From contig RDZD01000009.1 of the NCBI GenBank assembly GCA_004293815.1, positions 62,001-126,000 of the forward strand: DNA of 64,000 nucleotides. The letters run 5' to 3'. The position numbers and the translations under genes were made by a program. Positions 1-64,000 of this stretch are shown in pieces. How positions within the stretch are numbered: the first letter of the stretch is position 1; every line of letters begins with the position of its first letter. Under the pieces are notes generated by a model. The model made no database searches and was not told where the DNA came from. It saw nothing but the letters and a program-made list of their open reading frames with translations. The DNA comes from Cytophagales bacterium (GTDB taxonomy: Bacteria; Bacteroidota; Bacteroidia; Cytophagales; Bernardetiaceae).

Positions 1-1673
1 TCTTCTACAATTTGATATACAACGTCGTTAAAAAGCCCTTGTTTTTCAGTAAGTGTGGCTTGTATTTTGCCATCTTTGATGTAGTTAAGCCCGCCACCCC
101 GTGTACCAAACCAAATTCCGCCTGTTTTAAGATCCTCATAAGCGCAGAGTACCATATCTAAAGTAAGACCATTTTTGGAATTATAGTGCGATACAATGGT
201 ATTGTTTTTAATAACAAAAAGACCGCTGTTAGTGCCCACCCATAAGTTTTGCTTGCTATCCTCATAAAAAAAACGTATAATGGCATTGTCTAAAGTATCG
301 TTTCCTCTACTCTCCTTGAACTTTTGTACCTTTTTTGCGTCTTTGGTTCTATAAATTCCGCTCCCATAGCAACCTATCCAAATGGAATCGGTATGATCTT
401 GATAAATGGCTGAGGTAAAATCATCACTCAAACCACGTGTGGTATCTATGACAGTGAGCTGGTTATTTTCTATGAGCTGTAACCAGCCATGGTAAGTTCC
501 AGCCCAAATTCTGTCTTGACGATCCACAAGCAGGGAGTTAATAGACAAAGAATTCATTTTAAGAGCTTTACCATAGTTTTTATGGCTGGGTGTCATTGCA
601 TCTACACCATTATTATTAGTTCCTACAAACAGCTCATTTTTATGATTGACAAAAGCAAGCTTGATGATATTGTCAGTCAGGAAGCTATTTTTGGGTGTCA
701 GCGTGGTCAGCTTAGCGCGCTTGAGCCTGTGAAGACCCGCCTTATAGAGGCCGTACCAGACACTACCCTCATGGTCAATGCAAATAGCTTGAACATTGAC
801 AGATAAATTTAAAGACTGATTTTCAGATACATACTCAAATATTTTTTCATCTTTAAGCATAAATATTTCTGCATGGTTGGTGCCTACATAGAGCACATCA
901 GTCAGAGGGTCATGGTGCAAAGCCACCACGCTTAGCTCCTCATTCTTGGGCTTGATTAACTGATTACACTTAATAGCTTTGCCATTTTGTATCTTAAAAA
1001 GTCCAGCCCTTGAGCCTACCCATACTTGCCCTTGAACTTCAGCAAAAGCCATAGCAGTCTCTGCACCTAATCCCGACTCGGGCTTGATTTGCTCAACAAG
1101 CTTTTCATTTTCTAAAACTAGCAGTCCGCCAGCTCGGTTACTCACCCAGATGCGTCCTTTACTGTCCTCGAAAAGCCTATTAGCACCTACACTGCTCTGT
1201 GAGAGTCTGATAATGGTTTTGTCTGGCTTAATGCACACCAGTCCGCCATCTGTAGTAGCCCATACTTGATTTTTCTTATCTACAATCACATCGCGAACTA
1301 CATCCGAAGGCAGTTCACCCGTTTTCATGGAATAGCTTTTGCCTTTTCCATTTTCAAAACTTACCAAACCACCCCCATTTGTTCCCACCCATAGTTTGCC
1401 GTCTTGGTCTTCTGCTAAACAATAAGCTAAATTTACTTTAAGCTCTGGTAGGTTATTTTTGCTATAATTATGGAAGTTTAAGCCATCAAATCGGCAAAAG
1501 CCCTCGTAGGTGGCGATCCAAATATATCCATCTTGCGACTGCAAAATGTCATTCACTGTATTCTCAGGCAATCCTTGTTCGTCATTCCAATACTCATGCG
1601 TGTATTGAACCTGTGCCCAAGCGGGACAAGTCCAAACGAAGAAGTAAAAAAACCACCAAACGGAAGACCTCAT
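1..1673 (-). CDS. two-component-regulator-type beta-propeller sensor, C-terminus beyond the window
   Basis: The frame is open from an ATG at 1673 to the window edge, giving about 557 visible residues. It begins with a Sec signal peptide (MRSSVWWFF...CPAWAQ), so the propeller should be periplasmic. The mature part opens with the family hallmark DEQGLPENTVNDILQ and SQDGYIWIATYEGFCRFDG, followed by many repeats of the form (D/N)xxGxxWxGTxxGLxxx, for example EDQDGKLWVGTNGGGL and HTDSIWIGCYGSGIYR. These are the ligand-binding propeller blades of hybrid two-component regulators. The output domain is not visible. In Cytophagales such propellers end in histidine kinase, DNA-binding, cyclase or SpoIIE phosphatase modules; its position next to siaB/siaC makes a phosphatase output worth checking, but that is inference. 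It is the third gene of a same-strand series, 381 bases after siaC. Confidence 0.88.
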   Translation of the reverse strand, partial: MRSSVWWFFYFFVWTCPAWAQVQYTHEYWNDEQGLPENTVNDILQSQDGYIWIATYEGFCRFDGLNFHNYSKNNLPELKVNLAYCLAEDQDGKLWVGTNGGGLVSFENGKGKSYSMKTGELPSDVVRDVIVDKKNQVWATTDGGLVCIKPDKTIIRLSQSSVGANRLFEDSKGRIWVSNRAGGLLVLENEKLVEQIKPESGLGAETAMAFAEVQGQVWVGSRAGLFKIQNGKAIKCNQLIKPKNEELSVVALHHDPLTDVLYVGTNHAEIFMLKDEKIFEYVSENQSLNLSVNVQAICIDHEGSVWYGLYKAGLHRLKRAKLTTLTPKNSFLTDNIIKLAFVNHKNELFVGTNNNGVDAMTPSHKNYGKALKMNSLSINSLLVDRQDRIWAGTYHGWLQLIENNQLTVIDTTRGLSDDFTSAIYQDHTDSIWIGCYGSGIYRTKDAKKVQKFKESRGNDTLDNAIIRFFYEDSKQNLWVGTNSGLFVIKNNTIVSHYNSKNGLTLDMVLCAYEDLKTGGIWFGTRGGGLNYIKDGKIQATLTEKQGLFNDVVYQIVE

Positions 1674-2054
1674 ACATAAGCATTGTAAAAAAGCAGAAAG
1701 AAGAAAAAACTGTTACACTAACCTTTCTCTAGTAAGAAAAACTCTTACCGCAAATAAATAGTATTTTAAGTGTTACAAAAAATATAGACCTCTAAAGCGT
1801 ATCAAAGAACATCAAAAACGCACATAAAATACTTAAACGTGATAGAAATTTGAAATAAAATTCATTCAAAACAACCTTTGAGCTATTATCTGTATTGTTT
1901 AGAAATTTGCACTTTTGAATTTTAAATTGTCATCTTCAAAAAAAGGATAATATACTGTTTATTTGTAGATTTTTTGTACTCGAATCACTCTGTGATTCAT
2001 CTTCGCAAATACAAATACGAAATTGACTTTCAGAACTACAAGTTACCGAAACAC
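1674..2054. other. intergenic stretch, 381 bases
   Basis: Strongly AT-rich spacer between the end of the siaC-like gene and the start of the propeller sensor, both on the minus strand. It must contain the leader of the sensor gene. I see no ORF of note, no RNA gene and no exact copy of the Bacteroidota -7 box near 1678. Confidence 0.5.
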
Positions 2055-2459
2055 CTAGTAAGGTATGAGTGTCATGGGTAAATCTGTATCAGCCATAAAA
2101 TCTTCTGCTTCAGCTACGTTATCATCGTCATCTTCGGGATAGAACCAATTAATAGTTAGCTCGCCGCCTGAAGCCTTGTGAGCTTTAAGACACTTCAAAA
2201 CATCTAATATTCCCTTCGATGAACTTGTATTGAAGTACAGCAGCTTAAAATTTAATGTAACGGGTCTTTTGGGTTCTTGTTCACTATACCTTTTCAACCA
2301 GTTTACCAAGTTGCTGTAGAACTCCCATGTGTTTTCAAGATAAGACTCACCTTCTATAGAGCAAACACCTGTATTTGCATTAAAACTTACAGTTGGAATG
2401 AAAAAAGAACCAGCGCGGCCCTCTATCTCTAAGTTTTGAAGTACTTCTGAAGAAGACAT
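2055..2459 (-). CDS. siaC: SiaC-like regulatory phosphoprotein (DUF1987 family)
   Basis: A 134-residue protein of the size and pattern of DUF1987/SiaC. In Pseudomonas aeruginosa SiaC is phosphorylated by the kinase SiaB, dephosphorylated by the PP2C phosphatase SiaA, and in the free form activates the diguanylate cyclase SiaD. The match rests on the N-terminal GSFFIPTVSFNANTGVCSIEG strand region, the central LNFKLLYFNTSSSKGI motif, where Thr78 or Ser79 occupies the position of the phosphoacceptor, and the acidic tail WFYPEDDDD. It starts 13 bases after the siaB-like gene stops, so the two are almost certainly co-transcribed. No diguanylate cyclase is visible nearby, so the downstream target is unknown. 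The symbol is by family similarity. Confidence 0.82.
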   Translation of the reverse strand: MSSSEVLQNLEIEGRAGSFFIPTVSFNANTGVCSIEGESYLENTWEFYSNLVNWLKRYSEQEPKRPVTLNFKLLYFNTSSSKGILDVLKCLKAHKASGGELTINWFYPEDDDDNVAEAEDFMADTDLPMTLIPY

Positions 2460-2472
2460 ACGAATGATATAT

Positions 2473-3021
2473 TTAAAATTTAACAGTTACAGACAAGGAA
2501 AAGAAAGATAAATTTTCACTAACACTCTCATAACGAATAATCAAAGGGGTTTCGGCAGTGATAGCCACTTGTATAAGACCTATACCAGCACCTTTGCTTC
2601 TATCACTGGGCATATCAGAGTTTCGCTGTTGCCTTTTATACTCCCTTAAGCCATCTTTATCAAGAGAATTAATGGTATTACAACTTTCAACTAAATCATC
2701 AAGGTATTCATTTTCTACCAGATTGCCAAATTCACATAAAATGCCATCCTCTTGGCGTGTAATCATGAAGCAGCCAATACTTTCTTGCCTACTAACAACA
2801 AAGGTTTTTTCAGCTGAATAATATAAAATATTTTGGGCGAGCTCTATAAATATGGCAAAAACCCTTTTTCCTGTTTTAGGATGGTCAGAAATCTTTTGAG
2901 CAATATCACGACTGATTTCCGCCATTAACGGAGGCGTAACAGGACCCTTGTAGGACAGAAGCACGTTTTGAGTTGTACTCATAGCCAAATAGTAGTGATA
3001 CAAAGAGGAATAATCTGCCAT
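2473..3021 (-). CDS. siaB: SiaB-like protein kinase (GHKL-type fold)
   Basis: A 182-residue protein of the SiaB kinase family (DUF6272-type). Remnants of a GHKL ATP-binding site are visible: an N-box around Glu60-Asn64 in FIELAQNILYYS and a glycine box GAGIGL at about 144-149. SiaB phosphorylates SiaC, so this kinase and the gene 13 bases downstream form a kinase/substrate pair. The N-terminal 30 residues look helical and lack a signal peptide, so it is cytoplasmic. A -7 box for this strand lies 23 bases upstream of the start (3044-3051), which suggests that transcription of the siaB-siaC unit begins here and not in the Gfo/Idh gene 122 bases upstream. The phosphatase partner SiaA is not in the same unit. 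Confidence 0.78.
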   Translation of the reverse strand: MADYSSLYHYYLAMSTTQNVLLSYKGPVTPPLMAEISRDIAQKISDHPKTGKRVFAIFIELAQNILYYSAEKTFVVSRQESIGCFMITRQEDGILCEFGNLVENEYLDDLVESCNTINSLDKDGLREYKRQQRNSDMPSDRSKGAGIGLIQVAITAETPLIIRYESVSENLSFFSLSVTVKF

Positions 3022-3043
3022 TTAATCAGCTTTTTACAACATG

Positions 3044-3051
3044 CAAATATA
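3044..3051 (-). promoter_or_regulatory. -7 box of the siaB-siaC unit
   Basis: Read on the minus strand this is TATATTTG, an exact match to the Bacteroidota -7 consensus TAnnTTTG, 23 bases before the siaB start codon. I see no good TTG at the -33 position, so this is a half-supported promoter. Confidence 0.45.
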
Positions 3052-3143
3052 AAGCATTTCTTGTACACTCACACATTTGGTGCTAATTTTTTTGTGCTAG
3101 ATAATAAATATTATGAAAACGTACAGAAATATTGCTTTCTGTT

Positions 3144-4292
3144 CTATCCAATTTCATGCCATTTACCGTTTTGTGCTAAGCTTAAATTAGCGCCTTCTAC
3201 AAGTTTTGTAGCAGGTAAGCAACTTTTGAAGGTAGCGCGCCAACCCTCCATATCCGCGAGCTGTTGCTTTTTGAGCACCAAATCTTCCACGTCAACCACA
3301 AACTGCGCGATGCTTTTATAGCCATAGCCACCAAAATCATAATGTCCGTCCAAGGATGGCATATATTCAGAAAAGTATGGGTTAATACTCAAAACACCTT
3401 CTGTATGACTTGCAAATTCTACACCTCTGTTTTTTTGGTCTAGGTCTAAACGACCTTTACTGCCTATAATTCTGTATTTTTGATCTGACATAGAGGTACT
3501 TGTTCGAGGGTCAATCCAATTGGTATTGAATACTGCCACTAGCTTTTGAAGGGTTTGCGGATGATACCATTCACTCATAACATGTACCGAATCATAGCCA
3601 GCTACGCCAAGCTCTTTGAGCGCGTTTTGCGACCCTATCGCACACACGCGCTTAGGCAAGTAGTCTGTTAGAAAATAAATTTGGTCTACATAGTGGATAC
3701 CTAAATACTGAAAAATATTGCTCTGAGCTGCCCAGTTCTGAAATATTTCGGTAGGAATAGTTATCCTTTGACTATAATCAACGCCAATATAAGAAACGGT
3801 GCCCAGTCTGTCTTCCGCAATCATGCGTTTGGCAAGTAAGTTACCCTCATCAAAGCGTTTATGAAACTCTACAGCGGCATAAACTTGGTGCTTTTGGCGC
3901 AATGCCTCGAGCTCTAAAGCTTCTTGGAGTGTTGGGGTAAGCGGCTTGACCATTAAACAATGTAAACCATTCTCTATAACCATTTTGCCATATTTGAAAT
4001 GTAAATGATCTGGCACACATACAATGGCGAGATGGTAACTCCTGATGTCAGGAATTGACTCTTCGAGTACTCTAAATTCTACAGCAAGCGAAGTCCCCAA
4101 TAGCGCATTGATGCGAGCTGTGGCCTCCTTAATACTTACGTCATTACTTGCTGAGGGACTTGTTACACAAACTTTACCTATGGGATGTTTTTTAGACACT
4201 TGCGCCAAGGCAGACAAGACCGTGCCGTTACCTGTGCCATGTCGTCCACTCACATACATACCAGCACCTATGATGAGAACATTAAGAGCCAT
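3144..4292 (-). CDS. Gfo/Idh/MocA family NAD(P)-dependent oxidoreductase
   Basis: A 382-residue protein. The N-terminus is a dinucleotide-binding fold (LNVLIIGAGMYVSGRHG), followed by the family's AIVCVPDHLH strand-turn, then LMVKPLTPTLQEA, which carries the conserved Lys-Pro of the EKP-type motif, with Val in place of Glu. A later GIHYVDQIYFLTD supplies the usual active-site His. These features point to a cytosolic sugar or inositol-type dehydrogenase, but the substrate cannot be read from the sequence. The stretch after the first glycine motif (SGRHGTGNGTVLSAL) is longer and different from the usual GxGGxG, which suggests a divergent subgroup. It starts 32 bases after the rpiB stop and probably belongs to the dsbD-rpiB unit. 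Confidence 0.85.
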   Translation of the reverse strand: MALNVLIIGAGMYVSGRHGTGNGTVLSALAQVSKKHPIGKVCVTSPSASNDVSIKEATARINALLGTSLAVEFRVLEESIPDIRSYHLAIVCVPDHLHFKYGKMVIENGLHCLMVKPLTPTLQEALELEALRQKHQVYAAVEFHKRFDEGNLLAKRMIAEDRLGTVSYIGVDYSQRITIPTEIFQNWAAQSNIFQYLGIHYVDQIYFLTDYLPKRVCAIGSQNALKELGVAGYDSVHVMSEWYHPQTLQKLVAVFNTNWIDPRTSTSMSDQKYRIIGSKGRLDLDQKNRGVEFASHTEGVLSINPYFSEYMPSLDGHYDFGGYGYKSIAQFVVDVEDLVLKKQQLADMEGWRATFKSCLPATKLVEGANLSLAQNGKWHEIG

Positions 4293-4324
4293 AAAAGAAT
4301 ATTATTTAGAGAAAAAACAAGGAT

Positions 4325-4756
4325 TTAGCCAATTTTATTGACGCGCGTCTGATGTCTACCGCCTTCAAAAGCAGTACTCAAAAAAGTTTGCAAAGTAGAT
4401 AAAGCCATTTCTATATCCATAAAGCGCGCAGGAAGACAAAGTACATTGGCGTTGTTGTGTTGGCGTGCAAGCGCAGCAATTTCTGGCTGCCAACAAAGAG
4501 CGGCACGTACTTTAGGATGTTTATTAGCTGTCATAGCCACGCCATTTCCGCTTCCACAGACCAATATCCCTAAACTGTCAGAGTCGTTTGCGATGGAGTT
4601 GGCCAATGGGTGTGCAAAGTCGGGATAGTCTACCGAAGCCTCACTAAAAGGTCCTAAATCAACGGTTTTATAGCCTCTTTCTTGTAAAAAGACTGTCAAA
4701 CGGGCTTTGTAAGTATAGCCAGCATGATCGCCTGCTAAGTAAATAACTGAAACCAT
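4325..4756 (-). CDS. rpiB: ribose-5-phosphate isomerase B / RpiB-LacAB family sugar-phosphate isomerase
   Basis: The 143-residue length is typical of RpiB. Family signatures are complete: YLAGDHAGY near the N-terminus, VDLGPFSEASVDYPDFAH, the catalytic cysteine loop GILVCGSGNGVAMTANK and the helix HNNANVLCLPARF. The enzyme interconverts ribose 5-phosphate and ribulose 5-phosphate in the non-oxidative pentose phosphate pathway; related LacA/LacB or allose-phosphate isomerases share the motifs, so the exact sugar is less certain than the fold. It starts 39 bases after dsbD ends and is followed after 32 bases by the Gfo/Idh gene, which suggests a co-transcribed unit. Confidence 0.93.
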   Translation of the reverse strand: MVSVIYLAGDHAGYTYKARLTVFLQERGYKTVDLGPFSEASVDYPDFAHPLANSIANDSDSLGILVCGSGNGVAMTANKHPKVRAALCWQPEIAALARQHNNANVLCLPARFMDIEMALSTLQTFLSTAFEGGRHQTRVNKIG

Positions 4757-4795
4757 AGCTTTGTATCAGTGTGTGCTTAGAATTAAAAAGAAAAA

Positions 4796-6862
4796 TTAAC
4801 GCGATTTGTAGGCATCAACACCAGCTTTGAGATAAGCAGCATAAATGCTAGGGTTAAATTGCGAGCCAATAGGAGGAGTTACAAGCAACCCTTCATTACG
4901 TGGATCTAAAAGCACGTAATAAGGCTGGGCATTTTGATTGAACTTCTCTAGCTGTAGAGCAGCATTTACGCGTCCTATAGTGTTCTTAATCTTTCCGTCT
5001 TTTCCTGTAACCCATTCTTTTTCAGGAAGCTCATTGCGTGCATCTACATACAAAGACACAATGATGTAGTCATTTTTGAGAATATTGAGCACTTGAGGTA
5101 CAGACCATACCGTTTCCTCCATTTTCTGACAGTTTACACAACCGTGACCCGTAAAGTCTATTAAAAGTGGTTTATTGGCAGCTTTGGCGGCTTTCAAGGC
5201 TTCGTTGTACTCATAATATCCAGTTAAGCCATGCGGCATTTCAAAAAGATCGCCATACTTAACGTTCGAGATGGTGTTAGACTTGCCGCTATCGGTAGTG
5301 CTTCCTGAAGCCGAAAGCGTGAACTCCTGCGACGACATGGGCGGTAAATATCCAGAAAGCATGTTTAGGGGCGCACCAAAAAGGCCAGGAACCATATAAA
5401 CTACCGCAACCCAAGCAGAAATAGCCATCAATAAACGCCCCACGCTGAGAGTTTCGGTTTTGCTGTCGTGTGGGAGACGTATAAAACCAAACAGATAAAT
5501 GCCCATGCAGAAAAATATCGCAATCCAAATAGCCAAATAGATATCTCGGTTAAGGAGCTCCCAGTGCAAGACCCTGTCTATCATACTCAAAAACTTGAAA
5601 GCCAAGGCCAACTCCACAAAACCCAAAACAACCTTAACCGTATTAAGCCAGCCCCCAGACTTAGGCAAAGACTGAAGCATAGAAGGGAAAATAGCAAAAA
5701 GCGTAAACGGCAGAGCAAAAGCCAAGGAAAAGCCTAGCATAGCGACTACTGGCCGCCAAAACTCTCCGTTGGCAGACTCTATCAAAACAGTGCTAGCGAT
5801 GGGGCCAGTGCATGAAAAAGACACCAAAACCAACGTAAAAGCCATAAAGAAAGCACCAAGATAGCCACCTCTATCAGACTGTTTATCAACCGCATTAACA
5901 AAGTTTGAGGGTAGAGTAATGTCAAATGCGCCAAAAAACGAAATGGCAAACACCAAAAAGATGATAAAGAAAATAGCGTTGGGAATGGGATTGGTAGCCA
6001 ATTCATTGGCAAACTCTGGCCCTGCAAAACGCGATACGACAACACCTATAAGTGTGTAAATCAAAATTATAGAAAATCCATACGTCAAAGCTTGAAGAAT
6101 GGCTGTCAAACGGCTACTGCTGCGACTTGTAAAGAAAGAAACCGTCATAGGAATCATAGGAAATACACAAGGTGTAAGTAAAGCCGCCAAACCACTCAAA
6201 AAAGCCACCAAACCAAGTCCCCAAAGGCTGGAGCTTTTGGTTTCCTCTTCGCCAAAATTTTGATTGATAGGTTCTACTTTTTGAGGCTCTGTGGGCTGAA
6301 CTTCACTGGCAGAAGTATCAGCAGCTGTATCAGGCATAGCTTGAGCAGTATCAGATGTACTAGCCATCACGTCGCCTTCTATACTCAAACTTTTTTTGTC
6401 AAAATAAAAATCTTCTTCGTATTGAATACATTTGCCATCTATATCTGTACAGGTTTGATACACCACATTGGTTTTTACCTTCAAATTAGGACTGAGTATT
6501 TTTATTTTTTGTCTGAATTCTGCCTTTTTGATAAAGTAAGTATACTCGCCGCCCCAAGTGTCGTCAAATTTCTTTTTAGGTTTAATGGGTTTAATTTTAC
6601 CCACAAGTTTGTAGGAGGGATCTTTTTGGAATTCAAAAGTAGTGATGGTTGGTCCCAGATTTGGATCAAAATCAGTGGAGTACAAATACCAGTCATCTAT
6701 AATACTGGCTAGAAAAACCAATTCTATCTCGTCTCCCACTTTGGCTTTGGTTGTAGAGACTTTACTTTCCCAAGTGGTAGTCTGAAGTGGTGCATTTTGT
6801 GCCCACAATGCGGAGGGAAAAAACCACAGCAAACAAAAAAATAGCCTTCTAAATTGACGCAT
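4796..6862 (-). CDS. dsbD: thiol:disulfide interchange protein DsbD
   Basis: A 688-residue inner-membrane protein that moves electrons from cytoplasmic thioredoxin to periplasmic thiol proteins. All three DsbD parts are present. Residues 1-22 are a signal peptide ending LWAQ. The periplasmic alpha-like domain (about 25-160) carries a cysteine pair, Cys138 and Cys145. A linker rich in Thr, Ser and acidic residues follows. The eight-helix membrane domain (about 214-500) contains the two redox motifs LLTPCVFPMIP (Cys232) and SFSCTGPI (Cys351). The C-terminal thioredoxin domain has GHGCVNCQKME (Cys575, Cys578). The start is an ATG preceded by a well-formed promoter. It leads the unit dsbD-rpiB-oxidoreductase. 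Confidence 0.95.
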   Translation of the reverse strand: MRQFRRLFFCLLWFFPSALWAQNAPLQTTTWESKVSTTKAKVGDEIELVFLASIIDDWYLYSTDFDPNLGPTITTFEFQKDPSYKLVGKIKPIKPKKKFDDTWGGEYTYFIKKAEFRQKIKILSPNLKVKTNVVYQTCTDIDGKCIQYEEDFYFDKKSLSIEGDVMASTSDTAQAMPDTAADTSASEVQPTEPQKVEPINQNFGEEETKSSSLWGLGLVAFLSGLAALLTPCVFPMIPMTVSFFTSRSSSRLTAILQALTYGFSIILIYTLIGVVVSRFAGPEFANELATNPIPNAIFFIIFLVFAISFFGAFDITLPSNFVNAVDKQSDRGGYLGAFFMAFTLVLVSFSCTGPIASTVLIESANGEFWRPVVAMLGFSLAFALPFTLFAIFPSMLQSLPKSGGWLNTVKVVLGFVELALAFKFLSMIDRVLHWELLNRDIYLAIWIAIFFCMGIYLFGFIRLPHDSKTETLSVGRLLMAISAWVAVVYMVPGLFGAPLNMLSGYLPPMSSQEFTLSASGSTTDSGKSNTISNVKYGDLFEMPHGLTGYYEYNEALKAAKAANKPLLIDFTGHGCVNCQKMEETVWSVPQVLNILKNDYIIVSLYVDARNELPEKEWVTGKDGKIKNTIGRVNAALQLEKFNQNAQPYYVLLDPRNEGLLVTPPIGSQFNPSIYAAYLKAGVDAYKSR

Positions 6863-6885
6863 CTTCTTAAAACCTTATGATGCGG

Positions 6886-6919
6886 CAAATATAGTTTAAA
6901 ATTCCTAGCACCCTACAAA
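6886..6919 (-). promoter_or_regulatory. dsbD promoter
   Basis: On the minus strand TTTG at 6919-6916 and TATATTTG at 6893-6886 are separated by 22 bases, a good fit to the Bacteroidota -33/-7 consensus. The -7 box ends 23 bases before the dsbD ATG. Confidence 0.6.
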
Positions 6920-7122
6920 TAACAGCTCAATTTCCTTAGCTCTTTGTGTCAATGCATATTTTTTTGTTTCTGATCGGCTCTATATCAAACAATAAACTGT
7001 TTATTCTATGTCAATGGTAAGGCTGTTTTCTTTAGTTAAACATGAGAAGGTTTAGCAAACTATAAACAATTCGTCAGGTGGTAAATCTTCGCTTAATTTT
7101 TTGGAATAAAGGACAAAACTGC

Positions 7123-7151
7123 TTGGCTTAATTGGTCTTTTACTATATTTG
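7123..7151 (+). promoter_or_regulatory. promoter upstream of the J-domain/PspA genes
   Basis: TTG at 7123-7125 and TATATTTG at 7144-7151, 18 bases apart, match the Bacteroidota consensus. It is 256 bases upstream of the next start codon, an unusually long leader. Confidence 0.5.
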
Positions 7152-7407
7152 CACGTCAATAGCTCATTTTACAACCAATTTTTGATGTTCAAACTAAATT
7201 GTGATGTCTTTTTGAGTTGTTTTTTTACTAAAAAACTTTAAACAAGTTGGTTACTAGCATTTGAGATAAGACAATTCCCCTTACTTAACAACGCGATACC
7301 ACTGAGAATCAGAAAAAAATGCAGCAGAGCTTAACTCTTACCGCTATTTTTCGTTTATTTCTTAAAAACTGTCAAATTGCGTCTCCAACTCCCAAGCCCC
7401 TAACATT

Positions 7408-7794
7408 ATGTCTATTTTCGACCGCCTCAAGAATATCATCAGAGCCAATGTGAATGAGTTTAATTACTCAAACGAAGAGCTAGATAGCATAGACGCAGAA
7501 TATGAAAATCTTGTCAAAAAGCAGCAGAGTACACATAAATACCAAGCAAGCGGCGACTCTTACACGCCCAAGCCTAATCCGGCAGAGGCAGAAGAAAGAA
7601 AGCATTATGCGGCTCTTGGTTTGATGTATGGAGCTGATTTTGAAAAAATAAAGGCAGCCTATAAAGGGCTTATGAAACAATACCATCCCGATAAATTTCA
7701 AAATCAACCAGACAAACTCAAACAAGCACAAGAACAGACCCAGCGCATTAATATAGCTTATACCTACTTTAAAAATAAGTTTAACAAAGGTTAG
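7408..7794 (+). CDS. J-domain (DnaJ-like) protein with a PspA-like N-terminus
   Basis: A 128-residue protein. The C-terminal half (about 66-128) is a J domain: HYAALGL, helix II KIKAAYKGLMKQY, the His93-Pro94-Asp95 signature, and helix III-IV RINIAYTYFKNKF. Such domains stimulate the ATPase of DnaK. The first 18 residues, MSIFDRLKNIIRANVNEF, closely resemble the amphipathic membrane-binding helix of PspA/IM30 proteins (typically M-GIF-RL--I--ANIN-LLD). Residues 20-60 are polar and probably disordered. The next gene, 95 bases downstream, encodes a PspA-family protein. I infer that this is a co-chaperone that recruits DnaK to membrane-bound PspA polymers. No transmembrane segment or zinc finger is present. 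Confidence 0.85.
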   Translation: MSIFDRLKNIIRANVNEFNYSNEELDSIDAEYENLVKKQQSTHKYQASGDSYTPKPNPAEAEERKHYAALGLMYGADFEKIKAAYKGLMKQYHPDKFQNQPDKLKQAQEQTQRINIAYTYFKNKFNKG

Positions 7795-7889
7795 CACAAG
7801 ATGTCATGATGTTGCTTCTGTTCAGCTCTTTAAACAAGACCTTTTCACCTTTACTAACCAGCCAGAATAGCAATTTTTCCAACAAAACT

Positions 7890-8654
7890 ATGTTTAGCTT
7901 CCTCAAAAAATTATTGACTTTTGGTAAATCTGAAGCAAATGACTATTTAGACAAAAAGGAAGACCCTATCAAAATGTCTGACCTGCTCGTGCGTGACCTC
8001 AAAAAAGAACTTGCTGAAAGTCTTAGGGCCTTAGCAGAGGTCAAAACCATTGCCATTAGTGCCAAGCGCGAGGCAGAACTCAATAAGCGAGGAGCTCTGG
8101 AATATGAACAAAAAGCCATCATACTGCTCAACAAGGCTAGCACGGGTGAGATACCTGAAGCCGATGCCGACAGGCTTGCTGAGCAAGCTTTGGCACACAA
8201 AAGAAAACTAGACGAGAACGCCACACAACAAGAAGCTAACCTCAAAAACTATAGTGAGTTGGTGGAAAAACTAGAACACAACGTACAAACTCTCAAGTCG
8301 CAAATTACTAACATCGAACAAGAAGTGAGGACACTCAAGGCTCGTTCAAGGGTGGGCGAAGCTACCAAAAGGCTCAATGAACAAATGTCTAAACTCAACA
8401 GTTCGGGTGCTTTGCATCACATAGAGCGCATGAAACAAAACGTCGAGGAGCTTGAGATATATAACGAAACACAAAACCTTGGCACGCCTTCTTCTACTAC
8501 GCACGAAACCAGTAGCTTAGATGCTGAAATAAATGCGCTCTTGGGCATGTCTAGCAGCTCAGAAAAACCTTCAAACGCATTGCTTCAGCTCAAAAAAGAA
8601 ATCAAAAGCCGTCAGAACCCCGAAGACGATAGCTTTAAGCCTATCTTGCCTTAA
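7890..8654 (+). CDS. pspA: PspA/IM30 (phage shock protein A) family protein
   Basis: A 254-residue, almost fully helical protein of the PspA/VIPP1/IM30 family, the bacterial relatives of ESCRT-III that coat and protect the inner membrane. I chose the ATG at 7890, not the in-frame one at 7806, because MFSFLKKLLTFGKSEANDYLDKKEDP aligns with the family's amphipathic first helix and conserved LxKxEDPxKM motif. Residues 30-220 form long coiled coils (VRDLKKELAESLRALAEVK and later heptads). The tail from about 210 is Ser-rich and ends with KQNPEDDSFKPILP, longer than in E. coli PspA. No pspBC or pspF is near; regulation is therefore different from enterobacteria. It probably shares a transcript with the J-domain gene. 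Confidence 0.85.
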   Translation: MFSFLKKLLTFGKSEANDYLDKKEDPIKMSDLLVRDLKKELAESLRALAEVKTIAISAKREAELNKRGALEYEQKAIILLNKASTGEIPEADADRLAEQALAHKRKLDENATQQEANLKNYSELVEKLEHNVQTLKSQITNIEQEVRTLKARSRVGEATKRLNEQMSKLNSSGALHHIERMKQNVEELEIYNETQNLGTPSSTTHETSSLDAEINALLGMSSSSEKPSNALLQLKKEIKSRQNPEDDSFKPILP

Positions 8655-8690
8655 CTTTTTATCAACTCATAGTAAACTAATCAGTATATC

Positions 8691-8813
8691 ATGTCCGCAC
8701 CTTCTCGCCACCGACGAGGCATTACTTGGAAGCCCGATTTAAAACCAGAAGAGCCTAAAACAACTCCAAAAGAAGACCCAAAAAAGCCAGCAGATACCAC
8801 AAAAGACAAGTAG
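8691..8813 (+). CDS. possible 40-residue charged small protein
   Basis: ATG at 8691 to TAG at 8811-8813, 36 bases after pspA stops and on the same strand. The translation begins MSAPSRHRRGITWKPDLKPE and continues as a Lys/Pro/Asp/Glu-rich tail (about residues 20-40). It has no hydrophobic segment. The biased, proline-rich composition and its place in the pspA unit make it plausible as an expressed small protein, but no family is recognised. Confidence 0.4.
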   Translation: MSAPSRHRRGITWKPDLKPEEPKTTPKEDPKKPADTTKDK

Positions 8814-9164
8814 TTTTTTGATCTCAGAACATGTGAATGTCACGCGCCTTGAACTATATGTTTTCCCGTGAGCGTATTTGTTGTATTCTTTATTTTGCTT
8901 GTTTATAGGCGAATATCGCCTGCCAGTGTACTACTGCGTCTCAAGTTTTAGCATCAAGCTGACTTTTTTAATCAAGCAATCTTCTAGGCCAAAGTGCATA
9001 TTCTAGTGGCAAGCACGAAATGCATATCAAATGTTGGCTTAGATAGGACTTCGTGTTCATAATAGGCTTCTTAAACGCAAGCAAATTTATTAGCCTACCC
9101 CAAATTAAGAGCCTTTGGCTCAAGAGAATAGCCATTATATGTTTCAAGCTTTTTTCCTCTCTGT
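8814..9164. other. intergenic stretch, 351 bases
   Basis: Spacer between the small ORF and the lipoprotein gene. It has two small hairpins (GGCGAATATCGCC around 8907 and GAGCCTTTGGCTC around 9110) that may act in termination or be chance. No tRNA-like arm, no repeat and no ORF that I can support. Confidence 0.45.
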
Positions 9165-9764
9165 ATGTTGAAATCTTACCCGTTTTTTATAGTCTTTTTG
9201 TTCTGCCTGTTCACCTTTGCCTGTGACAGACCCAGCAGAACTGAAGAAAAAATCACATCTGACCAAGATAGCCCCAAAATAAAAATTCCTGAGCTAAAGG
9301 CCGTAGCACAAGACACTACGCAGCTAAAAGCCAAAGAAAAAACACTTTATCAAGCACTTCTAGGCACTTGGTTAAGCAGTGTTCTGGTTGTGAAAATCAA
9401 AACGCCTGCTGGCACTAAAGATACTGTTTCGTATATTTATGCAGACCCCAGCAATTGGGCGGAGGTGATGAAAATCCAACCCATAGTCACCACGTTTAAG
9501 AATAATGGCGTGGTTTATACTGAAACCAAAGATCTTAATGGCAAGATTATTGGCGAGGGCACTGCTAACTGGTCTTTGCGCGGCGACTCTTTATTTTTGA
9601 TAGAAAACACCCCTCTGCGCACCATGTTGCGCTACAGAGTATACATTAAAGGCGCAATCGGTGAGTTTAGAGGCTTTGTAGATTGGGATAAAGATGGCTT
9701 TCAAGATGATGAAATTGTCTGCGGACTACAAAACATTGCTGCCAAAACTCAAAATAAGAAATAG
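9165..9764 (+). CDS. secreted or lipid-anchored protein of unknown function
   Basis: A 199-residue protein whose N-terminus is a hydrophobic signal ending in LFTFACDRPS, a loose lipobox, so Cys20 may be lipidated. The mature part has a polar linker, then GTWLSSVLVV, GEGTANWSLRGDSLFL and a C-terminal DWDKDGFQDDEIV loop rich in acidic residues that resembles a calcium-binding loop. The GTW and WxLxGDSL pattern is like lipocalin-like beta barrels of Bacteroidota, but I do not recognise a named family. It precedes the nuclease-fold gene, which has its own promoter. Confidence 0.7.
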   Translation: MLKSYPFFIVFLFCLFTFACDRPSRTEEKITSDQDSPKIKIPELKAVAQDTTQLKAKEKTLYQALLGTWLSSVLVVKIKTPAGTKDTVSYIYADPSNWAEVMKIQPIVTTFKNNGVVYTETKDLNGKIIGEGTANWSLRGDSLFLIENTPLRTMLRYRVYIKGAIGEFRGFVDWDKDGFQDDEIVCGLQNIAAKTQNKK

Positions 9765-9777
9765 AACTTATCCCTTT

Positions 9778-9810
9778 TTTGGAAATGCTACCGTTAAAAA
9801 CGTATATTTG
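9778..9810 (+). promoter_or_regulatory. promoter of the endonuclease/exonuclease/phosphatase-fold gene
   Basis: TTTG at 9778-9781 and TATATTTG at 9803-9810, 21 bases apart, an excellent consensus fit. The expected start of the transcript, about 9816, favours the ATG at 9848 as start codon. Confidence 0.6.
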
Positions 9811-9847
9811 CTGCACTAGAAGATAGATTTTGCAAGTAAACAGCCGC

Positions 9848-10990
9848 ATGGAGCGTAAAAAATTACAAAGCATTACACAAAAAGACAAGAAAAAAACTTA
9901 TCACAGACGTGCATGGGTGAGGTTTATATTGTTTGTAAATCGCTTTGTTTGTATTGCAGCACTCCTTTCTTACTGTGCGGCTTTTGTTCCGCCCACTATC
10001 ATCAGCTGGGTGAGTCTTTTGGCTTTGAGCATTCCTGTTTGGCAGGTTTTCTTGCTTTTTTTTGTGGTTCTTTGGGTGCAACGCAAACGCTTTCAACTCA
10101 CAACTTACTCTCTGATTTGCTTGGCTTTGGGCTATAAATTCTTGTTTTATACATTTGCCATTAGCTTTGGCGGTGAGCAAGGACAGTTTAGTGTGTTGAG
10201 TTACAATGTACATATTTTTGACGTGTACGAAAACTATCAAAAAACAGACAAAAGCTCTTCCAAACGCATGATAGACTGGGTCATGGCCGATGATTCAGAT
10301 TTTAAATGTTTACAAGAGTTCTATAATGACAAAAACTCAGAGGTTTACAACACCCTAGAGCAGCTGAGCAGCGACAAAAGCTATGAACCTTATTTTGAAG
10401 TGGTGTCTACCGATAACATTGGAGCAGAATTTGGTATGGCCATATTTAGCAAGCATCCTGTTCTGAGAAAAGGTGAAATCATGTTTAATGAAAGAACACC
10501 CAATAGGGCTATTTTTATAGATGCAATTGTCAATCGTGATACGGTGCGTGTCTATAACGTACACCTGCAATCTATGCACATAGATCAGGAAGTTATCAAG
10601 ACTGAGAATATCTTTAAGAAAGTTTTCTGGGCTATTTTAGAGCGTTTTGAAGAAGGAGCCATGCGCCGTACAGAGCAAATACGAGCCATAGAAAGACATA
10701 TTTTACAGTGCCCGTATCAAAATATAGTCCTTTGCGGCGATCTTAACGATTTACCTTATAGTTTTTCTTACATCACACTCAAAAATCACCTTGAAAACAG
10801 CTTCGAGAGCAAAGGCTTGGGCTTAGGCTTTACTTTCAACAGCTGGGTTTTATTTTTTTTACGCATCGACAACATTTTCTATAGCCCTTCTTTGATTTGC
10901 AATGACTTCCTTTTAGACCGTCAGGTCAACTATTCTGACCATTTTCCAATCAAAAGCCGCTTCAGCCTAGCATCCTCTAAAAAGGAATAA
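9848..10990 (+). CDS. membrane-anchored endonuclease/exonuclease/phosphatase family protein
   Basis: A 380-residue protein starting at the ATG at 9848; an in-frame TTG at 9830 lies further upstream. Residues 1-20 are very basic, then come three hydrophobic helices (about 25-125: FVCIAALLSYCAAFVPPTI, LLALSIPVWQVFLLFFVVL, CLALGYKFLFYTFAISF). The rest is an EEP fold: FSVLSYNVHIFD at its start, CLQEFY with the catalytic Glu, IFIDAIV and VYNVHLQS, VLCGDLNDLP with the metal-binding Asp-x-Asn, and NYSDHFPIKSRF with the terminal Asp-His pair. The family hydrolyses phosphodiesters in DNA, lipids or phosphoinositides; substrate is unknown here. The three-helix anchor followed by an EEP domain is frequent in Bacteroidota. 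Confidence 0.9.
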   Translation: MERKKLQSITQKDKKKTYHRRAWVRFILFVNRFVCIAALLSYCAAFVPPTIISWVSLLALSIPVWQVFLLFFVVLWVQRKRFQLTTYSLICLALGYKFLFYTFAISFGGEQGQFSVLSYNVHIFDVYENYQKTDKSSSKRMIDWVMADDSDFKCLQEFYNDKNSEVYNTLEQLSSDKSYEPYFEVVSTDNIGAEFGMAIFSKHPVLRKGEIMFNERTPNRAIFIDAIVNRDTVRVYNVHLQSMHIDQEVIKTENIFKKVFWAILERFEEGAMRRTEQIRAIERHILQCPYQNIVLCGDLNDLPYSFSYITLKNHLENSFESKGLGLGFTFNSWVLFFLRIDNIFYSPSLICNDFLLDRQVNYSDHFPIKSRFSLASSKKE

Positions 10991-11038
10991 AAATTTCAAA
11001 AAAAGCTACATTTTTAATCGCGCCAAATTTAATTTTTG

Positions 11039-11046
11039 TATCTTTG
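11039..11046 (+). promoter_or_regulatory. -7 box upstream of the HepT-like gene
   Basis: TATCTTTG, exact match to TAnnTTTG, 73 bases before the ATG at 11120. The -33 region is not well conserved. Confidence 0.4.
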
Positions 11047-11119
11047 TCAATTAGGTTTGTAAAAACTTTACTATGCAAAAACGATTGAGACTGTGTTTTT
11101 TAGTTTAAAGAAAAAATAA

Positions 11120-11488
11120 ATGTCGCTGAGTGCTAACGATAAACTACATTTGCTTCACATCATAGATGCCATCTACGAAGTGGAAAGTTATCTGAACCAT
11201 ACCACTAACGAGGAGTTCTTAAACAACTCCATGATGCGTGCTGCTACCGTCAAACAAATGGAAATCATGGCCAATGCTGCTCAGAAAGTATCGCCGTTCA
11301 TCAAAAGCAAACACCCAGAAGTGCCTTGGCCTGTATTTTTGAACTTTAGCAGAAACTTAGTACACGAAGCTTACGGCATCAATTATGAGTTGGTCTGGAC
11401 TTCTGCTAAAAGAGACATTCCTAATCTTAAACGCAAGTTTGAAAAGCTTTTAGCCATAGAAGGATTAGACAGTGGTTTTGATGACTGA
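11120..11488 (+). CDS. HepT-like (DUF86) protein, no antitoxin partner nearby
   Basis: A 122-residue helical protein. The C-terminal segment FSRNLVHEAYGINYELVW followed by RDIPNLKRKFEKLL resembles the HepT/DUF86 signature (RNxxVHxYFGIDYxxVW...DIPxL). HepT is a HEPN-fold ribonuclease toxin usually paired with the nucleotidyltransferase antitoxin MntA. Here the catalytic Arg-x(4-6)-His-x-Tyr motif is altered: there are three residues between Arg and His, and the residue in the Tyr position is Ala, with a Tyr one place later. No MntA-like gene lies on either side. I therefore read this as a divergent and perhaps non-toxic HEPN protein. Start chosen as the only ATG upstream of the conserved region. 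Confidence 0.55.
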   Translation: MSLSANDKLHLLHIIDAIYEVESYLNHTTNEEFLNNSMMRAATVKQMEIMANAAQKVSPFIKSKHPEVPWPVFLNFSRNLVHEAYGINYELVWTSAKRDIPNLKRKFEKLLAIEGLDSGFDD

Positions 11489-11537
11489 ATAAGGTAGACT
11501 CAATATTTTTTTACTGTTAAAAATGTTAAATAAGGCT

Positions 11538-11565
11538 TTTGCTTAAGATAAAAGCTTTATTTTTG
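11538..11565 (+). promoter_or_regulatory. promoter of the TraB/GumN gene
   Basis: TTTG at 11538-11541 and TATTTTTG at 11558-11565. The spacing of 16 is slightly short but the -7 box is exact and lies 31 bases before the start codon. Confidence 0.45.
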
Positions 11566-11596
11566 TATCAAAATCTCAAAATATCTTTTTAAAACA

Positions 11597-12484
11597 ATGC
11601 TTAGAATTAGTTCAATCAAGTTTTGGCTTACATTCGGTCTGGCTGTAAGTTTATTTTCGTTTGTTTGCAAAGATACGCCAAAAAATGAAGATGGCAAATC
11701 GCTTTTATGGCAAATAAGCGGTAACGGCCTCACCAAACCCTCTTATCTTTTTGGTACAATCCATTTGATTTGTGAAAAGGATATGGTTATCAGCGAGCCT
11801 CTCAAGAAGGCTTTTGCGGAGAGCGAAGAAATTTGTCTGGAACTGGACATGGATGACCCTCAAATGGCTATGGGTATGCTCAAGGACATGGCTTTACCGC
11901 AAGGCCAAACTTTGCTGACCTTACTCGGTAAGAAAAAACATAAGAAATTAAGTGATTATTTTGCCAAAGAACTTAAAATGGATTTGTCGCTTTTTGAGAA
12001 GCAAAAGCCCTTTTTTATTCAGGCTATCATTATGAAAAATATGTTGTCTTGCCAAGTGGGCGGCTACGAAATGACCTTTATGGGGATGGCCAAGGAGCAA
12101 TCTAAAAACATTGTAGGCGTAGAAAAAATAGAGGATCAAATGGCTGCCGTTAATGCTATGCCAGTAAAAGAACAGGCAGAATCTCTTTTGGCCATGGTAG
12201 AAGAACAAAAAAAATATTCAGAAATGCTTGCTAAGATGGTTAGCTTGTATAAGTCTGAAGATGTAACAGCACTCTATGAATTTACCCAAAAACCCGTTGT
12301 AGGCAAGAAAATGGATGAGAAAGCCTTCCTGATTAATCGCAACGTTAAGTGGATTCCTGAAATGGAGGCCATGTCAAAAGAAAAATCTATGTTTTATGCG
12401 GTGGGCGCGGCTCATTTGGGTGGTGAGCAAGGAGTTATTAATTTGCTTCGCAAACAAGGCTACACCGTCACGCCGCTTAAATAG
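11597..12484 (+). CDS. TraB/GumN family protein
   Basis: A 295-residue exported protein. The N-terminus is a hydrophobic signal with a cysteine at 24 that does not form a good lipobox. The family features are clear: LLWQISGNGLTKPSYLFGTIH (Gly53-His56 being the conserved GTIH), EEICLELDMDD, and the C-terminal FYAVGAAHLGGEQGVINLLRKQGY. The TraB/GumN (PrgY/TIKI-related) superfamily contains metal-dependent membrane proteases with conserved Glu and His in these motifs; most bacterial members are uncharacterised. It is followed after 140 bases by bamA, which has its own promoter. Confidence 0.88.
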   Translation: MLRISSIKFWLTFGLAVSLFSFVCKDTPKNEDGKSLLWQISGNGLTKPSYLFGTIHLICEKDMVISEPLKKAFAESEEICLELDMDDPQMAMGMLKDMALPQGQTLLTLLGKKKHKKLSDYFAKELKMDLSLFEKQKPFFIQAIIMKNMLSCQVGGYEMTFMGMAKEQSKNIVGVEKIEDQMAAVNAMPVKEQAESLLAMVEEQKKYSEMLAKMVSLYKSEDVTALYEFTQKPVVGKKMDEKAFLINRNVKWIPEMEAMSKEKSMFYAVGAAHLGGEQGVINLLRKQGYTVTPLK

Positions 12485-12545
12485 TCTTTGTGCTACTTCT
12501 CACATCCATTTGGGTCTATGCTGCAAATGGATGTGAGTTCCTTTG

Positions 12546-12576
12546 TTGTGTACCAAATTTATAACTCTTACCTTTG
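12546..12576 (+). promoter_or_regulatory. bamA promoter
   Basis: TTG at 12546-12548 and TACCTTTG at 12569-12576, 20 bases apart. The -7 box overlaps the upstream in-frame ATG at 12574, which rules that codon out as the start and supports 12625. Confidence 0.6.
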
Positions 12577-12624
12577 TGCGGTTTCATTTCGCTACAAACC
12601 CCTGATTTTAGCCCAATCAAGATT

Positions 12625-15159
12625 ATGCCTACTATTGTTTTTAGAACTCTGCTCATTACTTTTTTGTCTTGCTGGATGGTCAGTGCTCATGCACAACTGG
12701 GCATTAACCGCAAAAAAACGTATACCACTGGCGATGCCATAGACTACGCAGCTCCTAAGCAATACGAAATAGGCGGCGTGAAAGTAGTAGGAGCGGCTTT
12801 TGCAGACCCAAATACCCTAATTTCTATGACTGACCTCAGGGTAGGTCGTAAAATCAACATCCCAGGCGACGAAATAAGCAACGCGATCAGACTTTTGTGG
12901 AAACAAGGTCTGTTGGGCGATGTCCAGATTGCCGTAGAAAAATTTGAAGGCGAAAAGGTCTTTTTGTTGATGACTATACAAGAAAGACCTCGTTTAAGTC
13001 GCTTTGTATTTGAGGGTATCAGACGCGGACAGGCCGATGCTCTCACGGAAAAAATCAAACTCATCAGAGGCAAAATTGTAACCGATGTGATGCTTAAGAA
13101 TACCGAAAGCACCATCAAAAAGCATTTTGTGGATAAGGGGTTTAAAAATACTAAAGTAGAAATTATTCAAAAGAAAGATACTTTACTGAACAACAGCACT
13201 TTACTAACCATAAGTGTAGATAGAGGTAATCGCGTCAAAATAGAAGAAATAGCTGTTACAGGTATCACGCAGTTCAAGGAGGGCAAAGTGCTTCGCAAGA
13301 TGAAGAAGACAAAAGCCACTGCACCTTGGCGAATTTTTACGCCTTCGCGTTTTTTGGCTAAGGAGTATGAAAAAGACAAAGAAAGAGTGATTGAATTCTA
13401 CAATAAAAATGGCTATAGAGATGCCGCTATTACTTACGATACGGTTTATGACGTATCTGACAACCGCATGAGCATCAAAATGACGCTCCACGAAGGCAAC
13501 AGATATTATTTCAGAAACATCACATGGGAAGGCAACTATCTCTATCCTGACTCTGCTTTGCAAAGCGTGCTCGGCATCAAGCGAGGCGACCCTTATAATC
13601 CCACCGAGCTTCAGAAGAGACTTAACTATAACCCTAGCGGGCTAGATGTATCAGCTATGTACATGGACAGAGGTCACCTCTTTTTTGGTGTGGATCCCGT
13701 GGAAGTACGTATAGAAAACGACTCGGTAGATATAGAAATGCGTATTTTTGAGGGCGATCAAGCCAGCATCAATCGCGTGTCGCTCGCAGGCAACACCACC
13801 ACCAGCGACCACGTGGTGATGAGAGAAATCAGAACAATGCCTGGCCAAAAATTTAACCGTTCATTGTTGGTGCGTTCGCAGCGCGAACTCATGAACTTGG
13901 GCTATTTTGACCCCGAAGGACTCAATGCATTGCCTAAACCAAACATGAGTGACGGTACGGTAGATATCGGCTATAAAGTAGTGGAGCGTTCCAACAACCA
14001 AATAGAACTTTCGGGTGGCTGGGGCGGCTTTTTGGGATTTGTGGGCACTTTAGGACTAAATTTAGGCAATTTTTCAGCCCGTAAGCTCTTAAAGTTCAAA
14101 GAATGGCAGCCTCTGCCGCAAGGCGACGGACAAAGAATGTCTTTGCGCTTACAAGCCAACGGACGAGCTTTTCAAACTTATTCTGCCACTTTTTCTGAGC
14201 CTTGGCTTGGCGGCAAAAAACCTACCTTCTTTAGTGTCAATTTGCAGCATTCTGTACAAAGATCTTTCAATACACAAAGAACGCAGGCAACGGGTAGCTT
14301 TCAAGTTACCAGTGCCTCACTGAGCATAGGTAAGCGTCTCACCTTTCCTGATGACTACTTTGCTGTAAATTACACACTCAGCTATTTGCGTTATAACTTA
14401 GATAACTTTGGCAACCTAGGATTCAGAGACATCACAACGGGCAAATTCAATAACTTTGTATTCAACACTACATTTAGCCGAAACAGTATAGATAACCCCA
14501 TTTACCCACGAGAAGGCTCTAATATTTCCTTGAGTGTGAACCTATCGCCACCTTACTCCATGCTTGGCCGAGAGGTGGAAGGCAAGCCTCTTGAACAGCA
14601 ATTTCAGTGGATTGAGTATCATAAATGGATGTTTGACAACTGGTGGTATCTCAAGCTTGTTCAGAATTTTGTCTTGATGACACGTATGCACTTTGGCTAT
14701 ATAGGTACCTACACGCCTAGAACAGAGGTGACACCTTTTGAACGCTTTATTGTAGGCGGTGATGGTTTATCATTCGGCAATATGGTTCTAGGTCAGGACA
14801 TTGTGGGCTTGAGAGGTTATGAAAACAACTCTATTGTGCCATCAATCAACGCGCAAAGCAAAAATGAGGGTGGTACTATCTTCAACAAAATGGTGATAGA
14901 ACTGCGTTATCCGCTCACCATGAGCCAAGCAACCTCTATTTACGTATTGGCTTTTGCCGAAGGCGGCAACAACTGGGCTGCTTTCAAAGACTTCAACCCC
15001 TTTGACATCAAACGCTCTGCTGGGGTGGGTGCACGTATCTTTATGCCAGCTTTTGGTATGCTTGGCGTGGACTGGGCTTATGGTTTTGATGCTTTGCCAG
15101 GTACGACAAGAGCCAGCGGTAGTCAGTTCCACTTTACTATAGGCCAGATGATTCGTTAA
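12625..15159 (+). CDS. bamA: outer membrane protein assembly factor BamA (Omp85 family)
   Basis: An 844-residue protein. I place the start at the ATG at 12625, which gives the signal peptide MPTIVFRTLLITFLSCWMVSAHAQ; the earlier ATG lies inside the promoter. The periplasmic part (about 40-440) holds POTRA repeats, seen in segments such as YEIGGVKVVGAAFADPNTL, PRLSRFVFEGIRRG, VKIEEIAVTGITQFKEGKVLRKMKKTKA, FRNITWEGNYLYPDSAL and INRVSLAGNTTTSDHVVMREI. The rest is a 16-strand barrel with Omp85 features, including VGGDGLSFGN, QDIVGLRGYENNS and VELRYPL-type strands. BamA folds and inserts outer membrane proteins. The final residues FTIGQMIR lack the usual terminal aromatic. A strong bidirectional terminator follows. 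Confidence 0.95.
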   Translation: MPTIVFRTLLITFLSCWMVSAHAQLGINRKKTYTTGDAIDYAAPKQYEIGGVKVVGAAFADPNTLISMTDLRVGRKINIPGDEISNAIRLLWKQGLLGDVQIAVEKFEGEKVFLLMTIQERPRLSRFVFEGIRRGQADALTEKIKLIRGKIVTDVMLKNTESTIKKHFVDKGFKNTKVEIIQKKDTLLNNSTLLTISVDRGNRVKIEEIAVTGITQFKEGKVLRKMKKTKATAPWRIFTPSRFLAKEYEKDKERVIEFYNKNGYRDAAITYDTVYDVSDNRMSIKMTLHEGNRYYFRNITWEGNYLYPDSALQSVLGIKRGDPYNPTELQKRLNYNPSGLDVSAMYMDRGHLFFGVDPVEVRIENDSVDIEMRIFEGDQASINRVSLAGNTTTSDHVVMREIRTMPGQKFNRSLLVRSQRELMNLGYFDPEGLNALPKPNMSDGTVDIGYKVVERSNNQIELSGGWGGFLGFVGTLGLNLGNFSARKLLKFKEWQPLPQGDGQRMSLRLQANGRAFQTYSATFSEPWLGGKKPTFFSVNLQHSVQRSFNTQRTQATGSFQVTSASLSIGKRLTFPDDYFAVNYTLSYLRYNLDNFGNLGFRDITTGKFNNFVFNTTFSRNSIDNPIYPREGSNISLSVNLSPPYSMLGREVEGKPLEQQFQWIEYHKWMFDNWWYLKLVQNFVLMTRMHFGYIGTYTPRTEVTPFERFIVGGDGLSFGNMVLGQDIVGLRGYENNSIVPSINAQSKNEGGTIFNKMVIELRYPLTMSQATSIYVLAFAEGGNNWAAFKDFNPFDIKRSAGVGARIFMPAFGMLGVDWAYGFDALPGTTRASGSQFHFTIGQMIR

Positions 15160-15218
15160 CTGGTGTAAAAACATCTCTAGTTTTTTGTAGAGCCTCAAAT
15201 CAAACCAGTAGTTATCCT

Positions 15219-15268
15219 CTAAATAAAAATAGCCCAGGGTATAAAACCAAGGGCTATTTTTATTTTAG
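15219..15268. terminator. bidirectional terminator between bamA and lon
   Basis: AAATAAAAATAGCCC (15221-15235) pairs perfectly with GGGCTATTTTTATTT (15251-15265); the loop contains a further GGT/ACC pairing. A-rich on one side and T-rich on the other, it should stop both bamA and the convergent lon transcript. Confidence 0.85.
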
Positions 15269-15282
15269 AAATTCACGGTTAG

Positions 15283-17793
15283 CTAGTCAGCTGCGCCATT
15301 CATTCCGCCGCCAGCCTGAGGCGATATCACCAAGTTAAGAGGCTTGAGCACCTTTTCTTCCAAAAGAGCTATTTGAAGCACCTCTTCAATACTTTTCACA
15401 TAATATATCGTGAGACCGCTGCGGTACACCTCTTCAATGTCTTCCAAATCCTTCTGGTTTTTATAGCAGAGAATGATTTCCCATATCCCAGCGCGCTTTG
15501 CAGCCAATATTTTCTCCTTGATGCCACCCACTGGCAGAACACGCCCAGTAAGCGTTATCTCTCCCGTCATGGCGAGCCTTGGTTTGATTTTGCGCTGAGT
15601 ATAGGTAGAAGCCATAGAGGTCAGCATGGTAATACCTGCCGAAGGGCCATCTTTAGGCACAGCACCAGAGGGCACATGTATGTGGAGATCGTAGTGGTTA
15701 AAAAGCCTTGAATCAATGCCGATTTGCTCATCGTGTGCTTTAAGGTATGAAAGAGCCGTAGTGGCAGACTCTTTCATGACATTGCCCAAATAACCCGAGA
15801 GGATGAGTTTTCCTTTTCCTTTACTTAAACTTGACTCGATATGTAGCACGTCGCCGCCAAGCGGTGTCCAAGCTAAGCCCGTAACCACGCCTGCCACATC
15901 CGTATCTTCATAATTTTCCATCTCAAAAACAGGTACACCAAGTTTTGTTTTGAGATCTTGAGCGGTTATTTTTTTAGCGTAACTAGGCTCTTTGGCTACC
16001 TGAATGGCTGTCTTGCGTGCCAGTGCAGCTATTTGCTGAGAGAGCTTGCGAACACCAGCCTCAAGCGTGTAGTTTTGAATGAGGGCTTCTATGGCAGAGT
16101 CCTCCATGTTGAATTGCTTGGCTGTGAGACCATGCTCTTTACGTATCTTACTCACCAAGTGGTTTTTGGCGATTTGTAGTTTTTCTTCTTGGGTATAGCC
16201 CGAGAGCTGAACAACTTCCATACGATCGCGTAGAGCAGGATGTACGCTATCTAAACTATTGGCAGTAGCGATAAATAACACCTTAGAAAGGTCATAATCT
16301 ACCTCTAAATAATGATCGTTGAAAGTATTGTTTTGCTCCGGATCTAGTACTTCCAGAAGGGCAGAGGCAGGATCACCCCTAAAATCAGCCCCTACTTTAT
16401 CTAGCTCATCCAGAATAAATACGGGATTGGCAGCACCTGCTTTTTTGATATTCTGAACAATTCGGCCAGGCATAGCTCCTATATAAGTGCGTCTATGTCC
16501 ACGAATTTCTGCTTCATCACGCACACCGCCCAAAGACATGCGAACGTATTTTCGGCCAAGAGCTTTGGCTATAGACTTCCCTAGAGATGTTTTACCCACA
16601 CCAGGCGGTCCCAAAAGACATAAAATAGGCCCTTTCATGCTGTTAGTGAGCTTTAGAACAGCTAAAAACTCAATGATACGGTCTTTAACTTTCTCCAGCC
16701 CAAAGTGATCTTTATCCAGAACTTTGCGAGCTCGTTCAAGGTCTAAATTGTCTTTGGTTAACTCCTGCCAAGGCAAATCCAGCATAAATTCTAGATAATT
16801 TAGGCCAATGGCATAATCAGGAGCCATGCTATTGGTACGTCCAAGTCTGTCGGCTTCTTTTTTGAAGTGCTTAGCCACAGGCTCTGGCCATTTTTTCTTG
16901 GCAGCGCGTTCTTTGAATTTTCGCAAATCTGACTCGGGAGTATCATCGCCCAGTTCATCTTGTAATACCTTTATTTGCTGGCGCAAAAAGTAATCGCGCT
17001 GCTGCTGCTCTATGTCGTGGTGCGTTTTGTTGGTAATATCACTTTTGATTTCAAGCATATCAAGTTCTCTGAAAATAAATTCCAAAAGTTTGACAGCTTT
17101 ATCAATGACTGAATCTATTGTGAGTAACGCCTGACGCTCTTCGTGATCTATGTGAATGATGTTAGAAGATAAAAAATCTACCATGAAGCGCAAGCTTGTA
17201 ATGTTGTCAAGAGCCACATGCGCATCATCTGGAATGTCAGGGTTTAACTTGATCATTTGCTGAGCATTTTCCCTGATAGTTTTCAAAATCACCTTGGCTC
17301 TTTTCGCTTCCGCAGTAGTAGGCATAATGTCAGTCAAGTACTCTACCTCAGCCACCAAATACGGGTTCTCCTGAACAGACTTGGTCATTCTGAAGCGATT
17401 TTTGCCTTGTATGATGATTGTGGTGCTGCCATCATGCCCTGTAATGACTTTTATAATCTTGGCTAAAGTACCTACTTCATATAAGTCATCATATTGTGGT
17501 TCTTCTGTCTTTATATTTTTTTGAGCACAGACACCTATATATTTTTGTCCATTTTTCACAAGCTGTTTGATGGTGTTGAGAGACTTTAGTCTACCCACCG
17601 TAACAGGAACCACCACACTTCTGAAAAGCACTGTGTTGCGAAGCGGTAAAATAGTTAATTGTTTAGGAAGCTCCATCTGAGCATCAGTATCTTCTGGCTC
17701 CTCGCCCAATCGCACCAAGTCACGCAAATTGTGTTCTGAGTCTAGAATACTTGCAAGTATGGTTTCATCTGAAAGCTTTTTTTTCTTTCGCAT
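15283..17793 (-). CDS. lon: ATP-dependent protease Lon
   Basis: 836 residues from the ATG at 17793 ([19 protein letters not shown]); an upstream in-frame start at 17853 would overlap the putative operators and adds an untypical peptide. The LON N-terminal substrate domain starts at about residue 45 ([12 protein letters not shown]). The AAA+ module has Walker [14 protein letters not shown] near 396 and Walker [11 protein letters not shown] near 464. The C-terminal serine protease has KDGPSAGIT with the catalytic Ser near 716 and [13 protein letters not shown] with the catalytic Lys near 758. Lon degrades misfolded and regulatory proteins. The gene is single and convergent with bamA. Two copies of a palindrome in its leader suggest specific, probably stress-related, control. 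Confidence 0.96.
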
Positions 17794-17816
17794 CTTAATC
17801 GTTAAAGAATAATGTA

Positions 17817-17860
17817 TGACAAATTGTCTTATGCGTATTGCAGACATTGACAAATTGTCT
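17817..17860 (-). promoter_or_regulatory. paired palindromic operator-like sites upstream of lon
   Basis: The 13-mer TGACAAATTGTCT occurs at 17817-17829 and again, identically, at 17848-17860. Its core GACAA-A-TTGTC is a palindrome around a single base, and the two copies are 31 bases apart, that is three helical turns. They lie 24 and 55 bases upstream of the lon start. No -7 box of the housekeeping type is evident here. This is what two tandem binding sites for a dimeric regulator would look like. Confidence 0.55.
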
Positions 17861-18022
17861 AAATATTTTTACAAACCGACAGTTTTAAGACTATCTTTAA
17901 TGAAATCAAAGAGAATCGTTATATACCTGTTTATCAGAGCAATAACGTCTTATTTCTTTTAAAAACAGCGTTTAAATAGAGGCTGTTTTGCTTGGTAGTG
18001 CAATAAGAATACCACAACTCAG

Positions 18023-18613
18023 CTAGGCGTAGTAAGAGCTGATGAGAGCATAAACTACTACACCCGTAACAGCTACGTAAAGCCACGTTGGAAAAGTCCA
18101 TTTCGCCAAACGGCGGTGCTTGTCCAGCTGTCCCGATACTGCGTAGTAAACCGTAAAGAGTACGAGAGGAACAATGATAGCCGCAAGAATGATGTGGGTA
18201 ATGAGAATTACCAAATAAATATATCGCCACGCACCCACAGCCGCTTTTTCTGCTGCATCTACTATGTCGTCGTTGTTGATGTCACCAAAAAAGGTCTTGG
18301 GGCCTGCATAATGAAAAAGTACATAGCTAATCAAAAATAAAGAAGATAAAGTAAATGCAGAAAACATAAAAGTGCGGTGCAGCTCTATATTTTTGCTTTT
18401 CACAGCCCAGTAACCGCCCATAAGGCATACAGCCGTGGCAGAGTTTAAGGTGGCGTTAAGGTGAGGTAACCAAAGCACCCATGCTTCGCTCACTTGACTG
18501 CTTTTTGGCATAAAAAGAAGAACTGCCACAACCAAAGGAACAGCTATAGAAAGAATTCCTATGAGCCAAACTATGCGGCGGTCGGTTTGTTTATCAGATG
18601 TAAGAGTGGTCAT
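18023..18613 (-). CDS. DUF420 family membrane protein (CtaM/YozB-like)
   Basis: A 196-residue protein with five or six hydrophobic helices. Typical DUF420 sequences are visible: LPHLNATLNSATAVCLMGGYW, KNIELHRTFMFSAFTLSSLF, SYVLFHY and LVILITHIILAAIIVPLVLFT, with conserved His residues in the helices, and KHRRLAKWTFPTWLYVAVTG. Relatives (CtaM, YozB) are linked to maturation of heme-copper oxidases in other bacteria. No oxidase genes are present nearby, so the role is inferred from the family only. The start ATG is at 18613. Confidence 0.85.
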   Translation of the reverse strand: MTTLTSDKQTDRRIVWLIGILSIAVPLVVAVLLFMPKSSQVSEAWVLWLPHLNATLNSATAVCLMGGYWAVKSKNIELHRTFMFSAFTLSSLFLISYVLFHYAGPKTFFGDINNDDIVDAAEKAAVGAWRYIYLVILITHIILAAIIVPLVLFTVYYAVSGQLDKHRRLAKWTFPTWLYVAVTGVVVYALISSYYA

Positions 18614-18858
18614 TTAGATGCTTTATAAATTTTGTTATTACGTAAGAAACCAATAATTGTATTAGGTTGTTTTGAGAGACCCTAATTTTGCACTCAAGGC
18701 TGAACTTTGGCGCGCAAAACTACGAGATAATGCCCAAAAGAACAAGTGCTTCATACAAACGTGTAGCGATGCAATTTTTTTTATTTGCCTTAGTTCAATA
18801 ATTCTAATGTTCTAACAGTTTTTAATTAGTTATTCCGTATTTCTAGCCCCCTCTGTCG

Positions 18859-20235
18859 GTGTCAAAATCTTATTCCTTTTCGTGGGGTGATTACCGCCCT
18901 CATATTTTACACATCTTAAAGCTTGGCTATCCTATTTTGGTGGGTCAGCTGGGGGTAATGCTGATAGTTTTAACTGATGTTGTCATGGTAGGGCATTTTA
19001 GCAGTTTGGCTTTGGCAGCCTCTGCTCTTGGCAACGGCATTTTTTATGGTGTTTTGTTCGCCTTAAACGGCTTTACGTTTGGGCTTAAGCCGCCCGTGGC
19101 GGAGGCAGACGCTCAAAATAAGCCCGAGAGGGTGGCAGATTTGCTGGCTCATGGGTTGTTATTTTTCTCTGGTCTCTGCCTGATAACTTTGCTGTTTTTT
19201 AAAGTTTTTGTATCCAACTTAGAATACATCCTTTTTATGCAGCCCCCTGATGTGATAGCAGAAGCCAAGCCTTACATGATGTGGCTGGCTTGGTCTTGCG
19301 TACCACATATCATGTACCATTGTCTAGAACAGTTTGTGGAAGGGCTGTCGCGTACCAAAATTTCCATGGTGGCCAATGTGATTGGTAATGTGGTGCACTT
19401 TGCGCTTAACTATTTGCTTATTTTTGGGCATTGGGGTTTTCCAGAACTTGGTTTGGTGGGCGCGGGCGTGAGTACGCTTGTGTCGCGCTTTGTTATTTTT
19501 CTTACATTTCTTCTTTATATTGTATGGGACAAAGATCTTTCGATATATGTCGGAATCATCAGAAAGTCTTTTCGCTTGGATACTTCTTACTTTAAACTGC
19601 TGCTCAGCTTGGGCTTACCCATTGCTTTGCAAATGTTTTTTGAAGTAACTGCCTTTACTGCATGTATGTTGATGTCGGGTAATATTGGTAAAATAGAACT
19701 TGCCGCACATCAAATAGTTCTCAATATCAGTATTCTGACATACCTTGTAGCGGCTAGCTTTGGCCAGAGCAGTACCATTGTTCTGGCGCGTTTGGCGGCT
19801 CAGTCTCAGACTGTACACCAAGCGGGGCGTATCGCGTTGGCATGGGTCTTGTTTTTGATGCTTGTCTTTGGTGTTTTGATTATGGTTTTTAAAACATGGG
19901 TACCATTGCTCTACCTCAGCACAGACGATCCAAACTTTGAAACGATTCGGCTCATGGCAGCTGGGTTGATGTTTATTGTGGCTCTTTATCAGATTGCAGA
20001 CGGTGCGCAGGTGCTTTTGATGGGCATCTTAAGGGGTTTGCAGGACGTACGTATGCCTACTTACTTGGTCTTGTTTGCCTACTGGGTGATTGGCATACCT
20101 AGTGCTTATGTATTTGCCTTTGTGCTAAATGGCGGCATAGAAGGCGTATGGTGGGGCTTGTGTTTGGGCTTGTTTGTGTCGGCTTTATTGCTTGTTATGA
20201 GAGCGGAAAAACTCTATCGCAAACGTGGCTTATAG
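18859..20235 (+). CDS. MATE family multidrug/sodium antiporter
   Basis: 458 residues starting with GTG at 18859; the next in-frame ATG would remove most of the first helix, so the GTG start is preferred. It has the twelve-helix pattern of MATE exporters, with LKLGYPILVGQLGVMLIVLTDVVMVGHF as helix 1 and a similar stretch (LLSLGLPIALQMFFEVTAF) starting the second half. Such proteins expel cationic drugs or metabolites in exchange for Na+ or H+. NorM-like subfamily is likely. The gene stands alone between two genes on the opposite strand. A short hairpin with a T-rich tail at 20238-20259 may terminate it. Confidence 0.92.
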   Translation: MSKSYSFSWGDYRPHILHILKLGYPILVGQLGVMLIVLTDVVMVGHFSSLALAASALGNGIFYGVLFALNGFTFGLKPPVAEADAQNKPERVADLLAHGLLFFSGLCLITLLFFKVFVSNLEYILFMQPPDVIAEAKPYMMWLAWSCVPHIMYHCLEQFVEGLSRTKISMVANVIGNVVHFALNYLLIFGHWGFPELGLVGAGVSTLVSRFVIFLTFLLYIVWDKDLSIYVGIIRKSFRLDTSYFKLLLSLGLPIALQMFFEVTAFTACMLMSGNIGKIELAAHQIVLNISILTYLVAASFGQSSTIVLARLAAQSQTVHQAGRIALAWVLFLMLVFGVLIMVFKTWVPLLYLSTDDPNFETIRLMAAGLMFIVALYQIADGAQVLLMGILRGLQDVRMPTYLVLFAYWVIGIPSAYVFAFVLNGGIEGVWWGLCLGLFVSALLLVMRAEKLYRKRGL

Positions 20236-20382
20236 ACATCTTTTAGAAAAGATTGATTTTTATATATTTTCTAGTCTTGCTTTTGCTGTGCAATATGCTT
20301 ATTGCTCATCTACAGCTATAGAAAGTCCTAAAGCGTATATACAACTTAGACCCTTAATTTTTTAAAAAGTAAGGAGTAGGTT

Positions 20383-22455
20383 TTATCCTGCACTTTTTTG
20401 TGTGTAGCTACGGTAGGCAAAGCGTAAAAGTAGTACTTCTGCCAATAAAAAAATCAAAGCTAAAAGCACAAAATAACGCCAAAGAGGTATCGCGACATTG
20501 TCTTTGATGAAATCAGACTTAAAAGACTCGCTATTCAAATTTTCTATCACTTTGACGTTTTTTTGTCCAGAAAATAGCGTTTTAAGCTCGTCTAGACTAT
20601 AATAGCTCAGCATAGACTCTGTTTTGTCATAGTTGAAAGCCAATAAGCCCATTAACTTATTATCTGCTTTGCGGATGAGTTCGTAGTTCCCAGCTTCAAT
20701 ATTGTCTTTGGGTATTTCTAAAATGAGCTGTGTTCCTAGTGTGCGCTGTGGTGGAATAAGCTCCAACTTTCCGTCTAGTTTTCGCAGAATAAATAAGTCG
20801 GATTGTGCTAAGCTGTCTATTTCCAAAGCAGCGGTATTTTCAGCCAATGACCAAGCCAGACGCTCTGTTTTGAGCTTACTAAGCAAAGCCATTTTGTACA
20901 TGATGGGCACAAAAAGAGCGTGTTTGTGAAAGTTAGTGAATTCATCTTGCAAGGGTGAGGCAGCCAAATAAAGGCGACTTTTGCCCAAAAGTAACTCGCT
21001 CAAGAAAACCTCACCCGCGCGGGTACGCAAGAGGCTCTGCCCCGCACGCCAGCGCACGAGAGGTAGTGCCTCTGGTACGCTCATATCGGGCGTAATGCGC
21101 TCAAAAACCCCTTCAAAAAACGGGTTATTGCGGTCGGGCACTTCCATTGCCACAAGCGGTGCGCCTAGGGCAGCACTCAGGGTGTTGCTTTCTATCCCAA
21201 AAGTGCGCCTAAATCCATTTAAATCTGGCTTAGAAGCTGGAAATACAGCAATACTACCACCCTGTAGCATAAACTTTTTCAAACTTTCTTCTAGACTATT
21301 GTCTATAGCATTGATATTTTCTAACACAATCAAGTCGGCCTGAAGCAAACTGCTATAGTCTAGGCTATTTTGAGCATTCTTTTTAACATCAAAAAAATCT
21401 TCATTGTCAAAAACTTTGGCAGCGAAACTGCTTTCTGGACTTTGGCCGCCGCCCGTTATGGTCTGTATCTTGATTTTTGGTGCTACAGAAAGCGTAAAAA
21501 AGTAGTTATTGTCAAATATCATGGGACTGTCGTCCAAGCTAATTTTGCAAGCTTGATCGCTGTTTGTGGTCAGTGTAAAGTTCATTTTGATTGTCTGTGA
21601 GGCATTTCCCACTAGGCTCACCGTGGCTGCTGAGGCTTGTGTTTGGCCTATAAAAAGTTTGATGTCTTTATTTTCTACAGCCTGTGCACCCGCATTTTTT
21701 AGACGCACCATGGCACTGTTGGTTTCGCCTGCCCTTATGAAGGTCTTTTCTAGCCAAATAGAATCTACATACAAATTAGCCATATTGGTAGGCGAAATGG
21801 GCAGCAAATACAAATTGTTAATCGTATCCATTTTAAGCTTCTGCAAGTCCCCAATAGAGCTTTTTTGAAAATCTGAAACCCAAAACAAATGGTTGCCCGA
21901 ACCCGCTGCGTTATTGAGCAAAGCTGCTTCTTGCTTTCTTGCCACCTCCGCAAGTGCGCGGCCGCTTGGGCTATAATTAATTTTACTTAAATTTTCTTCT
22001 GTTTTAGCGCGGTCGTAAAAATAATTATAGTTACCATCAAAACTATTGTCTATAAACTGAAAAAGGGTGCTTTGAGAAAACACCGAAAGGATATTTTGCA
22101 CAAAACCCGCACCTAAATCCAAGATATGTTTGCCATCTCTTTCGTTTTGTGAACTAAAAGAGTTATCCAAGTATATGCTTACGTAGAGACCACCGCTACC
22201 CTGCACAGCTTTTTGGGAGGGAATAACAGGCCGAGCAAAGGCTAACACCAAACAAACCACAAAAGCAATGCGCATGAGCAACACCAACCAATTCTTGATT
22301 TTGTCTTTGGCGTTGGCAGTTTGCTTGACGCTCTGCAAAAAAGCCACATTGCTAAACAATATGCGCTTAGGCCGCTGAAAGTTAAAGAAGTGAATAATGA
22401 TAGGCACGCTCAAGGCCAAAAGCCCCCAGAGATAGAGACTATGCAAAAATATCAT
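20383..22455 (-). CDS. BatA-domain / vWA-like membrane protein
   Basis: A 690-residue protein. The N-terminal helix pair is characteristic of the BatA (aerotolerance) domain: FLHSLYLWGLLALSVPIIIHFFNFQRPKR with ILFSNVAFLQ. A second helix (NWLVLLMRIAFVVCLVLAFARPVIP) follows, then a von Willebrand-A-like region beginning VSIYLDNSFSSQNE (the MIDAS DxSxS motif reads DNSFS) and a C-terminal helix IPLWRYFVLLALIFLLAEVLLL. Members of this group are large orphan relatives of Bat proteins, common in Bacteroidota, often next to MoxR-type ATPases; none is present here. Function is not established. Confidence 0.85.
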   Translation of the reverse strand: MIFLHSLYLWGLLALSVPIIIHFFNFQRPKRILFSNVAFLQSVKQTANAKDKIKNWLVLLMRIAFVVCLVLAFARPVIPSQKAVQGSGGLYVSIYLDNSFSSQNERDGKHILDLGAGFVQNILSVFSQSTLFQFIDNSFDGNYNYFYDRAKTEENLSKINYSPSGRALAEVARKQEAALLNNAAGSGNHLFWVSDFQKSSIGDLQKLKMDTINNLYLLPISPTNMANLYVDSIWLEKTFIRAGETNSAMVRLKNAGAQAVENKDIKLFIGQTQASAATVSLVGNASQTIKMNFTLTTNSDQACKISLDDSPMIFDNNYFFTLSVAPKIKIQTITGGGQSPESSFAAKVFDNEDFFDVKKNAQNSLDYSSLLQADLIVLENINAIDNSLEESLKKFMLQGGSIAVFPASKPDLNGFRRTFGIESNTLSAALGAPLVAMEVPDRNNPFFEGVFERITPDMSVPEALPLVRWRAGQSLLRTRAGEVFLSELLLGKSRLYLAASPLQDEFTNFHKHALFVPIMYKMALLSKLKTERLAWSLAENTAALEIDSLAQSDLFILRKLDGKLELIPPQRTLGTQLILEIPKDNIEAGNYELIRKADNKLMGLLAFNYDKTESMLSYYSLDELKTLFSGQKNVKVIENLNSESFKSDFIKDNVAIPLWRYFVLLALIFLLAEVLLLRFAYRSYTQKSAG

Positions 22456-22604
22456 GCTTGCGGTTGAGAATAGGTCGTTTCTTAGGTAAATCTAGTCTTT
22501 TCAAAATGCTATTTGGGGCAGCATTTTAGTAACAACACGTAAATAAAAAAACTTTGGCTCAAAATTGCAAAAGCCATCGCCGGTTTATACTTTTTGTGAT
22601 ATTC

Positions 22605-23306
22605 CTATTTCAGAATCAATTTTTCGTCGTAGGGAGTAGAATTGACCTTCTCAAGCTTTGTGCTGGCACTGAGTGGGAGTTGAATCTGATAAGAATTCAA
22701 CTCACCACGGTCATAATTTTCTTTATAGCTGGTTTCGCCCTCTCTTATTGCAAAAATAAAGCGTTTGCCTTCGGTATCATAAGCTAAATCTTTAACAGAT
22801 ACTCGTTTGCTGTCTATAGACGCTGACTGATAGCCGCAACGCATAATTTTGTAGTCCACGAGTTCGTGGTTGGGAGTGAGGAACACTAAAATTTCTTCTT
22901 CATACACGCTGCGTCCCGTTGTTGCGTCTTTGCCAATCAAATATACGGCATAGCCACCATCTACTTCGCAGTAGGCAGCCACCTTGGCCAGTTTCACTTG
23001 TGCACTTTGTAAACCTAAAGCTTGGCAGTCCATTTCTTGGTCTTGAGGTTCGGCAGTGCCAGACTTTACACTACCTACAAAAGTTTGTATATCTGATGCG
23101 CTTGCACCCGCCAGCGCATCTTCTGTAGATAGCTCGCCACTTTGCCCTTCTCCTTCTGAGGTGGGATTTTCACCATCAGACTCGCTTGTTTGTTCTTGAT
23201 TTAAAGAATCTTGCGATGTTTCATTGTTACTAACTATCGCGCCGCAAGCCGAAAGAGCAAAAAGCGATACAAAAAGCGCGGCAGTTTTCAAGTAATTGCA
23301 AATCAT
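22605..23306 (-). CDS. lipoprotein of unknown function
   Basis: A 233-residue protein starting at the ATG at 23306 (a TTG lies in frame two codons earlier). The signal ends in a good lipobox, LFALSACGAI. It is followed by a long Ser/Glu/Gln-rich linker (about 25-75) as usual for surface or periplasmic lipoproteins. The globular part has EMDCQALGLQSAQVKLAKVAAYCEVDGGYAVYLIGKD and MRCGYQ, with four cysteines that could form disulfides. I recognise no domain. A -7-like box, TACATTTG, lies at 23432-23425 on the minus strand. Confidence 0.7.
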   Translation of the reverse strand: MICNYLKTAALFVSLFALSACGAIVSNNETSQDSLNQEQTSESDGENPTSEGEGQSGELSTEDALAGASASDIQTFVGSVKSGTAEPQDQEMDCQALGLQSAQVKLAKVAAYCEVDGGYAVYLIGKDATTGRSVYEEEILVFLTPNHELVDYKIMRCGYQSASIDSKRVSVKDLAYDTEGKRFIFAIREGETSYKENYDRGELNSYQIQLPLSASTKLEKVNSTPYDEKLILK

Positions 23307-23555
23307 AGTCAAAGAAAGGGATATGTTGTTTTCGAAAGGACAAGATTGAGGGATATTGGGTTATGCAGTGCTCAGTATTGCTTTATGTAAAAACAGGCTA
23401 TACGATTTACATTTTATCACCACGCAAATGTAGTTAAAAGCAACTATAATAAGTATGGCATGTAGTTTTTTTATTGCGAGGCTTGCAATCGTATGTTTTT
23501 GATACATTCAAATTGGCGTTAGTCCTGCTTTTGAAGTAATTGTAAGAGGTTTTCT

Positions 23556-24452
23556 CTATACTTTAGTTACTTCCACCCTTGTTCCTTTCGCTGATAATTT
23601 AGATTTGAGGAATTTAGTTTTATAGCTTTTGAAGAGCAAGCAGAGCATAAAGATTGTACCTGAAACCAAAGCCATACAGCCAGAAACCGACGCATCTATG
23701 ACTAAAGCCAACCAATAACCCAAAGGCGATGCCAATACTCCAAAAAAGCATCCTAAAAAGATCATCTGCAATAAATTTTTGGTAAACAAATAAGCTGATG
23801 CCGCTGGCGAAATCAAGAAAACCAAAACCAAGATGGCACCCACAGACTCGAACGCGGCCACTGTGCTCACAGAGACCATAGCCATAAGCGCGTAGTGCCA
23901 AAAATAAACTGACAAACCTGCTACAGCCGCAAACTTTTCGTCAAAGGAACTCACTAACAAGGCTCTATAGCCAAACCAAACAAACAAAACAATTAGTAAC
24001 AAAGCACTACCCATCGTCCATACAGCCTTGGGGCCTAAATAAAGGCCGTTTTCTAAAGTCCAACGGTTGAAAGGCGTGTAGGCAATTTCTCCAAAAAGCA
24101 CACAATCCATATCTAGGTCAAGGTTGTGTCCAAAACGAGAAATCAACAACACACCTACCGAAAAGAATGCCGTAAAGATAAGCCCAATGGCGGCATCTGC
24201 TTGTACTTTCAGACTACTCTGTAAAGTCTGTATCAAGAACGTTGTTAGTAGGCCAATCAAGACTGCACCCACCAGCATGGCCAGTGGATTTCTGTCGCCA
24301 GTGTAGAAGTATGCCATAACGATACCAGGTAAAACCGCGTGAGAGATGGCATCGCCCAACATAGCCATACGCCGCAGCACCAAAAAACTGCCTAAAATGC
24401 TACAACTGGCGGCCACCAAAGCTCCGATTATCACTACCCAAAAACCGTTCAT
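23556..24452 (-). CDS. ABC-3 type metal (Zn/Mn) transporter permease
   Basis: 298 residues with eight or nine hydrophobic helices. The ABC-3 permease signature is at the N-terminus: FLVLRRMAMLGDAISHAVLPGIVMAYF, then NPLAMLVGAVLIGLLTT and, later, SVSTVAAFESVGAILVLVFLISPAASAYL. This family includes ZnuB, MntB and SitC-type permeases. The usual neighbours (ATPase and periplasmic binding protein) are absent on both sides, so this subunit must work with components encoded elsewhere, or with a paralog. It starts 23 bases after the TPR lipoprotein stops and is likely co-transcribed with it. Confidence 0.9.
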   Translation of the reverse strand: MNGFWVVIIGALVAASCSILGSFLVLRRMAMLGDAISHAVLPGIVMAYFYTGDRNPLAMLVGAVLIGLLTTFLIQTLQSSLKVQADAAIGLIFTAFFSVGVLLISRFGHNLDLDMDCVLFGEIAYTPFNRWTLENGLYLGPKAVWTMGSALLLIVLFVWFGYRALLVSSFDEKFAAVAGLSVYFWHYALMAMVSVSTVAAFESVGAILVLVFLISPAASAYLFTKNLLQMIFLGCFFGVLASPLGYWLALVIDASVSGCMALVSGTIFMLCLLFKSYKTKFLKSKLSAKGTRVEVTKV

Positions 24453-24475
24453 GTCCTGTGTTCTTTATCTGGTAT

Positions 24476-26614
24476 TTATTGTACAGCTGCCAGCATGCTT
24501 TTGGCAAAGTCCTGCAAATTACTTTGTGTATAAGTGGCAATAAACTTATCCAGCTCATTTTTAAAAGTCTCTTTGCTGCCACCGTTTTTGGGTATGAGCA
24601 TGATTCGCAAAAGCTGTAGCTTGTCAGTGACGCTGGAATTGGGCTGTTCCTCTAAGGCATTTTGCACCATTTGCGCACTCTCGGCATACTTTTCTTGCCT
24701 ATAAAGCTCATAAGCAGCCTTGTAATTCGCGTTGGCTTTTGGGTCTTCTGTGGTGATGGCGGCAATTAGGGTTGGGTTTTCTAAAGACTTCGCAAAAAGT
24801 GAGTTGGGATACTCTTTTTTGATGCGCTCCGCCCAGTTGTTGGGGTTGCAGTCGTTGCGTTTGGCACAAATCGTATGCAACAAATAATACACTTCTGGGG
24901 TGTTGTCAGACTTTCTAAACTCATCCACATAGCGTTTAAAAATTACCAATGCTTTGTCGTCATCCTCTAGTTTTTGGTGATAAATTTTACCCAGCGCAAA
25001 CAAATTTTCTTCTAAAATCTGTCTGGCTGCCAAGCCCTCCGCATCTGTTTTCGGTACTTCTTTAAGTCTACTCTCTAACGATTTGATACTGGCGTAAGGG
25101 TCTTTTTCCTCTTCTTTTTCATCTATTGCCTCATTTCCCTCATCAGCGCCTCTGTTGGCTACCCTGTTGGAACGTCGCCAGTTATCCGCTAGTGGACGAT
25201 TGTTCCACTCTCTTTGGAAATAGGCTTTTCCAAAATTGAGAGCTACTGTGTTATAAAAATACCATTCGTTTTTGTTATCCTTGCTGTCTAGACTAGCCGC
25301 TGCCATAGCTGCCATGGCTTTTTCCCGCTTCTTAGCTAACTCTATTTGTCGGTCTATAGAGTCTTTTTCGGCTTGTATTTCTTGCTCAAAAGCAAGCTTG
25401 AGTTCAGCTGGTGTTTTTTTGGAAAGTGCCAAAAGGCGATCTTGCTTTTTAACATTGCGGTAAGCCGTAATGAACTCTTCCAGCACTTCGTTTCGGCGTT
25501 TTATTTTGCTATAGTTTTTGAATGTGCTATTCATCAGCGTAAGCGCACTGTCGTAGTAGTCGGCAGCGGCTGTAAAATTTTCTTTATATTCAAAATTCAC
25601 CTCACCTGCCCTCAAATAGCTATAGGCTTTCTGCGTAGGATTATTTTTGTTTTTCATTACAGACGTATTGAGGTATTGCAAGGCTAAATCATAAGCCTTT
25701 CGCTTAACCTCAAAGTTGGCCATTTCGTAGTATATACGGTCATGAAAATCTACATTTTTCTGGTCAAAAAGCAGTTTTTTAAAATACCGTTCCGTCTCTT
25801 CTGGCTTAGAGTTGCTCGCATTAAACGTTTTAGATGCGTTCAGGCTTGCGTTAAACTCTAAATCGTAGTCAGGAAGAGAGTTTAAACAAAGCTTGTAATA
25901 AGAGTTGGCTTGGTTGGGCAAATTCATTTCCTCGTACATTTGCGCGAGCAGATAGTAATACCGAGCTTGTTTGCGTTTGGGCGTGATATCAGACACCACT
26001 TTTTCGAGGTAGGCGGTGGCAGTGGGCCAATTCTCTATTTTGCGGTAATAATGAGCGGCGTTCAAATAAAATGCACGGGCATTTTCGGTGTTAAACACCT
26101 CGTTTTGAGTCTGTATAACACTCAGTACAAACTCAACATTTTCATAGTTTTGGGTTTCAGTATAGGCGCGCATCATGTAAATGAGCGCACTGTGTTTGAG
26201 ATTGGGGTTGTCAGAAATAGAGTTGATGTACTTGAAGGTTTGTAGTGCCTTTTCCATACTGCCACCATAAAGCAATGCTTTGCCAATAACCAACCAGCAA
26301 TCGTCTACGTAGTGGCTACTTTTGTGGTACTGAATGGGAATGGTTGCTTTATCAATACAGTACTGTATATTGGCCTGCTCACTGCCTGAAAAGGACGAGT
26401 CCAAGGCTGGAAATACATCAATAACTCGATTGAAGTCATTCTTGGGATTTCCAAACAAGTTTTCTTCTACTAACAATAATTTTTCTTGCGCCAAAAAATA
26501 AGCATTAAAACGCGAAGTGGTATCGTGATAAAACTGGCAGCCGCTCAGCCAAAGAAAGCAGAACAGTAGGCCAAATAGTGATTTGATAAGAAAGTAAGGC
26601 TTATTTTGGCACAT
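24476..26614 (-). CDS. TPR lipoprotein, candidate PorW/SprE component of the type IX secretion system
   Basis: 712 residues from the ATG at 26614, which gives a proper lipoprotein signal (FGLLFCFLWLSGCQFYHDTT); the in-frame start at 26707 would lie inside the upstream gene. After the cysteine comes FYHDTTSRFNAYFLAQEKL, followed by many helical TPR-like units (for example AFYLNAAHYYRKIENWPTATAYLEKVV) and, after about residue 420, a KKREKAMAAMAAA coiled coil, an acidic linker and further TPRs. The lipid anchor, the YHxTTxxFNxYF start and the size fit PorW/SprE proteins of the type IX secretion and gliding machinery, but TPRs are promiscuous, so this is a candidate assignment. It lies 43 bases after the serine dehydratase gene. 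Confidence 0.6.
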   Translation of the reverse strand: MCQNKPYFLIKSLFGLLFCFLWLSGCQFYHDTTSRFNAYFLAQEKLLLVEENLFGNPKNDFNRVIDVFPALDSSFSGSEQANIQYCIDKATIPIQYHKSSHYVDDCWLVIGKALLYGGSMEKALQTFKYINSISDNPNLKHSALIYMMRAYTETQNYENVEFVLSVIQTQNEVFNTENARAFYLNAAHYYRKIENWPTATAYLEKVVSDITPKRKQARYYYLLAQMYEEMNLPNQANSYYKLCLNSLPDYDLEFNASLNASKTFNASNSKPEETERYFKKLLFDQKNVDFHDRIYYEMANFEVKRKAYDLALQYLNTSVMKNKNNPTQKAYSYLRAGEVNFEYKENFTAAADYYDSALTLMNSTFKNYSKIKRRNEVLEEFITAYRNVKKQDRLLALSKKTPAELKLAFEQEIQAEKDSIDRQIELAKKREKAMAAMAAASLDSKDNKNEWYFYNTVALNFGKAYFQREWNNRPLADNWRRSNRVANRGADEGNEAIDEKEEEKDPYASIKSLESRLKEVPKTDAEGLAARQILEENLFALGKIYHQKLEDDDKALVIFKRYVDEFRKSDNTPEVYYLLHTICAKRNDCNPNNWAERIKKEYPNSLFAKSLENPTLIAAITTEDPKANANYKAAYELYRQEKYAESAQMVQNALEEQPNSSVTDKLQLLRIMLIPKNGGSKETFKNELDKFIATYTQSNLQDFAKSMLAAVQ

Positions 26615-26657
26615 TTCTTTAGCGTTTGTTTTGGTTAGAAACTTTGCTGTGATTGTT

Positions 26658-27332
26658 TTATTGCTCAGCGGGCAAATAAGTAACTTCTTTGACCCACGAC
26701 AGTTCACGCAAATAATTCAAGCTAACAGGGCGCAAGGGTGAGTCCATCTCTATCACCAAACAAGCGCGGTCGTTTTTGCCCATTCTCGAAACAGTCATTG
26801 TGGCGATATTGCAATCATCGTGTGAAAGCACACTGGCAATGAATGAAATACTGCCCTTACGATCTTCGGCCATGATAATGAGGGTGTGTAGCTGACCCGA
26901 AAAACCCGCTTTAAAGCCATCAATTTCTTCAATTTCAATCACACCGCCACCCTTACTGATGCCCACTATCTCACGCTTTACGCCCAGACGCGAGAGCATT
27001 AAGCGAATCGTGTTGGGATGATGCGTTGAGGCATTGCCAATAGACTTGAAGGCATAAATCAGAGCCTGTTTTTCGGCGTGTTCAAAGGCGTTTTTGATGC
27101 GCGTGTCGTCTGTGGCAAAATCCAGCAAACCCGCTATGATAGCGCGGTCGCTGCCGTGCCCTTCATAGGTTCGCGCAAAAGAGTTGTAGAAAGTAATGTC
27201 GGCATTTTCGGGAATACCGCCCATTATTTTAACGGCAGCTCGTGCTATGCGCACCACGCCTGCGGTGTGTGAGCTAGATGGTCCTATCATAACGGGGCCT
27301 ATCATATCAAAAATGCTGCTTCTTTCTGCCAT
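26658..27332 (-). CDS. sdaAB: L-serine dehydratase, iron-sulfur type, beta subunit
   Basis: 224 residues with the complete beta-subunit pattern: SIFDMIGPVMIGPSSSHTAG at the start, TFYNSFARTYEGHGSDRAI, HHPNTIRL and a C-terminal ACT domain (HTLIIMAEDRKGSISFIASVLS ... NIATMTVSRMGK). The enzyme converts serine to pyruvate and ammonia and needs an alpha subunit that holds the 4Fe-4S cluster. That subunit is not adjacent, so the two genes are separated in this genome. The start ATG at 27332 immediately precedes the family's first motif. It probably heads the unit sdaAB-TPR lipoprotein-permease. Confidence 0.92.
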   Translation of the reverse strand: MAERSSIFDMIGPVMIGPSSSHTAGVVRIARAAVKIMGGIPENADITFYNSFARTYEGHGSDRAIIAGLLDFATDDTRIKNAFEHAEKQALIYAFKSIGNASTHHPNTIRLMLSRLGVKREIVGISKGGGVIEIEEIDGFKAGFSGQLHTLIIMAEDRKGSISFIASVLSHDDCNIATMTVSRMGKNDRACLVIEMDSPLRPVSLNYLRELSWVKEVTYLPAEQ

Positions 27333-27707
27333 TTTGTTAATTGTTTAAAGGCGCAAGGCCGTAAAAGTGATGTGTGATTTTCAAAACATCAAAGTTTTAT
27401 GCAAAAATAATGTTTATATTTGAATTTTAATACCATTTGTTTAATGTATCAAAGTTTTTTAGAAGGCTTCAGATGGTTCATCATTTTAAAAGTCAATTTT
27501 AGGCGTTGCACTTTTTTTATATCTAAAATGCCTAAAATTATGAACGCATGGAAATACGAAAGATATAAGTCATTAGGCTTTCTCTGATACTGTCTATAAA
27601 TTTTCTGTTTGCACTAATCAATAAGATTTTCTGTTTTGTTATCATTTTTTTTATTGCTTTTTGTCTAACTTTGTGGCTCGTTATTTAACTAAAAAAACGC
27701 AAATGCG
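27333..27707. other. divergent intergenic region, 375 bases
   Basis: AT-rich region between sdaAB (minus) and the rhodanese gene (plus). It contains TATTTTTG on the minus strand at 27409-27402, a fair -7 box for sdaAB, and TAACTTTG on the plus strand at 27666-27673 for the rhodanese gene. Nothing else is visible. Confidence 0.45.
27666..27673 (+). promoter_or_regulatory. -7 box of the rhodanese gene
   Basis: TAACTTTG, exact TAnnTTTG match, 34 bases before the ATG. The nearest TTG upstream is 27 bases away, more than usual. Confidence 0.4.
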
Positions 27708-28010
27708 ATGGAAGATATCACAATAGAAGAGTTTAACAAAAGATTAGAGGCAGGCGAAAAACTGGTTGTAGTTGATGTGCGTGAGGAGTGGGAGTTTGAT
27801 GAAGCCAATCTAAATGGCATTTTAATTCCGCTTGGTGAACTTCGCGACCGCTTGGAAGAGTTGGACGCTTATCGCAATCAAGAGGTGATTGTTCATTGCC
27901 GTTCGGGCAAGCGCAGCGAAACAGCCAAAAAATTTATGCTCACGCAGGGTTTTACTCATGTACGCAATATGCTGGGTGGCATTTTGGCGTATCAGGCTCT
28001 CAAGAGCTAG
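27708..28010 (+). CDS. single-domain rhodanese-like protein
   Basis: A 100-residue rhodanese domain: VVVDVREEWEFDEANLNGILIPLGEL at the N-terminal half and the active-site loop VIVHCRSGKRSETAKKFM, with the persulfide-forming Cys, followed by GFTHVRNMLGGILAY. It may carry sulfur for cofactor or tRNA thiolation, or handle reactive sulfur species; single-domain rhodaneses are not specific. No signal peptide, so cytoplasmic. The gene is monocistronic. Confidence 0.93.
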   Translation: MEDITIEEFNKRLEAGEKLVVVDVREEWEFDEANLNGILIPLGELRDRLEELDAYRNQEVIVHCRSGKRSETAKKFMLTQGFTHVRNMLGGILAYQALKS

Positions 28011-28108
28011 GTATTTTAGCTTAGAGAGCACGCACAGAGAGGAGTCAAGTATTTGATATCTTAATTTTCAGGTCTCTCTATCAGCACGATAATTCTTTTT
28101 ACTAAAAA

Positions 28109-28142
28109 TAGAGCGCAAAATCTCTATCTTTTGCGGGCTCTA
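28109..28142 (+). terminator. hairpin downstream of the rhodanese gene
   Basis: TAGAGCGCAAAA (28109-28120) pairs with TTTTGCGGGCTCTA (28129-28142) apart from a two-base bulge. It lies 100 bases after the stop and 70 before the next gene and lacks a clean T tract, so its role as terminator is tentative. Confidence 0.35.
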
Positions 28143-28211
28143 TTACGTATAAATACTCGTTGGCCAAAGAATAGAGGGCTGAGTCTCATATACTACAATT
28201 GATAATTTTGT

Positions 28212-28775
28212 ATGAAGTGTTTTCTAAAAAACAAATATTGGCTGGCTAGCATTTGTTTTGTGTTGTGGACGTGCTATGGCTGTATGCCTGAGCCAGATTA
28301 TCCAGATGTACCCGCTATTGAGTTTGTAGATTTGACGCGTGTGCCTTCCAGCACCAACAACCGTTTGGACAGCGTGTACATCACGCTGGCTTTCAAAGAT
28401 GGCGATGGCGATTTAGGCTTAGCAACCGAAGACTCGCTGCCCCCTTTTCAGCGTTTGGAAAGCCCCACCAAACCCAATTTGTTTTATAATAATTTCTTTT
28501 TAAACATACAACGCCTTGAAAAGGGAACTTTCAGAACCTTAGATTTTGGCGATCCTTTCGTAACGCTCAACGGGCGTTTTCCACGCCTCAATACGCTCAA
28601 TAAGCCCACTGCGCTTGAGGGTACACTTCGTTATCAGTTTGCGCTCATTTATGGAGCATTTGGCTCGCCCGTCCGAAAGGGAGACACCCTGCGCTTTGAA
28701 GTGCAGATAGCCGATCAAAAGCTTAACAAAAGTAACATTATACTGACCGACACGACCATTGTAGGACAAAAATAA
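28212..28775 (+). CDS. lipoprotein of unknown function
   Basis: A 187-residue protein with the signal ASICFVLWTCYGCMPEPDYP; a cysteine in CYGC fits a lipobox loosely. The mature part has VYITLAFKDGDGDLGLATEDS, a motif found in many Bacteroidota lipoproteins of this size, and alternating strands after it. Function unknown. TAATTTTG at 28203-28210 fits the -7 consensus but is only one base before the start codon, so if used the transcript would be leaderless. The TAA stop is followed after nine bases by the TTG start of a glycosyltransferase in the same frame. Confidence 0.72.
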   Translation: MKCFLKNKYWLASICFVLWTCYGCMPEPDYPDVPAIEFVDLTRVPSSTNNRLDSVYITLAFKDGDGDLGLATEDSLPPFQRLESPTKPNLFYNNFFLNIQRLEKGTFRTLDFGDPFVTLNGRFPRLNTLNKPTALEGTLRYQFALIYGAFGSPVRKGDTLRFEVQIADQKLNKSNIILTDTTIVGQK

Positions 28776-28784
28776 GCCGCAAAA

Positions 28785-29720
28785 TTGGAAAACACTTTAC
28801 CCAAAATATTTTCACTTGTTATACCTTGCTACAACAACGAAAAGAATATTCCTGAACTAGAGACTGAAATTCTCCGCTTTTATGAGAAAATCAAGTCTGA
28901 GTTTAGGTTTGAGTTGATAGTGGTAGATGACTTTTCTTCTGACAAAAGTTTTCAGTTACTCAGGGCTTGGCATCAAATCGCGCCTTATCCGGTGCGCTTA
29001 ATTAGGCTTATCTTCAACGAAGGATCTCACACAGCTGCCTATGTGGGCATGAAGCATGCTGAAGGTGATGTGGTAGCTTTTATGGCTGCCGACCTACAAA
29101 TGAACATTGACACGCTTTTGCAGATGTTGGATAAATGGAAGAATGGAGCGCGTTTGGTGCTTGCCAGCCGTCGTACCCGCCAAGACTCTTTTATGTCTAA
29201 GCTTATGTCCAATCTCTTTCACTGGTTTATTAAGCAGTTTGTGTTTAAATCTGCCCCTCAATATGGCTTTGATACCGTTTTGTTTGAGAAGTCTCTCGCT
29301 GAGCCACTGTATGGTATCAAGCCACAACTCACGCACTTCTTGTATGAGTTTTTATACATTTCTCCTCAATTCGAGGAGGTGGCATATGACCGCCTCAAAA
29401 GGCGTAAAGGCAAGTCTCAGTGGACTTCTACCAAAAAGATTACTCTTTTTATGAATACACTGGTGCGTTTTGGTATTCTTTCTGTGCCCAAACTCAAGCA
29501 AGTTTGGCTATTTGTTACGTCTTTTTTATTCATTTTTTCATTTATTTTTGTGCGCTTGGTAGAAGGCTCTTTGTTTAGCTTTATTTTTGGTATCTATCTC
29601 AATATCTGCACGTTGATATGCTTTTTGTCTATCATTCCTGTATTCAGGTACGATGCCTATTATCTTCGTGAATTTAACCGCAAATCTTTTTTTGTCATAG
29701 AAGATAAAATTGGCTTCTAG
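28785..29720 (+). CDS. family 2 glycosyltransferase, dolichol-phosphate-mannose-synthase-like, TTG start
   Basis: 311 residues. The start must be TTG at 28785: the frame is closed by a stop at 28773-28775 and no ATG occurs before the catalytic core. The GT-A fold is seen in FSLVIPCYNNEKNIPELE, LIVVDDFSSDKSFQLL and VVAFMAADLQMNIDTLLQM with the metal-binding Asp. After about residue 235 two hydrophobic helices follow (VWLFVTSFLFIFSFIFVRL and FIFGIYLNICTLICFLSII), as in DPMS-like enzymes that transfer sugars to undecaprenyl phosphate. It is translated nine bases after the lipoprotein stop and is probably coupled to it. Confidence 0.88.
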   Translation: MENTLPKIFSLVIPCYNNEKNIPELETEILRFYEKIKSEFRFELIVVDDFSSDKSFQLLRAWHQIAPYPVRLIRLIFNEGSHTAAYVGMKHAEGDVVAFMAADLQMNIDTLLQMLDKWKNGARLVLASRRTRQDSFMSKLMSNLFHWFIKQFVFKSAPQYGFDTVLFEKSLAEPLYGIKPQLTHFLYEFLYISPQFEEVAYDRLKRRKGKSQWTSTKKITLFMNTLVRFGILSVPKLKQVWLFVTSFLFIFSFIFVRLVEGSLFSFIFGIYLNICTLICFLSIIPVFRYDAYYLREFNRKSFFVIEDKIGF

Positions 29721-29759
29721 AGAGTTCTCTTTATGAAATCGAGAAGCCAGTCAAAATAG

Positions 29760-29788
29760 TTGAGAATATAAAATTAGTGCTATCTTTG
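29760..29788 (+). promoter_or_regulatory. cysC promoter
   Basis: TTG at 29760-29762 and TATCTTTG at 29781-29788, 18 bases apart, 78 bases upstream of the ATG. Confidence 0.6.
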
Positions 29789-29865
29789 CGCCCCGAATAC
29801 CTCCTGAGAAGCGGCTCTAGGTGTAGGTTTATGCCAGTAAGCTCTGAGTCGATGTTTATTTAATT

Positions 29866-30432
29866 ATGTCTACTGTTCTACGCGCCCAAAAACAAACTCT
29901 TTTAAACCAGAAAGCTAAAATGATTTGGCTTTTTGGCCTGCCCTCTTCAGGTAAAAGTACCTTGGCACAAAGCCTCGAGGCTCGCTTATTTGCGGAGGGC
30001 TTTTTAACGAAAATACTAGATGGTGATGAGCTAAGGGCTGGCCTAAATCAAGGCTTAGGCTTTACGGCAGAGCAGCGAACTGAAAATTTACGCCGCGCAG
30101 CAGAAGTCGCTAAATTATTTCTGGAAACGGGTGTCATTGTCATAGCGGCATTCATTAGCCCCACAGAAGCCACGCGACAGCTCGTACAGCGCATTGTAGG
30201 CGCAGACGACACCTGTTTTGTCTTTGTGAACGCTAGCCTAAAAACCTGCGAAGCACGCGACGTAAAAGGACTTTATGCAAAAGCTAGGCGTGGTGAAATT
30301 CAAGACTTTACGGGTATCAGCAGCCCTTTTGAGCTACCTCAACAAGCCGTATTAGAGGTAAGAACCGACGAGTTGAACGTGGAGCAATGTACGCAGTTCA
30401 TTTACAACAACGTGAGCCAGTTTATACGCTAA
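29866..30432 (+). CDS. cysC: adenylyl-sulfate (APS) kinase
   Basis: 188 residues. The P-loop GLPSSGKST (residues 24-32), the DGDELRAGLNQGLGFTAEQR segment that binds APS, the AAFISPTEA loop with the conserved Ser, and VKGLYAKARRGEI-DFTGISSPFE are all typical of APS kinase. The enzyme phosphorylates adenylyl sulfate to PAPS, the sulfate donor. Neither ATP sulfurylase (cysD/cysN) nor PAPS reductase is nearby; a stand-alone kinase with its own promoter next to a glycosyltransferase may serve sulfation of a lipid or glycan, but this is inference. It is convergent with the next gene, with only 13 bases between stops. Confidence 0.9.
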   Translation: MSTVLRAQKQTLLNQKAKMIWLFGLPSSGKSTLAQSLEARLFAEGFLTKILDGDELRAGLNQGLGFTAEQRTENLRRAAEVAKLFLETGVIVIAAFISPTEATRQLVQRIVGADDTCFVFVNASLKTCEARDVKGLYAKARRGEIQDFTGISSPFELPQQAVLEVRTDELNVEQCTQFIYNNVSQFIR

Positions 30433-30445
30433 AAAGCGATTCCAT

Positions 30446-30844
30446 TTACTCCAAAACTCCTTTCTTTTCTCGCATTTTAAGGGTGTCTAGCAGGGCCTTG
30501 AGCAGCTCTTTGGCCTTGTCGTTATGGCTCATGTAGTAGCGGTAATTGGCGTGGTAGGTAGTGGAATCTACACCCTGACGGCGAAATACGTTGTATTCAT
30601 AGCGTTCAAAACGCTGTATTTTACTTAGGCTGTCGCGAACACCCAGCTGTGACACTACGGCCTCTACCATGTGAAAGTCTGCCAAGATACTCACAAATTT
30701 TTGTTCTGGTAACAATTTTTTGGGTAGTGGAACAATTGGCGTTTCAGGGTTAGCAGTTTTGTTTTCGGGGTTACCACACGAAAACATAAGCCCTAAAGAC
30801 ATCAAAAGGACATAAAAAAAACCAACTTTCTGCCAAGTAATCAT
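30446..30844 (-). CDS. DUF4296 family lipoprotein
   Basis: 132 residues. The signal peptide ends in LGLMFSCGNP, a good lipobox. After a Pro-rich linker comes the DUF4296 core: LLPEQKFVSILADFHMVEAVV, then RFERYEYNVFRRQGVDSTTYHANYRYY. These small helical lipoproteins are restricted to Bacteroidota and have no known function. The gene is convergent with cysC. Confidence 0.82.
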   Translation of the reverse strand: MITWQKVGFFYVLLMSLGLMFSCGNPENKTANPETPIVPLPKKLLPEQKFVSILADFHMVEAVVSQLGVRDSLSKIQRFERYEYNVFRRQGVDSTTYHANYRYYMSHNDKAKELLKALLDTLKMREKKGVLE

Positions 30845-30998
30845 TTTTTCTGATTATTATTACACAAATTTCCATCAAAATCAATCCGCTCCACAACAGC
30901 GGCATTGCCTTGCAAAAATACAACATTTATTCCTAAAAAACGGCATAAAAACAGCCTCTTATGATTTTTAACAAAGATTGTGTTTTTTGGTTTAATAA

Positions 30999-31029
30999 TT
31001 GTGTATCCAGTTCCATAGCATTAGTTTTG
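30999..31029 (+). promoter_or_regulatory. promoter of the kinase-AAA-GAF-PP2C gene
   Basis: TTG at 30999-31001 and TAGTTTTG at 31022-31029 are 20 bases apart, an ideal match. The -7 box ends five bases before the ATG at 31035, so the transcript would have almost no leader. Confidence 0.55.
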
Positions 31030-31034
31030 TGCAA

Positions 31035-34000
31035 ATGAGCAAAGAAACAATCATAGATAGGGGGCAGTTTACAGATGTTATCCTCATAGAAGATGAGTCA
31101 GGAAACCGCCAGATACGCAAGGTACTCCGTCAGGAATACGCTGCGCAAACGCAGGCTGCCCAGCTGACCAATGAGTATAAAATCACAAAAGACCTTCAAA
31201 TAAAGGGACTTCGTAAAGCTTTATCCTTTACCAAAAGCGGAGGGCGTACCACCCTCGTACTCGAGTATGTGGACGGTATTTCCTTAAACACATACTTCAA
31301 AAGAGGAGTTTCTATTGCTGATTTTTTAGATATTGCCTGCGCTATCATGCAAGTGGTTGTAGAAATGCACCAAAAAAGTGTTATTCACAAAGATCTCAAT
31401 CCAAACAATATTCTTATCAATGAGGCTCAAAAACAACCCTATATCATTGATTTTGGCATAGCTTCTACATTTTCATCAAAAAGCAGCCGAAATGTACGCG
31501 CCGACGCACTAGAAGGCACGCTTGCCTACATGGCTCCCGAACAAACTGGGCGCATCAACCGAATTATAGACCAAAGAAGCGACCTTTATTCCCTAGGCGT
31601 TACTTTTTACGAACTGCTCACTTCCAAGCTGCCTTTCTTCAGTAATGATCCCTCGGAGCTGGTACACGCCCACCTCGCCCAAGTGCCCATACCGCCCCAC
31701 AAGCTGGTGAGTCAAGTCCCTAACATGCTTTCAAAACTGGTTATCAAGCTTTTGGCCAAGAGTGCCGAAGAGCGTTATCAATCTGCATTTGGGGTTTTAG
31801 AAGACCTCAAAAAAATCAAGCAAAACCCTATCGCGGATTTTGAGTTAGCGCAAGATGATTTTAACAGCACCTTTGCACTCAAACAAAAGCTCTATGGGCG
31901 CGAGGACGAACTAAGAAAATTGCTGAGTGCCTACACCGATGTCTGTAACGGCCAAGCCCGATTTCTGACCATTGGAGGTTATTCTGGTGCAGGCAAATCT
32001 TCTTTGGTGCACGAGATACATAAGCCTGTCACAGAGTCTAATGGTTATTTTATTGAAGGCAAATTTGACCAATTCAAACGCGATATTCCTTACTATGCTT
32101 GGCAGCAAGCCTTTAGAGAGCTAAGCAATTGGCTGCTTTCCGAAAAAGATGCTCAGCTCATGGTATGGCAGACCAAAATCAAAGAAGCGGTGAAGCCCTA
32201 TGGCAAGATGCTCACCGACTTAGTGCCTCAGCTTGAGCTGCTTATAGGTAAGCAAACCGAGCTGCCCACCATGAACATCGTGGAGTTTCAGAGTGCCTTT
32301 AGCCGCACAATGACGCAGTTTTTGCAAGTTGTGGCCAGTGCTGAACACCCTTTGGTCGTGTTTATAGACGATGTGCAATGGGCAGATAATGCGTCTTTAA
32401 ATCTCATAAAAGCTATTCTTAGTAATAAAGACTGCACACATTTACTACTTTTGGTGGCTTTTAGAAGTAACGAGATTACACCCGAGCATCCACTTAACAA
32501 CCTCTTTGCAGATCTCAAGAAAAACGGTGTGGAGACGCACGAGCTTGATCTCCAAAATCTTAAAGCGCCACATGTCAAAGAGTTGTTGGAAGATGCGTTG
32601 CGCCCAAATGCCTCTGATATTGATGGCCTTTGCGAGATTATTCTACAAAAAACCCAAGGCAATGCGTTTTTTGTAACGCAGTTTCTTAAAACACTAGATG
32701 AGTGTGACTTGCTTTATCTCGACCACCAAACTAAAAAGTGGCAATGGCATATTCAAGACATTTTGAAACTGGATATCACAGACAATGTGGTAGACTTACT
32801 GATTCAGAAAATAAATAAAATGAACCCAAAAGCCCTTGAGACACTGTCTGCTGGGGCTTGCTTTGGCAACCGATTTGATTTGAATGCTTTGGCACAAATG
32901 CTCCAGTTCAATGTCCAAGAGTTGGAAGAATCACTAGGCTGGGCCTTGCAAGAACAACTTATTTTCATCAACAACAATAGCGTTAAATTTGCGCATGACC
33001 GTATTCAACAAGCTTTCTATGAGATAAGTCACGAGGAGTACCGCCTCCAAACGCATGCAAAAATTGGGCTTTTCATCTATGAACAGCTCGCGCCAGAACT
33101 CAGAGAAGCGCGTATTTTTGACTACATAGATCATCTCAACAAAGCCGTAGGCTTTTTGCCTGCTGATAAAAAAATATGGTTGGCTAAGCTGAACCTTGTG
33201 GCTTCGCAACGTGCCAAAACGGCCAATGCTTACAAAGCCGCCCTCAACTACTCTTTGATGGCGGAGTCACTCTTGCCCAGCGATGCTTGGCAAAAAGACT
33301 ATCAGACTGCTCTTAAAACCAAGCAGCTTATTGCAGAGATTTTGCTGCTAAAAACAAAGTTTACTCAGTCGGAGGCACACATTCAAGAAGGTTTGAGCAA
33401 AACGCAAAACCTAGAAGACAAAATAGCCTTTCATGAGATACAAATCAAAGCGTACATTGCACAAAACAAGCTTGGAAAGGCTGTGGAATATGCTCGTCCT
33501 GTGCTCCAAAGCTTGGGGGTGAGTCTGCCCAATAATCCAAGTTTGATCAAAGTGGGACTCACTTTGCTGGCTACCAAGCTAGCACTTTGGGGTAAATCCA
33601 GCGAAGATATTCTGGGCTTGCCACGCATGAGCGACCCGAAAAAGCTTGCCGCCATGCGCATTATGACGAGTATAGATTATGCGGTGTATGCCTCACAAAA
33701 AGAGTTGTTTCCCATACATATCATGCTACAACTCCAAATATCGCTCAAGTATGGCAACTCCGCTTACTCGCCTATGGCTTATGCCACTTTTGGAGGGATT
33801 CTCTGCGGCGCACTCAAGCAAATAGACGAAGGTTACAAGCTGGCAAACACCGCCCTCAAGCTGCTTGACGTGGTGGAAGGCAACGAAGTCAAAGCCATGA
33901 CCTACTACTCTGCCTCGGTGCTCACCTTGCACTGGAAGCTGCACATACTGGACGCACTGCCTTATTTGGAAGCAGCCATGCAAACGGGACGCACCACAGG

Positions 34001-36290
34001 AGACTTGGAGTTTGCTTCTTTGGCCGCTATTTCAGACATTTACTACAGCATTTTTGCTTCTACAAATCTTCAAGAATTGTTAGAAAAAGCACAACAACAT
34101 CGGTTGTTTTTGGAAAGTACCAAGCAAGAAAGCCCTTTGCTTTTTTTGAATATCTATCATACCTTTCTTGAGTTATTGGTCAAGCCGCAAGCTGATGAGG
34201 TGCTGTTTCAAGGTACTTATTTTGCCTCTCAGGAAGCCAGCAAAACCATAGAAGGCAGCAAGAACGACGCGCTCAAAAGCGGTTATTACATGCTTTATGA
34301 GATGCTTTTGGTGTATTACAACCAATTTGAAAAAGCTGCCCCTCTCTTCCAGCTCACCCACAAGTACAGAGAAGGTTCTCTGGGCTTGTTCTTTTATGAG
34401 TTGCACTGTTGGCTGGAAACTATGCTCATGACAAGCCTGTTAGAGGCTGGTAAGATAAACCAAGCAAAAGCCGTATCCAGCATCAAGAAAAACATTAAGC
34501 TACTCAAAGGCGTAGAAAAAAACGCGCCTATGAATTACGAGCATTTGCGCTTTTCGGCTGAAGCAGAACTCGCACGTACACAAGGCGATGCCGCCTCTGC
34601 CCTCCGTCTTTATAGCAAAGCCATAGAGCTTGCGGCTAAAAATCAATATCCCTTTTTTGAGTGCAAAATTAGAGAGCGTCTCGCAGAACTGCTCCTGAAC
34701 CGAAAGCAAACCGAAACAGGAGAGTTTCACCTCCAAAAAGCCTTTGAACTTTATCAAAATCTTGGCATATTGGGCAAGGTAAATGCTTTAGCCAATGCCT
34801 ACCCTTCGCTTTTGAGTATGAGGCGCGGAGAGGCTGCCATTACGCCACGTATGGGCACTATCACGAGAGCGGGAACCATTATGGCAGGAGGAGGCTCGTC
34901 GGCCTTAGACATTAACACCATCATCAAAGCCTCTGAAATTCTTTCGGGCGAGGTGATGCGTTCGCGCCTGATAGAAAAGCTGATGCAGTTGGTGATAGAA
35001 AACGCAGGAGCAGAACGCGGCCTTTTGTTTTTGAATCAGGAAGGCACGCTTACCGTAGAGGCTGAGTCTACACTCAAAGGCACAGAACTTTTCAAAGACA
35101 GCACACTCAGCACTATTGGAGATGCTTCGCCTGAGGCCAAAGTGCCTGAAGCTCTCATCAATTACACCTTTAGAAGCCAACAAACTGTACTTTTGGGCGA
35201 TGCCGCCTACAAAGGACAGTTTACTTCTTTGAGCTACATCAAACAAAACAAACCCAAATCGGTACTTTGTATGCCCCTCGTCAATCAAGGGAAGGTATCG
35301 GGGGTTTTGTATTTAGAAAACAATCTTTCTACAGACTTTTTTACGGACTCGCGCGTGGAGCTTTTAAATATGCTCTCTACACAAATAGCCATTTCTCTGG
35401 AAAACGCACTGCTATACGAAAACCTAGAAGAAAAAGTCAAGGCCAGAACGATAGAAGTGATGAAGCAAAAAAGCGAAATAGAACAACAAAGAGCAGAACT
35501 AGAAAAACAAAATCATAACATCACGGCGAGTATCAACTACGCAAAACGCATTCAAGAGGCCATGTTGCCTAATATGGACGAAATCAATGCTGCTTTGCCT
35601 AAAAACTTTGTTTATTTCCGTCCGCGAGATATCGTCAGCGGAGATTTTTACTGGTTTCAGGACTTGGAAGATCTCTGTTTGATTGCGGCCGTAGACTGTA
35701 CTGGGCACGGCGTACCGGGTGCGTTTATGTCGCTTATAGGCAATGACTTATTGCATGAAATTGTGGTTTCTAGGCGGATAATAGAACCTAACCAAATTCT
35801 TAAAGAGCTTCACAAAGGCGTTACGGCTTCGCTCCGCCAGCGCGAAACAGACAACCGCGACGGCATGGATATTGCGCTTTGCGTCATACATCGTCAATCG
35901 CCCAAAAGTAGCACTTATAGCCATTTGGTTTTTGCGGGAGCGCATAACCCGCTTGTTTATATTCAAAACGGCACTTTGCAGCAAATCAAAGGCAGTAACT
36001 TGTCCATTGGAGGGCGCACTCTGCCAAACGTGGTGGTAGAATACGAAGCCACGCGCATAGACCTCACTTCACCCACCTCATTTTATATTTTTTCTGATGG
36101 TTTTCAAGATCAGTTTGGTGGGAAAGAAGGCCGTAAATTTATGATCAAGCGCATGAAGGGCATTTTTGAGCAGGTTCATCAGCTGCCCCACAGCGAACAA
36201 ATGAGCACACTAGACCGCGAAATAAGCGCGTGGAAACAGAACCACAAACAAACAGACGATATTTTAGTGATTGGTTTTGAAATAGGCTAA
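31035..36290 (+). CDS. giant Ser/Thr kinase - AAA ATPase - GAF - SpoIIE/PP2C phosphatase signalling protein
   Basis: 1751 residues from the ATG at 31035 (an in-frame TTG at 30999 is part of the promoter). Residues 1-265 are a Hanks-type kinase: HKDLNPNN with catalytic Asp120, the IDFGIAS motif at about 139 and MAPEQTGRIN. Then comes an AAA/STAND-like ATPase with Walker A GGYSGAGKSS at 314-323 and VFIDDVQWAD as Walker B, followed by a long helical, TPR-like region (about 600-1270). A GAF domain lies at about 1295-1450, a coiled coil at about 1452-1495, and a PPM phosphatase of the SpoIIE type at the end: SGDFYWFQ, AAVDCTGHGVPGAF, FAGAHNPLVY and FSDGFQDQFGG. The first four modules match the large cyanobacterial sensor kinases, with a phosphatase replacing the histidine kinase. 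No membrane segment. Confidence 0.93.
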   Translation: MSKETIIDRGQFTDVILIEDESGNRQIRKVLRQEYAAQTQAAQLTNEYKITKDLQIKGLRKALSFTKSGGRTTLVLEYVDGISLNTYFKRGVSIADFLDIACAIMQVVVEMHQKSVIHKDLNPNNILINEAQKQPYIIDFGIASTFSSKSSRNVRADALEGTLAYMAPEQTGRINRIIDQRSDLYSLGVTFYELLTSKLPFFSNDPSELVHAHLAQVPIPPHKLVSQVPNMLSKLVIKLLAKSAEERYQSAFGVLEDLKKIKQNPIADFELAQDDFNSTFALKQKLYGREDELRKLLSAYTDVCNGQARFLTIGGYSGAGKSSLVHEIHKPVTESNGYFIEGKFDQFKRDIPYYAWQQAFRELSNWLLSEKDAQLMVWQTKIKEAVKPYGKMLTDLVPQLELLIGKQTELPTMNIVEFQSAFSRTMTQFLQVVASAEHPLVVFIDDVQWADNASLNLIKAILSNKDCTHLLLLVAFRSNEITPEHPLNNLFADLKKNGVETHELDLQNLKAPHVKELLEDALRPNASDIDGLCEIILQKTQGNAFFVTQFLKTLDECDLLYLDHQTKKWQWHIQDILKLDITDNVVDLLIQKINKMNPKALETLSAGACFGNRFDLNALAQMLQFNVQELEESLGWALQEQLIFINNNSVKFAHDRIQQAFYEISHEEYRLQTHAKIGLFIYEQLAPELREARIFDYIDHLNKAVGFLPADKKIWLAKLNLVASQRAKTANAYKAALNYSLMAESLLPSDAWQKDYQTALKTKQLIAEILLLKTKFTQSEAHIQEGLSKTQNLEDKIAFHEIQIKAYIAQNKLGKAVEYARPVLQSLGVSLPNNPSLIKVGLTLLATKLALWGKSSEDILGLPRMSDPKKLAAMRIMTSIDYAVYASQKELFPIHIMLQLQISLKYGNSAYSPMAYATFGGILCGALKQIDEGYKLANTALKLLDVVEGNEVKAMTYYSASVLTLHWKLHILDALPYLEAAMQTGRTTGDLEFASLAAISDIYYSIFASTNLQELLEKAQQHRLFLESTKQESPLLFLNIYHTFLELLVKPQADEVLFQGTYFASQEASKTIEGSKNDALKSGYYMLYEMLLVYYNQFEKAAPLFQLTHKYREGSLGLFFYELHCWLETMLMTSLLEAGKINQAKAVSSIKKNIKLLKGVEKNAPMNYEHLRFSAEAELARTQGDAASALRLYSKAIELAAKNQYPFFECKIRERLAELLLNRKQTETGEFHLQKAFELYQNLGILGKVNALANAYPSLLSMRRGEAAITPRMGTITRAGTIMAGGGSSALDINTIIKASEILSGEVMRSRLIEKLMQLVIENAGAERGLLFLNQEGTLTVEAESTLKGTELFKDSTLSTIGDASPEAKVPEALINYTFRSQQTVLLGDAAYKGQFTSLSYIKQNKPKSVLCMPLVNQGKVSGVLYLENNLSTDFFTDSRVELLNMLSTQIAISLENALLYENLEEKVKARTIEVMKQKSEIEQQRAELEKQNHNITASINYAKRIQEAMLPNMDEINAALPKNFVYFRPRDIVSGDFYWFQDLEDLCLIAAVDCTGHGVPGAFMSLIGNDLLHEIVVSRRIIEPNQILKELHKGVTASLRQRETDNRDGMDIALCVIHRQSPKSSTYSHLVFAGAHNPLVYIQNGTLQQIKGSNLSIGGRTLPNVVVEYEATRIDLTSPTSFYIFSDGFQDQFGGKEGRKFMIKRMKGIFEQVHQLPHSEQMSTLDREISAWKQNHKQTDDILVIGFEIG

Positions 36291-36309
36291 ATCTGGATTA
36301 GGCTATTTC
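36279..36309. terminator. hairpin formed by the overlapping 3' ends of two convergent genes
   Basis: GAAATAGGCTAA (36279-36290, ending in the stop codon of the signalling protein) and TTAGGCTATTTC (36298-36309, starting with the stop of the restriction enzyme on the other strand) pair with one mismatch around a seven-base loop. It can stop both transcripts, with each gene's last codons forming an arm. Confidence 0.45.
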
Positions 36310-39300
36310 TATTCTATCAATGGCCTTCATCAATCTGTCTGTTTCGGTTAAGGCCACAATGATTTTTTGATAGTGCAAAATATCATCAAATTCTAGTGTT
36401 CTTTCTTTGCGGTCTTTGAGCCACTTTTGGGCGGGTTGATAGCCACCGATGTAAAACTCCCAAGCTACTTGCGGTACATTGTCGAAATACTGCGTGTCGT
36501 TGATGTAGACTTTTCCGTCTTGGTATTTTATTTTTGTGACCACATTGTTGCCGTCTTCGGGGTATTGGGTGATGTAGTTCTCCACCACGGGGCTTTCCAA
36601 TAAATGTATTTGTCGTATTTCTCCGCCTAGCTTTACCAATTGCCAAAACGTATCTTGGTCTTTTGGATAAGGCACACGTGGAAAATCTATTTTCAGAAAC
36701 TCTTTGTACGTTTCGCGGTAGGTAGGCGAATGCAAAACCGCATAGATGTAATCTAAAATATCTATGGGCGCAAAGGTATCTTTGCTTGTTTCTTTTTCGT
36801 TGGTAAAAGTTAAACCTAATTTTTCGGCTATTTGCTTGACTATTTCTTTATTTAGGTTTGGGATTCTTTCTTGCTGTCCAATGAATGGAACAACTGTTTG
36901 GGTCTTTGTGCTATTATTTTTGAGTTTGTCTTGTAATGTTTTTAACTCAAGTTTCAAATTCCGGAGGCTTTTCACTTGGGTATCATACAATTTTTGAATT
37001 TCCTTATCTGGATTTTGAACGTTATCATACATTTTTTGAATAATCTGAAAAGATTTTTCTGAACTGTCAATTAATGTGAGCAACTCTTCTTTACGCAGCT
37101 CTAAAAGTTGCAGTTCATCTAGTTCGTATTTTTGCCCGATGCTTTGTTGTCCGTTTGTTTCGGGATAGAGGTAGAGGGGGAAGTTATAAGTGTGGTTTGT
37201 AATAAGATCTCTATTAGATAAATTGTTTGAAATCAATACTTCAATTCCTTTTTGCTTTGATTGTCGAACAATATTTAAACCTAAATTTTCACCTAAAATA
37301 TAATTATTCATCAGTTTAAGTCTTGCTCTTTGTAAAATATCATTGTCAAATATTGTGTATCTTACATCAAAAGGGCGATAATAGAATTCTGTAGCTTTTG
37401 AATACTTATTCTCAATATTTATTCTATCAAACGAAACAAGTTGGTCATCGTTACCTGTTGCAATTCCCATAGAATTGATTATAAATAATAACCTTAAATC
37501 TATATAACTTCCAAATAATTTTAAATCATTATTATTTTTGTCTACAAAAAAATAGTTTGGATTGATACAATTTAGCTTTTCCCAATTTATACTCTCTAGT
37601 GTATTTTCAGCAAGGTATTCGTATTTAAACTCTCTCTTGCCTTGTAAATCGAAGTGAAAAACTTTTCCTAATTCGTTGTGTTTTTTCTTCCCTGTTTTTA
37701 CAAAAACATTGATTGAAACGCCTTGCATAATATCAAATACATTTTGATCGGCTGAACCATCAGGGCAAACTTCTTTTTTTCTTGCGTTTCCATGCAAATC
37801 CAAAATGTAAATTTTATCAAAACTTTCTAGCAGGTTTTTTCGCATTTGACGATGGATAATCCCATCAATAAAGCTATTGTTTGAAATATATGCCAATACA
37901 CCACTTTCGTTTTTATCTATAAAATGCTGACCAAAACGAATGAATTTTATATAATAGTCTGATAAAGGTTGAATGTTTCTCTCATTCATATTCTTTTTGT
38001 AATCAGCTGTCAGTTTTTCTATCCACTCACTTTTATTACTGCTACTTACGCTATAAGGCGGATTTCCAATCACACACATGACAGGTGCATCTCTTTTGAT
38101 GTGGTTGGCCTCATTGGCTTCTTGGCTAAGCCAGTTGGCAAAAAGCGTTCCTGTGTCGGGGTGGCTTTCTTCAAGGCTGTTGGTGAGGTAAATCCTCAAT
38201 CTCTGGTTGCTTGAGGGCTTAAAACCTGTTTCGGTAAGCAGCAAATCTAACTGCAAATGTGCCATGGCATAGCTTGCCATCAATAACTCAAAGCCATTGA
38301 GACGCGGCAACAGGTGCGTTTCTATATACCTGCTCCAAATGCCTTGCTGTCCTGCAAACTTTTTGTGTATGTGCTTGACCACTTCCGCCAGAAAAGTACC
38401 TGTTCCTGTGGCTGGGTCTAGTATCTGCACTCGGTGCACTTCTTCCTCCACTTGTTTGCCCAGTTTGTTTGTTTTTACCTTTATCTTGCTGCTATCTGCA
38501 AGCCCTTGGGGCAAATCAAACTCCGTTTTTAAAATCTCGTCTACTGCACGGACAATAAAGTTGACCACTGGGGCAGGGGTGTACCAAACTCCACGAGCCT
38601 TTCGCAATTTGGGGTCGTACTCGCTCAGAAACGTTTCGTAAAAATGGATAATTGGATCTTCCATTTTGGTTGTCTTGCCGTAGTTTTTCAGGATTTCCTC
38701 TACGTTACAAGCCAAAAATATGTCTACCAAACCATCTACCACCCATTTAATCCGATCGTCAATATCTGGCCCCGCAATGTAGCCAAAGAGTTTGCGTAAA
38801 AATGGGTTAGACTTTGGAATGAGTTCAGCGGCTTCTTGTCGGCTAAAAGTGGGCAGCGTTGGGTCGTGCAGACGTGCAGCAAACATGCCGTAAGCAATGG
38901 TCTGTGCGTATACATCGGCAAAACCTTGTGGTGTAATGTCGTGAATCAATATTTCTTTGAAGGCCACCATTTGGTCTTTGAGCGTGCTGTCTTCTTGCTT
39001 TTGTTCATCGCTGGTGAGTGCCTTGCCAATGATATCCGAAAGCAAACGCGCTTTACCCGCCATCATCTCCGCCAGTTTTTTAGAGCTTTTGATGGTCTGC
39101 CCCACGTGGGTACAAAAATCTTTGATGAGGTTTTCGAAAGCGGCAAAGTTTTGAGGCAATGCGGTTATGCCTTTGGCAGTAAGCTCTGCAATGGCAATTT
39201 TGGTTATCAATTCGCCGTCTCTGTAAAGATGAAAATCCACATAGTCGGTGAAAATTAGATTGTTTAATGACGCTTTGTAACGGTCAAACTGTTCTTTGTT

Positions 39301-39561
39301 ACCCGTTTTCTTTGCTCCTTCAAGGTCTTTGTCACCAATATCCTTGGCCTCTATAAAGCCAACAGGAATCTCTTTTTGAGTCAAGATATAGTCAGGCGCA
39401 CCACAAGACTGTCTTTTAGGTTCGTTAGTGGCTCTGATTTCTGGCACTAAGCTTTCTAAAAGTTGTTGCAGGTCGCCGCGGAAGGTATGTTCGGTGGCGT
39501 TGCCTAATTTGTATCGTTGGTTGAGATTGTTGATATACTCTTGAATCGTCATTTTTAGCAT
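36298..39561 (-). CDS. single-chain type ISP/IIG-like restriction-modification enzyme
   Basis: 1087 residues. The N-terminus has a PD-(D/E)xK nuclease: Asp57 in CGAPDYIL and Glu71-x-Lys73 in GFIEAKDIG. The N6-adenine methyltransferase part has motif I ILDPATGTGTFLAEVV near 380 and motif IV GNPPYSVSS near 497. The region from about 560 to 840 is AT-rich and probably recognises the target. The last 150 residues (YRETYKEFLKIDFPRVPYP, VAWEFYIGGYQPAQKWLKDRK, DILHYQKIIVAL) are the type ISP C-terminal domain. No helicase motifs are seen, unlike LlaBIII-type enzymes, so cleavage without translocation, as in type IIG, is possible. A second ATG (39552) could be the start. No separate methylase or specificity gene is adjacent. 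Confidence 0.88.
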   Translation of the reverse strand: MLKMTIQEYINNLNQRYKLGNATEHTFRGDLQQLLESLVPEIRATNEPKRQSCGAPDYILTQKEIPVGFIEAKDIGDKDLEGAKKTGNKEQFDRYKASLNNLIFTDYVDFHLYRDGELITKIAIAELTAKGITALPQNFAAFENLIKDFCTHVGQTIKSSKKLAEMMAGKARLLSDIIGKALTSDEQKQEDSTLKDQMVAFKEILIHDITPQGFADVYAQTIAYGMFAARLHDPTLPTFSRQEAAELIPKSNPFLRKLFGYIAGPDIDDRIKWVVDGLVDIFLACNVEEILKNYGKTTKMEDPIIHFYETFLSEYDPKLRKARGVWYTPAPVVNFIVRAVDEILKTEFDLPQGLADSSKIKVKTNKLGKQVEEEVHRVQILDPATGTGTFLAEVVKHIHKKFAGQQGIWSRYIETHLLPRLNGFELLMASYAMAHLQLDLLLTETGFKPSSNQRLRIYLTNSLEESHPDTGTLFANWLSQEANEANHIKRDAPVMCVIGNPPYSVSSSNKSEWIEKLTADYKKNMNERNIQPLSDYYIKFIRFGQHFIDKNESGVLAYISNNSFIDGIIHRQMRKNLLESFDKIYILDLHGNARKKEVCPDGSADQNVFDIMQGVSINVFVKTGKKKHNELGKVFHFDLQGKREFKYEYLAENTLESINWEKLNCINPNYFFVDKNNNDLKLFGSYIDLRLLFIINSMGIATGNDDQLVSFDRINIENKYSKATEFYYRPFDVRYTIFDNDILQRARLKLMNNYILGENLGLNIVRQSKQKGIEVLISNNLSNRDLITNHTYNFPLYLYPETNGQQSIGQKYELDELQLLELRKEELLTLIDSSEKSFQIIQKMYDNVQNPDKEIQKLYDTQVKSLRNLKLELKTLQDKLKNNSTKTQTVVPFIGQQERIPNLNKEIVKQIAEKLGLTFTNEKETSKDTFAPIDILDYIYAVLHSPTYRETYKEFLKIDFPRVPYPKDQDTFWQLVKLGGEIRQIHLLESPVVENYITQYPEDGNNVVTKIKYQDGKVYINDTQYFDNVPQVAWEFYIGGYQPAQKWLKDRKERTLEFDDILHYQKIIVALTETDRLMKAIDRIEIA

Positions 39562-39578
39562 TGTCTAAAGTTGGCTTG

Positions 39579-39610
39579 TAAAGATACAAGACTCTTGCAA
39601 AAAATCCAAA
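39579..39610 (-). promoter_or_regulatory. promoter of the restriction-modification gene
   Basis: On the minus strand TTTG at 39610-39607 and TATCTTTA at 39586-39579 are 20 bases apart; the last base of the -7 box departs from consensus. It ends 17 bases before the ATG at 39561. Confidence 0.45.
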
Positions 39611-39696
39611 GCCGATATGAATTTGCTGCATCTGAATCAACTTGATGGCCTTTGAGCAAAATAAATCGGACTCATAAAAATTTTGCATTCAAATCA

Positions 39697-39725
39697 TTGC
39701 CAGTACTTTATTTTTAGTACATTTG
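39697..39725 (+). promoter_or_regulatory. promoter of the M20 amidohydrolase gene
   Basis: TTG at 39697-39699 and TACATTTG at 39718-39725, 18 bases apart. It lies downstream of an in-frame ATG at 39683 and so supports the start at 39749. Confidence 0.6.
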
Positions 39726-39748
39726 CTCAACACTATTTTTTATTTTGT

Positions 39749-41071
39749 ATGAAAAAAATATTTCTTATCCTGCTTGCTATGTTGTTTTTGCCATGTTTGG
39801 CAATGGCGCAAAAAGTGGCGGTACTGCCTTTGATTGCCAAAGAATATGATGGCTTGGTGGCTCTGTATAAAGATTTACACCAAAACCCTGAAATTTCTTT
39901 TCAAGAAAAAGAAACCGCTGCAAAGCTGGCCAAAGAGCTTAAAAAGTTGGGTTTTGAAGTGACAGAAGGTGTGGGCGGTTATGGCTTGGTGGCTGTTTTA
40001 CGCAATGGCACAGGCAAAACCATTTTGGTAAGAGCCGACATGGACGCACTGCCCATGCTGGAGGAAACCAACTTAGAATATGCCAGCAAAGCTTTTGGCA
40101 AGGACGACAGCGGCCAGCCAGTACCTGCCATGCACGGCTGCGGACACGACATACACATGACAGTCTTGATAGGAACTGCCAAAGTACTGGCTGCCAGCAA
40201 GAAAGATTGGCGCGGAACAGTGGTCTTGGTGGCGCAGCCTGCCGAAGAAAGAGGCAGTGGAGCAAAAGCAATGCTTAAAGAAGGGCTTTATACCAAGTTT
40301 CCCAAGCCTGACTACGCTCTGGCTCTACATACGAGCGCGTCCCTGCCTGCTGGCAGCGTGGGGCTATGTAGCGAGTACGCTCTGGCGAATGTGGACATGG
40401 TGGACATTTGGGTGTATGGCGAAGGCGGACACGGGGCCTACCCTCACCTCACAAAAGATCCTATTGTTTTGGCTTCTCAAATTGTGGTGGCACTGCAAAC
40501 GGTGGTGAGCCGCGAAACCAACCCCATAGAGCCAGCAGTACTTACCGTTGGGGCTTTTCATGCTGGCACAAAGCACAACGTGATCCCCAACGAGGCCCAT
40601 TTAAAGCTTACTTTGCGCTCGTACTCTGCCGAGGTGCGCCAAAATATGATACAGCAAATTAACCGCATTTGTGCAGGTATGGCACAAGCGGCTGGTTTAC
40701 TGGCCAGTAAATATCCCAAAGTGGTGGTCAATGAGTCGGAAGCCTTGCCCTCGCTCTACAACGACCCTACACTAACCAAAGAGCTAGAAACCCTGTTTGG
40801 AAAACTGCTTGGCACTACCCATACCGTTAAAAGCCCTCCTGTTTTGGGTGCGGAAGATTTCGGGCTTTTTGGAAGAGACAGCGAGCACAAAGTACCCATT
40901 TGTCTCTACTGGCTGGGCACTGTGAACGAAACGCACTACCAAGAGTTCTTGAAAGGCGAAAGGAAACTGCCTTCTTTGCACTCATCTAAGTATGCACCGC
41001 AAATTAGCCCCACACTAGAAACAGGTATTCGCACCATGAGCGAGGCCGTTTTGATGCTATTAGCAAAATAA
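39749..41071 (+). CDS. secreted M20 family amidohydrolase/peptidase
   Basis: 440 residues from the ATG at 39749, giving the signal peptide KIFLILLAMLFLPCLAMAQ. The metal-binding motifs of the M20D/amidohydrolase family are complete: DLHQNPEISFQEKETA, RADMDALPMLEE, MHGCGHDIHMTVLIG, VAQPAEERGSGAKAML and the C-terminal VLGAEDFGLFG. Relatives hydrolyse N-acyl amino acids, indole-3-acetyl amino acids or hippurate, and some deacetylate diaminopimelate; a periplasmic N-acyl amino acid hydrolase is the best guess. The gene has its own promoter. Confidence 0.93.
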   Translation: MKKIFLILLAMLFLPCLAMAQKVAVLPLIAKEYDGLVALYKDLHQNPEISFQEKETAAKLAKELKKLGFEVTEGVGGYGLVAVLRNGTGKTILVRADMDALPMLEETNLEYASKAFGKDDSGQPVPAMHGCGHDIHMTVLIGTAKVLAASKKDWRGTVVLVAQPAEERGSGAKAMLKEGLYTKFPKPDYALALHTSASLPAGSVGLCSEYALANVDMVDIWVYGEGGHGAYPHLTKDPIVLASQIVVALQTVVSRETNPIEPAVLTVGAFHAGTKHNVIPNEAHLKLTLRSYSAEVRQNMIQQINRICAGMAQAAGLLASKYPKVVVNESEALPSLYNDPTLTKELETLFGKLLGTTHTVKSPPVLGAEDFGLFGRDSEHKVPICLYWLGTVNETHYQEFLKGERKLPSLHSSKYAPQISPTLETGIRTMSEAVLMLLAK

Positions 41072-41174
41072 ATTTTAAAACGTGTACAAAAAACACTAAC
41101 CTTTGTGTACTTTTTACGTTATGTTAGTATAAATGTTCTTATCACAATAATTTTTCACTCAAAACTCTAGGAAT

Positions 41175-41963
41175 ATGAATTATCAAAATGCGATGCTCAT
41201 TATTGATGCACAATATGACTTTTGTAACCCCAAAGGTTCTCTTTTTGTGCAAGGAGCAGATCAGGATATGAAACGCTTGCAGGCTTTCATCACCAATAAT
41301 GCCACGGGCATAGATCACATTTGTGTCACTTTGGACTCTCACCCTGTAAACGACATTTCGCACCCCGCGTTTTGGATGGACAAAAACGGTAATTATCCTG
41401 CGCCATTTACGCAAATCACGCTCCGTGAAGTCAAGGCAGGAGAATGGACACCGCGTTTTTTTCCGCAGGAGGCTATCAAATACTTGGAGCAACTTGAATC
41501 TCAGGGCGAGTTTCCGCATTTTATCTGGCCAGAACACTGCCTCATTGGCTCGCAAGGAGCCTCTTTGGACGAGCATCTCATGGACGCGTTGCGCGTTTGG
41601 ACGCGAGCAGGCAAGTATTATCAGGCAGTCACTAAAGGCACATACCCACTCACAGAGCATTTTGGGATTTTTATGGCGCAAATTCCAGTGGCAGACAGAC
41701 CAGAAACACAGTTGAACCAAGGGCTTTTACGCACACTGGAGCGTTATAAGAACGTTTATTTGGCAGGCGAAGCCAAGTCGCATTGTGTGGCTACCAGTTT
41801 GAGACAGGCCATGCGTTATGCCCCTGCATTGGCCGAAAAAATTGTTATCTTGGAAGATGCGATGTCGGACGTGACAGGACTAGGCCATTTAGGCACACCG
41901 ATTTATGATGAGGCCAAGAAAATGGGTATTCGTTTTTCTACAACCCAGAAAGGACTAGCCTAA
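41175..41963 (+). CDS. isochorismatase/nicotinamidase-like cysteine hydrolase
   Basis: 262 residues. The catalytic triad of the superfamily can be read: Asp11 in MLIIDAQYDFCNPKGSL, a lysine in the middle, and the nucleophilic Cys in VYLAGEAKSHCVATSLRQAM. The metal-binding D-x-H pattern of nicotinamidases is represented by LDSHPVNDISHPAFWMD. It is somewhat longer than PncA because of an insertion around HLMDALRVWTRAG. The substrate is therefore probably not plain nicotinamide. A very strong terminator follows the stop. Confidence 0.85.
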   Translation: MNYQNAMLIIDAQYDFCNPKGSLFVQGADQDMKRLQAFITNNATGIDHICVTLDSHPVNDISHPAFWMDKNGNYPAPFTQITLREVKAGEWTPRFFPQEAIKYLEQLESQGEFPHFIWPEHCLIGSQGASLDEHLMDALRVWTRAGKYYQAVTKGTYPLTEHFGIFMAQIPVADRPETQLNQGLLRTLERYKNVYLAGEAKSHCVATSLRQAMRYAPALAEKIVILEDAMSDVTGLGHLGTPIYDEAKKMGIRFSTTQKGLA

Positions 41964-41989
41964 AGGCTTCTGTTCTCTTTAAAAAATTG

Positions 41990-42030
41990 ACGCTCGCCCT
42001 GTTACAGCAATCGTATAACAGGGCGAGCGT
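41990..42030. terminator. strong bidirectional terminator
   Basis: ACGCTCGCCCTGTTA (41990-42004) and TAACAGGGCGAGCGT (42016-42030) form a perfect 15-pair stem with an 11-base loop, followed by TTTT on the plus strand and preceded by AAAAAA. It separates the convergent hydrolase and secreted-protein genes. Confidence 0.88.
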
Positions 42031-42055
42031 TTTGCAACTAATCAGGAAAAGAACT

Positions 42056-42976
42056 TTATTTGACTGAGAAAGTATTGCTGATTGTGTAGCTGCATGGAAT
42101 AACCATATCTTGAGGAATTTGCGCATTGGCTTTGATACTGATAGTTCCGCTCAAATTAGCATTGCTGGTCATGCTGGACAATAGACCGTTTTTTTGGGTT
42201 ATGATACTGCAAATATTTTTGCCTGCAACTTCGTTTTTGACTTCCAGATTGCCTGTCCCCAACACATAGTCAGAAGTTGTGGTGGGCGACATGTCTATGT
42301 ATGCCGTGAAGACACCGCCTTTTTTGCCCAATTTAAGGACTTTAATGTTGTGCTGTTGCGCCAAACTGAGTGGTTCAGCACTTTCGGTTACATAAGACCA
42401 TTCAGAGTTTTTGCCCACCTTATCTTTGCTGTATATCAAAAACACCGCTTGCATGTTTTTGGTAAAGATTTCTGCGTTGCCCATAGCCACCGCTGTTTGC
42501 TCTGCTGCTGCCGCATCGGCTGGAGATAAATCGCCCATACTGACTTTGGCAGCTTCCACAGCTTTTTCCAAACCTTCGGTACTCATAATTTTGCCGTATT
42601 TGTCTATGCTCATAAAAAAGGTTTTGCCAAGCAGAGCTGCCAAAAACTTACTGTGCGCATCTTGTGGATTGGCTGCGTCTGTGGTTTGGTTCATATGCAT
42701 GGTCTGAATACTTCTTTTAAAGCTTGTGTGAGCTACTTCAAACTTGATAGCGTCATTGTTGGACTCCACCACTTTGAGCGTGTTCGTGCCTTCGGTGGTT
42801 TGTAGGGTTTCTAGTTCCATGCCAGAGATATTTTGCATCACGCCCATTTTGGAAACTTGCGTGAGCGTAAAGCTGTGTCCCACAGGCAGATTGTAAGTGA
42901 GCGGCATAGTTTTTTGGGCCATACTGACTGTTGCTGCCCAAAGGCAGATGAATAAAATGAATGCGAATTTTTTCAT
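42056..42976 (-). CDS. secreted protein, paralog A of a duplicated pair (DUF6263-like)
   Basis: 306 residues with a signal peptide ending AATVSMAQ. The mature protein is mostly beta: LTYNLPVGHSFTLTQVSKMGV, GTNTLKVVESNNDAIKFEVAH and the end SIKANAQIPQDMVIPCSYT. The overall pattern, with a conserved cysteine pair, is that of DUF6263-type secreted proteins, of unknown function. The same protein is encoded again at 45121-46041 with most residues identical, including the signal peptide and the C-terminal 30 residues, so a segmental duplication is evident. It is probably periplasmic or on the surface. Confidence 0.78.
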   Translation of the reverse strand: MKKFAFILFICLWAATVSMAQKTMPLTYNLPVGHSFTLTQVSKMGVMQNISGMELETLQTTEGTNTLKVVESNNDAIKFEVAHTSFKRSIQTMHMNQTTDAANPQDAHSKFLAALLGKTFFMSIDKYGKIMSTEGLEKAVEAAKVSMGDLSPADAAAAEQTAVAMGNAEIFTKNMQAVFLIYSKDKVGKNSEWSYVTESAEPLSLAQQHNIKVLKLGKKGGVFTAYIDMSPTTTSDYVLGTGNLEVKNEVAGKNICSIITQKNGLLSSMTSNANLSGTISIKANAQIPQDMVIPCSYTISNTFSVK

Positions 42977-43270
42977 AAATGAGGGGAGTAATGTTTGATT
43001 TTAAACCAAAATCCCAGCAGCAGAACTGTGTGAATTTTGATGCAAATAACGTGAAATTTATACGCAAGAGAAATTTAGTTCCGCCACAAAGGCTAAGAGT
43101 GGCTGGTGTGAGTTGTGGCCTTGTTTGTGCTGGGATTATAACTTTTTTGCTACCTTTTTGCTGGCCGTGGCAAGTCTATTGGGCCACCGCCAAACAAAAA
43201 ACTAAACTACAGCCCATGATTAAAACCCTTAGCTATGGTTTAGCTTCTTGAAAACCTAAAGCCGTTAAAA

Positions 43271-43699
43271 CTATACTTTTTTGGCTTTGAGATACATTCG
43301 TAAAACAATTTTGAGTGCTATGAATATGAGCACATCAATGATAAAAATGGTTATGGCCTCTTGCGAAGTAATAAACCATAACATAGCCACTCTAAGTGCA
43401 GTAACTTTGCTAAATAAGCTGATGATGTTTCTTATAAAACGTACTCCGTATGGTGGAAGTTTTTCCTCCAGTTGTGACATACGCATGAGATAAGACGCAC
43501 TCAAGCCAAGAGCACCACCCATACACAAACTGAACACAAAGATAAAGGCCGCATCAAAGAACGTAATACTAAAAAAGCAGACCGACACCACAAGGGCTAA
43601 TAAGCCACTCGAACCAACAAACAATTCTCTGGCACCATCTGCCAAAATATTTTGTTGCTCTTTGGTAAAATTATCTTTAAAAGATTTTTCTGTGGACAT
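43271..43699 (-). CDS. small integral membrane protein of unknown function
   Basis: 142 residues. Two hydrophobic hairpins flank a charged middle: SSGLLALVVSVCFFSITFFDAAFIFVFSLC (about 30-60) and MLWFITSQEAITIFIIDVLIFIALKIVL (about 105-133). No signal cleavage site and no recognised family. It starts 34 bases downstream of the lipoprotein gene's stop on the same strand and lies between the two paralogous secreted-protein genes, so it may have been inserted with its neighbour or been present before the duplication. Confidence 0.65.
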   Translation of the reverse strand: MSTEKSFKDNFTKEQQNILADGARELFVGSSGLLALVVSVCFFSITFFDAAFIFVFSLCMGGALGLSASYLMRMSQLEEKLPPYGVRFIRNIISLFSKVTALRVAMLWFITSQEAITIFIIDVLIFIALKIVLRMYLKAKKV

Positions 43700-43733
43700 A
43701 ATGTTTTTTTAAGTTTTAAAATGTGTTTTGTTT

Positions 43734-44471
43734 TTACAGTGCTGCCTCAGCAGAGACATATGCGGCATATGCGCCATGAACCCAATTAGGGCAATACCAA
43801 CAAGCCTCATGTGATTCCATGAAAGCTTCTGCGTCAATGAGGGCAATATCAACGATATCCTGAACATACGGATAAGACGTAGTTCCTATCAAAATTTGCC
43901 AATTGGTGATAGCCGATGGCCAGTAAACGGCCGAAGCATCAAAAATGCCTATCGCATTTTGAAACAATAGCTTTTCGCTGGCAGAGAGAGCGGTAGAGTG
44001 CATCACATTTACTTCCAGAGCCGCAGTTTGCGTACTGTTCTCACAAGCAAGAAATGCGTTAAAAAAATCAATGAAGGCTTCAGATTTTCCAGCCAAAATT
44101 GTGCCGTGGTTAGGCATATAAATATTCTCAAAAGAACTTTGCAACTCACTTCGCAAACCAACGGTATCAGCACTACTACAGACCGTATGTATCTCTATGA
44201 TTGAGGCATCTGTAAATAGCTGTTTTCTTACGGAAGAAGGTACGTTGGCCATACCTGAAATGTTATTGCTAGTCATATAGTTTAGAAGTAAAACTCTGTA
44301 CTGGTCAATGATAGCATTGTGCAATTGGCCATATTGATGTGGGCTCAATGAACAGTTTGACTGTGTATTCTGTGTGCTAAATGCTTGCTGAGACGATGTC
44401 TGTATTTCTCTTTCTTGCTCGCTTTTACAAGAAAATAAGATTGTCAATGCAATGAAAATCGCAAATCGCAA
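43734..44471 (-). CDS. lipoprotein of unknown function with a possible lost start codon
   Basis: 245 residues from a TTG at 44471, giving a signal RFAIFIALTILFSCKSEQE with lipobox LFSC. The mature part is helical with pairs of cysteines (ACENSTQ, HEACWYCPNW) and no recognised domain. The start is odd: an ATG at 44485-44483 followed by six A and TTTATTTG is one base out of frame. With seven A it would read MKKIYLRFAIF..., a standard lipoprotein start. Either translation uses TTG, or one A has been lost by mutation or sequencing error. The gene precedes the small membrane protein by 34 bases. Confidence 0.65.
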   Translation of the reverse strand: MRFAIFIALTILFSCKSEQEREIQTSSQQAFSTQNTQSNCSLSPHQYGQLHNAIIDQYRVLLLNYMTSNNISGMANVPSSVRKQLFTDASIIEIHTVCSSADTVGLRSELQSSFENIYMPNHGTILAGKSEAFIDFFNAFLACENSTQTAALEVNVMHSTALSASEKLLFQNAIGIFDASAVYWPSAITNWQILIGTTSYPYVQDIVDIALIDAEAFMESHEACWYCPNWVHGAYAAYVSAEAAL

Positions 44472-44485
44472 ATAAATTTTTTCAT

Positions 44486-45120
44486 GTTTTTTTAATATTA
44501 GAATATAGAAAGTATGAATTGAAGTGAAAATGTAACAATATTTTCACTACAAAATTGTGCATAAACAATGTATCTGCGTGTTAATAAAAATTATTTTTTT
44601 TGTTAAAAATTTGTTAAGATTTGGTAAATACAAGAAGTATGCACAGAGAGGGAAATGCTGGTCAGAAAAACGGGGTCAGTGATAAAAATTGGGGGAGTGC
44701 CGTTAAAAAAAGAGACACTTGGTATTGCAAAAAGTAGTTGATGGTGCTCAACTGACCAGAGGGGGTATGTTACATAATCCTATGATAAGCCTAATTTTGT
44801 AATAGGAAGGGTTCTAGTATTTTTCTTTAACATTGCTGTTTCTGAAAGTTGTTTATTTCCAAGAAGTAAATAACCTAAAAAAAGCAGCAAAGAAATCAAG
44901 GTCTCATAAAGGTCAATTTTATATTTGAAGAGTAGCGGTTCGGTTTTTTAAATTGGCTTTCATACAAAACATGGTCTTATACTCAAATCACGTCCTCTGA
45001 CATTTGAACAGCCCGACTTTGAAGCAGCTATAAGACACCGCCCCACCAAACCCCAAGTTTCATAGTGTTGCAAAAATTTTTGCAACACTATGAAACTTGG
45101 GGTAATTATTTATGCAAAAA
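44486..45120. other. intergenic region, about 640 bases, with a long palindrome
   Basis: AT-rich stretch between the lipoprotein start and the end of paralog B. Its right end holds the 54-base palindrome described separately. On the minus strand around 44930-44790 a short open frame without start codon reads as a hydrophobic peptide (IDLYETLISLLLFLGYLLL); it could be a decayed gene fragment, but no family is recognised. Nothing else. Confidence 0.4.
45050..45103. repeat. 54-base perfect palindrome
   Basis: The arms 45050-45076 and 45077-45103 are exact reverse complements (27 pairs, no loop; core TTGCAAAAATTTTTGCAA). It starts 18 bases after the stop codon of paralog B and may terminate that transcript; it is far longer than other terminators here and has no T tract outside the stem. 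Confidence 0.9.
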
Positions 45121-46041
45121 CTACTTGATAGTAAAGGAATTGCTGATGGTATAGTTGCACGGAATAACCATATCCTGAGGAATTTGTGCGTTAGCTTTGA
45201 TGCTAATCGTTCCATTCAACACGGCGTTGGTGGTCATTGTGGATAAGAGTCCTGTTTTAGTTGTTACAACATTGCAGATATTCTTACCAGTAATTTCGGT
45301 TTTGATTTCCATGTTACCAGGCCCCAACACATAGTCAGGCGTAGATACAGGCATCATATTTACATCAACCGTAAAAGCACCACCTTTTTTACCCAGTTTA
45401 AGCACTTTGACGTTGTGCTTTTGAGCCAAGTTGAGAGGTGCAGGGCTTTCAGTTTCGTAAGACCATGTCGCATTTTTACCTGTAGCCTCTTTGCCGTATA
45501 TCAAAAATACAACTTGCATATTCTTATTAAAATTTTCTGTGTTGCCCATTGAGTTAACCATTTGCTCAACAGCAGCAGCATCAGCAGGCTCTAAGTTACC
45601 CATGCTGGCCTTAGCGTCTTCTACGGCTTTCTCTAAGCCTTCTGTGCTGATGATTTTGCCCTGTTTGTCTATGCTCATAAAAAAGGGCTTTCCCAGCAAT
45701 GCAGCTAAAAATTTGCTTGTAGCGTCCTGAGGATTGGCAGCATCTATGGTTTGGTTGACTTGCATATTTTGCACACTAGTTTTGAAACTTGCATAGGTCA
45801 CTTCAAACTTAATAGCGTCATTGCTAGACTCCACCACTTTGAGGGTGTTAGTGCCTTCGGTGTTTTGCAAAGTCTTGATTTCCATGCCAGCCATATTCTG
45901 AACCACGTCCATCTTAGAAACTTGTGTTAGCTTAAAGCTATACCCAACAGGCATATTATAAGAGAGAAGCATAGTTTTTTGAGCCATACTGAAGGTAGTT
46001 GCCCAAAGGCAAATGAAGAAAACGAATGCGAATTTTTTCAT
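45121..46041 (-). CDS. secreted protein, paralog B of a duplicated pair (DUF6263-like)
   Basis: 306 residues from the ATG at 46041; the earlier in-frame start at 46152 would add 37 residues before a perfect signal peptide (AFVFFICLWATTFSMAQ), so it is rejected. It aligns along its whole length without gaps with paralog A (same length, same signal, same end SIKANAQIPQDMVIPCNYT). The upstream sequence also shares segments with the leader of paralog A (GCAAATAACGT and ACCAAAATCC), which shows that the promoter region was duplicated with the gene. Function unknown. Confidence 0.8.
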   Translation of the reverse strand: MKKFAFVFFICLWATTFSMAQKTMLLSYNMPVGYSFKLTQVSKMDVVQNMAGMEIKTLQNTEGTNTLKVVESSNDAIKFEVTYASFKTSVQNMQVNQTIDAANPQDATSKFLAALLGKPFFMSIDKQGKIISTEGLEKAVEDAKASMGNLEPADAAAVEQMVNSMGNTENFNKNMQVVFLIYGKEATGKNATWSYETESPAPLNLAQKHNVKVLKLGKKGGAFTVDVNMMPVSTPDYVLGPGNMEIKTEITGKNICNVVTTKTGLLSTMTTNAVLNGTISIKANAQIPQDMVIPCNYTISNSFTIK

Positions 46042-46392
46042 GAATAAGGTGAGTAAAGTTTTAAATTGAAACCAAAATCCAAACAAACTGTTTAAATTTG
46101 GCTGCAAATAACGTAAAATTAAACACAATAGCCTAATAAGAAATACTTTCAATTATGTAAACGTACAGGGAAATGGGTTTGTGTCAATTAGCACTTTTAA
46201 ACCTTATAATCAATATATTAAACAAACATAATTCAGATACAATTTGTTGCGCAGGATATGAACAATGCCCATACGGTATTGAATCCAAAATAAGTTGAGC
46301 AATCATCAAAAACTTAATCTAGGTTATGTATAATCACTGATGTATAATTTACCTTTGTAAGAAATATTATCATCACATAAACAAAAAAAAAT
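46042..46392. other. divergent intergenic region, 351 bases
   Basis: Leaders of paralog B (minus) and yceI (plus). It holds TACCTTTG at 46350-46357 for yceI. Otherwise AT-rich without visible structure. Confidence 0.45.
46350..46357 (+). promoter_or_regulatory. -7 box of the YceI gene
   Basis: TACCTTTG, exact TAnnTTTG match, 36 bases before the ATG; no clear TTG at -33. Confidence 0.4.
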
Positions 46393-46925
46393 ATGTCTAA
46401 CATTAAGTGGTCAATAGATCCCACACACAGCGAGGTGAGCTTTAAAGTAAAGCATCTCATGATTACTAACGTTACGGGTAGTTTTGTAGACTTTACTGGT
46501 TCTATTGAAACCCAAGGTCACTCTTTGAAAGATGCCAATGTGCAGTTTTTGGCAAAAATTGCCTCTATCAACACCAACAACAAACAAAGAGACTCTCATT
46601 TGCTCAGCCCTGAGTTTTTTGATGCAGATAAGTTTCCTGAATTAAGCTTTGTATCTACATCTTTTGAGCCAGCGGGCGGCCAAGACTAGTTGTGAATGGT
46701 ACACTCACTCTCAAAGGTGTGAGCAAAAATGTAACGCTGAAAGCGATACATGAAGGTACTCAAACCGACCCTTGGGGCAACGAGAAAATGGGTTTTAGCC
46801 TCAACACGGTCATTAATCGCAAAGATTTTGGCTTGAGCTGGAATGCGCCTATAGAGGCTGGTGGCGTGATGCTTGGCGAAGAAGTTAAATTGAACGCAGA
46901 AATACAAGTTGTTAAGCCTAAGTAA
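46393..46925 (+). pseudogene. YceI family protein split by a one-base deletion
   Basis: The first 98 codons (46393-46689) read as the N-terminal half of a YceI lipocalin-like protein: WSIDPTHSEVSFKVKHLMI, GSFVDFTGSIE, DSHLLSPEFFDADKFPELSF. The frame ends in TAG within GGCCAAGACTAGTTGTGAATGG. One frame over, translation resumes immediately as VVNGTLTLKGVSKNVTL and runs to 46925, giving the second half up to LGEEVKLNAEIQVVKPK. Insertion of a single T (GACTATGTTGTG) would give the normal QDYVVNG junction. The two halves together have normal YceI length (about 177). Both halves look intact otherwise, so the lesion is recent or a sequence error. YceI proteins bind isoprenoid-like lipids; this one lacks a signal peptide and would be cytoplasmic. 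Confidence 0.7.
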
Positions 46926-46976
46926 TGATTTTGTATTTTTTTATATCCCTTTTTTTTAGAGTACTTTTCAGCTTAT

Positions 46977-47008
46977 CACAGCACGAGAGCCATTGCTCTT
47001 GTGTTGTG
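46977..47008. terminator. hairpin between yceI and the glycosyltransferase gene
   Basis: CACAGCACGAGAGC (46977-46990), loop CATT, GCTCTTGTGTTGTG (46995-47008): a 14-pair stem with two G-U pairs on the plus strand. No T tract follows directly. Confidence 0.45.
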
Positions 47009-47034
47009 GTAGCTAAAGTATTGGGCTAGAGCTT

Positions 47035-48027
47035 TTATTTGTTAAGAAAACCAAGCATTCCCAACAGTGAGTCTCGTTTATAAATGCGTGCCAGTCGTGC
47101 TGTTTCTGGCGGCAGATGCTTGGTATCTATTTTCATAAATACTTTGCGAGCTTTGTAGTAGTGTTTTGTGTAGTACCAGCCCTCTGCCAAAGCGTAGATA
47201 AAATGCGCAAAAATGCTGTCGTAGTCTTCGGATTTTATTTGGTCTGAGAGACCAGGCACAGAAAACTGGTAATTTTTGAGGCTGCTTTTATCTTCTACAA
47301 GCTTAGCTAGAATCTTGGCTTTTTTTCCTAAGCTTAAAAAATTCGCCAGTCCCCAATAAATTAAGGCAGTTTCTTCCAAAAACGGAATGTGATTGGCTGA
47401 TTTAGCTTCTTGATGTTGTCTAAAATAGGCTATTACTTCTTGATTGGTATAAATGCCTTTTGTACCGTTAAGTAGTAAGTATTTGAGGTACAATTCTTTA
47501 TCCATGCAAAAATGCAGCTGTTCGTTGAGGCCGCCCACGCGCTGAACAAATGAGAGCTTATAAAAAGTGCAAGGCTGCACCTGCGCACCGTAAGCTATAA
47601 ATTTCGCTAAATCTTCATCCATACGCGCCCCTTCTGGCGGGTGCAACTTTTGTTGTTCTTGTTCAAAATATTGAATGTTGCCGCTATAAAGTGTGACCTC
47701 TGGATTAGCAAAAGCCTCTGCTACCGTTGCCAGCGCATAAGGTGCGAGCCAGTCATCGCTGTTAAGCCAATTAAAGAGCTGACCTGTTGCCCTAAATATG
47801 CCCTTGTTAATGGCGTGGCTCTGTCCCCTGTCCTTTTGGCTTTCCCAGTAGGTGAGATGTTTTTCGTATTTTTTGATAACTTGTACACTTTCATCTTTGG
47901 ATCCTCCATCTATCACAATATACTCTAGGTTAGGATAGTTTTGACTGAGTACAGAGTCTATGGTCTGTTCTATGTATTGAGCTTGATTCAGAGAAGGTGT
48001 AACAATTGTAATTCTAGGTCTTTGCAT
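47035..48027 (-). CDS. family 2 glycosyltransferase
   Basis: 330 residues. The GT-A core is clear: ITIVTPSLNQAQYIEQTIDSV, SQNYPNLEYIVIDGGSKDES, HAINKGIFRATGQLFNWLNSDDWL, where the Asp-Asp pair binds the metal, and the acceptor-side QVQPCTFYKL. This is the WcaA/WfgS-type arrangement found in enzymes of surface polysaccharide synthesis. The C-terminal 100 residues are helical. No sugar-nucleotide enzymes are nearby. Monocistronic, convergent with yceI. Confidence 0.88.
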   Translation of the reverse strand: MQRPRITIVTPSLNQAQYIEQTIDSVLSQNYPNLEYIVIDGGSKDESVQVIKKYEKHLTYWESQKDRGQSHAINKGIFRATGQLFNWLNSDDWLAPYALATVAEAFANPEVTLYSGNIQYFEQEQQKLHPPEGARMDEDLAKFIAYGAQVQPCTFYKLSFVQRVGGLNEQLHFCMDKELYLKYLLLNGTKGIYTNQEVIAYFRQHQEAKSANHIPFLEETALIYWGLANFLSLGKKAKILAKLVEDKSSLKNYQFSVPGLSDQIKSEDYDSIFAHFIYALAEGWYYTKHYYKARKVFMKIDTKHLPPETARLARIYKRDSLLGMLGFLNK

Positions 48028-48150
48028 GCGACTTTCAGCAGCAACTCGTGTTACTGACAGTGTGTTGGAGATGATGTTTTTCTAGTTGAAATCTTGTAAA
48101 GATGTAGCATAGATTATATCAATATTGGACAAATAAAAAACACAAAGACA

Positions 48151-49077
48151 TTAGTTTTCAAGAATTTTTTTGCGCTTTTTGATAATCATGTTTTCTGTCT
48201 CTACCAAGCGTTCCAGAGAAATAGCCAGATTCATATCAATATTCATTGTTCTAGCAGCTTTTTTGACAGCGGCTTCTTCTTCAAAAGCATAATTGTTGTC
48301 AGAGCGTGCCAGTTTTATAGAGTCATACAACAAAATCCGATGCAAATTGAGCATTGATTTGAGTTTAATCCTTGCAATAACATCTTCAAAAGCCTCAGAA
48401 TGATAATCGTAGTTGCGTAGGTCTTGAATGAAACGCTGTTCAACACCTTTTTCTATAGCAAAGTCGTGAATAAACCAAAGCAGTTCCTCTTCTGAAACAT
48501 CGCCATCTGCACCAGCTATGATGAGCAAAGCCTTGCCATAATCTAAAATCATGTCGCTAGATACCAACTCTACAACCAAAGGAAAAGGCGCATGTGGATC
48601 TGCTTCAAAAAGCTGAATTTTAGTGCGGTGCACCTGTACCTCCATGTCAATTAAGCCCTCAACCTCCAGTGCAATATCATTCTTGAGGTTTAAAAATTTG
48701 GCGGCTTTTTCTACAGCCAACTGTTCTTCATCTGAATACTTAAGATCAGCTTTAGACATACGGACAGCGTCATAGAGCAAAGCACGCCTCAAGTTAAGCG
48801 GTGCAAAGAAATAAATCTTTGAAATAAGGGCTCTAAGATCTGCTTTTTTATAATCAAAATCGCGCATGGCGGCTATAACAGGATCTGGCTCGGTTAGTTT
48901 AAGACCAATATCACGCAAGAGCCAATTGAATTCATCAACAGAAAGCCCATCTGCACCCGCAATCACCATCAAAGAAAAAGCATAGTTCTTCCAAGACTCT
49001 AAACTGGCTTCTTTGAGCCCATAGACTGCCTCTGCAAAAGCTGTTGCTTTGATTATCTGTGAGTTATCTGTAGTCAT
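48151..49077 (-). CDS. tandem TerB-like protein
   Basis: 308 residues made of two similar helical halves. Each half has the pattern (LM)VIAGADGxxxxEExxWLxxD, then DxDY followed by LxxxISKI and NLxRxLLYDxxxxxRxDxxYxxEE, and ends with an E-rich helix. The first copy covers about 28-150 and the second about 180-300. This AGADG acidic loop is that of TerB/TerB-C metal-binding folds, linked in other bacteria to tellurite resistance and stress responses. No other ter genes are seen, so the role is unknown. The promoter at 49095-49127 is close. Cytoplasmic. Confidence 0.75.
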   Translation of the reverse strand: MTTDNSQIIKATAFAEAVYGLKEASLESWKNYAFSLMVIAGADGLSVDEFNWLLRDIGLKLTEPDPVIAAMRDFDYKKADLRALISKIYFFAPLNLRRALLYDAVRMSKADLKYSDEEQLAVEKAAKFLNLKNDIALEVEGLIDMEVQVHRTKIQLFEADPHAPFPLVVELVSSDMILDYGKALLIIAGADGDVSEEELLWFIHDFAIEKGVEQRFIQDLRNYDYHSEAFEDVIARIKLKSMLNLHRILLYDSIKLARSDNNYAFEEEAAVKKAARTMNIDMNLAISLERLVETENMIIKKRKKILEN

Positions 49078-49094
49078 TATAAGTTTTTAGAAGG

Positions 49095-49127
49095 CAAAAG
49101 TATTTGCTATATCCCAAAAATAAACAA
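49095..49127 (-). promoter_or_regulatory. promoter of the TerB-like gene
   Basis: On the minus strand TTG at 49127-49125 and TACTTTTG at 49102-49095, 22 bases apart; the -7 box ends 17 bases before the ATG. Confidence 0.5.
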
Positions 49128-49252
49128 GAGTGTAAATAAAAGCAAAAATAAAATAGGAAGTTGCAAAACAAACTTCAAATAATTATATAAAATTCAATTC
49201 TAGATTATCTAATCATCTTCATCAAAACTGAATGATAAATGACCTACCCTTT

Positions 49253-50416
49253 TTAAATTTTGTTGACCAGTATTTTTGTCATAGAGGAGGCAAAAGTTCT
49301 GGTGGGCACTGTACTCATTAGCAGTAGCTCTTCGGGCAGAGAGGTCTGGTCGTCAAGAAAACGCAAAAGTCTTTCGGTTGGGTTTTTTGAAAATAAATCT
49401 GTGAAATAATCTTGTATCTGTCCGCCACGCGTAAGCATGAGGTTCATGATGGTGCTGTCATATACATTGAAGCGAGGAGCAGTTGGCGTAATCTGAAAAG
49501 GGTGGTTTTGTTTTTTTAAGCTTGCTGTAATCTGTTGAGCATCACGCCAACATCTCAAAAAGACATAACCAGTCGAGGCTTTGGCCATACCAGCCGCGGT
49601 TCCTATTTTGAGTGAATACTTGCCAGTCTTACGTGTTATTGGCTTATTACTCATAGGGATAACGCCTTTTTCTTTTTCTAAAATCTGGTAACTATCAATT
49701 TTTAAATTCTCCTCTATGTATGATTTTAAGGCAATGTCGTAGTCAATCATTTGTGGCAGCAGCGCGGACGAAAATATCGTAAATTCAATCAACGCTTTGT
49801 TGGGTGCGAGTGGAAGCGTGTAAACAAAACGCACCTCATTGTGCTGCGGAATATTAAAATCGAACAGCGTTGGACATTCAATATCAAAGACATCGTGAGG
49901 TGTTTGTATCAAATAGCCTTTAAAATGTTGTAAAAGTGATATGCAGCGTTCATCCCCTTCAAAATCTGAGAGCTGAAAGCGGGAATCGAAGCAGTAGGCA
50001 CAAGAAAACTGTTTTTGGCTTTGTGTATGCACCTGTGCATATCCATTCTGCTCACTGGTATGCGATACTCTATCCTGTAAAAACTCTACTTGCCCACTTT
50101 CTTGTAGCTTTTTTTGAATAAACTCATAAAAATCAATGCCTTTGAGCATGTAGTAGTGCAGTGGCAAAGTGCTTAATTTGGCTTCAAACTTAGGGGCTTT
50201 GAAACTCACTTGCGGCCATTTCTTAGCGGCCAAATGGTCAAAAGGTGTGGTGGAGGCATGCCAATAGCACCAAGTGCGGTCATTTTGGTTTTTGACAACT
50301 GGATCTATGATAAGTAAACGCTTATCCTTTAGCTCATTACTTTGAGTAATGGCATAGGCTAGCATAAGTGCCGCTGCACCCCCGCCCAGCATGATATAAT
50401 CGTACTCAGTATGCAT
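49253..50416 (-). CDS. crtY: lycopene cyclase, CrtY/CrtL type
   Basis: 387 residues from the ATG at 50416; a GTG at 50419 precedes it but overlaps the upstream stop. The FAD/NAD-binding start YDYIMLGGGAAALMLAYAI and KRLLIIDPVVKNQNDRTWCYW are typical of flavin-dependent lycopene beta-cyclases, as are YLIQTPHDVFDIECPTLFDF, YTLPLAPNKALIEFTIFS and the GTAAGMAKASTGYVFLRCWRDA segment. The enzyme cyclises the ends of lycopene to beta-carotene for yellow-orange pigments. Other carotenoid genes are not in the window. The start overlaps the mazG stop as TGATG, so translation is coupled. Confidence 0.9.
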   Translation of the reverse strand: MHTEYDYIMLGGGAAALMLAYAITQSNELKDKRLLIIDPVVKNQNDRTWCYWHASTTPFDHLAAKKWPQVSFKAPKFEAKLSTLPLHYYMLKGIDFYEFIQKKLQESGQVEFLQDRVSHTSEQNGYAQVHTQSQKQFSCAYCFDSRFQLSDFEGDERCISLLQHFKGYLIQTPHDVFDIECPTLFDFNIPQHNEVRFVYTLPLAPNKALIEFTIFSSALLPQMIDYDIALKSYIEENLKIDSYQILEKEKGVIPMSNKPITRKTGKYSLKIGTAAGMAKASTGYVFLRCWRDAQQITASLKKQNHPFQITPTAPRFNVYDSTIMNLMLTRGGQIQDYFTDLFSKNPTERLLRFLDDQTSLPEELLLMSTVPTRTFASSMTKILVNKI

Positions 50417-50742
50417 CACTTGAGCTTAGGATTGTTAGCGTGTCTTTGTGTGTCGCGTTTTGTTTTTTTGTCCAAGTTTTTGACCAAAGCCTCTGTCAAG
50501 TCAATACCAGTCTGATTGGCTAAGCAAATAAGTACAAAAAGAACATCTGCCATTTCATCGGCCAAATCTGGGGCTTCGTCTGTATCCTTAAAAGATTGCT
50601 CACCGTATTGTCTGGCCATAATTCTGGCCACTTCGCCCACTTCCTCCATCAAAATAGCGGTATTGGTTAGTTCGCCATAATAACGGATGCCTTTGGTTCG
50701 TATCCACTCGTCCACAACGCGCTGAGCTTCTTGGATTGTCAT
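50416..50742 (-). CDS. MazG-like nucleotide pyrophosphohydrolase
   Basis: A 108-residue protein of the all-alpha NTP-pyrophosphatase superfamily. The metal-binding pattern is complete: LMEEVGEVAR with the ExxE, and APDLADEMADVLFVLICLAN with the DExAD of the second pair. These enzymes hydrolyse non-canonical or excess nucleotides to monophosphate and pyrophosphate. Its stop TGA overlaps the start of crtY by one base, so both are translated from one message. A functional link between nucleotide cleanup and carotenoid synthesis is not known. Confidence 0.92.
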   Translation of the reverse strand: MTIQEAQRVVDEWIRTKGIRYYGELTNTAILMEEVGEVARIMARQYGEQSFKDTDEAPDLADEMADVLFVLICLANQTGIDLTEALVKNLDKKTKRDTQRHANNPKLK

Positions 50743-50810
50743 AAAAGTTTGTTTTTTTTGATAAAATAACTACTGCTTAAACAAACGCAAGACCACCCAA
50801 AAAGTTTATT

Positions 50811-52118
50811 TTAGCCTTTAAAAAATATCCAACGGCCTATTTCTTTGAAAGTAACTTTCTTGCCATACATCAAAATACCTATGCGGTAAATGCGTGAAGC
50901 CACCCAAACCGAGCCAATAAAACCCAACACAAGCAGCACCATAGACAAAACAAGCTCCCAGACAGGCACTCCAAAAGGAATCCGAACCATCATCACAATA
51001 GGCGAGCTGAGCGGGAAAATAGAAGTCCAAAAAGCCAAACTGCTATCTGGCTCTTTAATAACGGCCATAGAAATCATAATCGAGGCCAATATAGGCATCG
51101 TGATGGGCATCATAAACTGCTGACTGTCCGTTTCGCTGTCCACAGCTGAGCCAATGGCACCGAACAAAGCACCATAAAGCAAGTAAGAAAACAAAAAATA
51201 GAAGAGCAAACAACCTACCACCAAGGGCACATTTACCGACTCAATGGCTGAAAGCACCTCATTAATCTCCATAGCATTCTGTATTTCTTCAGGGTTTTTC
51301 ATTTGCTTGAGCGTCTGGTCCAGCTGTGCATTAGAAAAACGGTCAATTTGAAACAAGGAAGTAGCCACCGTACTGACCGCAAAAGACAAAACCACCCAAA
51401 GCAAAAACTGCGTGAGAGCCACACCCGCAATGCCAATAATCTTGCCCATCATCAATTGAAAAGGCTTAACAGAAGAGATGATAATTTCTACGATGCGGTT
51501 GGTCTTTTCCTCCATCACGCCTCTAAAAACCTGCATACCAAACAAGAAGATAAAGAAATAAATCATAAACGCCGAAAAGTAGCCAATGACACTCGCCGCC
51601 ATGCTGTTGCTATTGGACTCGCCCTTTTCGCTGAGGCTAATGGTGCTGAGACTGAGTTTGGTACTTACAGAATCAAGAGTGGCCTGTGTGAGTCCAGAGC
51701 GTATCAATTTTTGTTTTTCTATTTCTTTTTTGAGCATCCCCTCTATTTGTGTTTGCATAAAGGCTGAAATGCTTTTTTCAGAGTAAAGCTTGATGCCCTC
51801 GGGTGCGTCCAGCGAAAATTTGGGAACATGCAGAAGTCCATCATAAACTCCTTTGACGACTTGGTCTTTGGCCGCCTCTAGGCTTTTCTCAACAGGTACA
51901 AAGGTCAGGTTTTCGTAGGGAATCAATTTATCTTTAAAAAAACCGCTTTCATCAATCACTTGCAGTTTTTTCTGATCGCCTTCTAGTGTTGTGAGCCATG
52001 TGGGAACAATGAGCAAAGCTCCAAAAAGAAGAGGCCCCAAAAAAGACATGATAATAAAGGAAGGCTTACGGACACGTGTCCAGTACTCGCGTTTGATGAT
52101 AATCAGGATTTTTTCCAT
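50811..52118 (-). CDS. ABC-2 type transporter permease (NatB/YhaP-like)
   Basis: 435 residues. N-terminal helix after IIKREYWTRVRKPSFIIMSFLGPLLFG, a large periplasmic domain (about 45-180), then five to six helices starting at VIGYFSAFMIYFFIFLFGMQVF, followed by GVMEEKTNRIVEIIISSVKPFQLMMGKIIGIA, the coupling-helix signature of this subfamily, and FSYLLYGALFGAIGSAVDSETD. NatB-type permeases work with a separately encoded ATPase, often the next gene; here neither neighbour is one, so the ATPase is elsewhere. Confidence 0.9.
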   Translation of the reverse strand: MEKILIIIKREYWTRVRKPSFIIMSFLGPLLFGALLIVPTWLTTLEGDQKKLQVIDESGFFKDKLIPYENLTFVPVEKSLEAAKDQVVKGVYDGLLHVPKFSLDAPEGIKLYSEKSISAFMQTQIEGMLKKEIEKQKLIRSGLTQATLDSVSTKLSLSTISLSEKGESNSNSMAASVIGYFSAFMIYFFIFLFGMQVFRGVMEEKTNRIVEIIISSVKPFQLMMGKIIGIAGVALTQFLLWVVLSFAVSTVATSLFQIDRFSNAQLDQTLKQMKNPEEIQNAMEINEVLSAIESVNVPLVVGCLLFYFLFSYLLYGALFGAIGSAVDSETDSQQFMMPITMPILASIMISMAVIKEPDSSLAFWTSIFPLSSPIVMMVRIPFGVPVWELVLSMVLLVLGFIGSVWVASRIYRIGILMYGKKVTFKEIGRWIFFKG

Positions 52119-52187
52119 GTTTCAATACAATATTTCTGTTGAGCTTTAAGCTATAAAGCTTATTAACTAGGGAATTGAGTGTTAAGT

Positions 52188-52913
52188 TTAGTGAAGAAAA
52201 TCAAGGTTTTTATCTGAGATTTTATAGTCTTCTAAGGTCAGAAATTCTTCCCAGAAATAATCTTGGGGCAAGCCAGCCACACATTTGAAAGGCTCTTTTT
52301 TGATGGGGTGAATAAAATCTACGCGGCGTGCGTGAAGGTTAATTTGGCCGTCTTTATTGGGTCGGCTATAGCCATATTTTACATCACCGCGAATAGGGCA
52401 ACCCATAGAAGCCAATTGAACCCGTATTTGATGGGGGCGGCCAGTGAGAGGGGTCACTTCAATGAGAAAATGTTTGTTTACCTCACCTATGTAGCGATAA
52501 CGCAGCTCAGCTTTTTGCGCGTCGGGGTGTGGGTAATCGTAAGCTTCCACTCGATTGCGCTGGGTGTCTTTCACAAGCCAGTGCGTGAGTTTTCCTTCAC
52601 GTTCTTGAGGGCGGCGGTTGGTGATAGCCCAATACACTTTGTGTACTTTTCGGTCTTTGAAGAGCTTGTTCATGCGTTCCAAACACTTGGAGGTCTTGGC
52701 TAGCAACACCAGACCACTTACTGGCCTATCAAGACGGTGAATAAGACCACAAAACACATTGCCAGGCTTGTCGTAAGTGTCTTTGAGATACTGCCTAGCG
52801 GCATCAACAAGCGACAAATCACCACTCTCGTCGGGTTGTGAGGGCACGCCCGCCCGTTTATTGACCACCAAGAGGTGATTGTCCTCGTATAAAACATCAA
52901 ATAACCGCTTCAT
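52188..52913 (-). CDS. RluA-family pseudouridine synthase
   Basis: 241 residues from the ATG at 52913 (MKRLFDVLYEDNHLLVVNK); 18 further in-frame codons upstream are not family-like. The core motif GLIHRLDRPVSGLVLLAKT contains the catalytic Asp of the HRLDRxTSG signature, with Val for Thr. LTGRPHQIRVQLASMGCPIRGDVKYG follows as expected. The family converts specific uridines in rRNA or tRNA. It lacks the S4 domain of RluD, so RluA- or RluC-like substrate choice is open. Confidence 0.92.
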   Translation of the reverse strand: MKRLFDVLYEDNHLLVVNKRAGVPSQPDESGDLSLVDAARQYLKDTYDKPGNVFCGLIHRLDRPVSGLVLLAKTSKCLERMNKLFKDRKVHKVYWAITNRRPQEREGKLTHWLVKDTQRNRVEAYDYPHPDAQKAELRYRYIGEVNKHFLIEVTPLTGRPHQIRVQLASMGCPIRGDVKYGYSRPNKDGQINLHARRVDFIHPIKKEPFKCVAGLPQDYFWEEFLTLEDYKISDKNLDFLH

Positions 52914-53303
52914 TTTAACTATTTTTGTATTGGGATGCAAAATAACACAAAAAAATGCAGAATTCACTCTAAAAAGAAATTATTTAGCGTTGTTGATACC
53001 TGAGTTACTGTTTTGTACTCTCAAAGAAATCATACGAAATCTCCATATTTGCTAAATATTACATTCGAGAGAATGGTATGATCTAATCAAAAATGTCGCC
53101 TCTCAAGCAGTGCTTAAATTTAACGCTGCGGGGGGGTGTGTTCTAGTATTCTTCAAAAAGCTGCTTTTTCCTGATGAGTTTTTGGGCTGGAAATCCCCTC
53201 TTTTGTTTTTTTAACTCAAAATAGCAAAAAAATTAAGCTTTTAACTAGATTATCTTTATACATTCGCCGTATCTTCTTCATAGATGCCTGATATTGAAAT
53301 GAC

Positions 53304-53345
53304 CTAGCTAATTATCACGAGTCTTAACTCGTGAGGTAGGGCTAG
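53304..53345. repeat. 42-base imperfect hairpin
   Basis: TCACGAGT-CTTA-ACTCGTGA (53315-53334) forms an 8-pair stem; outside it, after a six-base internal loop on each side, CTAGC (53304-53308) pairs with GCTAG (53341-53345). The shape recalls terminal hairpins of IS200/IS605-type elements or a REP unit, but no transposase is present. Confidence 0.55.
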
Positions 53346-53426
53346 TATTTTAATTAAAGTGTACAGGTATTTACTAAGTCTTTTATCAAAAGCCTCTTAA
53401 TAAAATTTATAAATACTTTAAACTGA

Positions 53427-53458
53427 TTGGTGTTTTAGAAAAACATTCGCTATCCTTG
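53427..53458 (+). promoter_or_regulatory. promoter of the esterase gene
   Basis: TTG at 53427-53429 and TATCCTTG at 53451-53458, 21 bases apart, one mismatch in the -7 box; leader of about 115 bases with hairpin potential. Confidence 0.4.
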
Positions 53459-53579
53459 CAGTCATACAGGTAGGCCGCATGTCTTACGGCAGTTATTCGC
53501 TTAGCACGTAATATATTAAGGATCTGACTGTTGTCTACAATTAAAACAAACCTAATAACTGACAAAATCTGGTATAGAA

Positions 53580-54452
53580 ATGAAAAACTTATTTTTAGTA
53601 TTGATTTTTACATTTTTGACAACTTTTGCTTTTGGGCAGAAAACAAAGTCTAATCCCAAAAAAGACTCTAAACCGTTTATACTTGGAGCAATTGACGAAG
53701 TTTATTCAAAAGAACTTGCAGAAAAAAGAGTATTAAACATCTATCTACCAGATGGCTATAATCAAAATGACACAACAAAATATCCTGTGATATACTTACT
53801 TGATGGTTCAGCAGACGAAGATTTTATTCACATAGTTGGACTCGTTCAATTCAACAGTTTTGAATGGATTAATCAAGTTCCCAAATCAATTGTAGTTGGT
53901 ATTGCAACAGTAGACAGAAGAAGGGATTTTACTTTTCCTACAACAGTTCAGGCTCAGAAGAAGAATTTTCCCACAACAGGACACTCAGATAAATTTATTT
54001 CATTCATTGAAAAAGACTTGCAACCCTATATAGAAACAAAATACAGAACAAACGTAGACAAAACCATCATCGGACAATCTTTAGGGGGACTATTGGCTAC
54101 AGAAGTATTGTTAAAGAAACCAACACTTTTCAATAAATACATTATCGTTAGCCCAAGCTTGTGGTGGGACAACGGCTCACTATTAAATCAAACAGCGAAT
54201 TTATCAACAACGAATCTTGCGCAACAGACGGCAGTCTATATTGGAGTTGGGAAAGAAGGACTAACACCAACAGAAATACCAAGAGTTATGGAAGTGGATG
54301 CCAATCTTTTAGCCGAAAAAATCAAAGGAATAAATAGCAAAAACACAAAAGTATTTTTTGACTATTTGCCGCAAGAAAATCATGCTACAATTCTGCACCA
54401 AGCCGTTTCTAATGCATTTAAAACGATGTATTCAATAAAAGGAAACGAATAA
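53580..54452 (+). CDS. secreted alpha/beta-hydrolase, putative esterase (Fes/IroE-like)
   Basis: 290 residues. Residues 1-20 are a signal peptide (LVLIFTFLTTFAFGQ), so the enzyme is periplasmic or exported. The hydrolase fold of the esterase D / IroE type is seen in VLNIYLPDGYN, YPVIYLLDGSADE, the nucleophile elbow GQSLGGLLA with Ser167, the YIIVSPSLWWDNGSLL strand, and the catalytic His in ENHATILHQAV near the end. Such enzymes cleave enterobactin-like siderophores or acyl esters; substrate unknown. More AT-rich than the genes up to 52913. First of four same-strand genes with hairpin-rich spacers. Confidence 0.88.
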   Translation: MKNLFLVLIFTFLTTFAFGQKTKSNPKKDSKPFILGAIDEVYSKELAEKRVLNIYLPDGYNQNDTTKYPVIYLLDGSADEDFIHIVGLVQFNSFEWINQVPKSIVVGIATVDRRRDFTFPTTVQAQKKNFPTTGHSDKFISFIEKDLQPYIETKYRTNVDKTIIGQSLGGLLATEVLLKKPTLFNKYIIVSPSLWWDNGSLLNQTANLSTTNLAQQTAVYIGVGKEGLTPTEIPRVMEVDANLLAEKIKGINSKNTKVFFDYLPQENHATILHQAVSNAFKTMYSIKGNE

Positions 54453-54462
54453 GAGAGACCAT

Positions 54463-54506
54463 AACACTGTTTTGGCAATACAAGAGCTATGAGCCAACCT
54501 GGTGTT
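54463..54506 (+). repeat. two-stem hairpin downstream of the esterase gene (cassette-site-like)
   Basis: AACAC (54463-54467) pairs with GTGTT (54502-54506) and, inside, TTGGC (54472-54476) pairs with GCCAA (54492-54496). A similar AACACTGCTTT occurs exactly 11 bases after the next gene's stop too (55644-55654). The double-stem layout resembles an attC recombination site, without the canonical GTTRRRY box. Confidence 0.4.
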
Positions 54507-54568
54507 TTCTAGCTATAGTGCGCTCTTGTGCTTGTGATATCGCTAAAGTTGCAAACCTTGTAGCAATA

Positions 54569-55633
54569 ATGAACAACCCAAACAATAGACTCGTATACAT
54601 AGACTTGATTAAAGTTTTCCTGACTTGCTTGGTGGTAATTCATCACGCAGGACAGCCTTATGGAAACACAGGTGGCGTGTGGATATTTAGCGAAAATCAA
54701 CAACTAGACTATTTGCCGACATTTTTCTTTTTCAATGCAGCCTATATGATGGGTTTTTACTTTTTTATATCAGGTTATTTTATGTATTTCTCTTTAAAAC
54801 GAAAATCAAAAACCATATTTATTCAAGAGAGATTAATAAAATTAGGGATTCCTTTGTTAGTTTTTGTGGTCATTATTTTTACCCCACTACACTTTCTTTT
54901 AAGTGACAAAGATACAGATTATATAAGCTTTGCTTTTGATTTATACTTTAATCAACCACCTCTTTCGCTGGGGCACTTGTGGTTCGTTGCTTCGTTGTTA
55001 ATGTACTCTTTTGTTTATCTTTTATTAGAACCTTTACTGAGTAAAAATAGTAATCAAATCCCTTTAAAAAACTGGCATCCTTTCATTTATCTAGCGTTTT
55101 TAATTCCTGTCAATGTTTTTGTTAGGCAGTATTATCCGATTGACAAATGGGTAACTTGGGGAATACCGATAGAAGTTGCACATCTTCCTCAATATTTTAG
55201 TTTGTTTTTGTTAGGAATTATTTTTAATAAAAATAAATGGTTAGAAAACATTAAAATATCCACTGGTCTTATTTATCTTGGCTTGGCTTTGGCAATATTT
55301 TTATCTAAAAGTTTTATATACAACCTATTACCAAAACTTTGGGGAGAATCCTTGGTTGAATCATTTTTATGTGTTGGCTTATGTTTAGGGTTTATTGTTA
55401 TTTTTAAAAAGTATTTTAATAAAATGAATATTATTACAAAAATGTTATCAGATAATTCATACGGCATCTACTTGTTTCATGTGCTTATTGTGATTGGTTT
55501 ACAATTGATTTTCAAAGACTTGCCAATAAACACTAACTTAAAATTCTTCTTTGTAAGTATTCTTGGAATTGCAATATCCTGCGCTATGAGCCACTTTTTA
55601 AGAAAAAACAAACTGATAAGCAGAGTCATATAA
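54569..55633 (+). CDS. acyltransferase 3 family membrane protein
   Basis: 354 residues from the ATG at 54569 (an upstream GTG at 54518 lies in the hairpin-rich spacer). About ten hydrophobic helices. The start LVYIDLIKVFLTCLVVIHHAG holds the His essential in the family, and GHLWFVASLLMYSFVYLLL the second motif. Such proteins transfer acetyl or succinyl groups to sugars of surface glycans or to antibiotics. A/T-rich codon use with many Phe/Ile/Leu TTT/ATT/TTA. No glycan genes surround it, which fits acquisition as a single gene. Confidence 0.87.
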   Translation: MNNPNNRLVYIDLIKVFLTCLVVIHHAGQPYGNTGGVWIFSENQQLDYLPTFFFFNAAYMMGFYFFISGYFMYFSLKRKSKTIFIQERLIKLGIPLLVFVVIIFTPLHFLLSDKDTDYISFAFDLYFNQPPLSLGHLWFVASLLMYSFVYLLLEPLLSKNSNQIPLKNWHPFIYLAFLIPVNVFVRQYYPIDKWVTWGIPIEVAHLPQYFSLFLLGIIFNKNKWLENIKISTGLIYLGLALAIFLSKSFIYNLLPKLWGESLVESFLCVGLCLGFIVIFKKYFNKMNIITKMLSDNSYGIYLFHVLIVIGLQLIFKDLPINTNLKFFFVSILGIAISCAMSHFLRKNKLISRVI

Positions 55634-55790
55634 TAACTCCCTCAACACTGCTTTACAGTATTTGAGCAGAAATACCAAGTTGTGCTTTGTAATGACTATT
55701 TGACTTGGGCGAGCAAAGCATTATTAAACCCATCACAAGCCAATATTCTCGAAAAGCTTTCATCTCATAGCCAGATAGACACCACTAACA

Positions 55791-56597
55791 ATGATACACA
55801 AAAACTACCTAGAAATCAATAAACAATCTTGGAATAAAAAGACAGATATCCATCTTAAATCTGATTTTTACGACCTTCAAGGTTTCCTAAATGGAAATAC
55901 TTCACTTAACGAGATTGAATTAAAATTACTTGGCAACATCACTGGCAAAAATATTTTGCATCTTCAATGTCACTTTGGACAGGACACAATCTCATTAGCA
56001 AGACTTGGCGCAAAGGTTACAGGGGTAGACTTATCAGACAATGCCATTGATAAAGCGAACTTGCTCGCCGAAAAAACACGCACAAAAGCAGACTTTATTT
56101 GCTGCGATATTTATGATTTACCACAACATTTAGACAAAGAGTTTGACTTTGTATTTACAAGTTACGGCACTATAGGTTGGCTTCCCGACCTAGAAAAATG
56201 GGCTGAAATCATTTCAAAATATTTAAGACCTGGAGGAAAACTGATATTTGTAGAATTCCACTCAGTTGTGTGGATGTTTGACGACAATTTTAACAAAATT
56301 GGGTACAACTATTTCAACACAGGCCCAATCATAGAAACAGAAACCGGAACTTACGCTGACAGAGAAGCACCTATTACTCAGGAGTATGTCATGTGGAATC
56401 ACGGAATAGGTGAAGTGCTAAATAGCTTAATAAAAAATGGGCTCGAAATTAATTCATTTGACGAATTTGATTACTCACCTTACAATTGTTTTAGAGATAC
56501 TATAGAATTTGAACCAAAGAAGTATAGAATAAAGCATCTCGATAACAAAATTCCTATGATTTATGCAATTGTGGCAACCAAGAAGCACAATAGCTAA
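55791..56597 (+). CDS. class I SAM-dependent methyltransferase
   Basis: 268 residues. The Rossmann core has motif I ILHLQCHFGQDTISLARLGAKVTGVDLSDNAI, with an unusual Cys-His in the usual DLGCGxG place, as in a well-known small-molecule methyltransferase subgroup. Motif post I (VTGVDLS), motif II (DFVFTSYGTIGWL) and motif III (YLRPGGKLIFVEF) follow. The C-terminal third carries the substrate lid. The start ATG at 55791 is 157 bases after the acyltransferase stop, and the spacer has further inverted repeats (TGCTTTG with CAAAGCA, CCAAGT with ACTTGG). Substrate unknown. Confidence 0.88.
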   Translation: MIHKNYLEINKQSWNKKTDIHLKSDFYDLQGFLNGNTSLNEIELKLLGNITGKNILHLQCHFGQDTISLARLGAKVTGVDLSDNAIDKANLLAEKTRTKADFICCDIYDLPQHLDKEFDFVFTSYGTIGWLPDLEKWAEIISKYLRPGGKLIFVEFHSVVWMFDDNFNKIGYNYFNTGPIIETETGTYADREAPITQEYVMWNHGIGEVLNSLIKNGLEINSFDEFDYSPYNCFRDTIEFEPKKYRIKHLDNKIPMIYAIVATKKHNS

Positions 56598-56724
56598 CCT
56601 GAGCTAAAAGCCACGCTAAGTTCCTAAAAGTTATAGATTTTTTTTACAGGCCGAGGTGAACCTATCTTGTGTTTGTTACTCATTTTATTGAATGCTTTTC
56701 ACACAACTAAGCCCTGCACATCTT

Positions 56725-57261
56725 ATGACAAAGTTAAGTTACACGCCTGTTGATGAATCTAACTGGACAGACTTAGAAAAGCTTTTTGAAAGCAAGTGGG
56801 GGCCACACAACTGTTGGTGTATGGTATGGCGAAGTATGAACAAAGGAGCTGACCGAACCCAAAAAGCAGACAAAAAAGAGTCTTTGAAGAACTATGTCGT
56901 GAGCCAAAAACCTATTGGACTAATTGGTTATGACCATTCAGAAGCCATTGCGTGGTGTTCCATTGCGCCAAGAGAAAGTTATCGCGAATTATCGGGCGAC
57001 AGCACACTGACAAATGTCTGGTCCTTGGTATGCTTTTACATCAAGAAAGAATACCGACACAAAGGAATTACAGAAGAGCTTATCAAACAAGCCATTGCGT
57101 ATGCAAAAGAGAATGGAGCAAAATATGTAGAAGCCTACCCCGTGGATCCAGAATCGCCGAGTTTTAGGTTTATGGGCTTTAAACCAATGTTTGAGAAACA
57201 AGATTTTGAGTTTAAACACATGGCCGGACAAAGACGACATGTGATGACAATAACATTGTAA
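56725..57261 (+). CDS. GNAT family N-acetyltransferase
   Basis: 178 residues from the ATG at 56725; an ATG at 56692 would add 11 residues and cannot be excluded. The start LSYTPVDESNWTDLEKLFE and the Cys-rich GPHNCWCMVWRSM are typical of one GNAT subgroup. The acetyl-CoA binding segment is CFYIKKEYRHKGITEELIKQAIAYAKENG, and the end SFRFMGFKPMFEKQDFEF forms the last strands. The substrate may be an amine-containing drug or metabolite; members are frequent in gene cassettes and genomic islands. Last of four genes in the AT-rich block. Confidence 0.88.
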   Translation: MTKLSYTPVDESNWTDLEKLFESKWGPHNCWCMVWRSMNKGADRTQKADKKESLKNYVVSQKPIGLIGYDHSEAIAWCSIAPRESYRELSGDSTLTNVWSLVCFYIKKEYRHKGITEELIKQAIAYAKENGAKYVEAYPVDPESPSFRFMGFKPMFEKQDFEFKHMAGQRRHVMTITL

Positions 57262-57371
57262 TAAAGCAACATACTTTTACAAAAGGCCAGAAAAAACTGT
57301 TAAATATCACGACTTTTTTTTTCCAAATCCGTTTAACATAGTGTTAGACTTCGCGTTTTCGTGTAACTGCT

Positions 57372-57905
57372 ATGTTAACAGCAACTCATACACCTTATAA
57401 ATTCGATGCCATCATCGTTTTGGGCTGCCCTGCGCAACGCAATGGCCAGCCTAGCACGCTCCTGCGTGCACGTGTGGAGCGAGGAGTAGAGTTGTATCGC
57501 AAAAATTACGCGCCAAGGCTCATATTCTCAGGTTCTGCGGTGTATAACCAACACACAGAGGCCGTCGTTATGGCAAACTTAGCCATGGAAATGGGTGTGC
57601 CCCAAGAGGCCATTGTACTAGAAACCAAAGCCCGAAATACTGGTCAGAACGCATTTTTTACTACCAAAATCCTTCGCGAAAGGCTTTGGAAGTCTGCTGT
57701 AATCGTCACCTCGCCTTATCACCTTCGCCGCGCACACCTGCATTTTACCAAGTATAACCTTGAGTTTGTGTCTGTTCCCTCCGACTACCCTCAAGACGTT
57801 TCCTTGTTCCGCAAGATTATTTATCATTTGTGGGAAGTGTGGCAGATTTTAAAGATAAATATCAAGCAGCTCAAACCCGAATCATCTCTGTTTAGAACTG
57901 CTTGA
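57372..57905 (+). CDS. YdcF/DUF218 family protein
   Basis: 177 residues. The family core is complete: DAIIVLGCPAQRNGQPSTLLRARVERGVELYR, LIFSGSAVYNQHTEAVVMANLAMEMGVP, LETKARNTGQNAFFTTKIL and VIVTSPYHLRRAHLHF. No signal peptide or membrane anchor is seen, unlike ElyC/SanA, so it is cytoplasmic, more like YdcF, which binds S-adenosylmethionine. Function otherwise unknown. Confidence 0.9.
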   Translation: MLTATHTPYKFDAIIVLGCPAQRNGQPSTLLRARVERGVELYRKNYAPRLIFSGSAVYNQHTEAVVMANLAMEMGVPQEAIVLETKARNTGQNAFFTTKILRERLWKSAVIVTSPYHLRRAHLHFTKYNLEFVSVPSDYPQDVSLFRKIIYHLWEVWQILKINIKQLKPESSLFRTA

Positions 57906-58019
57906 AGCTTATCTAAACGTTAAAAAAAACTAAAAAATATGGTTCTTAAGGGCGGCACGTAACTAGGCTAGGGAAAATAGCGTATTTTGCAGAATGTTAA
58001 TCAAACTTTTCTAAAAATC

Positions 58020-58724
58020 ATGGAAAACAGCATCAGTCCGTCTATTTTGCTCACCGAAGATGACGATAATTTAGGGATACTCCTCAAGGACTATTTGGGC
58101 ATGAAGGGCTACGACGTGACACTCTGCCAAAACGGACAAGAGGCTCTCAAAACCTATGACAAACAAAGTTTTGATATTTGTTTGCTCGACGTGATGATGC
58201 CCATCATGGACGGCTTCACTCTGGCCGAACATATCAGGCGAAAAAATAAAACTATCCCTATTATTTTTATTACCGCCAAATCCATGAAAGAGGATAAGCT
58301 TCAAGGATTTGAGATAGGTGCTGATGACTATATCGCAAAACCCTTTAGCATGGAAGAGCTGCTCATGCGCATCAAGGCTGTTTTAAGACGTACCACCCCT
58401 GCCAGTACCAACGTCATACCCAATAAATATAACATTGGTAAATTGGCTTTTGATTACGATATCCAAACACTCAAAACCGCTGACAAAGACATTAAGCTTA
58501 CCTCAAAAGAAGCTGAATTGCTCAAAATGCTTTGCGACAATAAAAATCAAACGCTAGAACGAGCTATCGCGCTCAAAACCATTTGGTTGGACGACAACTA
58601 CTTTAATGCCAGAAGTATGGACGTGTACATTACCAAATTGCGGAAATATCTCAAGGCTGATGAAAATATCAAACTGATTAACGTTCACGGAACAGGTTTT
58701 AAGCTGGTACAAATTGAAGATTAA
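58020..58724 (+). CDS. OmpR/PhoB-family response regulator, no kinase adjacent
   Basis: 234 residues from the ATG at 58020; an in-frame TTG at 57987 is less likely. The receiver has LLTEDDDNLGI, the phosphoacceptor Asp57 in FDICLLDVMMP, and the conserved Lys in YIAKPFSMEELL near 107. After a linker (TTPASTNVIPNKYN) the winged-helix DNA-binding domain (about 135-234) ends with VYITKLRKYL and VHGTGFKLV. It resembles RprY-type regulators of Bacteroidota. The partner histidine kinase is not adjacent. Confidence 0.93.
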   Translation: MENSISPSILLTEDDDNLGILLKDYLGMKGYDVTLCQNGQEALKTYDKQSFDICLLDVMMPIMDGFTLAEHIRRKNKTIPIIFITAKSMKEDKLQGFEIGADDYIAKPFSMEELLMRIKAVLRRTTPASTNVIPNKYNIGKLAFDYDIQTLKTADKDIKLTSKEAELLKMLCDNKNQTLERAIALKTIWLDDNYFNARSMDVYITKLRKYLKADENIKLINVHGTGFKLVQIED

Positions 58725-58913
58725 CTGTTTTGCACTTTTTAATCATCTCGTTTTTTTACTGAACAAAATTCAGATTTTGACCTACTTATATCCGTGATTA
58801 CTTTTTTGGGGTCGTGATTTGCCTGTTAAAAGCCTCATAAAAACGTAGGACTTGTTTGCTGCACCGCCATATCTTTACTATTATTGCAACCCAAAACCAA
58901 ACTCTGTATCAGT

Positions 58914-59885
58914 ATGGCTCGCATTCTTACAGGAATCCAAAGCAGTGGAAGACCACATTTAGGCAATATTTTAGGCGCAATTCAACCAGCCGTCGCGCTT
59001 TCGCGTTCTGAACAAAATAATGCCTTTGTTTTTATTGCTGATTTACACTCTCTTACGAGTATGCGTGACGCTGGCACACGCCTTGAGAGCGTAAAGGCAG
59101 TAGCGGCGGCTTGGCTGGCTTTTGGCTTCGACACCCAACGCAATGTATTTTATAGACAGTCTCAAATTCCAGAAGTCTGCGAACTGGCTTGGTACTTAAG
59201 CTGCTTTACCCCTTTTCCCATGCTGGCCAACGCCCACTCCTTTAAGGATAAATCAGAAAATTTGGCTATGGTCAATGCTGGACTTTTTACCTATCCAGTG
59301 TTAATGGCAGCAGATATTTTGCTCTACGACGCGCATTTTGTGCCAGTGGGCAAAGACCAAAAACAACACTTAGAAATTACCAAAGATATAGCCAACGCCT
59401 TCAACAACCACTACCAAAAACCTATTTTTGTAGTCCCTGAACCTAAAATCAGCGAAGCCACTCCTCTCATTATGGGCACAGATGGGCGCAAAATGAGCAA
59501 GTCATATCAAAATACAATTGATATTTTCTTGCCTAAAAACCAGCTCAAAAAGCAGGTAATGAGTATTGTAACGGACAGTTTACCACTCGAAGAGCCAAAA
59601 AACCCCGATACTTGCAATGTATTCAAACTCTTTGAACTAGTGGCAGAGCCAAACGATACAGAGACTTTGCGCCAAAAATACTTAGCAGGAAACTTTGGCT
59701 ACGGGCACGCCAAAAATGCACTTTTAGATGTTTTGGTAGCCAAATATGAAAAAGAAGCTGAAGCTTTCAATCACTACATGAGCGATGAACAGGCTCTAGA
59801 AAAAGAACTTATAAATGGTGAGCAGAAAGCCAGAGAAATTGCTAGCAAAACCTTGACAAGGGTACGCGAGTGTCTGGGGTTTTAA
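58914..59885 (+). CDS. trpS: tryptophan-tRNA ligase
   Basis: 323 residues from the ATG at 58914 (an upstream TTG at 58884 is rejected). The class I signatures are GIQSSGRPHLGNILGAI (HIGH) near residues 7-23 and GRKMSKSYQN (KMSKS) near 195. LYDAHFVPVGKDQKQHLEITKD holds the family's VGxDQxQHxExxRD motif. The enzyme charges tRNA-Trp. Single gene with a weak promoter; leader under 60 bases. Confidence 0.96.
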   Translation: MARILTGIQSSGRPHLGNILGAIQPAVALSRSEQNNAFVFIADLHSLTSMRDAGTRLESVKAVAAAWLAFGFDTQRNVFYRQSQIPEVCELAWYLSCFTPFPMLANAHSFKDKSENLAMVNAGLFTYPVLMAADILLYDAHFVPVGKDQKQHLEITKDIANAFNNHYQKPIFVVPEPKISEATPLIMGTDGRKMSKSYQNTIDIFLPKNQLKKQVMSIVTDSLPLEEPKNPDTCNVFKLFELVAEPNDTETLRQKYLAGNFGYGHAKNALLDVLVAKYEKEAEAFNHYMSDEQALEKELINGEQKAREIASKTLTRVRECLGF

Positions 59886-59979
59886 AATAGTCCTTATTGC
59901 CTAGAGGCTTAGACCCTAAACTTCTAACAATAATTTTGCTTTTCTGTAGGCTTGGTTTTTATGCCACATTCAAAAGCCC

Positions 59980-59987
59980 TATCTTTG
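59980..59987 (+). promoter_or_regulatory. -7 box of the ABC exporter unit
   Basis: TATCTTTG, exact match, 57 bases before the ATG; the nearest TTG is 25 bases upstream, longer than usual. Confidence 0.4.
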
Positions 59988-60043
59988 TAAAAAGTTCGGC
60001 TTTATCAAAAAAACAAAAACTTGTGTCCTGTACTCAAAACTGA

Positions 60044-61837
60044 ATGAAAGAATTAAAATTTTTAAATAAATATTTCTATCGATACATCTGGTATCTCCTA
60101 GGCGGCATTTTTTTCGTATTACTCTCCAATGTATTTGCCATTGTACCAGCGCAGGTGGTGAGGCACGCTTTTGACTTAGTGAGTGAAAGCATCGGTTTGC
60201 ATCGGTTATACGACGGTATGCAAGCTGGTGCAGAAATCGACGACATGCTGGCCTTCTCGGTATTATTGTATGGAGGGCTAATTGTCTTGATGGCTTTAAT
60301 AAGAGGCGTGTTTTTGTTTTTTATGCGCCAAACTATCATTGTGATGTCGCGAAAGATAGAGTACAGACTCAAAAGCGATATTTATAAAAAGTATCAGAGC
60401 TTACCCATGAGTTTTTACCGCAAGCACAACACTGGCGACCTCATGGCGCGTATATCCGAAGACGTGGGACACGTTCGCATGTACGTGGGGCCTGGCATCA
60501 TGTACTTCATTAACATGATAGGCACTTTTGTCATGGTGGTAGCATACATGCTTACGGTAAATGTCAAGCTTACCTTGTATTCGGTTTTGCCATTACCCAT
60601 TCTTTCGCTGAGCATTTACTGGGTGCATAATCACATGAACCAACGCTCTTCAGATATTCAAAAGAGCCTTTCTGCCATTACCACCTATGTGCAAGAAGCT
60701 TTTTCTGGTATTCGCGTCATCAAAGCTTTTGTCAAAGAGACCGATGTAGCCCGAAAATTTGAACATGCCTCAGAGAACTACATGAATAAATCCATGGGCT
60801 TGATTCAAGTCAATTCTATGTTTACACCGCTTATTATGGGCTTGATTAGTCTGAGCAGCATCATAACGGTCTATGTAGGCGGCTTAGAGGTGATGAACGG
60901 CAGCATTACAGCAGGCAATATTGCAGAGTTTCTCATCTATGTAACCATGCTTACTTGGCCTGTAACTTCTCTGGGCTGGACGACTAGCATCGTGCAACGC
61001 GCCATTGTGTCACAGCAACGCATCAATGAGTTTATGAAATTGGAATCAGATATTGTCTCTACGAAGCATCTTGAGAAACCCATAAAAGGGCATATACAAT
61101 TCAAAAACGTATCTTTTGTTTATCCTGAGTCGGGCATCAAGGCTTTGGAAGAGGTCTCTTTTGAAATAGAAGATGGCAAAATTTTGGCGATTTTGGGTAC
61201 TACTGGTTCTGGAAAAAGTACGCTGGCTAACTTGATTTGTAGAGCTTATGACCCTACAGAGGGTCAGATCTTGATAGACGAGTCGCCTCTACCAGAATAC
61301 AACATCACTTATTTGCGCTCAAAGATAGGCTATGTGCCGCAAGATGTGTTTTTGTTTTCGGAAACTATCCGCAACAATATTGCTTTTGGCTTTAATGAAG
61401 GTGAATATTCAGAAGAAGATGTCATTCAAGCAGCCAAGGATGCTGATTTGCTCAACAACATTACAAGTTTTGAGAAAGGTTTTGACACAGTGGTAGGTGA
61501 ACGCGGTATTACGCTCTCGGGTGGTCAAAAACAGCGTATTAGCATCGCCAGAGCCATTATAAGAAGTCCTAAAATCCTTCTCTTAGACGACTGTCTGAGC
61601 GCGGTTGACACCAAAACTGAGAATGTTATTCTCACAAACCTGAAGCGATTTATGCTCAATAAAACTTCTGTTATCATTTCTCACCGAGTGTCTTCGGCTA
61701 AAATTGCCGACAAAATTGTGGTACTTGATGGAGGACGTGTGGTGGAACAAGGCACACACGAAGAACTCATGTCCTTAAATGGCATGTATCAAGAACTTTA
61801 CGAGAAGCAACTCCAAACAGAGAGCGCGGCAGACTAA
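60044..61837 (+). CDS. MsbA-like ABC exporter (fused permease and ATPase)
   Basis: 597 residues. The permease half (about 1-330) has six helices, with a large extracytoplasmic loop between helices 1 and 2 (FDLVSESIGLHRLYDGMQAG). The ATPase has Walker A LGTTGSGKSTL, signature TLSGGQKQRISIARAII, and Walker B ILLLDDCLSAVD, where the usual catalytic Glu after Asp is replaced by Cys in DDCLS. Homodimeric export of a lipid or hydrophobic compound is likely. The missing catalytic Glu suggests a degenerate site or a heterodimer partner. The next gene follows after 21 bases and is probably co-transcribed. Confidence 0.92.
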   Translation: MKELKFLNKYFYRYIWYLLGGIFFVLLSNVFAIVPAQVVRHAFDLVSESIGLHRLYDGMQAGAEIDDMLAFSVLLYGGLIVLMALIRGVFLFFMRQTIIVMSRKIEYRLKSDIYKKYQSLPMSFYRKHNTGDLMARISEDVGHVRMYVGPGIMYFINMIGTFVMVVAYMLTVNVKLTLYSVLPLPILSLSIYWVHNHMNQRSSDIQKSLSAITTYVQEAFSGIRVIKAFVKETDVARKFEHASENYMNKSMGLIQVNSMFTPLIMGLISLSSIITVYVGGLEVMNGSITAGNIAEFLIYVTMLTWPVTSLGWTTSIVQRAIVSQQRINEFMKLESDIVSTKHLEKPIKGHIQFKNVSFVYPESGIKALEEVSFEIEDGKILAILGTTGSGKSTLANLICRAYDPTEGQILIDESPLPEYNITYLRSKIGYVPQDVFLFSETIRNNIAFGFNEGEYSEEDVIQAAKDADLLNNITSFEKGFDTVVGERGITLSGGQKQRISIARAIIRSPKILLLDDCLSAVDTKTENVILTNLKRFMLNKTSVIISHRVSSAKIADKIVVLDGGRVVEQGTHEELMSLNGMYQELYEKQLQTESAAD

Positions 61838-61858
61838 GTCCAAATTATTGCTGTTCTT

Positions 61859-63175
61859 ATGTTTGAAAGACCCCTTTTTTTGGCGTGGATTCTGTGGTAT
61901 GCACTCAAAAGGCTGCTCAAGCCACGTTTTAAGAGCAGAGATGCCTTACTCAAGTGGCAACAAAAAAAAATTGCTCGTCACTTAAAACGCTTGAGCAAAA
62001 AATCAGCATTTGTTAAACAAAGTATCCAGCAGTCTACTTCTATCACTGGCTGGCCTACTATGGACAAGAGGCAAATGATGCAGTATTTTAATCAGTTGAA
62101 TACCGCACAGCTAGACCGCGAAGAAGCTATCGCCTTGGCACTTGCCGCCGAACAGAGCCGAAACTTTGCGCCCACTCTCAAAGGGCTTACTGTTGGCTTG
62201 TCTTCTGGAACAAGTGGAGAACGCGGTTTGTTTGTGGTATCGCTACGCGAGCGAGCACAATGGGTAGTTTATGTGCTTGCCACCCTTTTACCGCTCAAGC
62301 CTAAACGTCAGAAAGTAGCCTTTTTTTTGCGCGCCAACAGCAATTTATACGAGTCTGTTAAATCTTCGTTCTTTAATTTTAAATTTTTTGATATTAAAAA
62401 CAATATTCAGAGTCTTATAACTGACTTACAGTTCTTTCAGCCTGATGTATTGGTAGCTCCAGCCTCTATTTTGCTTCATTTGGCGCAAAGACGAGAGGCG
62501 AGTATGCTCCAGATATCGCCTAAACGCATCATTTCGGTTGCAGAAGTGCTTGAAAAGCCTGATGAAGACTATATCTCTAAAGCTTTCAGCTTGCCTGTTT
62601 ACCAAGCCTATCAATGCACAGAAGGTTTTTTAGCCTCTACCTGCTCTGAAGGCAGCTTGCACTTTCATGAAGATATTATCCAAGTAGAAAAACAATACAC
62701 AGATAGCTCTAACACGCGTTTTTATCCAGTAGTCACAGATTTTGAGCGGTTTACTCAGCCTATTTTGCGTTACTTGCTTAACGACTTGATAGTTATCAAC
62801 CCAGAACCCTGCTCATGCGGTAGTATTTTCTTGAGGATAAGTCATATAGAAGGGCGAGCAGACGATGTTTTTGAGTTTGAAAATCAAAAAAAACTATTTC
62901 CCGACACTTTGCGGCAGTTCGTGTACGCACTCAACGAAGCACCTCAAGATTATCGCCTGATACAAACTTCTCATCGTCACATTGACGTTTTTGTTGCAGA
63001 TACATCAGAAAAAGCTCTAGCGGCTATTCAAATAGCTTTCAGAAGTTTTTTGAACGCACACGCCCTTTCTAACGTGGATTTTAAACTGTACAACTACTTG
63101 CCCACGCAAGACCAAGATCAGAAAGTGAGACGTATTAAGCGAGCAATTGTTAGCAATCCTAAAGCATCTGATTAG
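61859..63175 (+). CDS. putative adenylate-forming enzyme (F390-synthetase/PaaK-related)
   Basis: 438 residues. The start has a hydrophobic, basic segment (FLAWILWYALKRLLKPRFKSR), typical of this group. The ATP-binding loop LSSGTSGERGLFVVS corresponds to the P-loop of acyl-CoA ligases. Further family motifs are LVAPASILLHLA, ISVAEVLEKPD, and VYQAYQCTEGFLASTC. This matches the small adenylate-forming group related to phenylacetate-CoA ligase and F390 synthetase, which often lies near natural-product or lipid genes. Substrate unknown. It follows the ABC exporter by 21 bases and is convergent with the SDR gene. Confidence 0.82.
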   Translation: MFERPLFLAWILWYALKRLLKPRFKSRDALLKWQQKKIARHLKRLSKKSAFVKQSIQQSTSITGWPTMDKRQMMQYFNQLNTAQLDREEAIALALAAEQSRNFAPTLKGLTVGLSSGTSGERGLFVVSLRERAQWVVYVLATLLPLKPKRQKVAFFLRANSNLYESVKSSFFNFKFFDIKNNIQSLITDLQFFQPDVLVAPASILLHLAQRREASMLQISPKRIISVAEVLEKPDEDYISKAFSLPVYQAYQCTEGFLASTCSEGSLHFHEDIIQVEKQYTDSSNTRFYPVVTDFERFTQPILRYLLNDLIVINPEPCSCGSIFLRISHIEGRADDVFEFENQKKLFPDTLRQFVYALNEAPQDYRLIQTSHRHIDVFVADTSEKALAAIQIAFRSFLNAHALSNVDFKLYNYLPTQDQDQKVRRIKRAIVSNPKASD

Positions 63176-63185
63176 ACAAACAGAT

Positions 63186-63890
63186 TTAAAGCATTTTAAG
63201 GCTGCTCATTCCGCCATCAGCATGTAAAATCTGGCCACTCATCCAAGAAGCCTCTGGCGAGAGCAAAAACTTGGTTATAGATGCCAACTCCTGTGCTGTT
63301 CCCACACGGCCAAGAGGATGCCTTTTGCTTGAAGCCTCTCGCTTTTCGGGTGTTGCCAGCAGATTACCTGCCAGTGGAGTATCGGTGAGGGAGGGAGCAA
63401 TAGCGTTCACACGAATATTACTGGAAGCCCATTCAGCCGCCACAGAGCGACAAAGTCCCTCTACGCCGCCTTTAGCTGCCGCCACAGAAGCGTGCGCACT
63501 CATACCCATGCCCACAGCCACCGTGCTATACAGAACCACAGAAGCACCGCCCTCGGACTGTGCCGCCTTGAGGTGTCTGTGAGCAGCTTGCAAGCTTGCC
63601 ACTGCGCCAAGTACGTTTACTCTGTAATCCTTGAGAAAATCTTCGGCACTGAGTCGTATAAAAGGTTTTAAGTTAATAGAGCCTGGACAGTAGACCAGAC
63701 CGTGTAAAACAGCGGGCAAAAAAGAGGTGTCTGGTGTCTGGCCACTGGCAGCGTCCCATCTGAGGTGTCCAGCAGACTGCAACAAGGCGGGGCGACGGCT
63801 GGCTGTATAAACCTGATGTCCTGCCTGAAGAAGCTGTTCGTGGAGAGCTGCGCCTATACCAGAACTAGCCCCAATAATCCAAATATTCAT
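63186..63890 (-). CDS. SDR family protein lacking the catalytic tyrosine
   Basis: 234 residues from the ATG at 63890; a TTG two codons upstream is not needed. The cofactor motif is GASSGIGAALHE at residues 7-18, and the NVLGAVASLQAA helix is normal. In the active-site region YSTVAVGMGMSAHASVAAAKGGVEGL, the YxxxK motif is VxxxK: Val136 stands in place of Tyr while Lys140 is kept. A family with SxxxxK is known among FabG-like SDRs; here activity may be altered. It ends ten bases from the convergent adenylate-forming gene. Confidence 0.87.
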   Translation of the reverse strand: MNIWIIGASSGIGAALHEQLLQAGHQVYTASRRPALLQSAGHLRWDAASGQTPDTSFLPAVLHGLVYCPGSINLKPFIRLSAEDFLKDYRVNVLGAVASLQAAHRHLKAAQSEGGASVVLYSTVAVGMGMSAHASVAAAKGGVEGLCRSVAAEWASSNIRVNAIAPSLTDTPLAGNLLATPEKREASSKRHPLGRVGTAQELASITKFLLSPEASWMSGQILHADGGMSSLKML

Positions 63891-64000
63891 TTTCAAAAGA
63901 TTGATATGTAACAGATGCGTTTAAAACTGATTTGAATCTGAAATGTTTTTTGATAACTTTTTAAGCGGTTTTGTAGTGTATTTAAAACTTGCCATGTATA

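What the first reader, a model, noticed from the sequence alone, without database searches (positions are those of the whole stretch)
7408..8654. J-domain protein with a PspA-like membrane helix encoded directly before a PspA-family gene
The 128-residue J-protein begins with MSIFDRLKNIIRANVNEF, which looks like the amphipathic first helix of PspA/IM30 proteins, and ends with a canonical HPD J domain. The next gene on the same strand encodes a PspA-family protein. In Chlamydomonas chloroplasts the J-protein CDJ2 brings HSP70B to VIPP1 (a PspA homolog) and remodels its assemblies. I infer a bacterial counterpart: a dedicated J-protein that co-assembles with PspA through a copied helix and lets DnaK disassemble the polymer. 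I know of no described bacterial pair of this form.
Basis: partly seen in the sequence, partly recalled or inferred. Interest (0 to 1): 0.68.

Follow-up and report, generated by a model that had tools for sequence, protein, structure and literature searches.

The report
PspA-partnered bacterial J-protein with PspA-like helix
Many Bacteroidota, and some gut relatives of cyanobacteria, carry a small Hsp70 helper protein that starts with the same membrane-binding helix as the membrane-repair protein PspA and usually sits beside its gene, which suggests a bacterial way of taking PspA assemblies apart or rebuilding them that I could not find described.

Summary
Window 7408-7794 encodes a 128-aa J-protein (Pfam DnaJ 3.9e-11, intact HPD) and the next gene, same strand, is PspA (PF04012 6.9e-34; true start 7890, not 7806). 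The PspA-like helix is real. A PspA helix-α0 profile scores this N-terminus above all 1912 control N-termini, and 30 of 37 family members beat shuffles that keep the amphipathic pattern. The neighbourhood is conserved. In the order, 71 of 194 genomes have the J-protein; 69 of them also have PspA and 44 have the two genes adjacent, 41 with J directly upstream. Elsewhere in the phylum and in Gastranaerophilales the order is J-CesT/Tir-PspA, J-PspA or PspA-PspC-J, with changing flanks. In Cytophagales a PspA duplication seems to have split the operon into J-PspA and CesT-PspA pairs. One correction: the J helix matches the canonical PspA/Vipp1 α0, not its own neighbour's. Most likely this is a dedicated DnaK adaptor that docks through α0 on PspA at the membrane and drives ATP-dependent remodelling, functionally parallel to chloroplast CDJ2. 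Direct binding and disassembly are inferred. I found no bacterial description in the papers searched. Novelty: new variant of a known kind.

The parts
7123..7151 (+). candidate Bacteroidota-type promoter (TTG-N18-TATATTTG), 257 nt upstream of the J start
   Evidence: 9 matches in the window against 2.06 expected by shuffling; a consensus match only
7408..7794 (+). alpha0-J protein gene (128 aa)
   Evidence: DnaJ PF00226 3.9e-11; whole-family profile 8.5e-42
7408..7461 (+). PspA/Vipp1-like amphipathic helix alpha0 (residues 1-18; helix 3-15 in the model)
   Evidence: PspA-alpha0 HMM 17.7 bits; 18.7 bits against a shuffle maximum of 12.9; helix 3-15, low confidence; hydrophobic moment 0.56, p 0.027
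7471..7530 (+). second predicted helix, residues 22-41, acidic linker
   Evidence: pLDDT about 50-57; no match to PspA alpha1, the profile match stops near column 25
7579..7785 (+). J domain (residues 58-126)
   Evidence: pLDDT 81-90 from residue 61; PDB J domains, probability 1.00
7684..7692 (+). HPD motif
   Evidence: sequence; HPD in 36 of 37 family members, HQD in one
7795..7889 (+). 95-nt gap between J stop and PspA start
   Evidence: sequence; in L005/L006 the two genes overlap
7890..8654 (+). PspA/IM30-family gene (254 aa), the J-linked paralogue
   Evidence: Vipp1 in PDB 7.7e-11; fold matches Vipp1/PspA; tree
7890..7961 (+). N-terminal alpha0 of the PspA, diverged from the canonical motif

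Best explanation
The gene encodes a class C J-domain protein dedicated to PspA, the bacterial ESCRT-III-like membrane protein. Its N-terminal helix carries the alpha0 motif of PspA/Vipp1, and inferably places it on the same anionic or stressed membrane or inside the PspA assembly. Its HPD J domain then recruits DnaK and triggers ATP hydrolysis, so that DnaK captures PspA and the polymer is disassembled or remodelled. Shown here: the J and PspA folds, the alpha0 resemblance beyond amphipathicity, conserved adjacency and co-occurrence, and one DnaK in the genome. Inferred: membrane binding by this helix, contact with PspA, DnaK stimulation, and the direction (disassembly, assembly or both).
For: Profile tests of alpha0. 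In the order, 71 J genomes, 69 with PspA and 44 adjacent. In the phylum, 36 of 39 J genomes have a strong PspA, against 57 of 392 overall. Linkage recurs in different arrangements: J-PspA; J-CesT/Tir-PspA; PspA-(DUF4178+PspC)-J; divergent J/PspA with the other PspA superclade in f4; and J-PspA-DUF4178 in Gastranaerophilales. Flanking genes differ. HPD is kept in 36 of 37. A single DnaK is present. Precedent: HSP70B/CDJ2/CGE1 assembles and disassembles VIPP1, and E. coli DnaK can replace HSP70B (PMC10602608; PMC6882379). Vipp1 binds DnaK2 in Synechocystis (PMC4297356).
Against: No physical interaction or activity data exist. Many PspA genomes lack the J-protein (23 of 92 in the order), so PspA does not generally need it. 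In several families the J gene is unlinked. The J helix does not resemble its own partner's alpha0. Some J members have weak alpha0 scores (L021, L141), and the f14 members examined lack the FDR-type N-terminus. Co-occurrence statistics are not corrected for phylogeny.
Confidence: 0.7

Rival explanations
1. Alpha0 is only a membrane or curvature anchor. The J-protein brings DnaK to stressed inner membrane to handle damaged membrane proteins, in parallel with PspA under shared regulation, without touching PspA.
For: Isolated PspA/Vipp1 alpha0 binds anionic membranes by itself (PMC13051332). The J helix differs from its partner's alpha0. The gene is unlinked in several families.
Against: Near-strict co-occurrence with PspA even when unlinked (69 of 71 and 36 of 39), and repeated linkage in different arrangements and PspA clades.
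Confidence: 0.2
2. A chaperone for biogenesis: J/DnaK keeps newly made PspA monomeric or prevents mis-assembly, a role shared with or replaced by the CesT/Tir-like protein.
For: J precedes PspA, with very short gaps or overlap in f3. CesT/Tir lies between J and PspA in f48, f35 and one Gastranaerophilales genome. After the inferred duplication each paralogue kept J or CesT.
Against: It does not by itself explain why the J-protein carries the alpha0 membrane motif.
Confidence: 0.08
3. The pair is an accident of neighbouring genes and the N-terminal helix is a generic amphipathic helix.
For: The helix is short, and adjacency alone could be inherited synteny.
Against: Adjacent in 44 genomes with different flanks; across two phyla; the helix beats shuffles that preserve the hydrophobic pattern (family mean 12.2 bits against a maximum of 1.3).
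Confidence: 0.02

Closest known systems
Chloroplast CDJ2-HSP70B-CGE1 acting on VIPP1 (Chlamydomonas)
   Same: A J-protein dedicated to a PspA-family ESCRT-III protein, handing it to an Hsp70; E. coli DnaK can substitute for HSP70B in vitro (PMC6882379).
   Different: I recall no PspA-like alpha0 in CDJ2 and could not read the original paper. No CDJ2 homologue was found in Synechocystis (PMC3720927). The present protein is bacterial, about 128 aa and operon-linked to pspA. Sequence relationship to CDJ2 was not tested.
CesT/Tir-PspA dyads (Ravi et al. 2024, PMC11237479)
   Same: The same PspA superclade; in f48, f35 and one Gastranaerophilales genome the PF22550 CesT/Tir gene lies between J and PspA.
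   Different: That survey mentions no DnaJ, J-domain, Hsp70 or DnaK. In Cytophagales the J-linked PspA has no CesT/Tir gene beside it.
Class C bacterial J-domain proteins (DjlA, AtcJ, HscB)
   Same: An HPD J domain joined to a client- or location-specific segment.
   Different: An N-terminal PspA-type alpha0 instead of a transmembrane segment or C-terminal extension; partnered with PspA.
PspA/Vipp1 helix alpha0 (MGLFDRxxRV motif, PMC13051332)
   Same: The J-protein N-terminus MSIFDRLKNI (MSLFDRLKNI in the sister species) resembles the motif and scores with the PspA alpha0 profile.
   Different: It is not followed by the EDPE linker and ESCRT-III helices but by a linker and a J domain.

Membership tests
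Class C J-domain protein | J domain with HPD motif | tested here: met
   PF00226 3.9e-11; HPD in 36 of 37; J-domain fold
Class C J-domain protein | no G/F region, zinc finger or C-terminal substrate domain of class A/B | tested here: met
   Only DnaJ above cut-off in Pfam; the protein ends with the J domain
Class C J-domain protein | stimulates DnaK ATPase | not testable with these tools
   biochemistry needed
PspA/IM30 family (neighbour gene) | PF04012 over cut-off, alpha0 plus long coiled hairpin | tested here: met
   6.9e-34; model helices 2-24, 26-84, 90-172; Vipp1/PspA top fold hits
PspA/Vipp1 alpha0 (J-protein N-terminus) | profile similarity beyond amphipathic pattern | tested here: met
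   profile-profile 96.7% probability, single comparison without its own null
PspA/Vipp1 alpha0 (J-protein N-terminus) | lipid-induced helix, membrane binding | not testable with these tools
   needs circular dichroism or liposome assays
CDJ2 orthologue | sequence orthology to CDJ2/DJC73 | not tested
   no CDJ2 sequence was in hand; functional analogy only
CDJ2-like function | Hsp70-dependent assembly or disassembly of a PspA-family polymer | not testable with these tools
   inferred from genomic context and alpha0

The most novel reading that the evidence does not exclude
Bacteria have a dedicated Hsp70-based counterpart of the ESCRT-III/Vps4 pair: an alpha0-J adaptor that enters PspA polymers through a PspA-type helix and lets DnaK take them apart. 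In Cytophagales this system became specialised after a PspA duplication, with the J-protein supplying the canonical alpha0 motif that its diverged partner PspA has lost.
Probability: 0.4. Interest if true: 0.85.

Novelty: new variant of a known kind. Interest (0 to 1): 0.72.

Why it matters
How bacterial PspA/Vipp1 polymers are recycled is open. PMC8281802 states it is unclear which ATPase plays the Vps4 role, PMC11237479 that it is unknown how PspA without an associated AAA ATPase is regulated, and PMC3720927 that cyanobacteria lack a CDJ2 homologue. A conserved J-protein bearing the PspA α0 motif, in operon with pspA, points to DnaK as that ATPase in many Bacteroidota and Gastranaerophilales, and can be tested directly with purified proteins.

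Tried and rejected
Chance adjacency was rejected. A generic amphipathic helix was rejected for most family members, but about 7 of 37 are not distinguishable from shuffles one by one. Copying of the helix from the neighbouring PspA is not supported. The J segment after α0 does not match PspA α1. The J-PspA-DnaK complex could not be predicted (single chains only). The first J searches, by one sequence and by a narrow alignment, mixed true members with ordinary DnaJ; a broader alignment (A2) separated them. Cyanobacterial proteins of about 740 aa with a C-terminal J domain, are not counted as members (long proteins without an N-terminal match). Fold search with the J model gave J-domain matches only in its J-domain part.

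Full report
**What is in the window.** The J-protein gene is at 7408-7794 (+), 128 aa. Its only Pfam match over cut-off is DnaJ at residues 65-123, E 3.9e-11. The next gene on the strand is a PspA/IM30 protein, PF04012 E 6.9e-34. The ORF caller starts it at 7806, but homologues start at the position equivalent to 7890 (MFSFLKKLL... here, MLSFLKKLF... in the sister genome, MWIFFKRLF... in Bernardetia), and the upstream extensions in the two closest genomes are unrelated. The real gap is therefore 95 nt. A Bacteroidota-type promoter match lies at 7123-7151. The genome has one DnaK and one PspA over cut-off, although the assembly is about 85% complete.

**Structure.** The J model has helix 3-15, helix 22-41 and a J domain from 58 to 126; the first two helices are of low confidence and the J domain is good, matching solved J domains. 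The PspA model has a 2-24 helix followed by the long hairpin, and its best PDB matches are Vipp1 and PspA (by sequence).

**Is the first helix like PspA α0?** I built a profile from the first 20 residues of 53 PspA proteins and scored 37 members of the J family against 1912 other N-termini from the same loci. The window protein scores 17.7 bits and no control reaches it; the best-scoring control, at 11.4 bits, is itself a PspA fragment. Shuffling residues only within the hydrophobic and the non-hydrophobic class keeps the amphipathic pattern. The family mean is 12.2 bits and the highest shuffled family mean is 1.3; 30 of 37 members have p < 0.05. Profile-profile alignment gives 96.7% probability over 25 columns, as a single comparison. 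A 2026 review gives the α0 motif of PspA/Vipp1 as MGLFDRxxRV (PMC13051332), and family members read MSIFDRLKNI, MSLFDRLKNI and VGLFKRIKNI. The J helix is nevertheless much closer to canonical PspA α0 (mean score 47, up to 56) than to the α0 of its own neighbour (19). So the motif is shared with the PspA family, but it was not recently copied from this neighbour. Homology and convergence cannot be separated on 20 residues.

**Is the neighbourhood conserved?** In 194 genomes of the order, 71 carry the J family. Of these, 69 also carry a PspA and 44 have the two genes within 500 nt; 41 have J immediately upstream on the same strand, and three (family f4) are divergent. By family: f1 10 of 11, f3 13 of 13, f15 5 of 5, f18 13 of 15, f14, f22 and f8 none. 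One of the two J genomes without PspA has the J gene at a contig end. In 392 genomes of the phylum, 39 have a clear J member, selected by me as A2 E <= 1e-20 with a short ORF (one borderline member, G266, at 1.6e-20, is included); 36 of them have a strong PspA, present in 57 of 392 genomes. Fisher p is below 1e-28 in both samples, but without correction for phylogeny. Flanking genes differ between loci while the pair stays together. In f48 and f35 a CesT/Tir gene (PF22550, 3.4e-47) lies between J and PspA. In f55 the order is PspA, a DUF4178+PspC fusion, then J. Three genomes of the Gastranaerophilales group have J-PspA followed by a downstream gene or J-CesT-PspA-DUF4178, so the pairing reaches a second phylum; J is rare there (4 of 60).

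**A duplication history.** A tree of 77 PspA proteins shows two superclades. In the one that holds the window's PspA, f48 and f35 carry a PspA with both J and CesT beside it. The Cytophagales families f1, f3 and f18 carry two: one beside CesT without J (L255-L262) and one beside J without CesT. The J-linked copies group together (19 rows, 94/78). The simplest reading is duplication of a J-CesT-PspA unit followed by reciprocal loss. It is inferred, and support for the J-linked group is moderate. The f4 linkage involves the other PspA superclade and the opposite orientation, which speaks against simple inherited synteny.

**Mechanism.** Chloroplast HSP70B/CDJ2/CGE1 assembles and disassembles VIPP1 with ATP, completely disassembling rods in vitro (PMC10602608), and E. 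coli DnaK can replace HSP70B (PMC6882379). Synechocystis Vipp1 binds DnaK2 (PMC4297356), yet no CDJ2 homologue was found there (PMC3720927). The α0-J protein has what a bacterial equivalent would need: a PspA-type membrane-targeting motif, an intact HPD and genetic linkage to PspA. I put 0.7 on a PspA-directed DnaK adaptor and 0.4 on the stronger version, in which α0 co-assembles and the polymer is disassembled.

**Against known systems.** Two large Psp surveys do not mention the pairing in the searches I made of them: PMC11237479 has no DnaJ, J-domain, DnaK or Hsp70, and PMC9239133 has no J domain, DnaK or HSP70. Full-text searches of the held library found no bacterial J-PspA pair. Subscription papers, including the 2020 review of bacterial J-proteins by Barriot and colleagues, were not available, so prior description cannot be excluded.

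Noticed in passing
L119, L122, L129, L135 (and, by first residues only, L133, L141), families f52/f47/f44: Where the alpha0-J gene is unlinked from pspA it often sits in a run J - membrane-anchored rhodanese - sigma-54 AAA+ activator without an N-terminal sensor, an echo of PspE/PspF that stays below the NCBIfam cut-offs.
   Followed up: partly
L131 764-1851: PspA - (DUF4178+PspC fusion) - J, with HQD instead of HPD in the J domain, so this copy may be impaired in DnaK stimulation.
   Followed up: partly
L266 5107-5601; L269 3638-4180: Short proteins near CesT/Tir-PspA pairs begin MGLFDFF / MGLFDRFKRKEE, again like PspA alpha0; possibly another alpha0-bearing partner.
   Followed up: no
L016, L043 and family f14 hits: f14 genomes often carry two copies of the J family, and the two members examined (L016, L043) lack the FDR-type N-terminus; a canonical PspA lies elsewhere in 11 of 12 of these genomes.
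   Followed up: no
L263 3297-3743, L264 3179-3622, L265 3106-3555, L270 3287-3730: A conserved protein of about 148 aa (MPKFxILKxGVNExLI...) follows canonical PspA genes; one copy is weakly CesT-like, E 4.7e-07.
   Followed up: no
L241, L243, L245, L247: Short J-proteins with MGDIFKRLVNLAKAEISH-type N-termini in larger genomes from the phylum of the Gastranaerophilales genome; in L243, L245 and L247 they lie next to a deaminase-like gene, with no PspA seen within about 1.5 kb.
   Followed up: no
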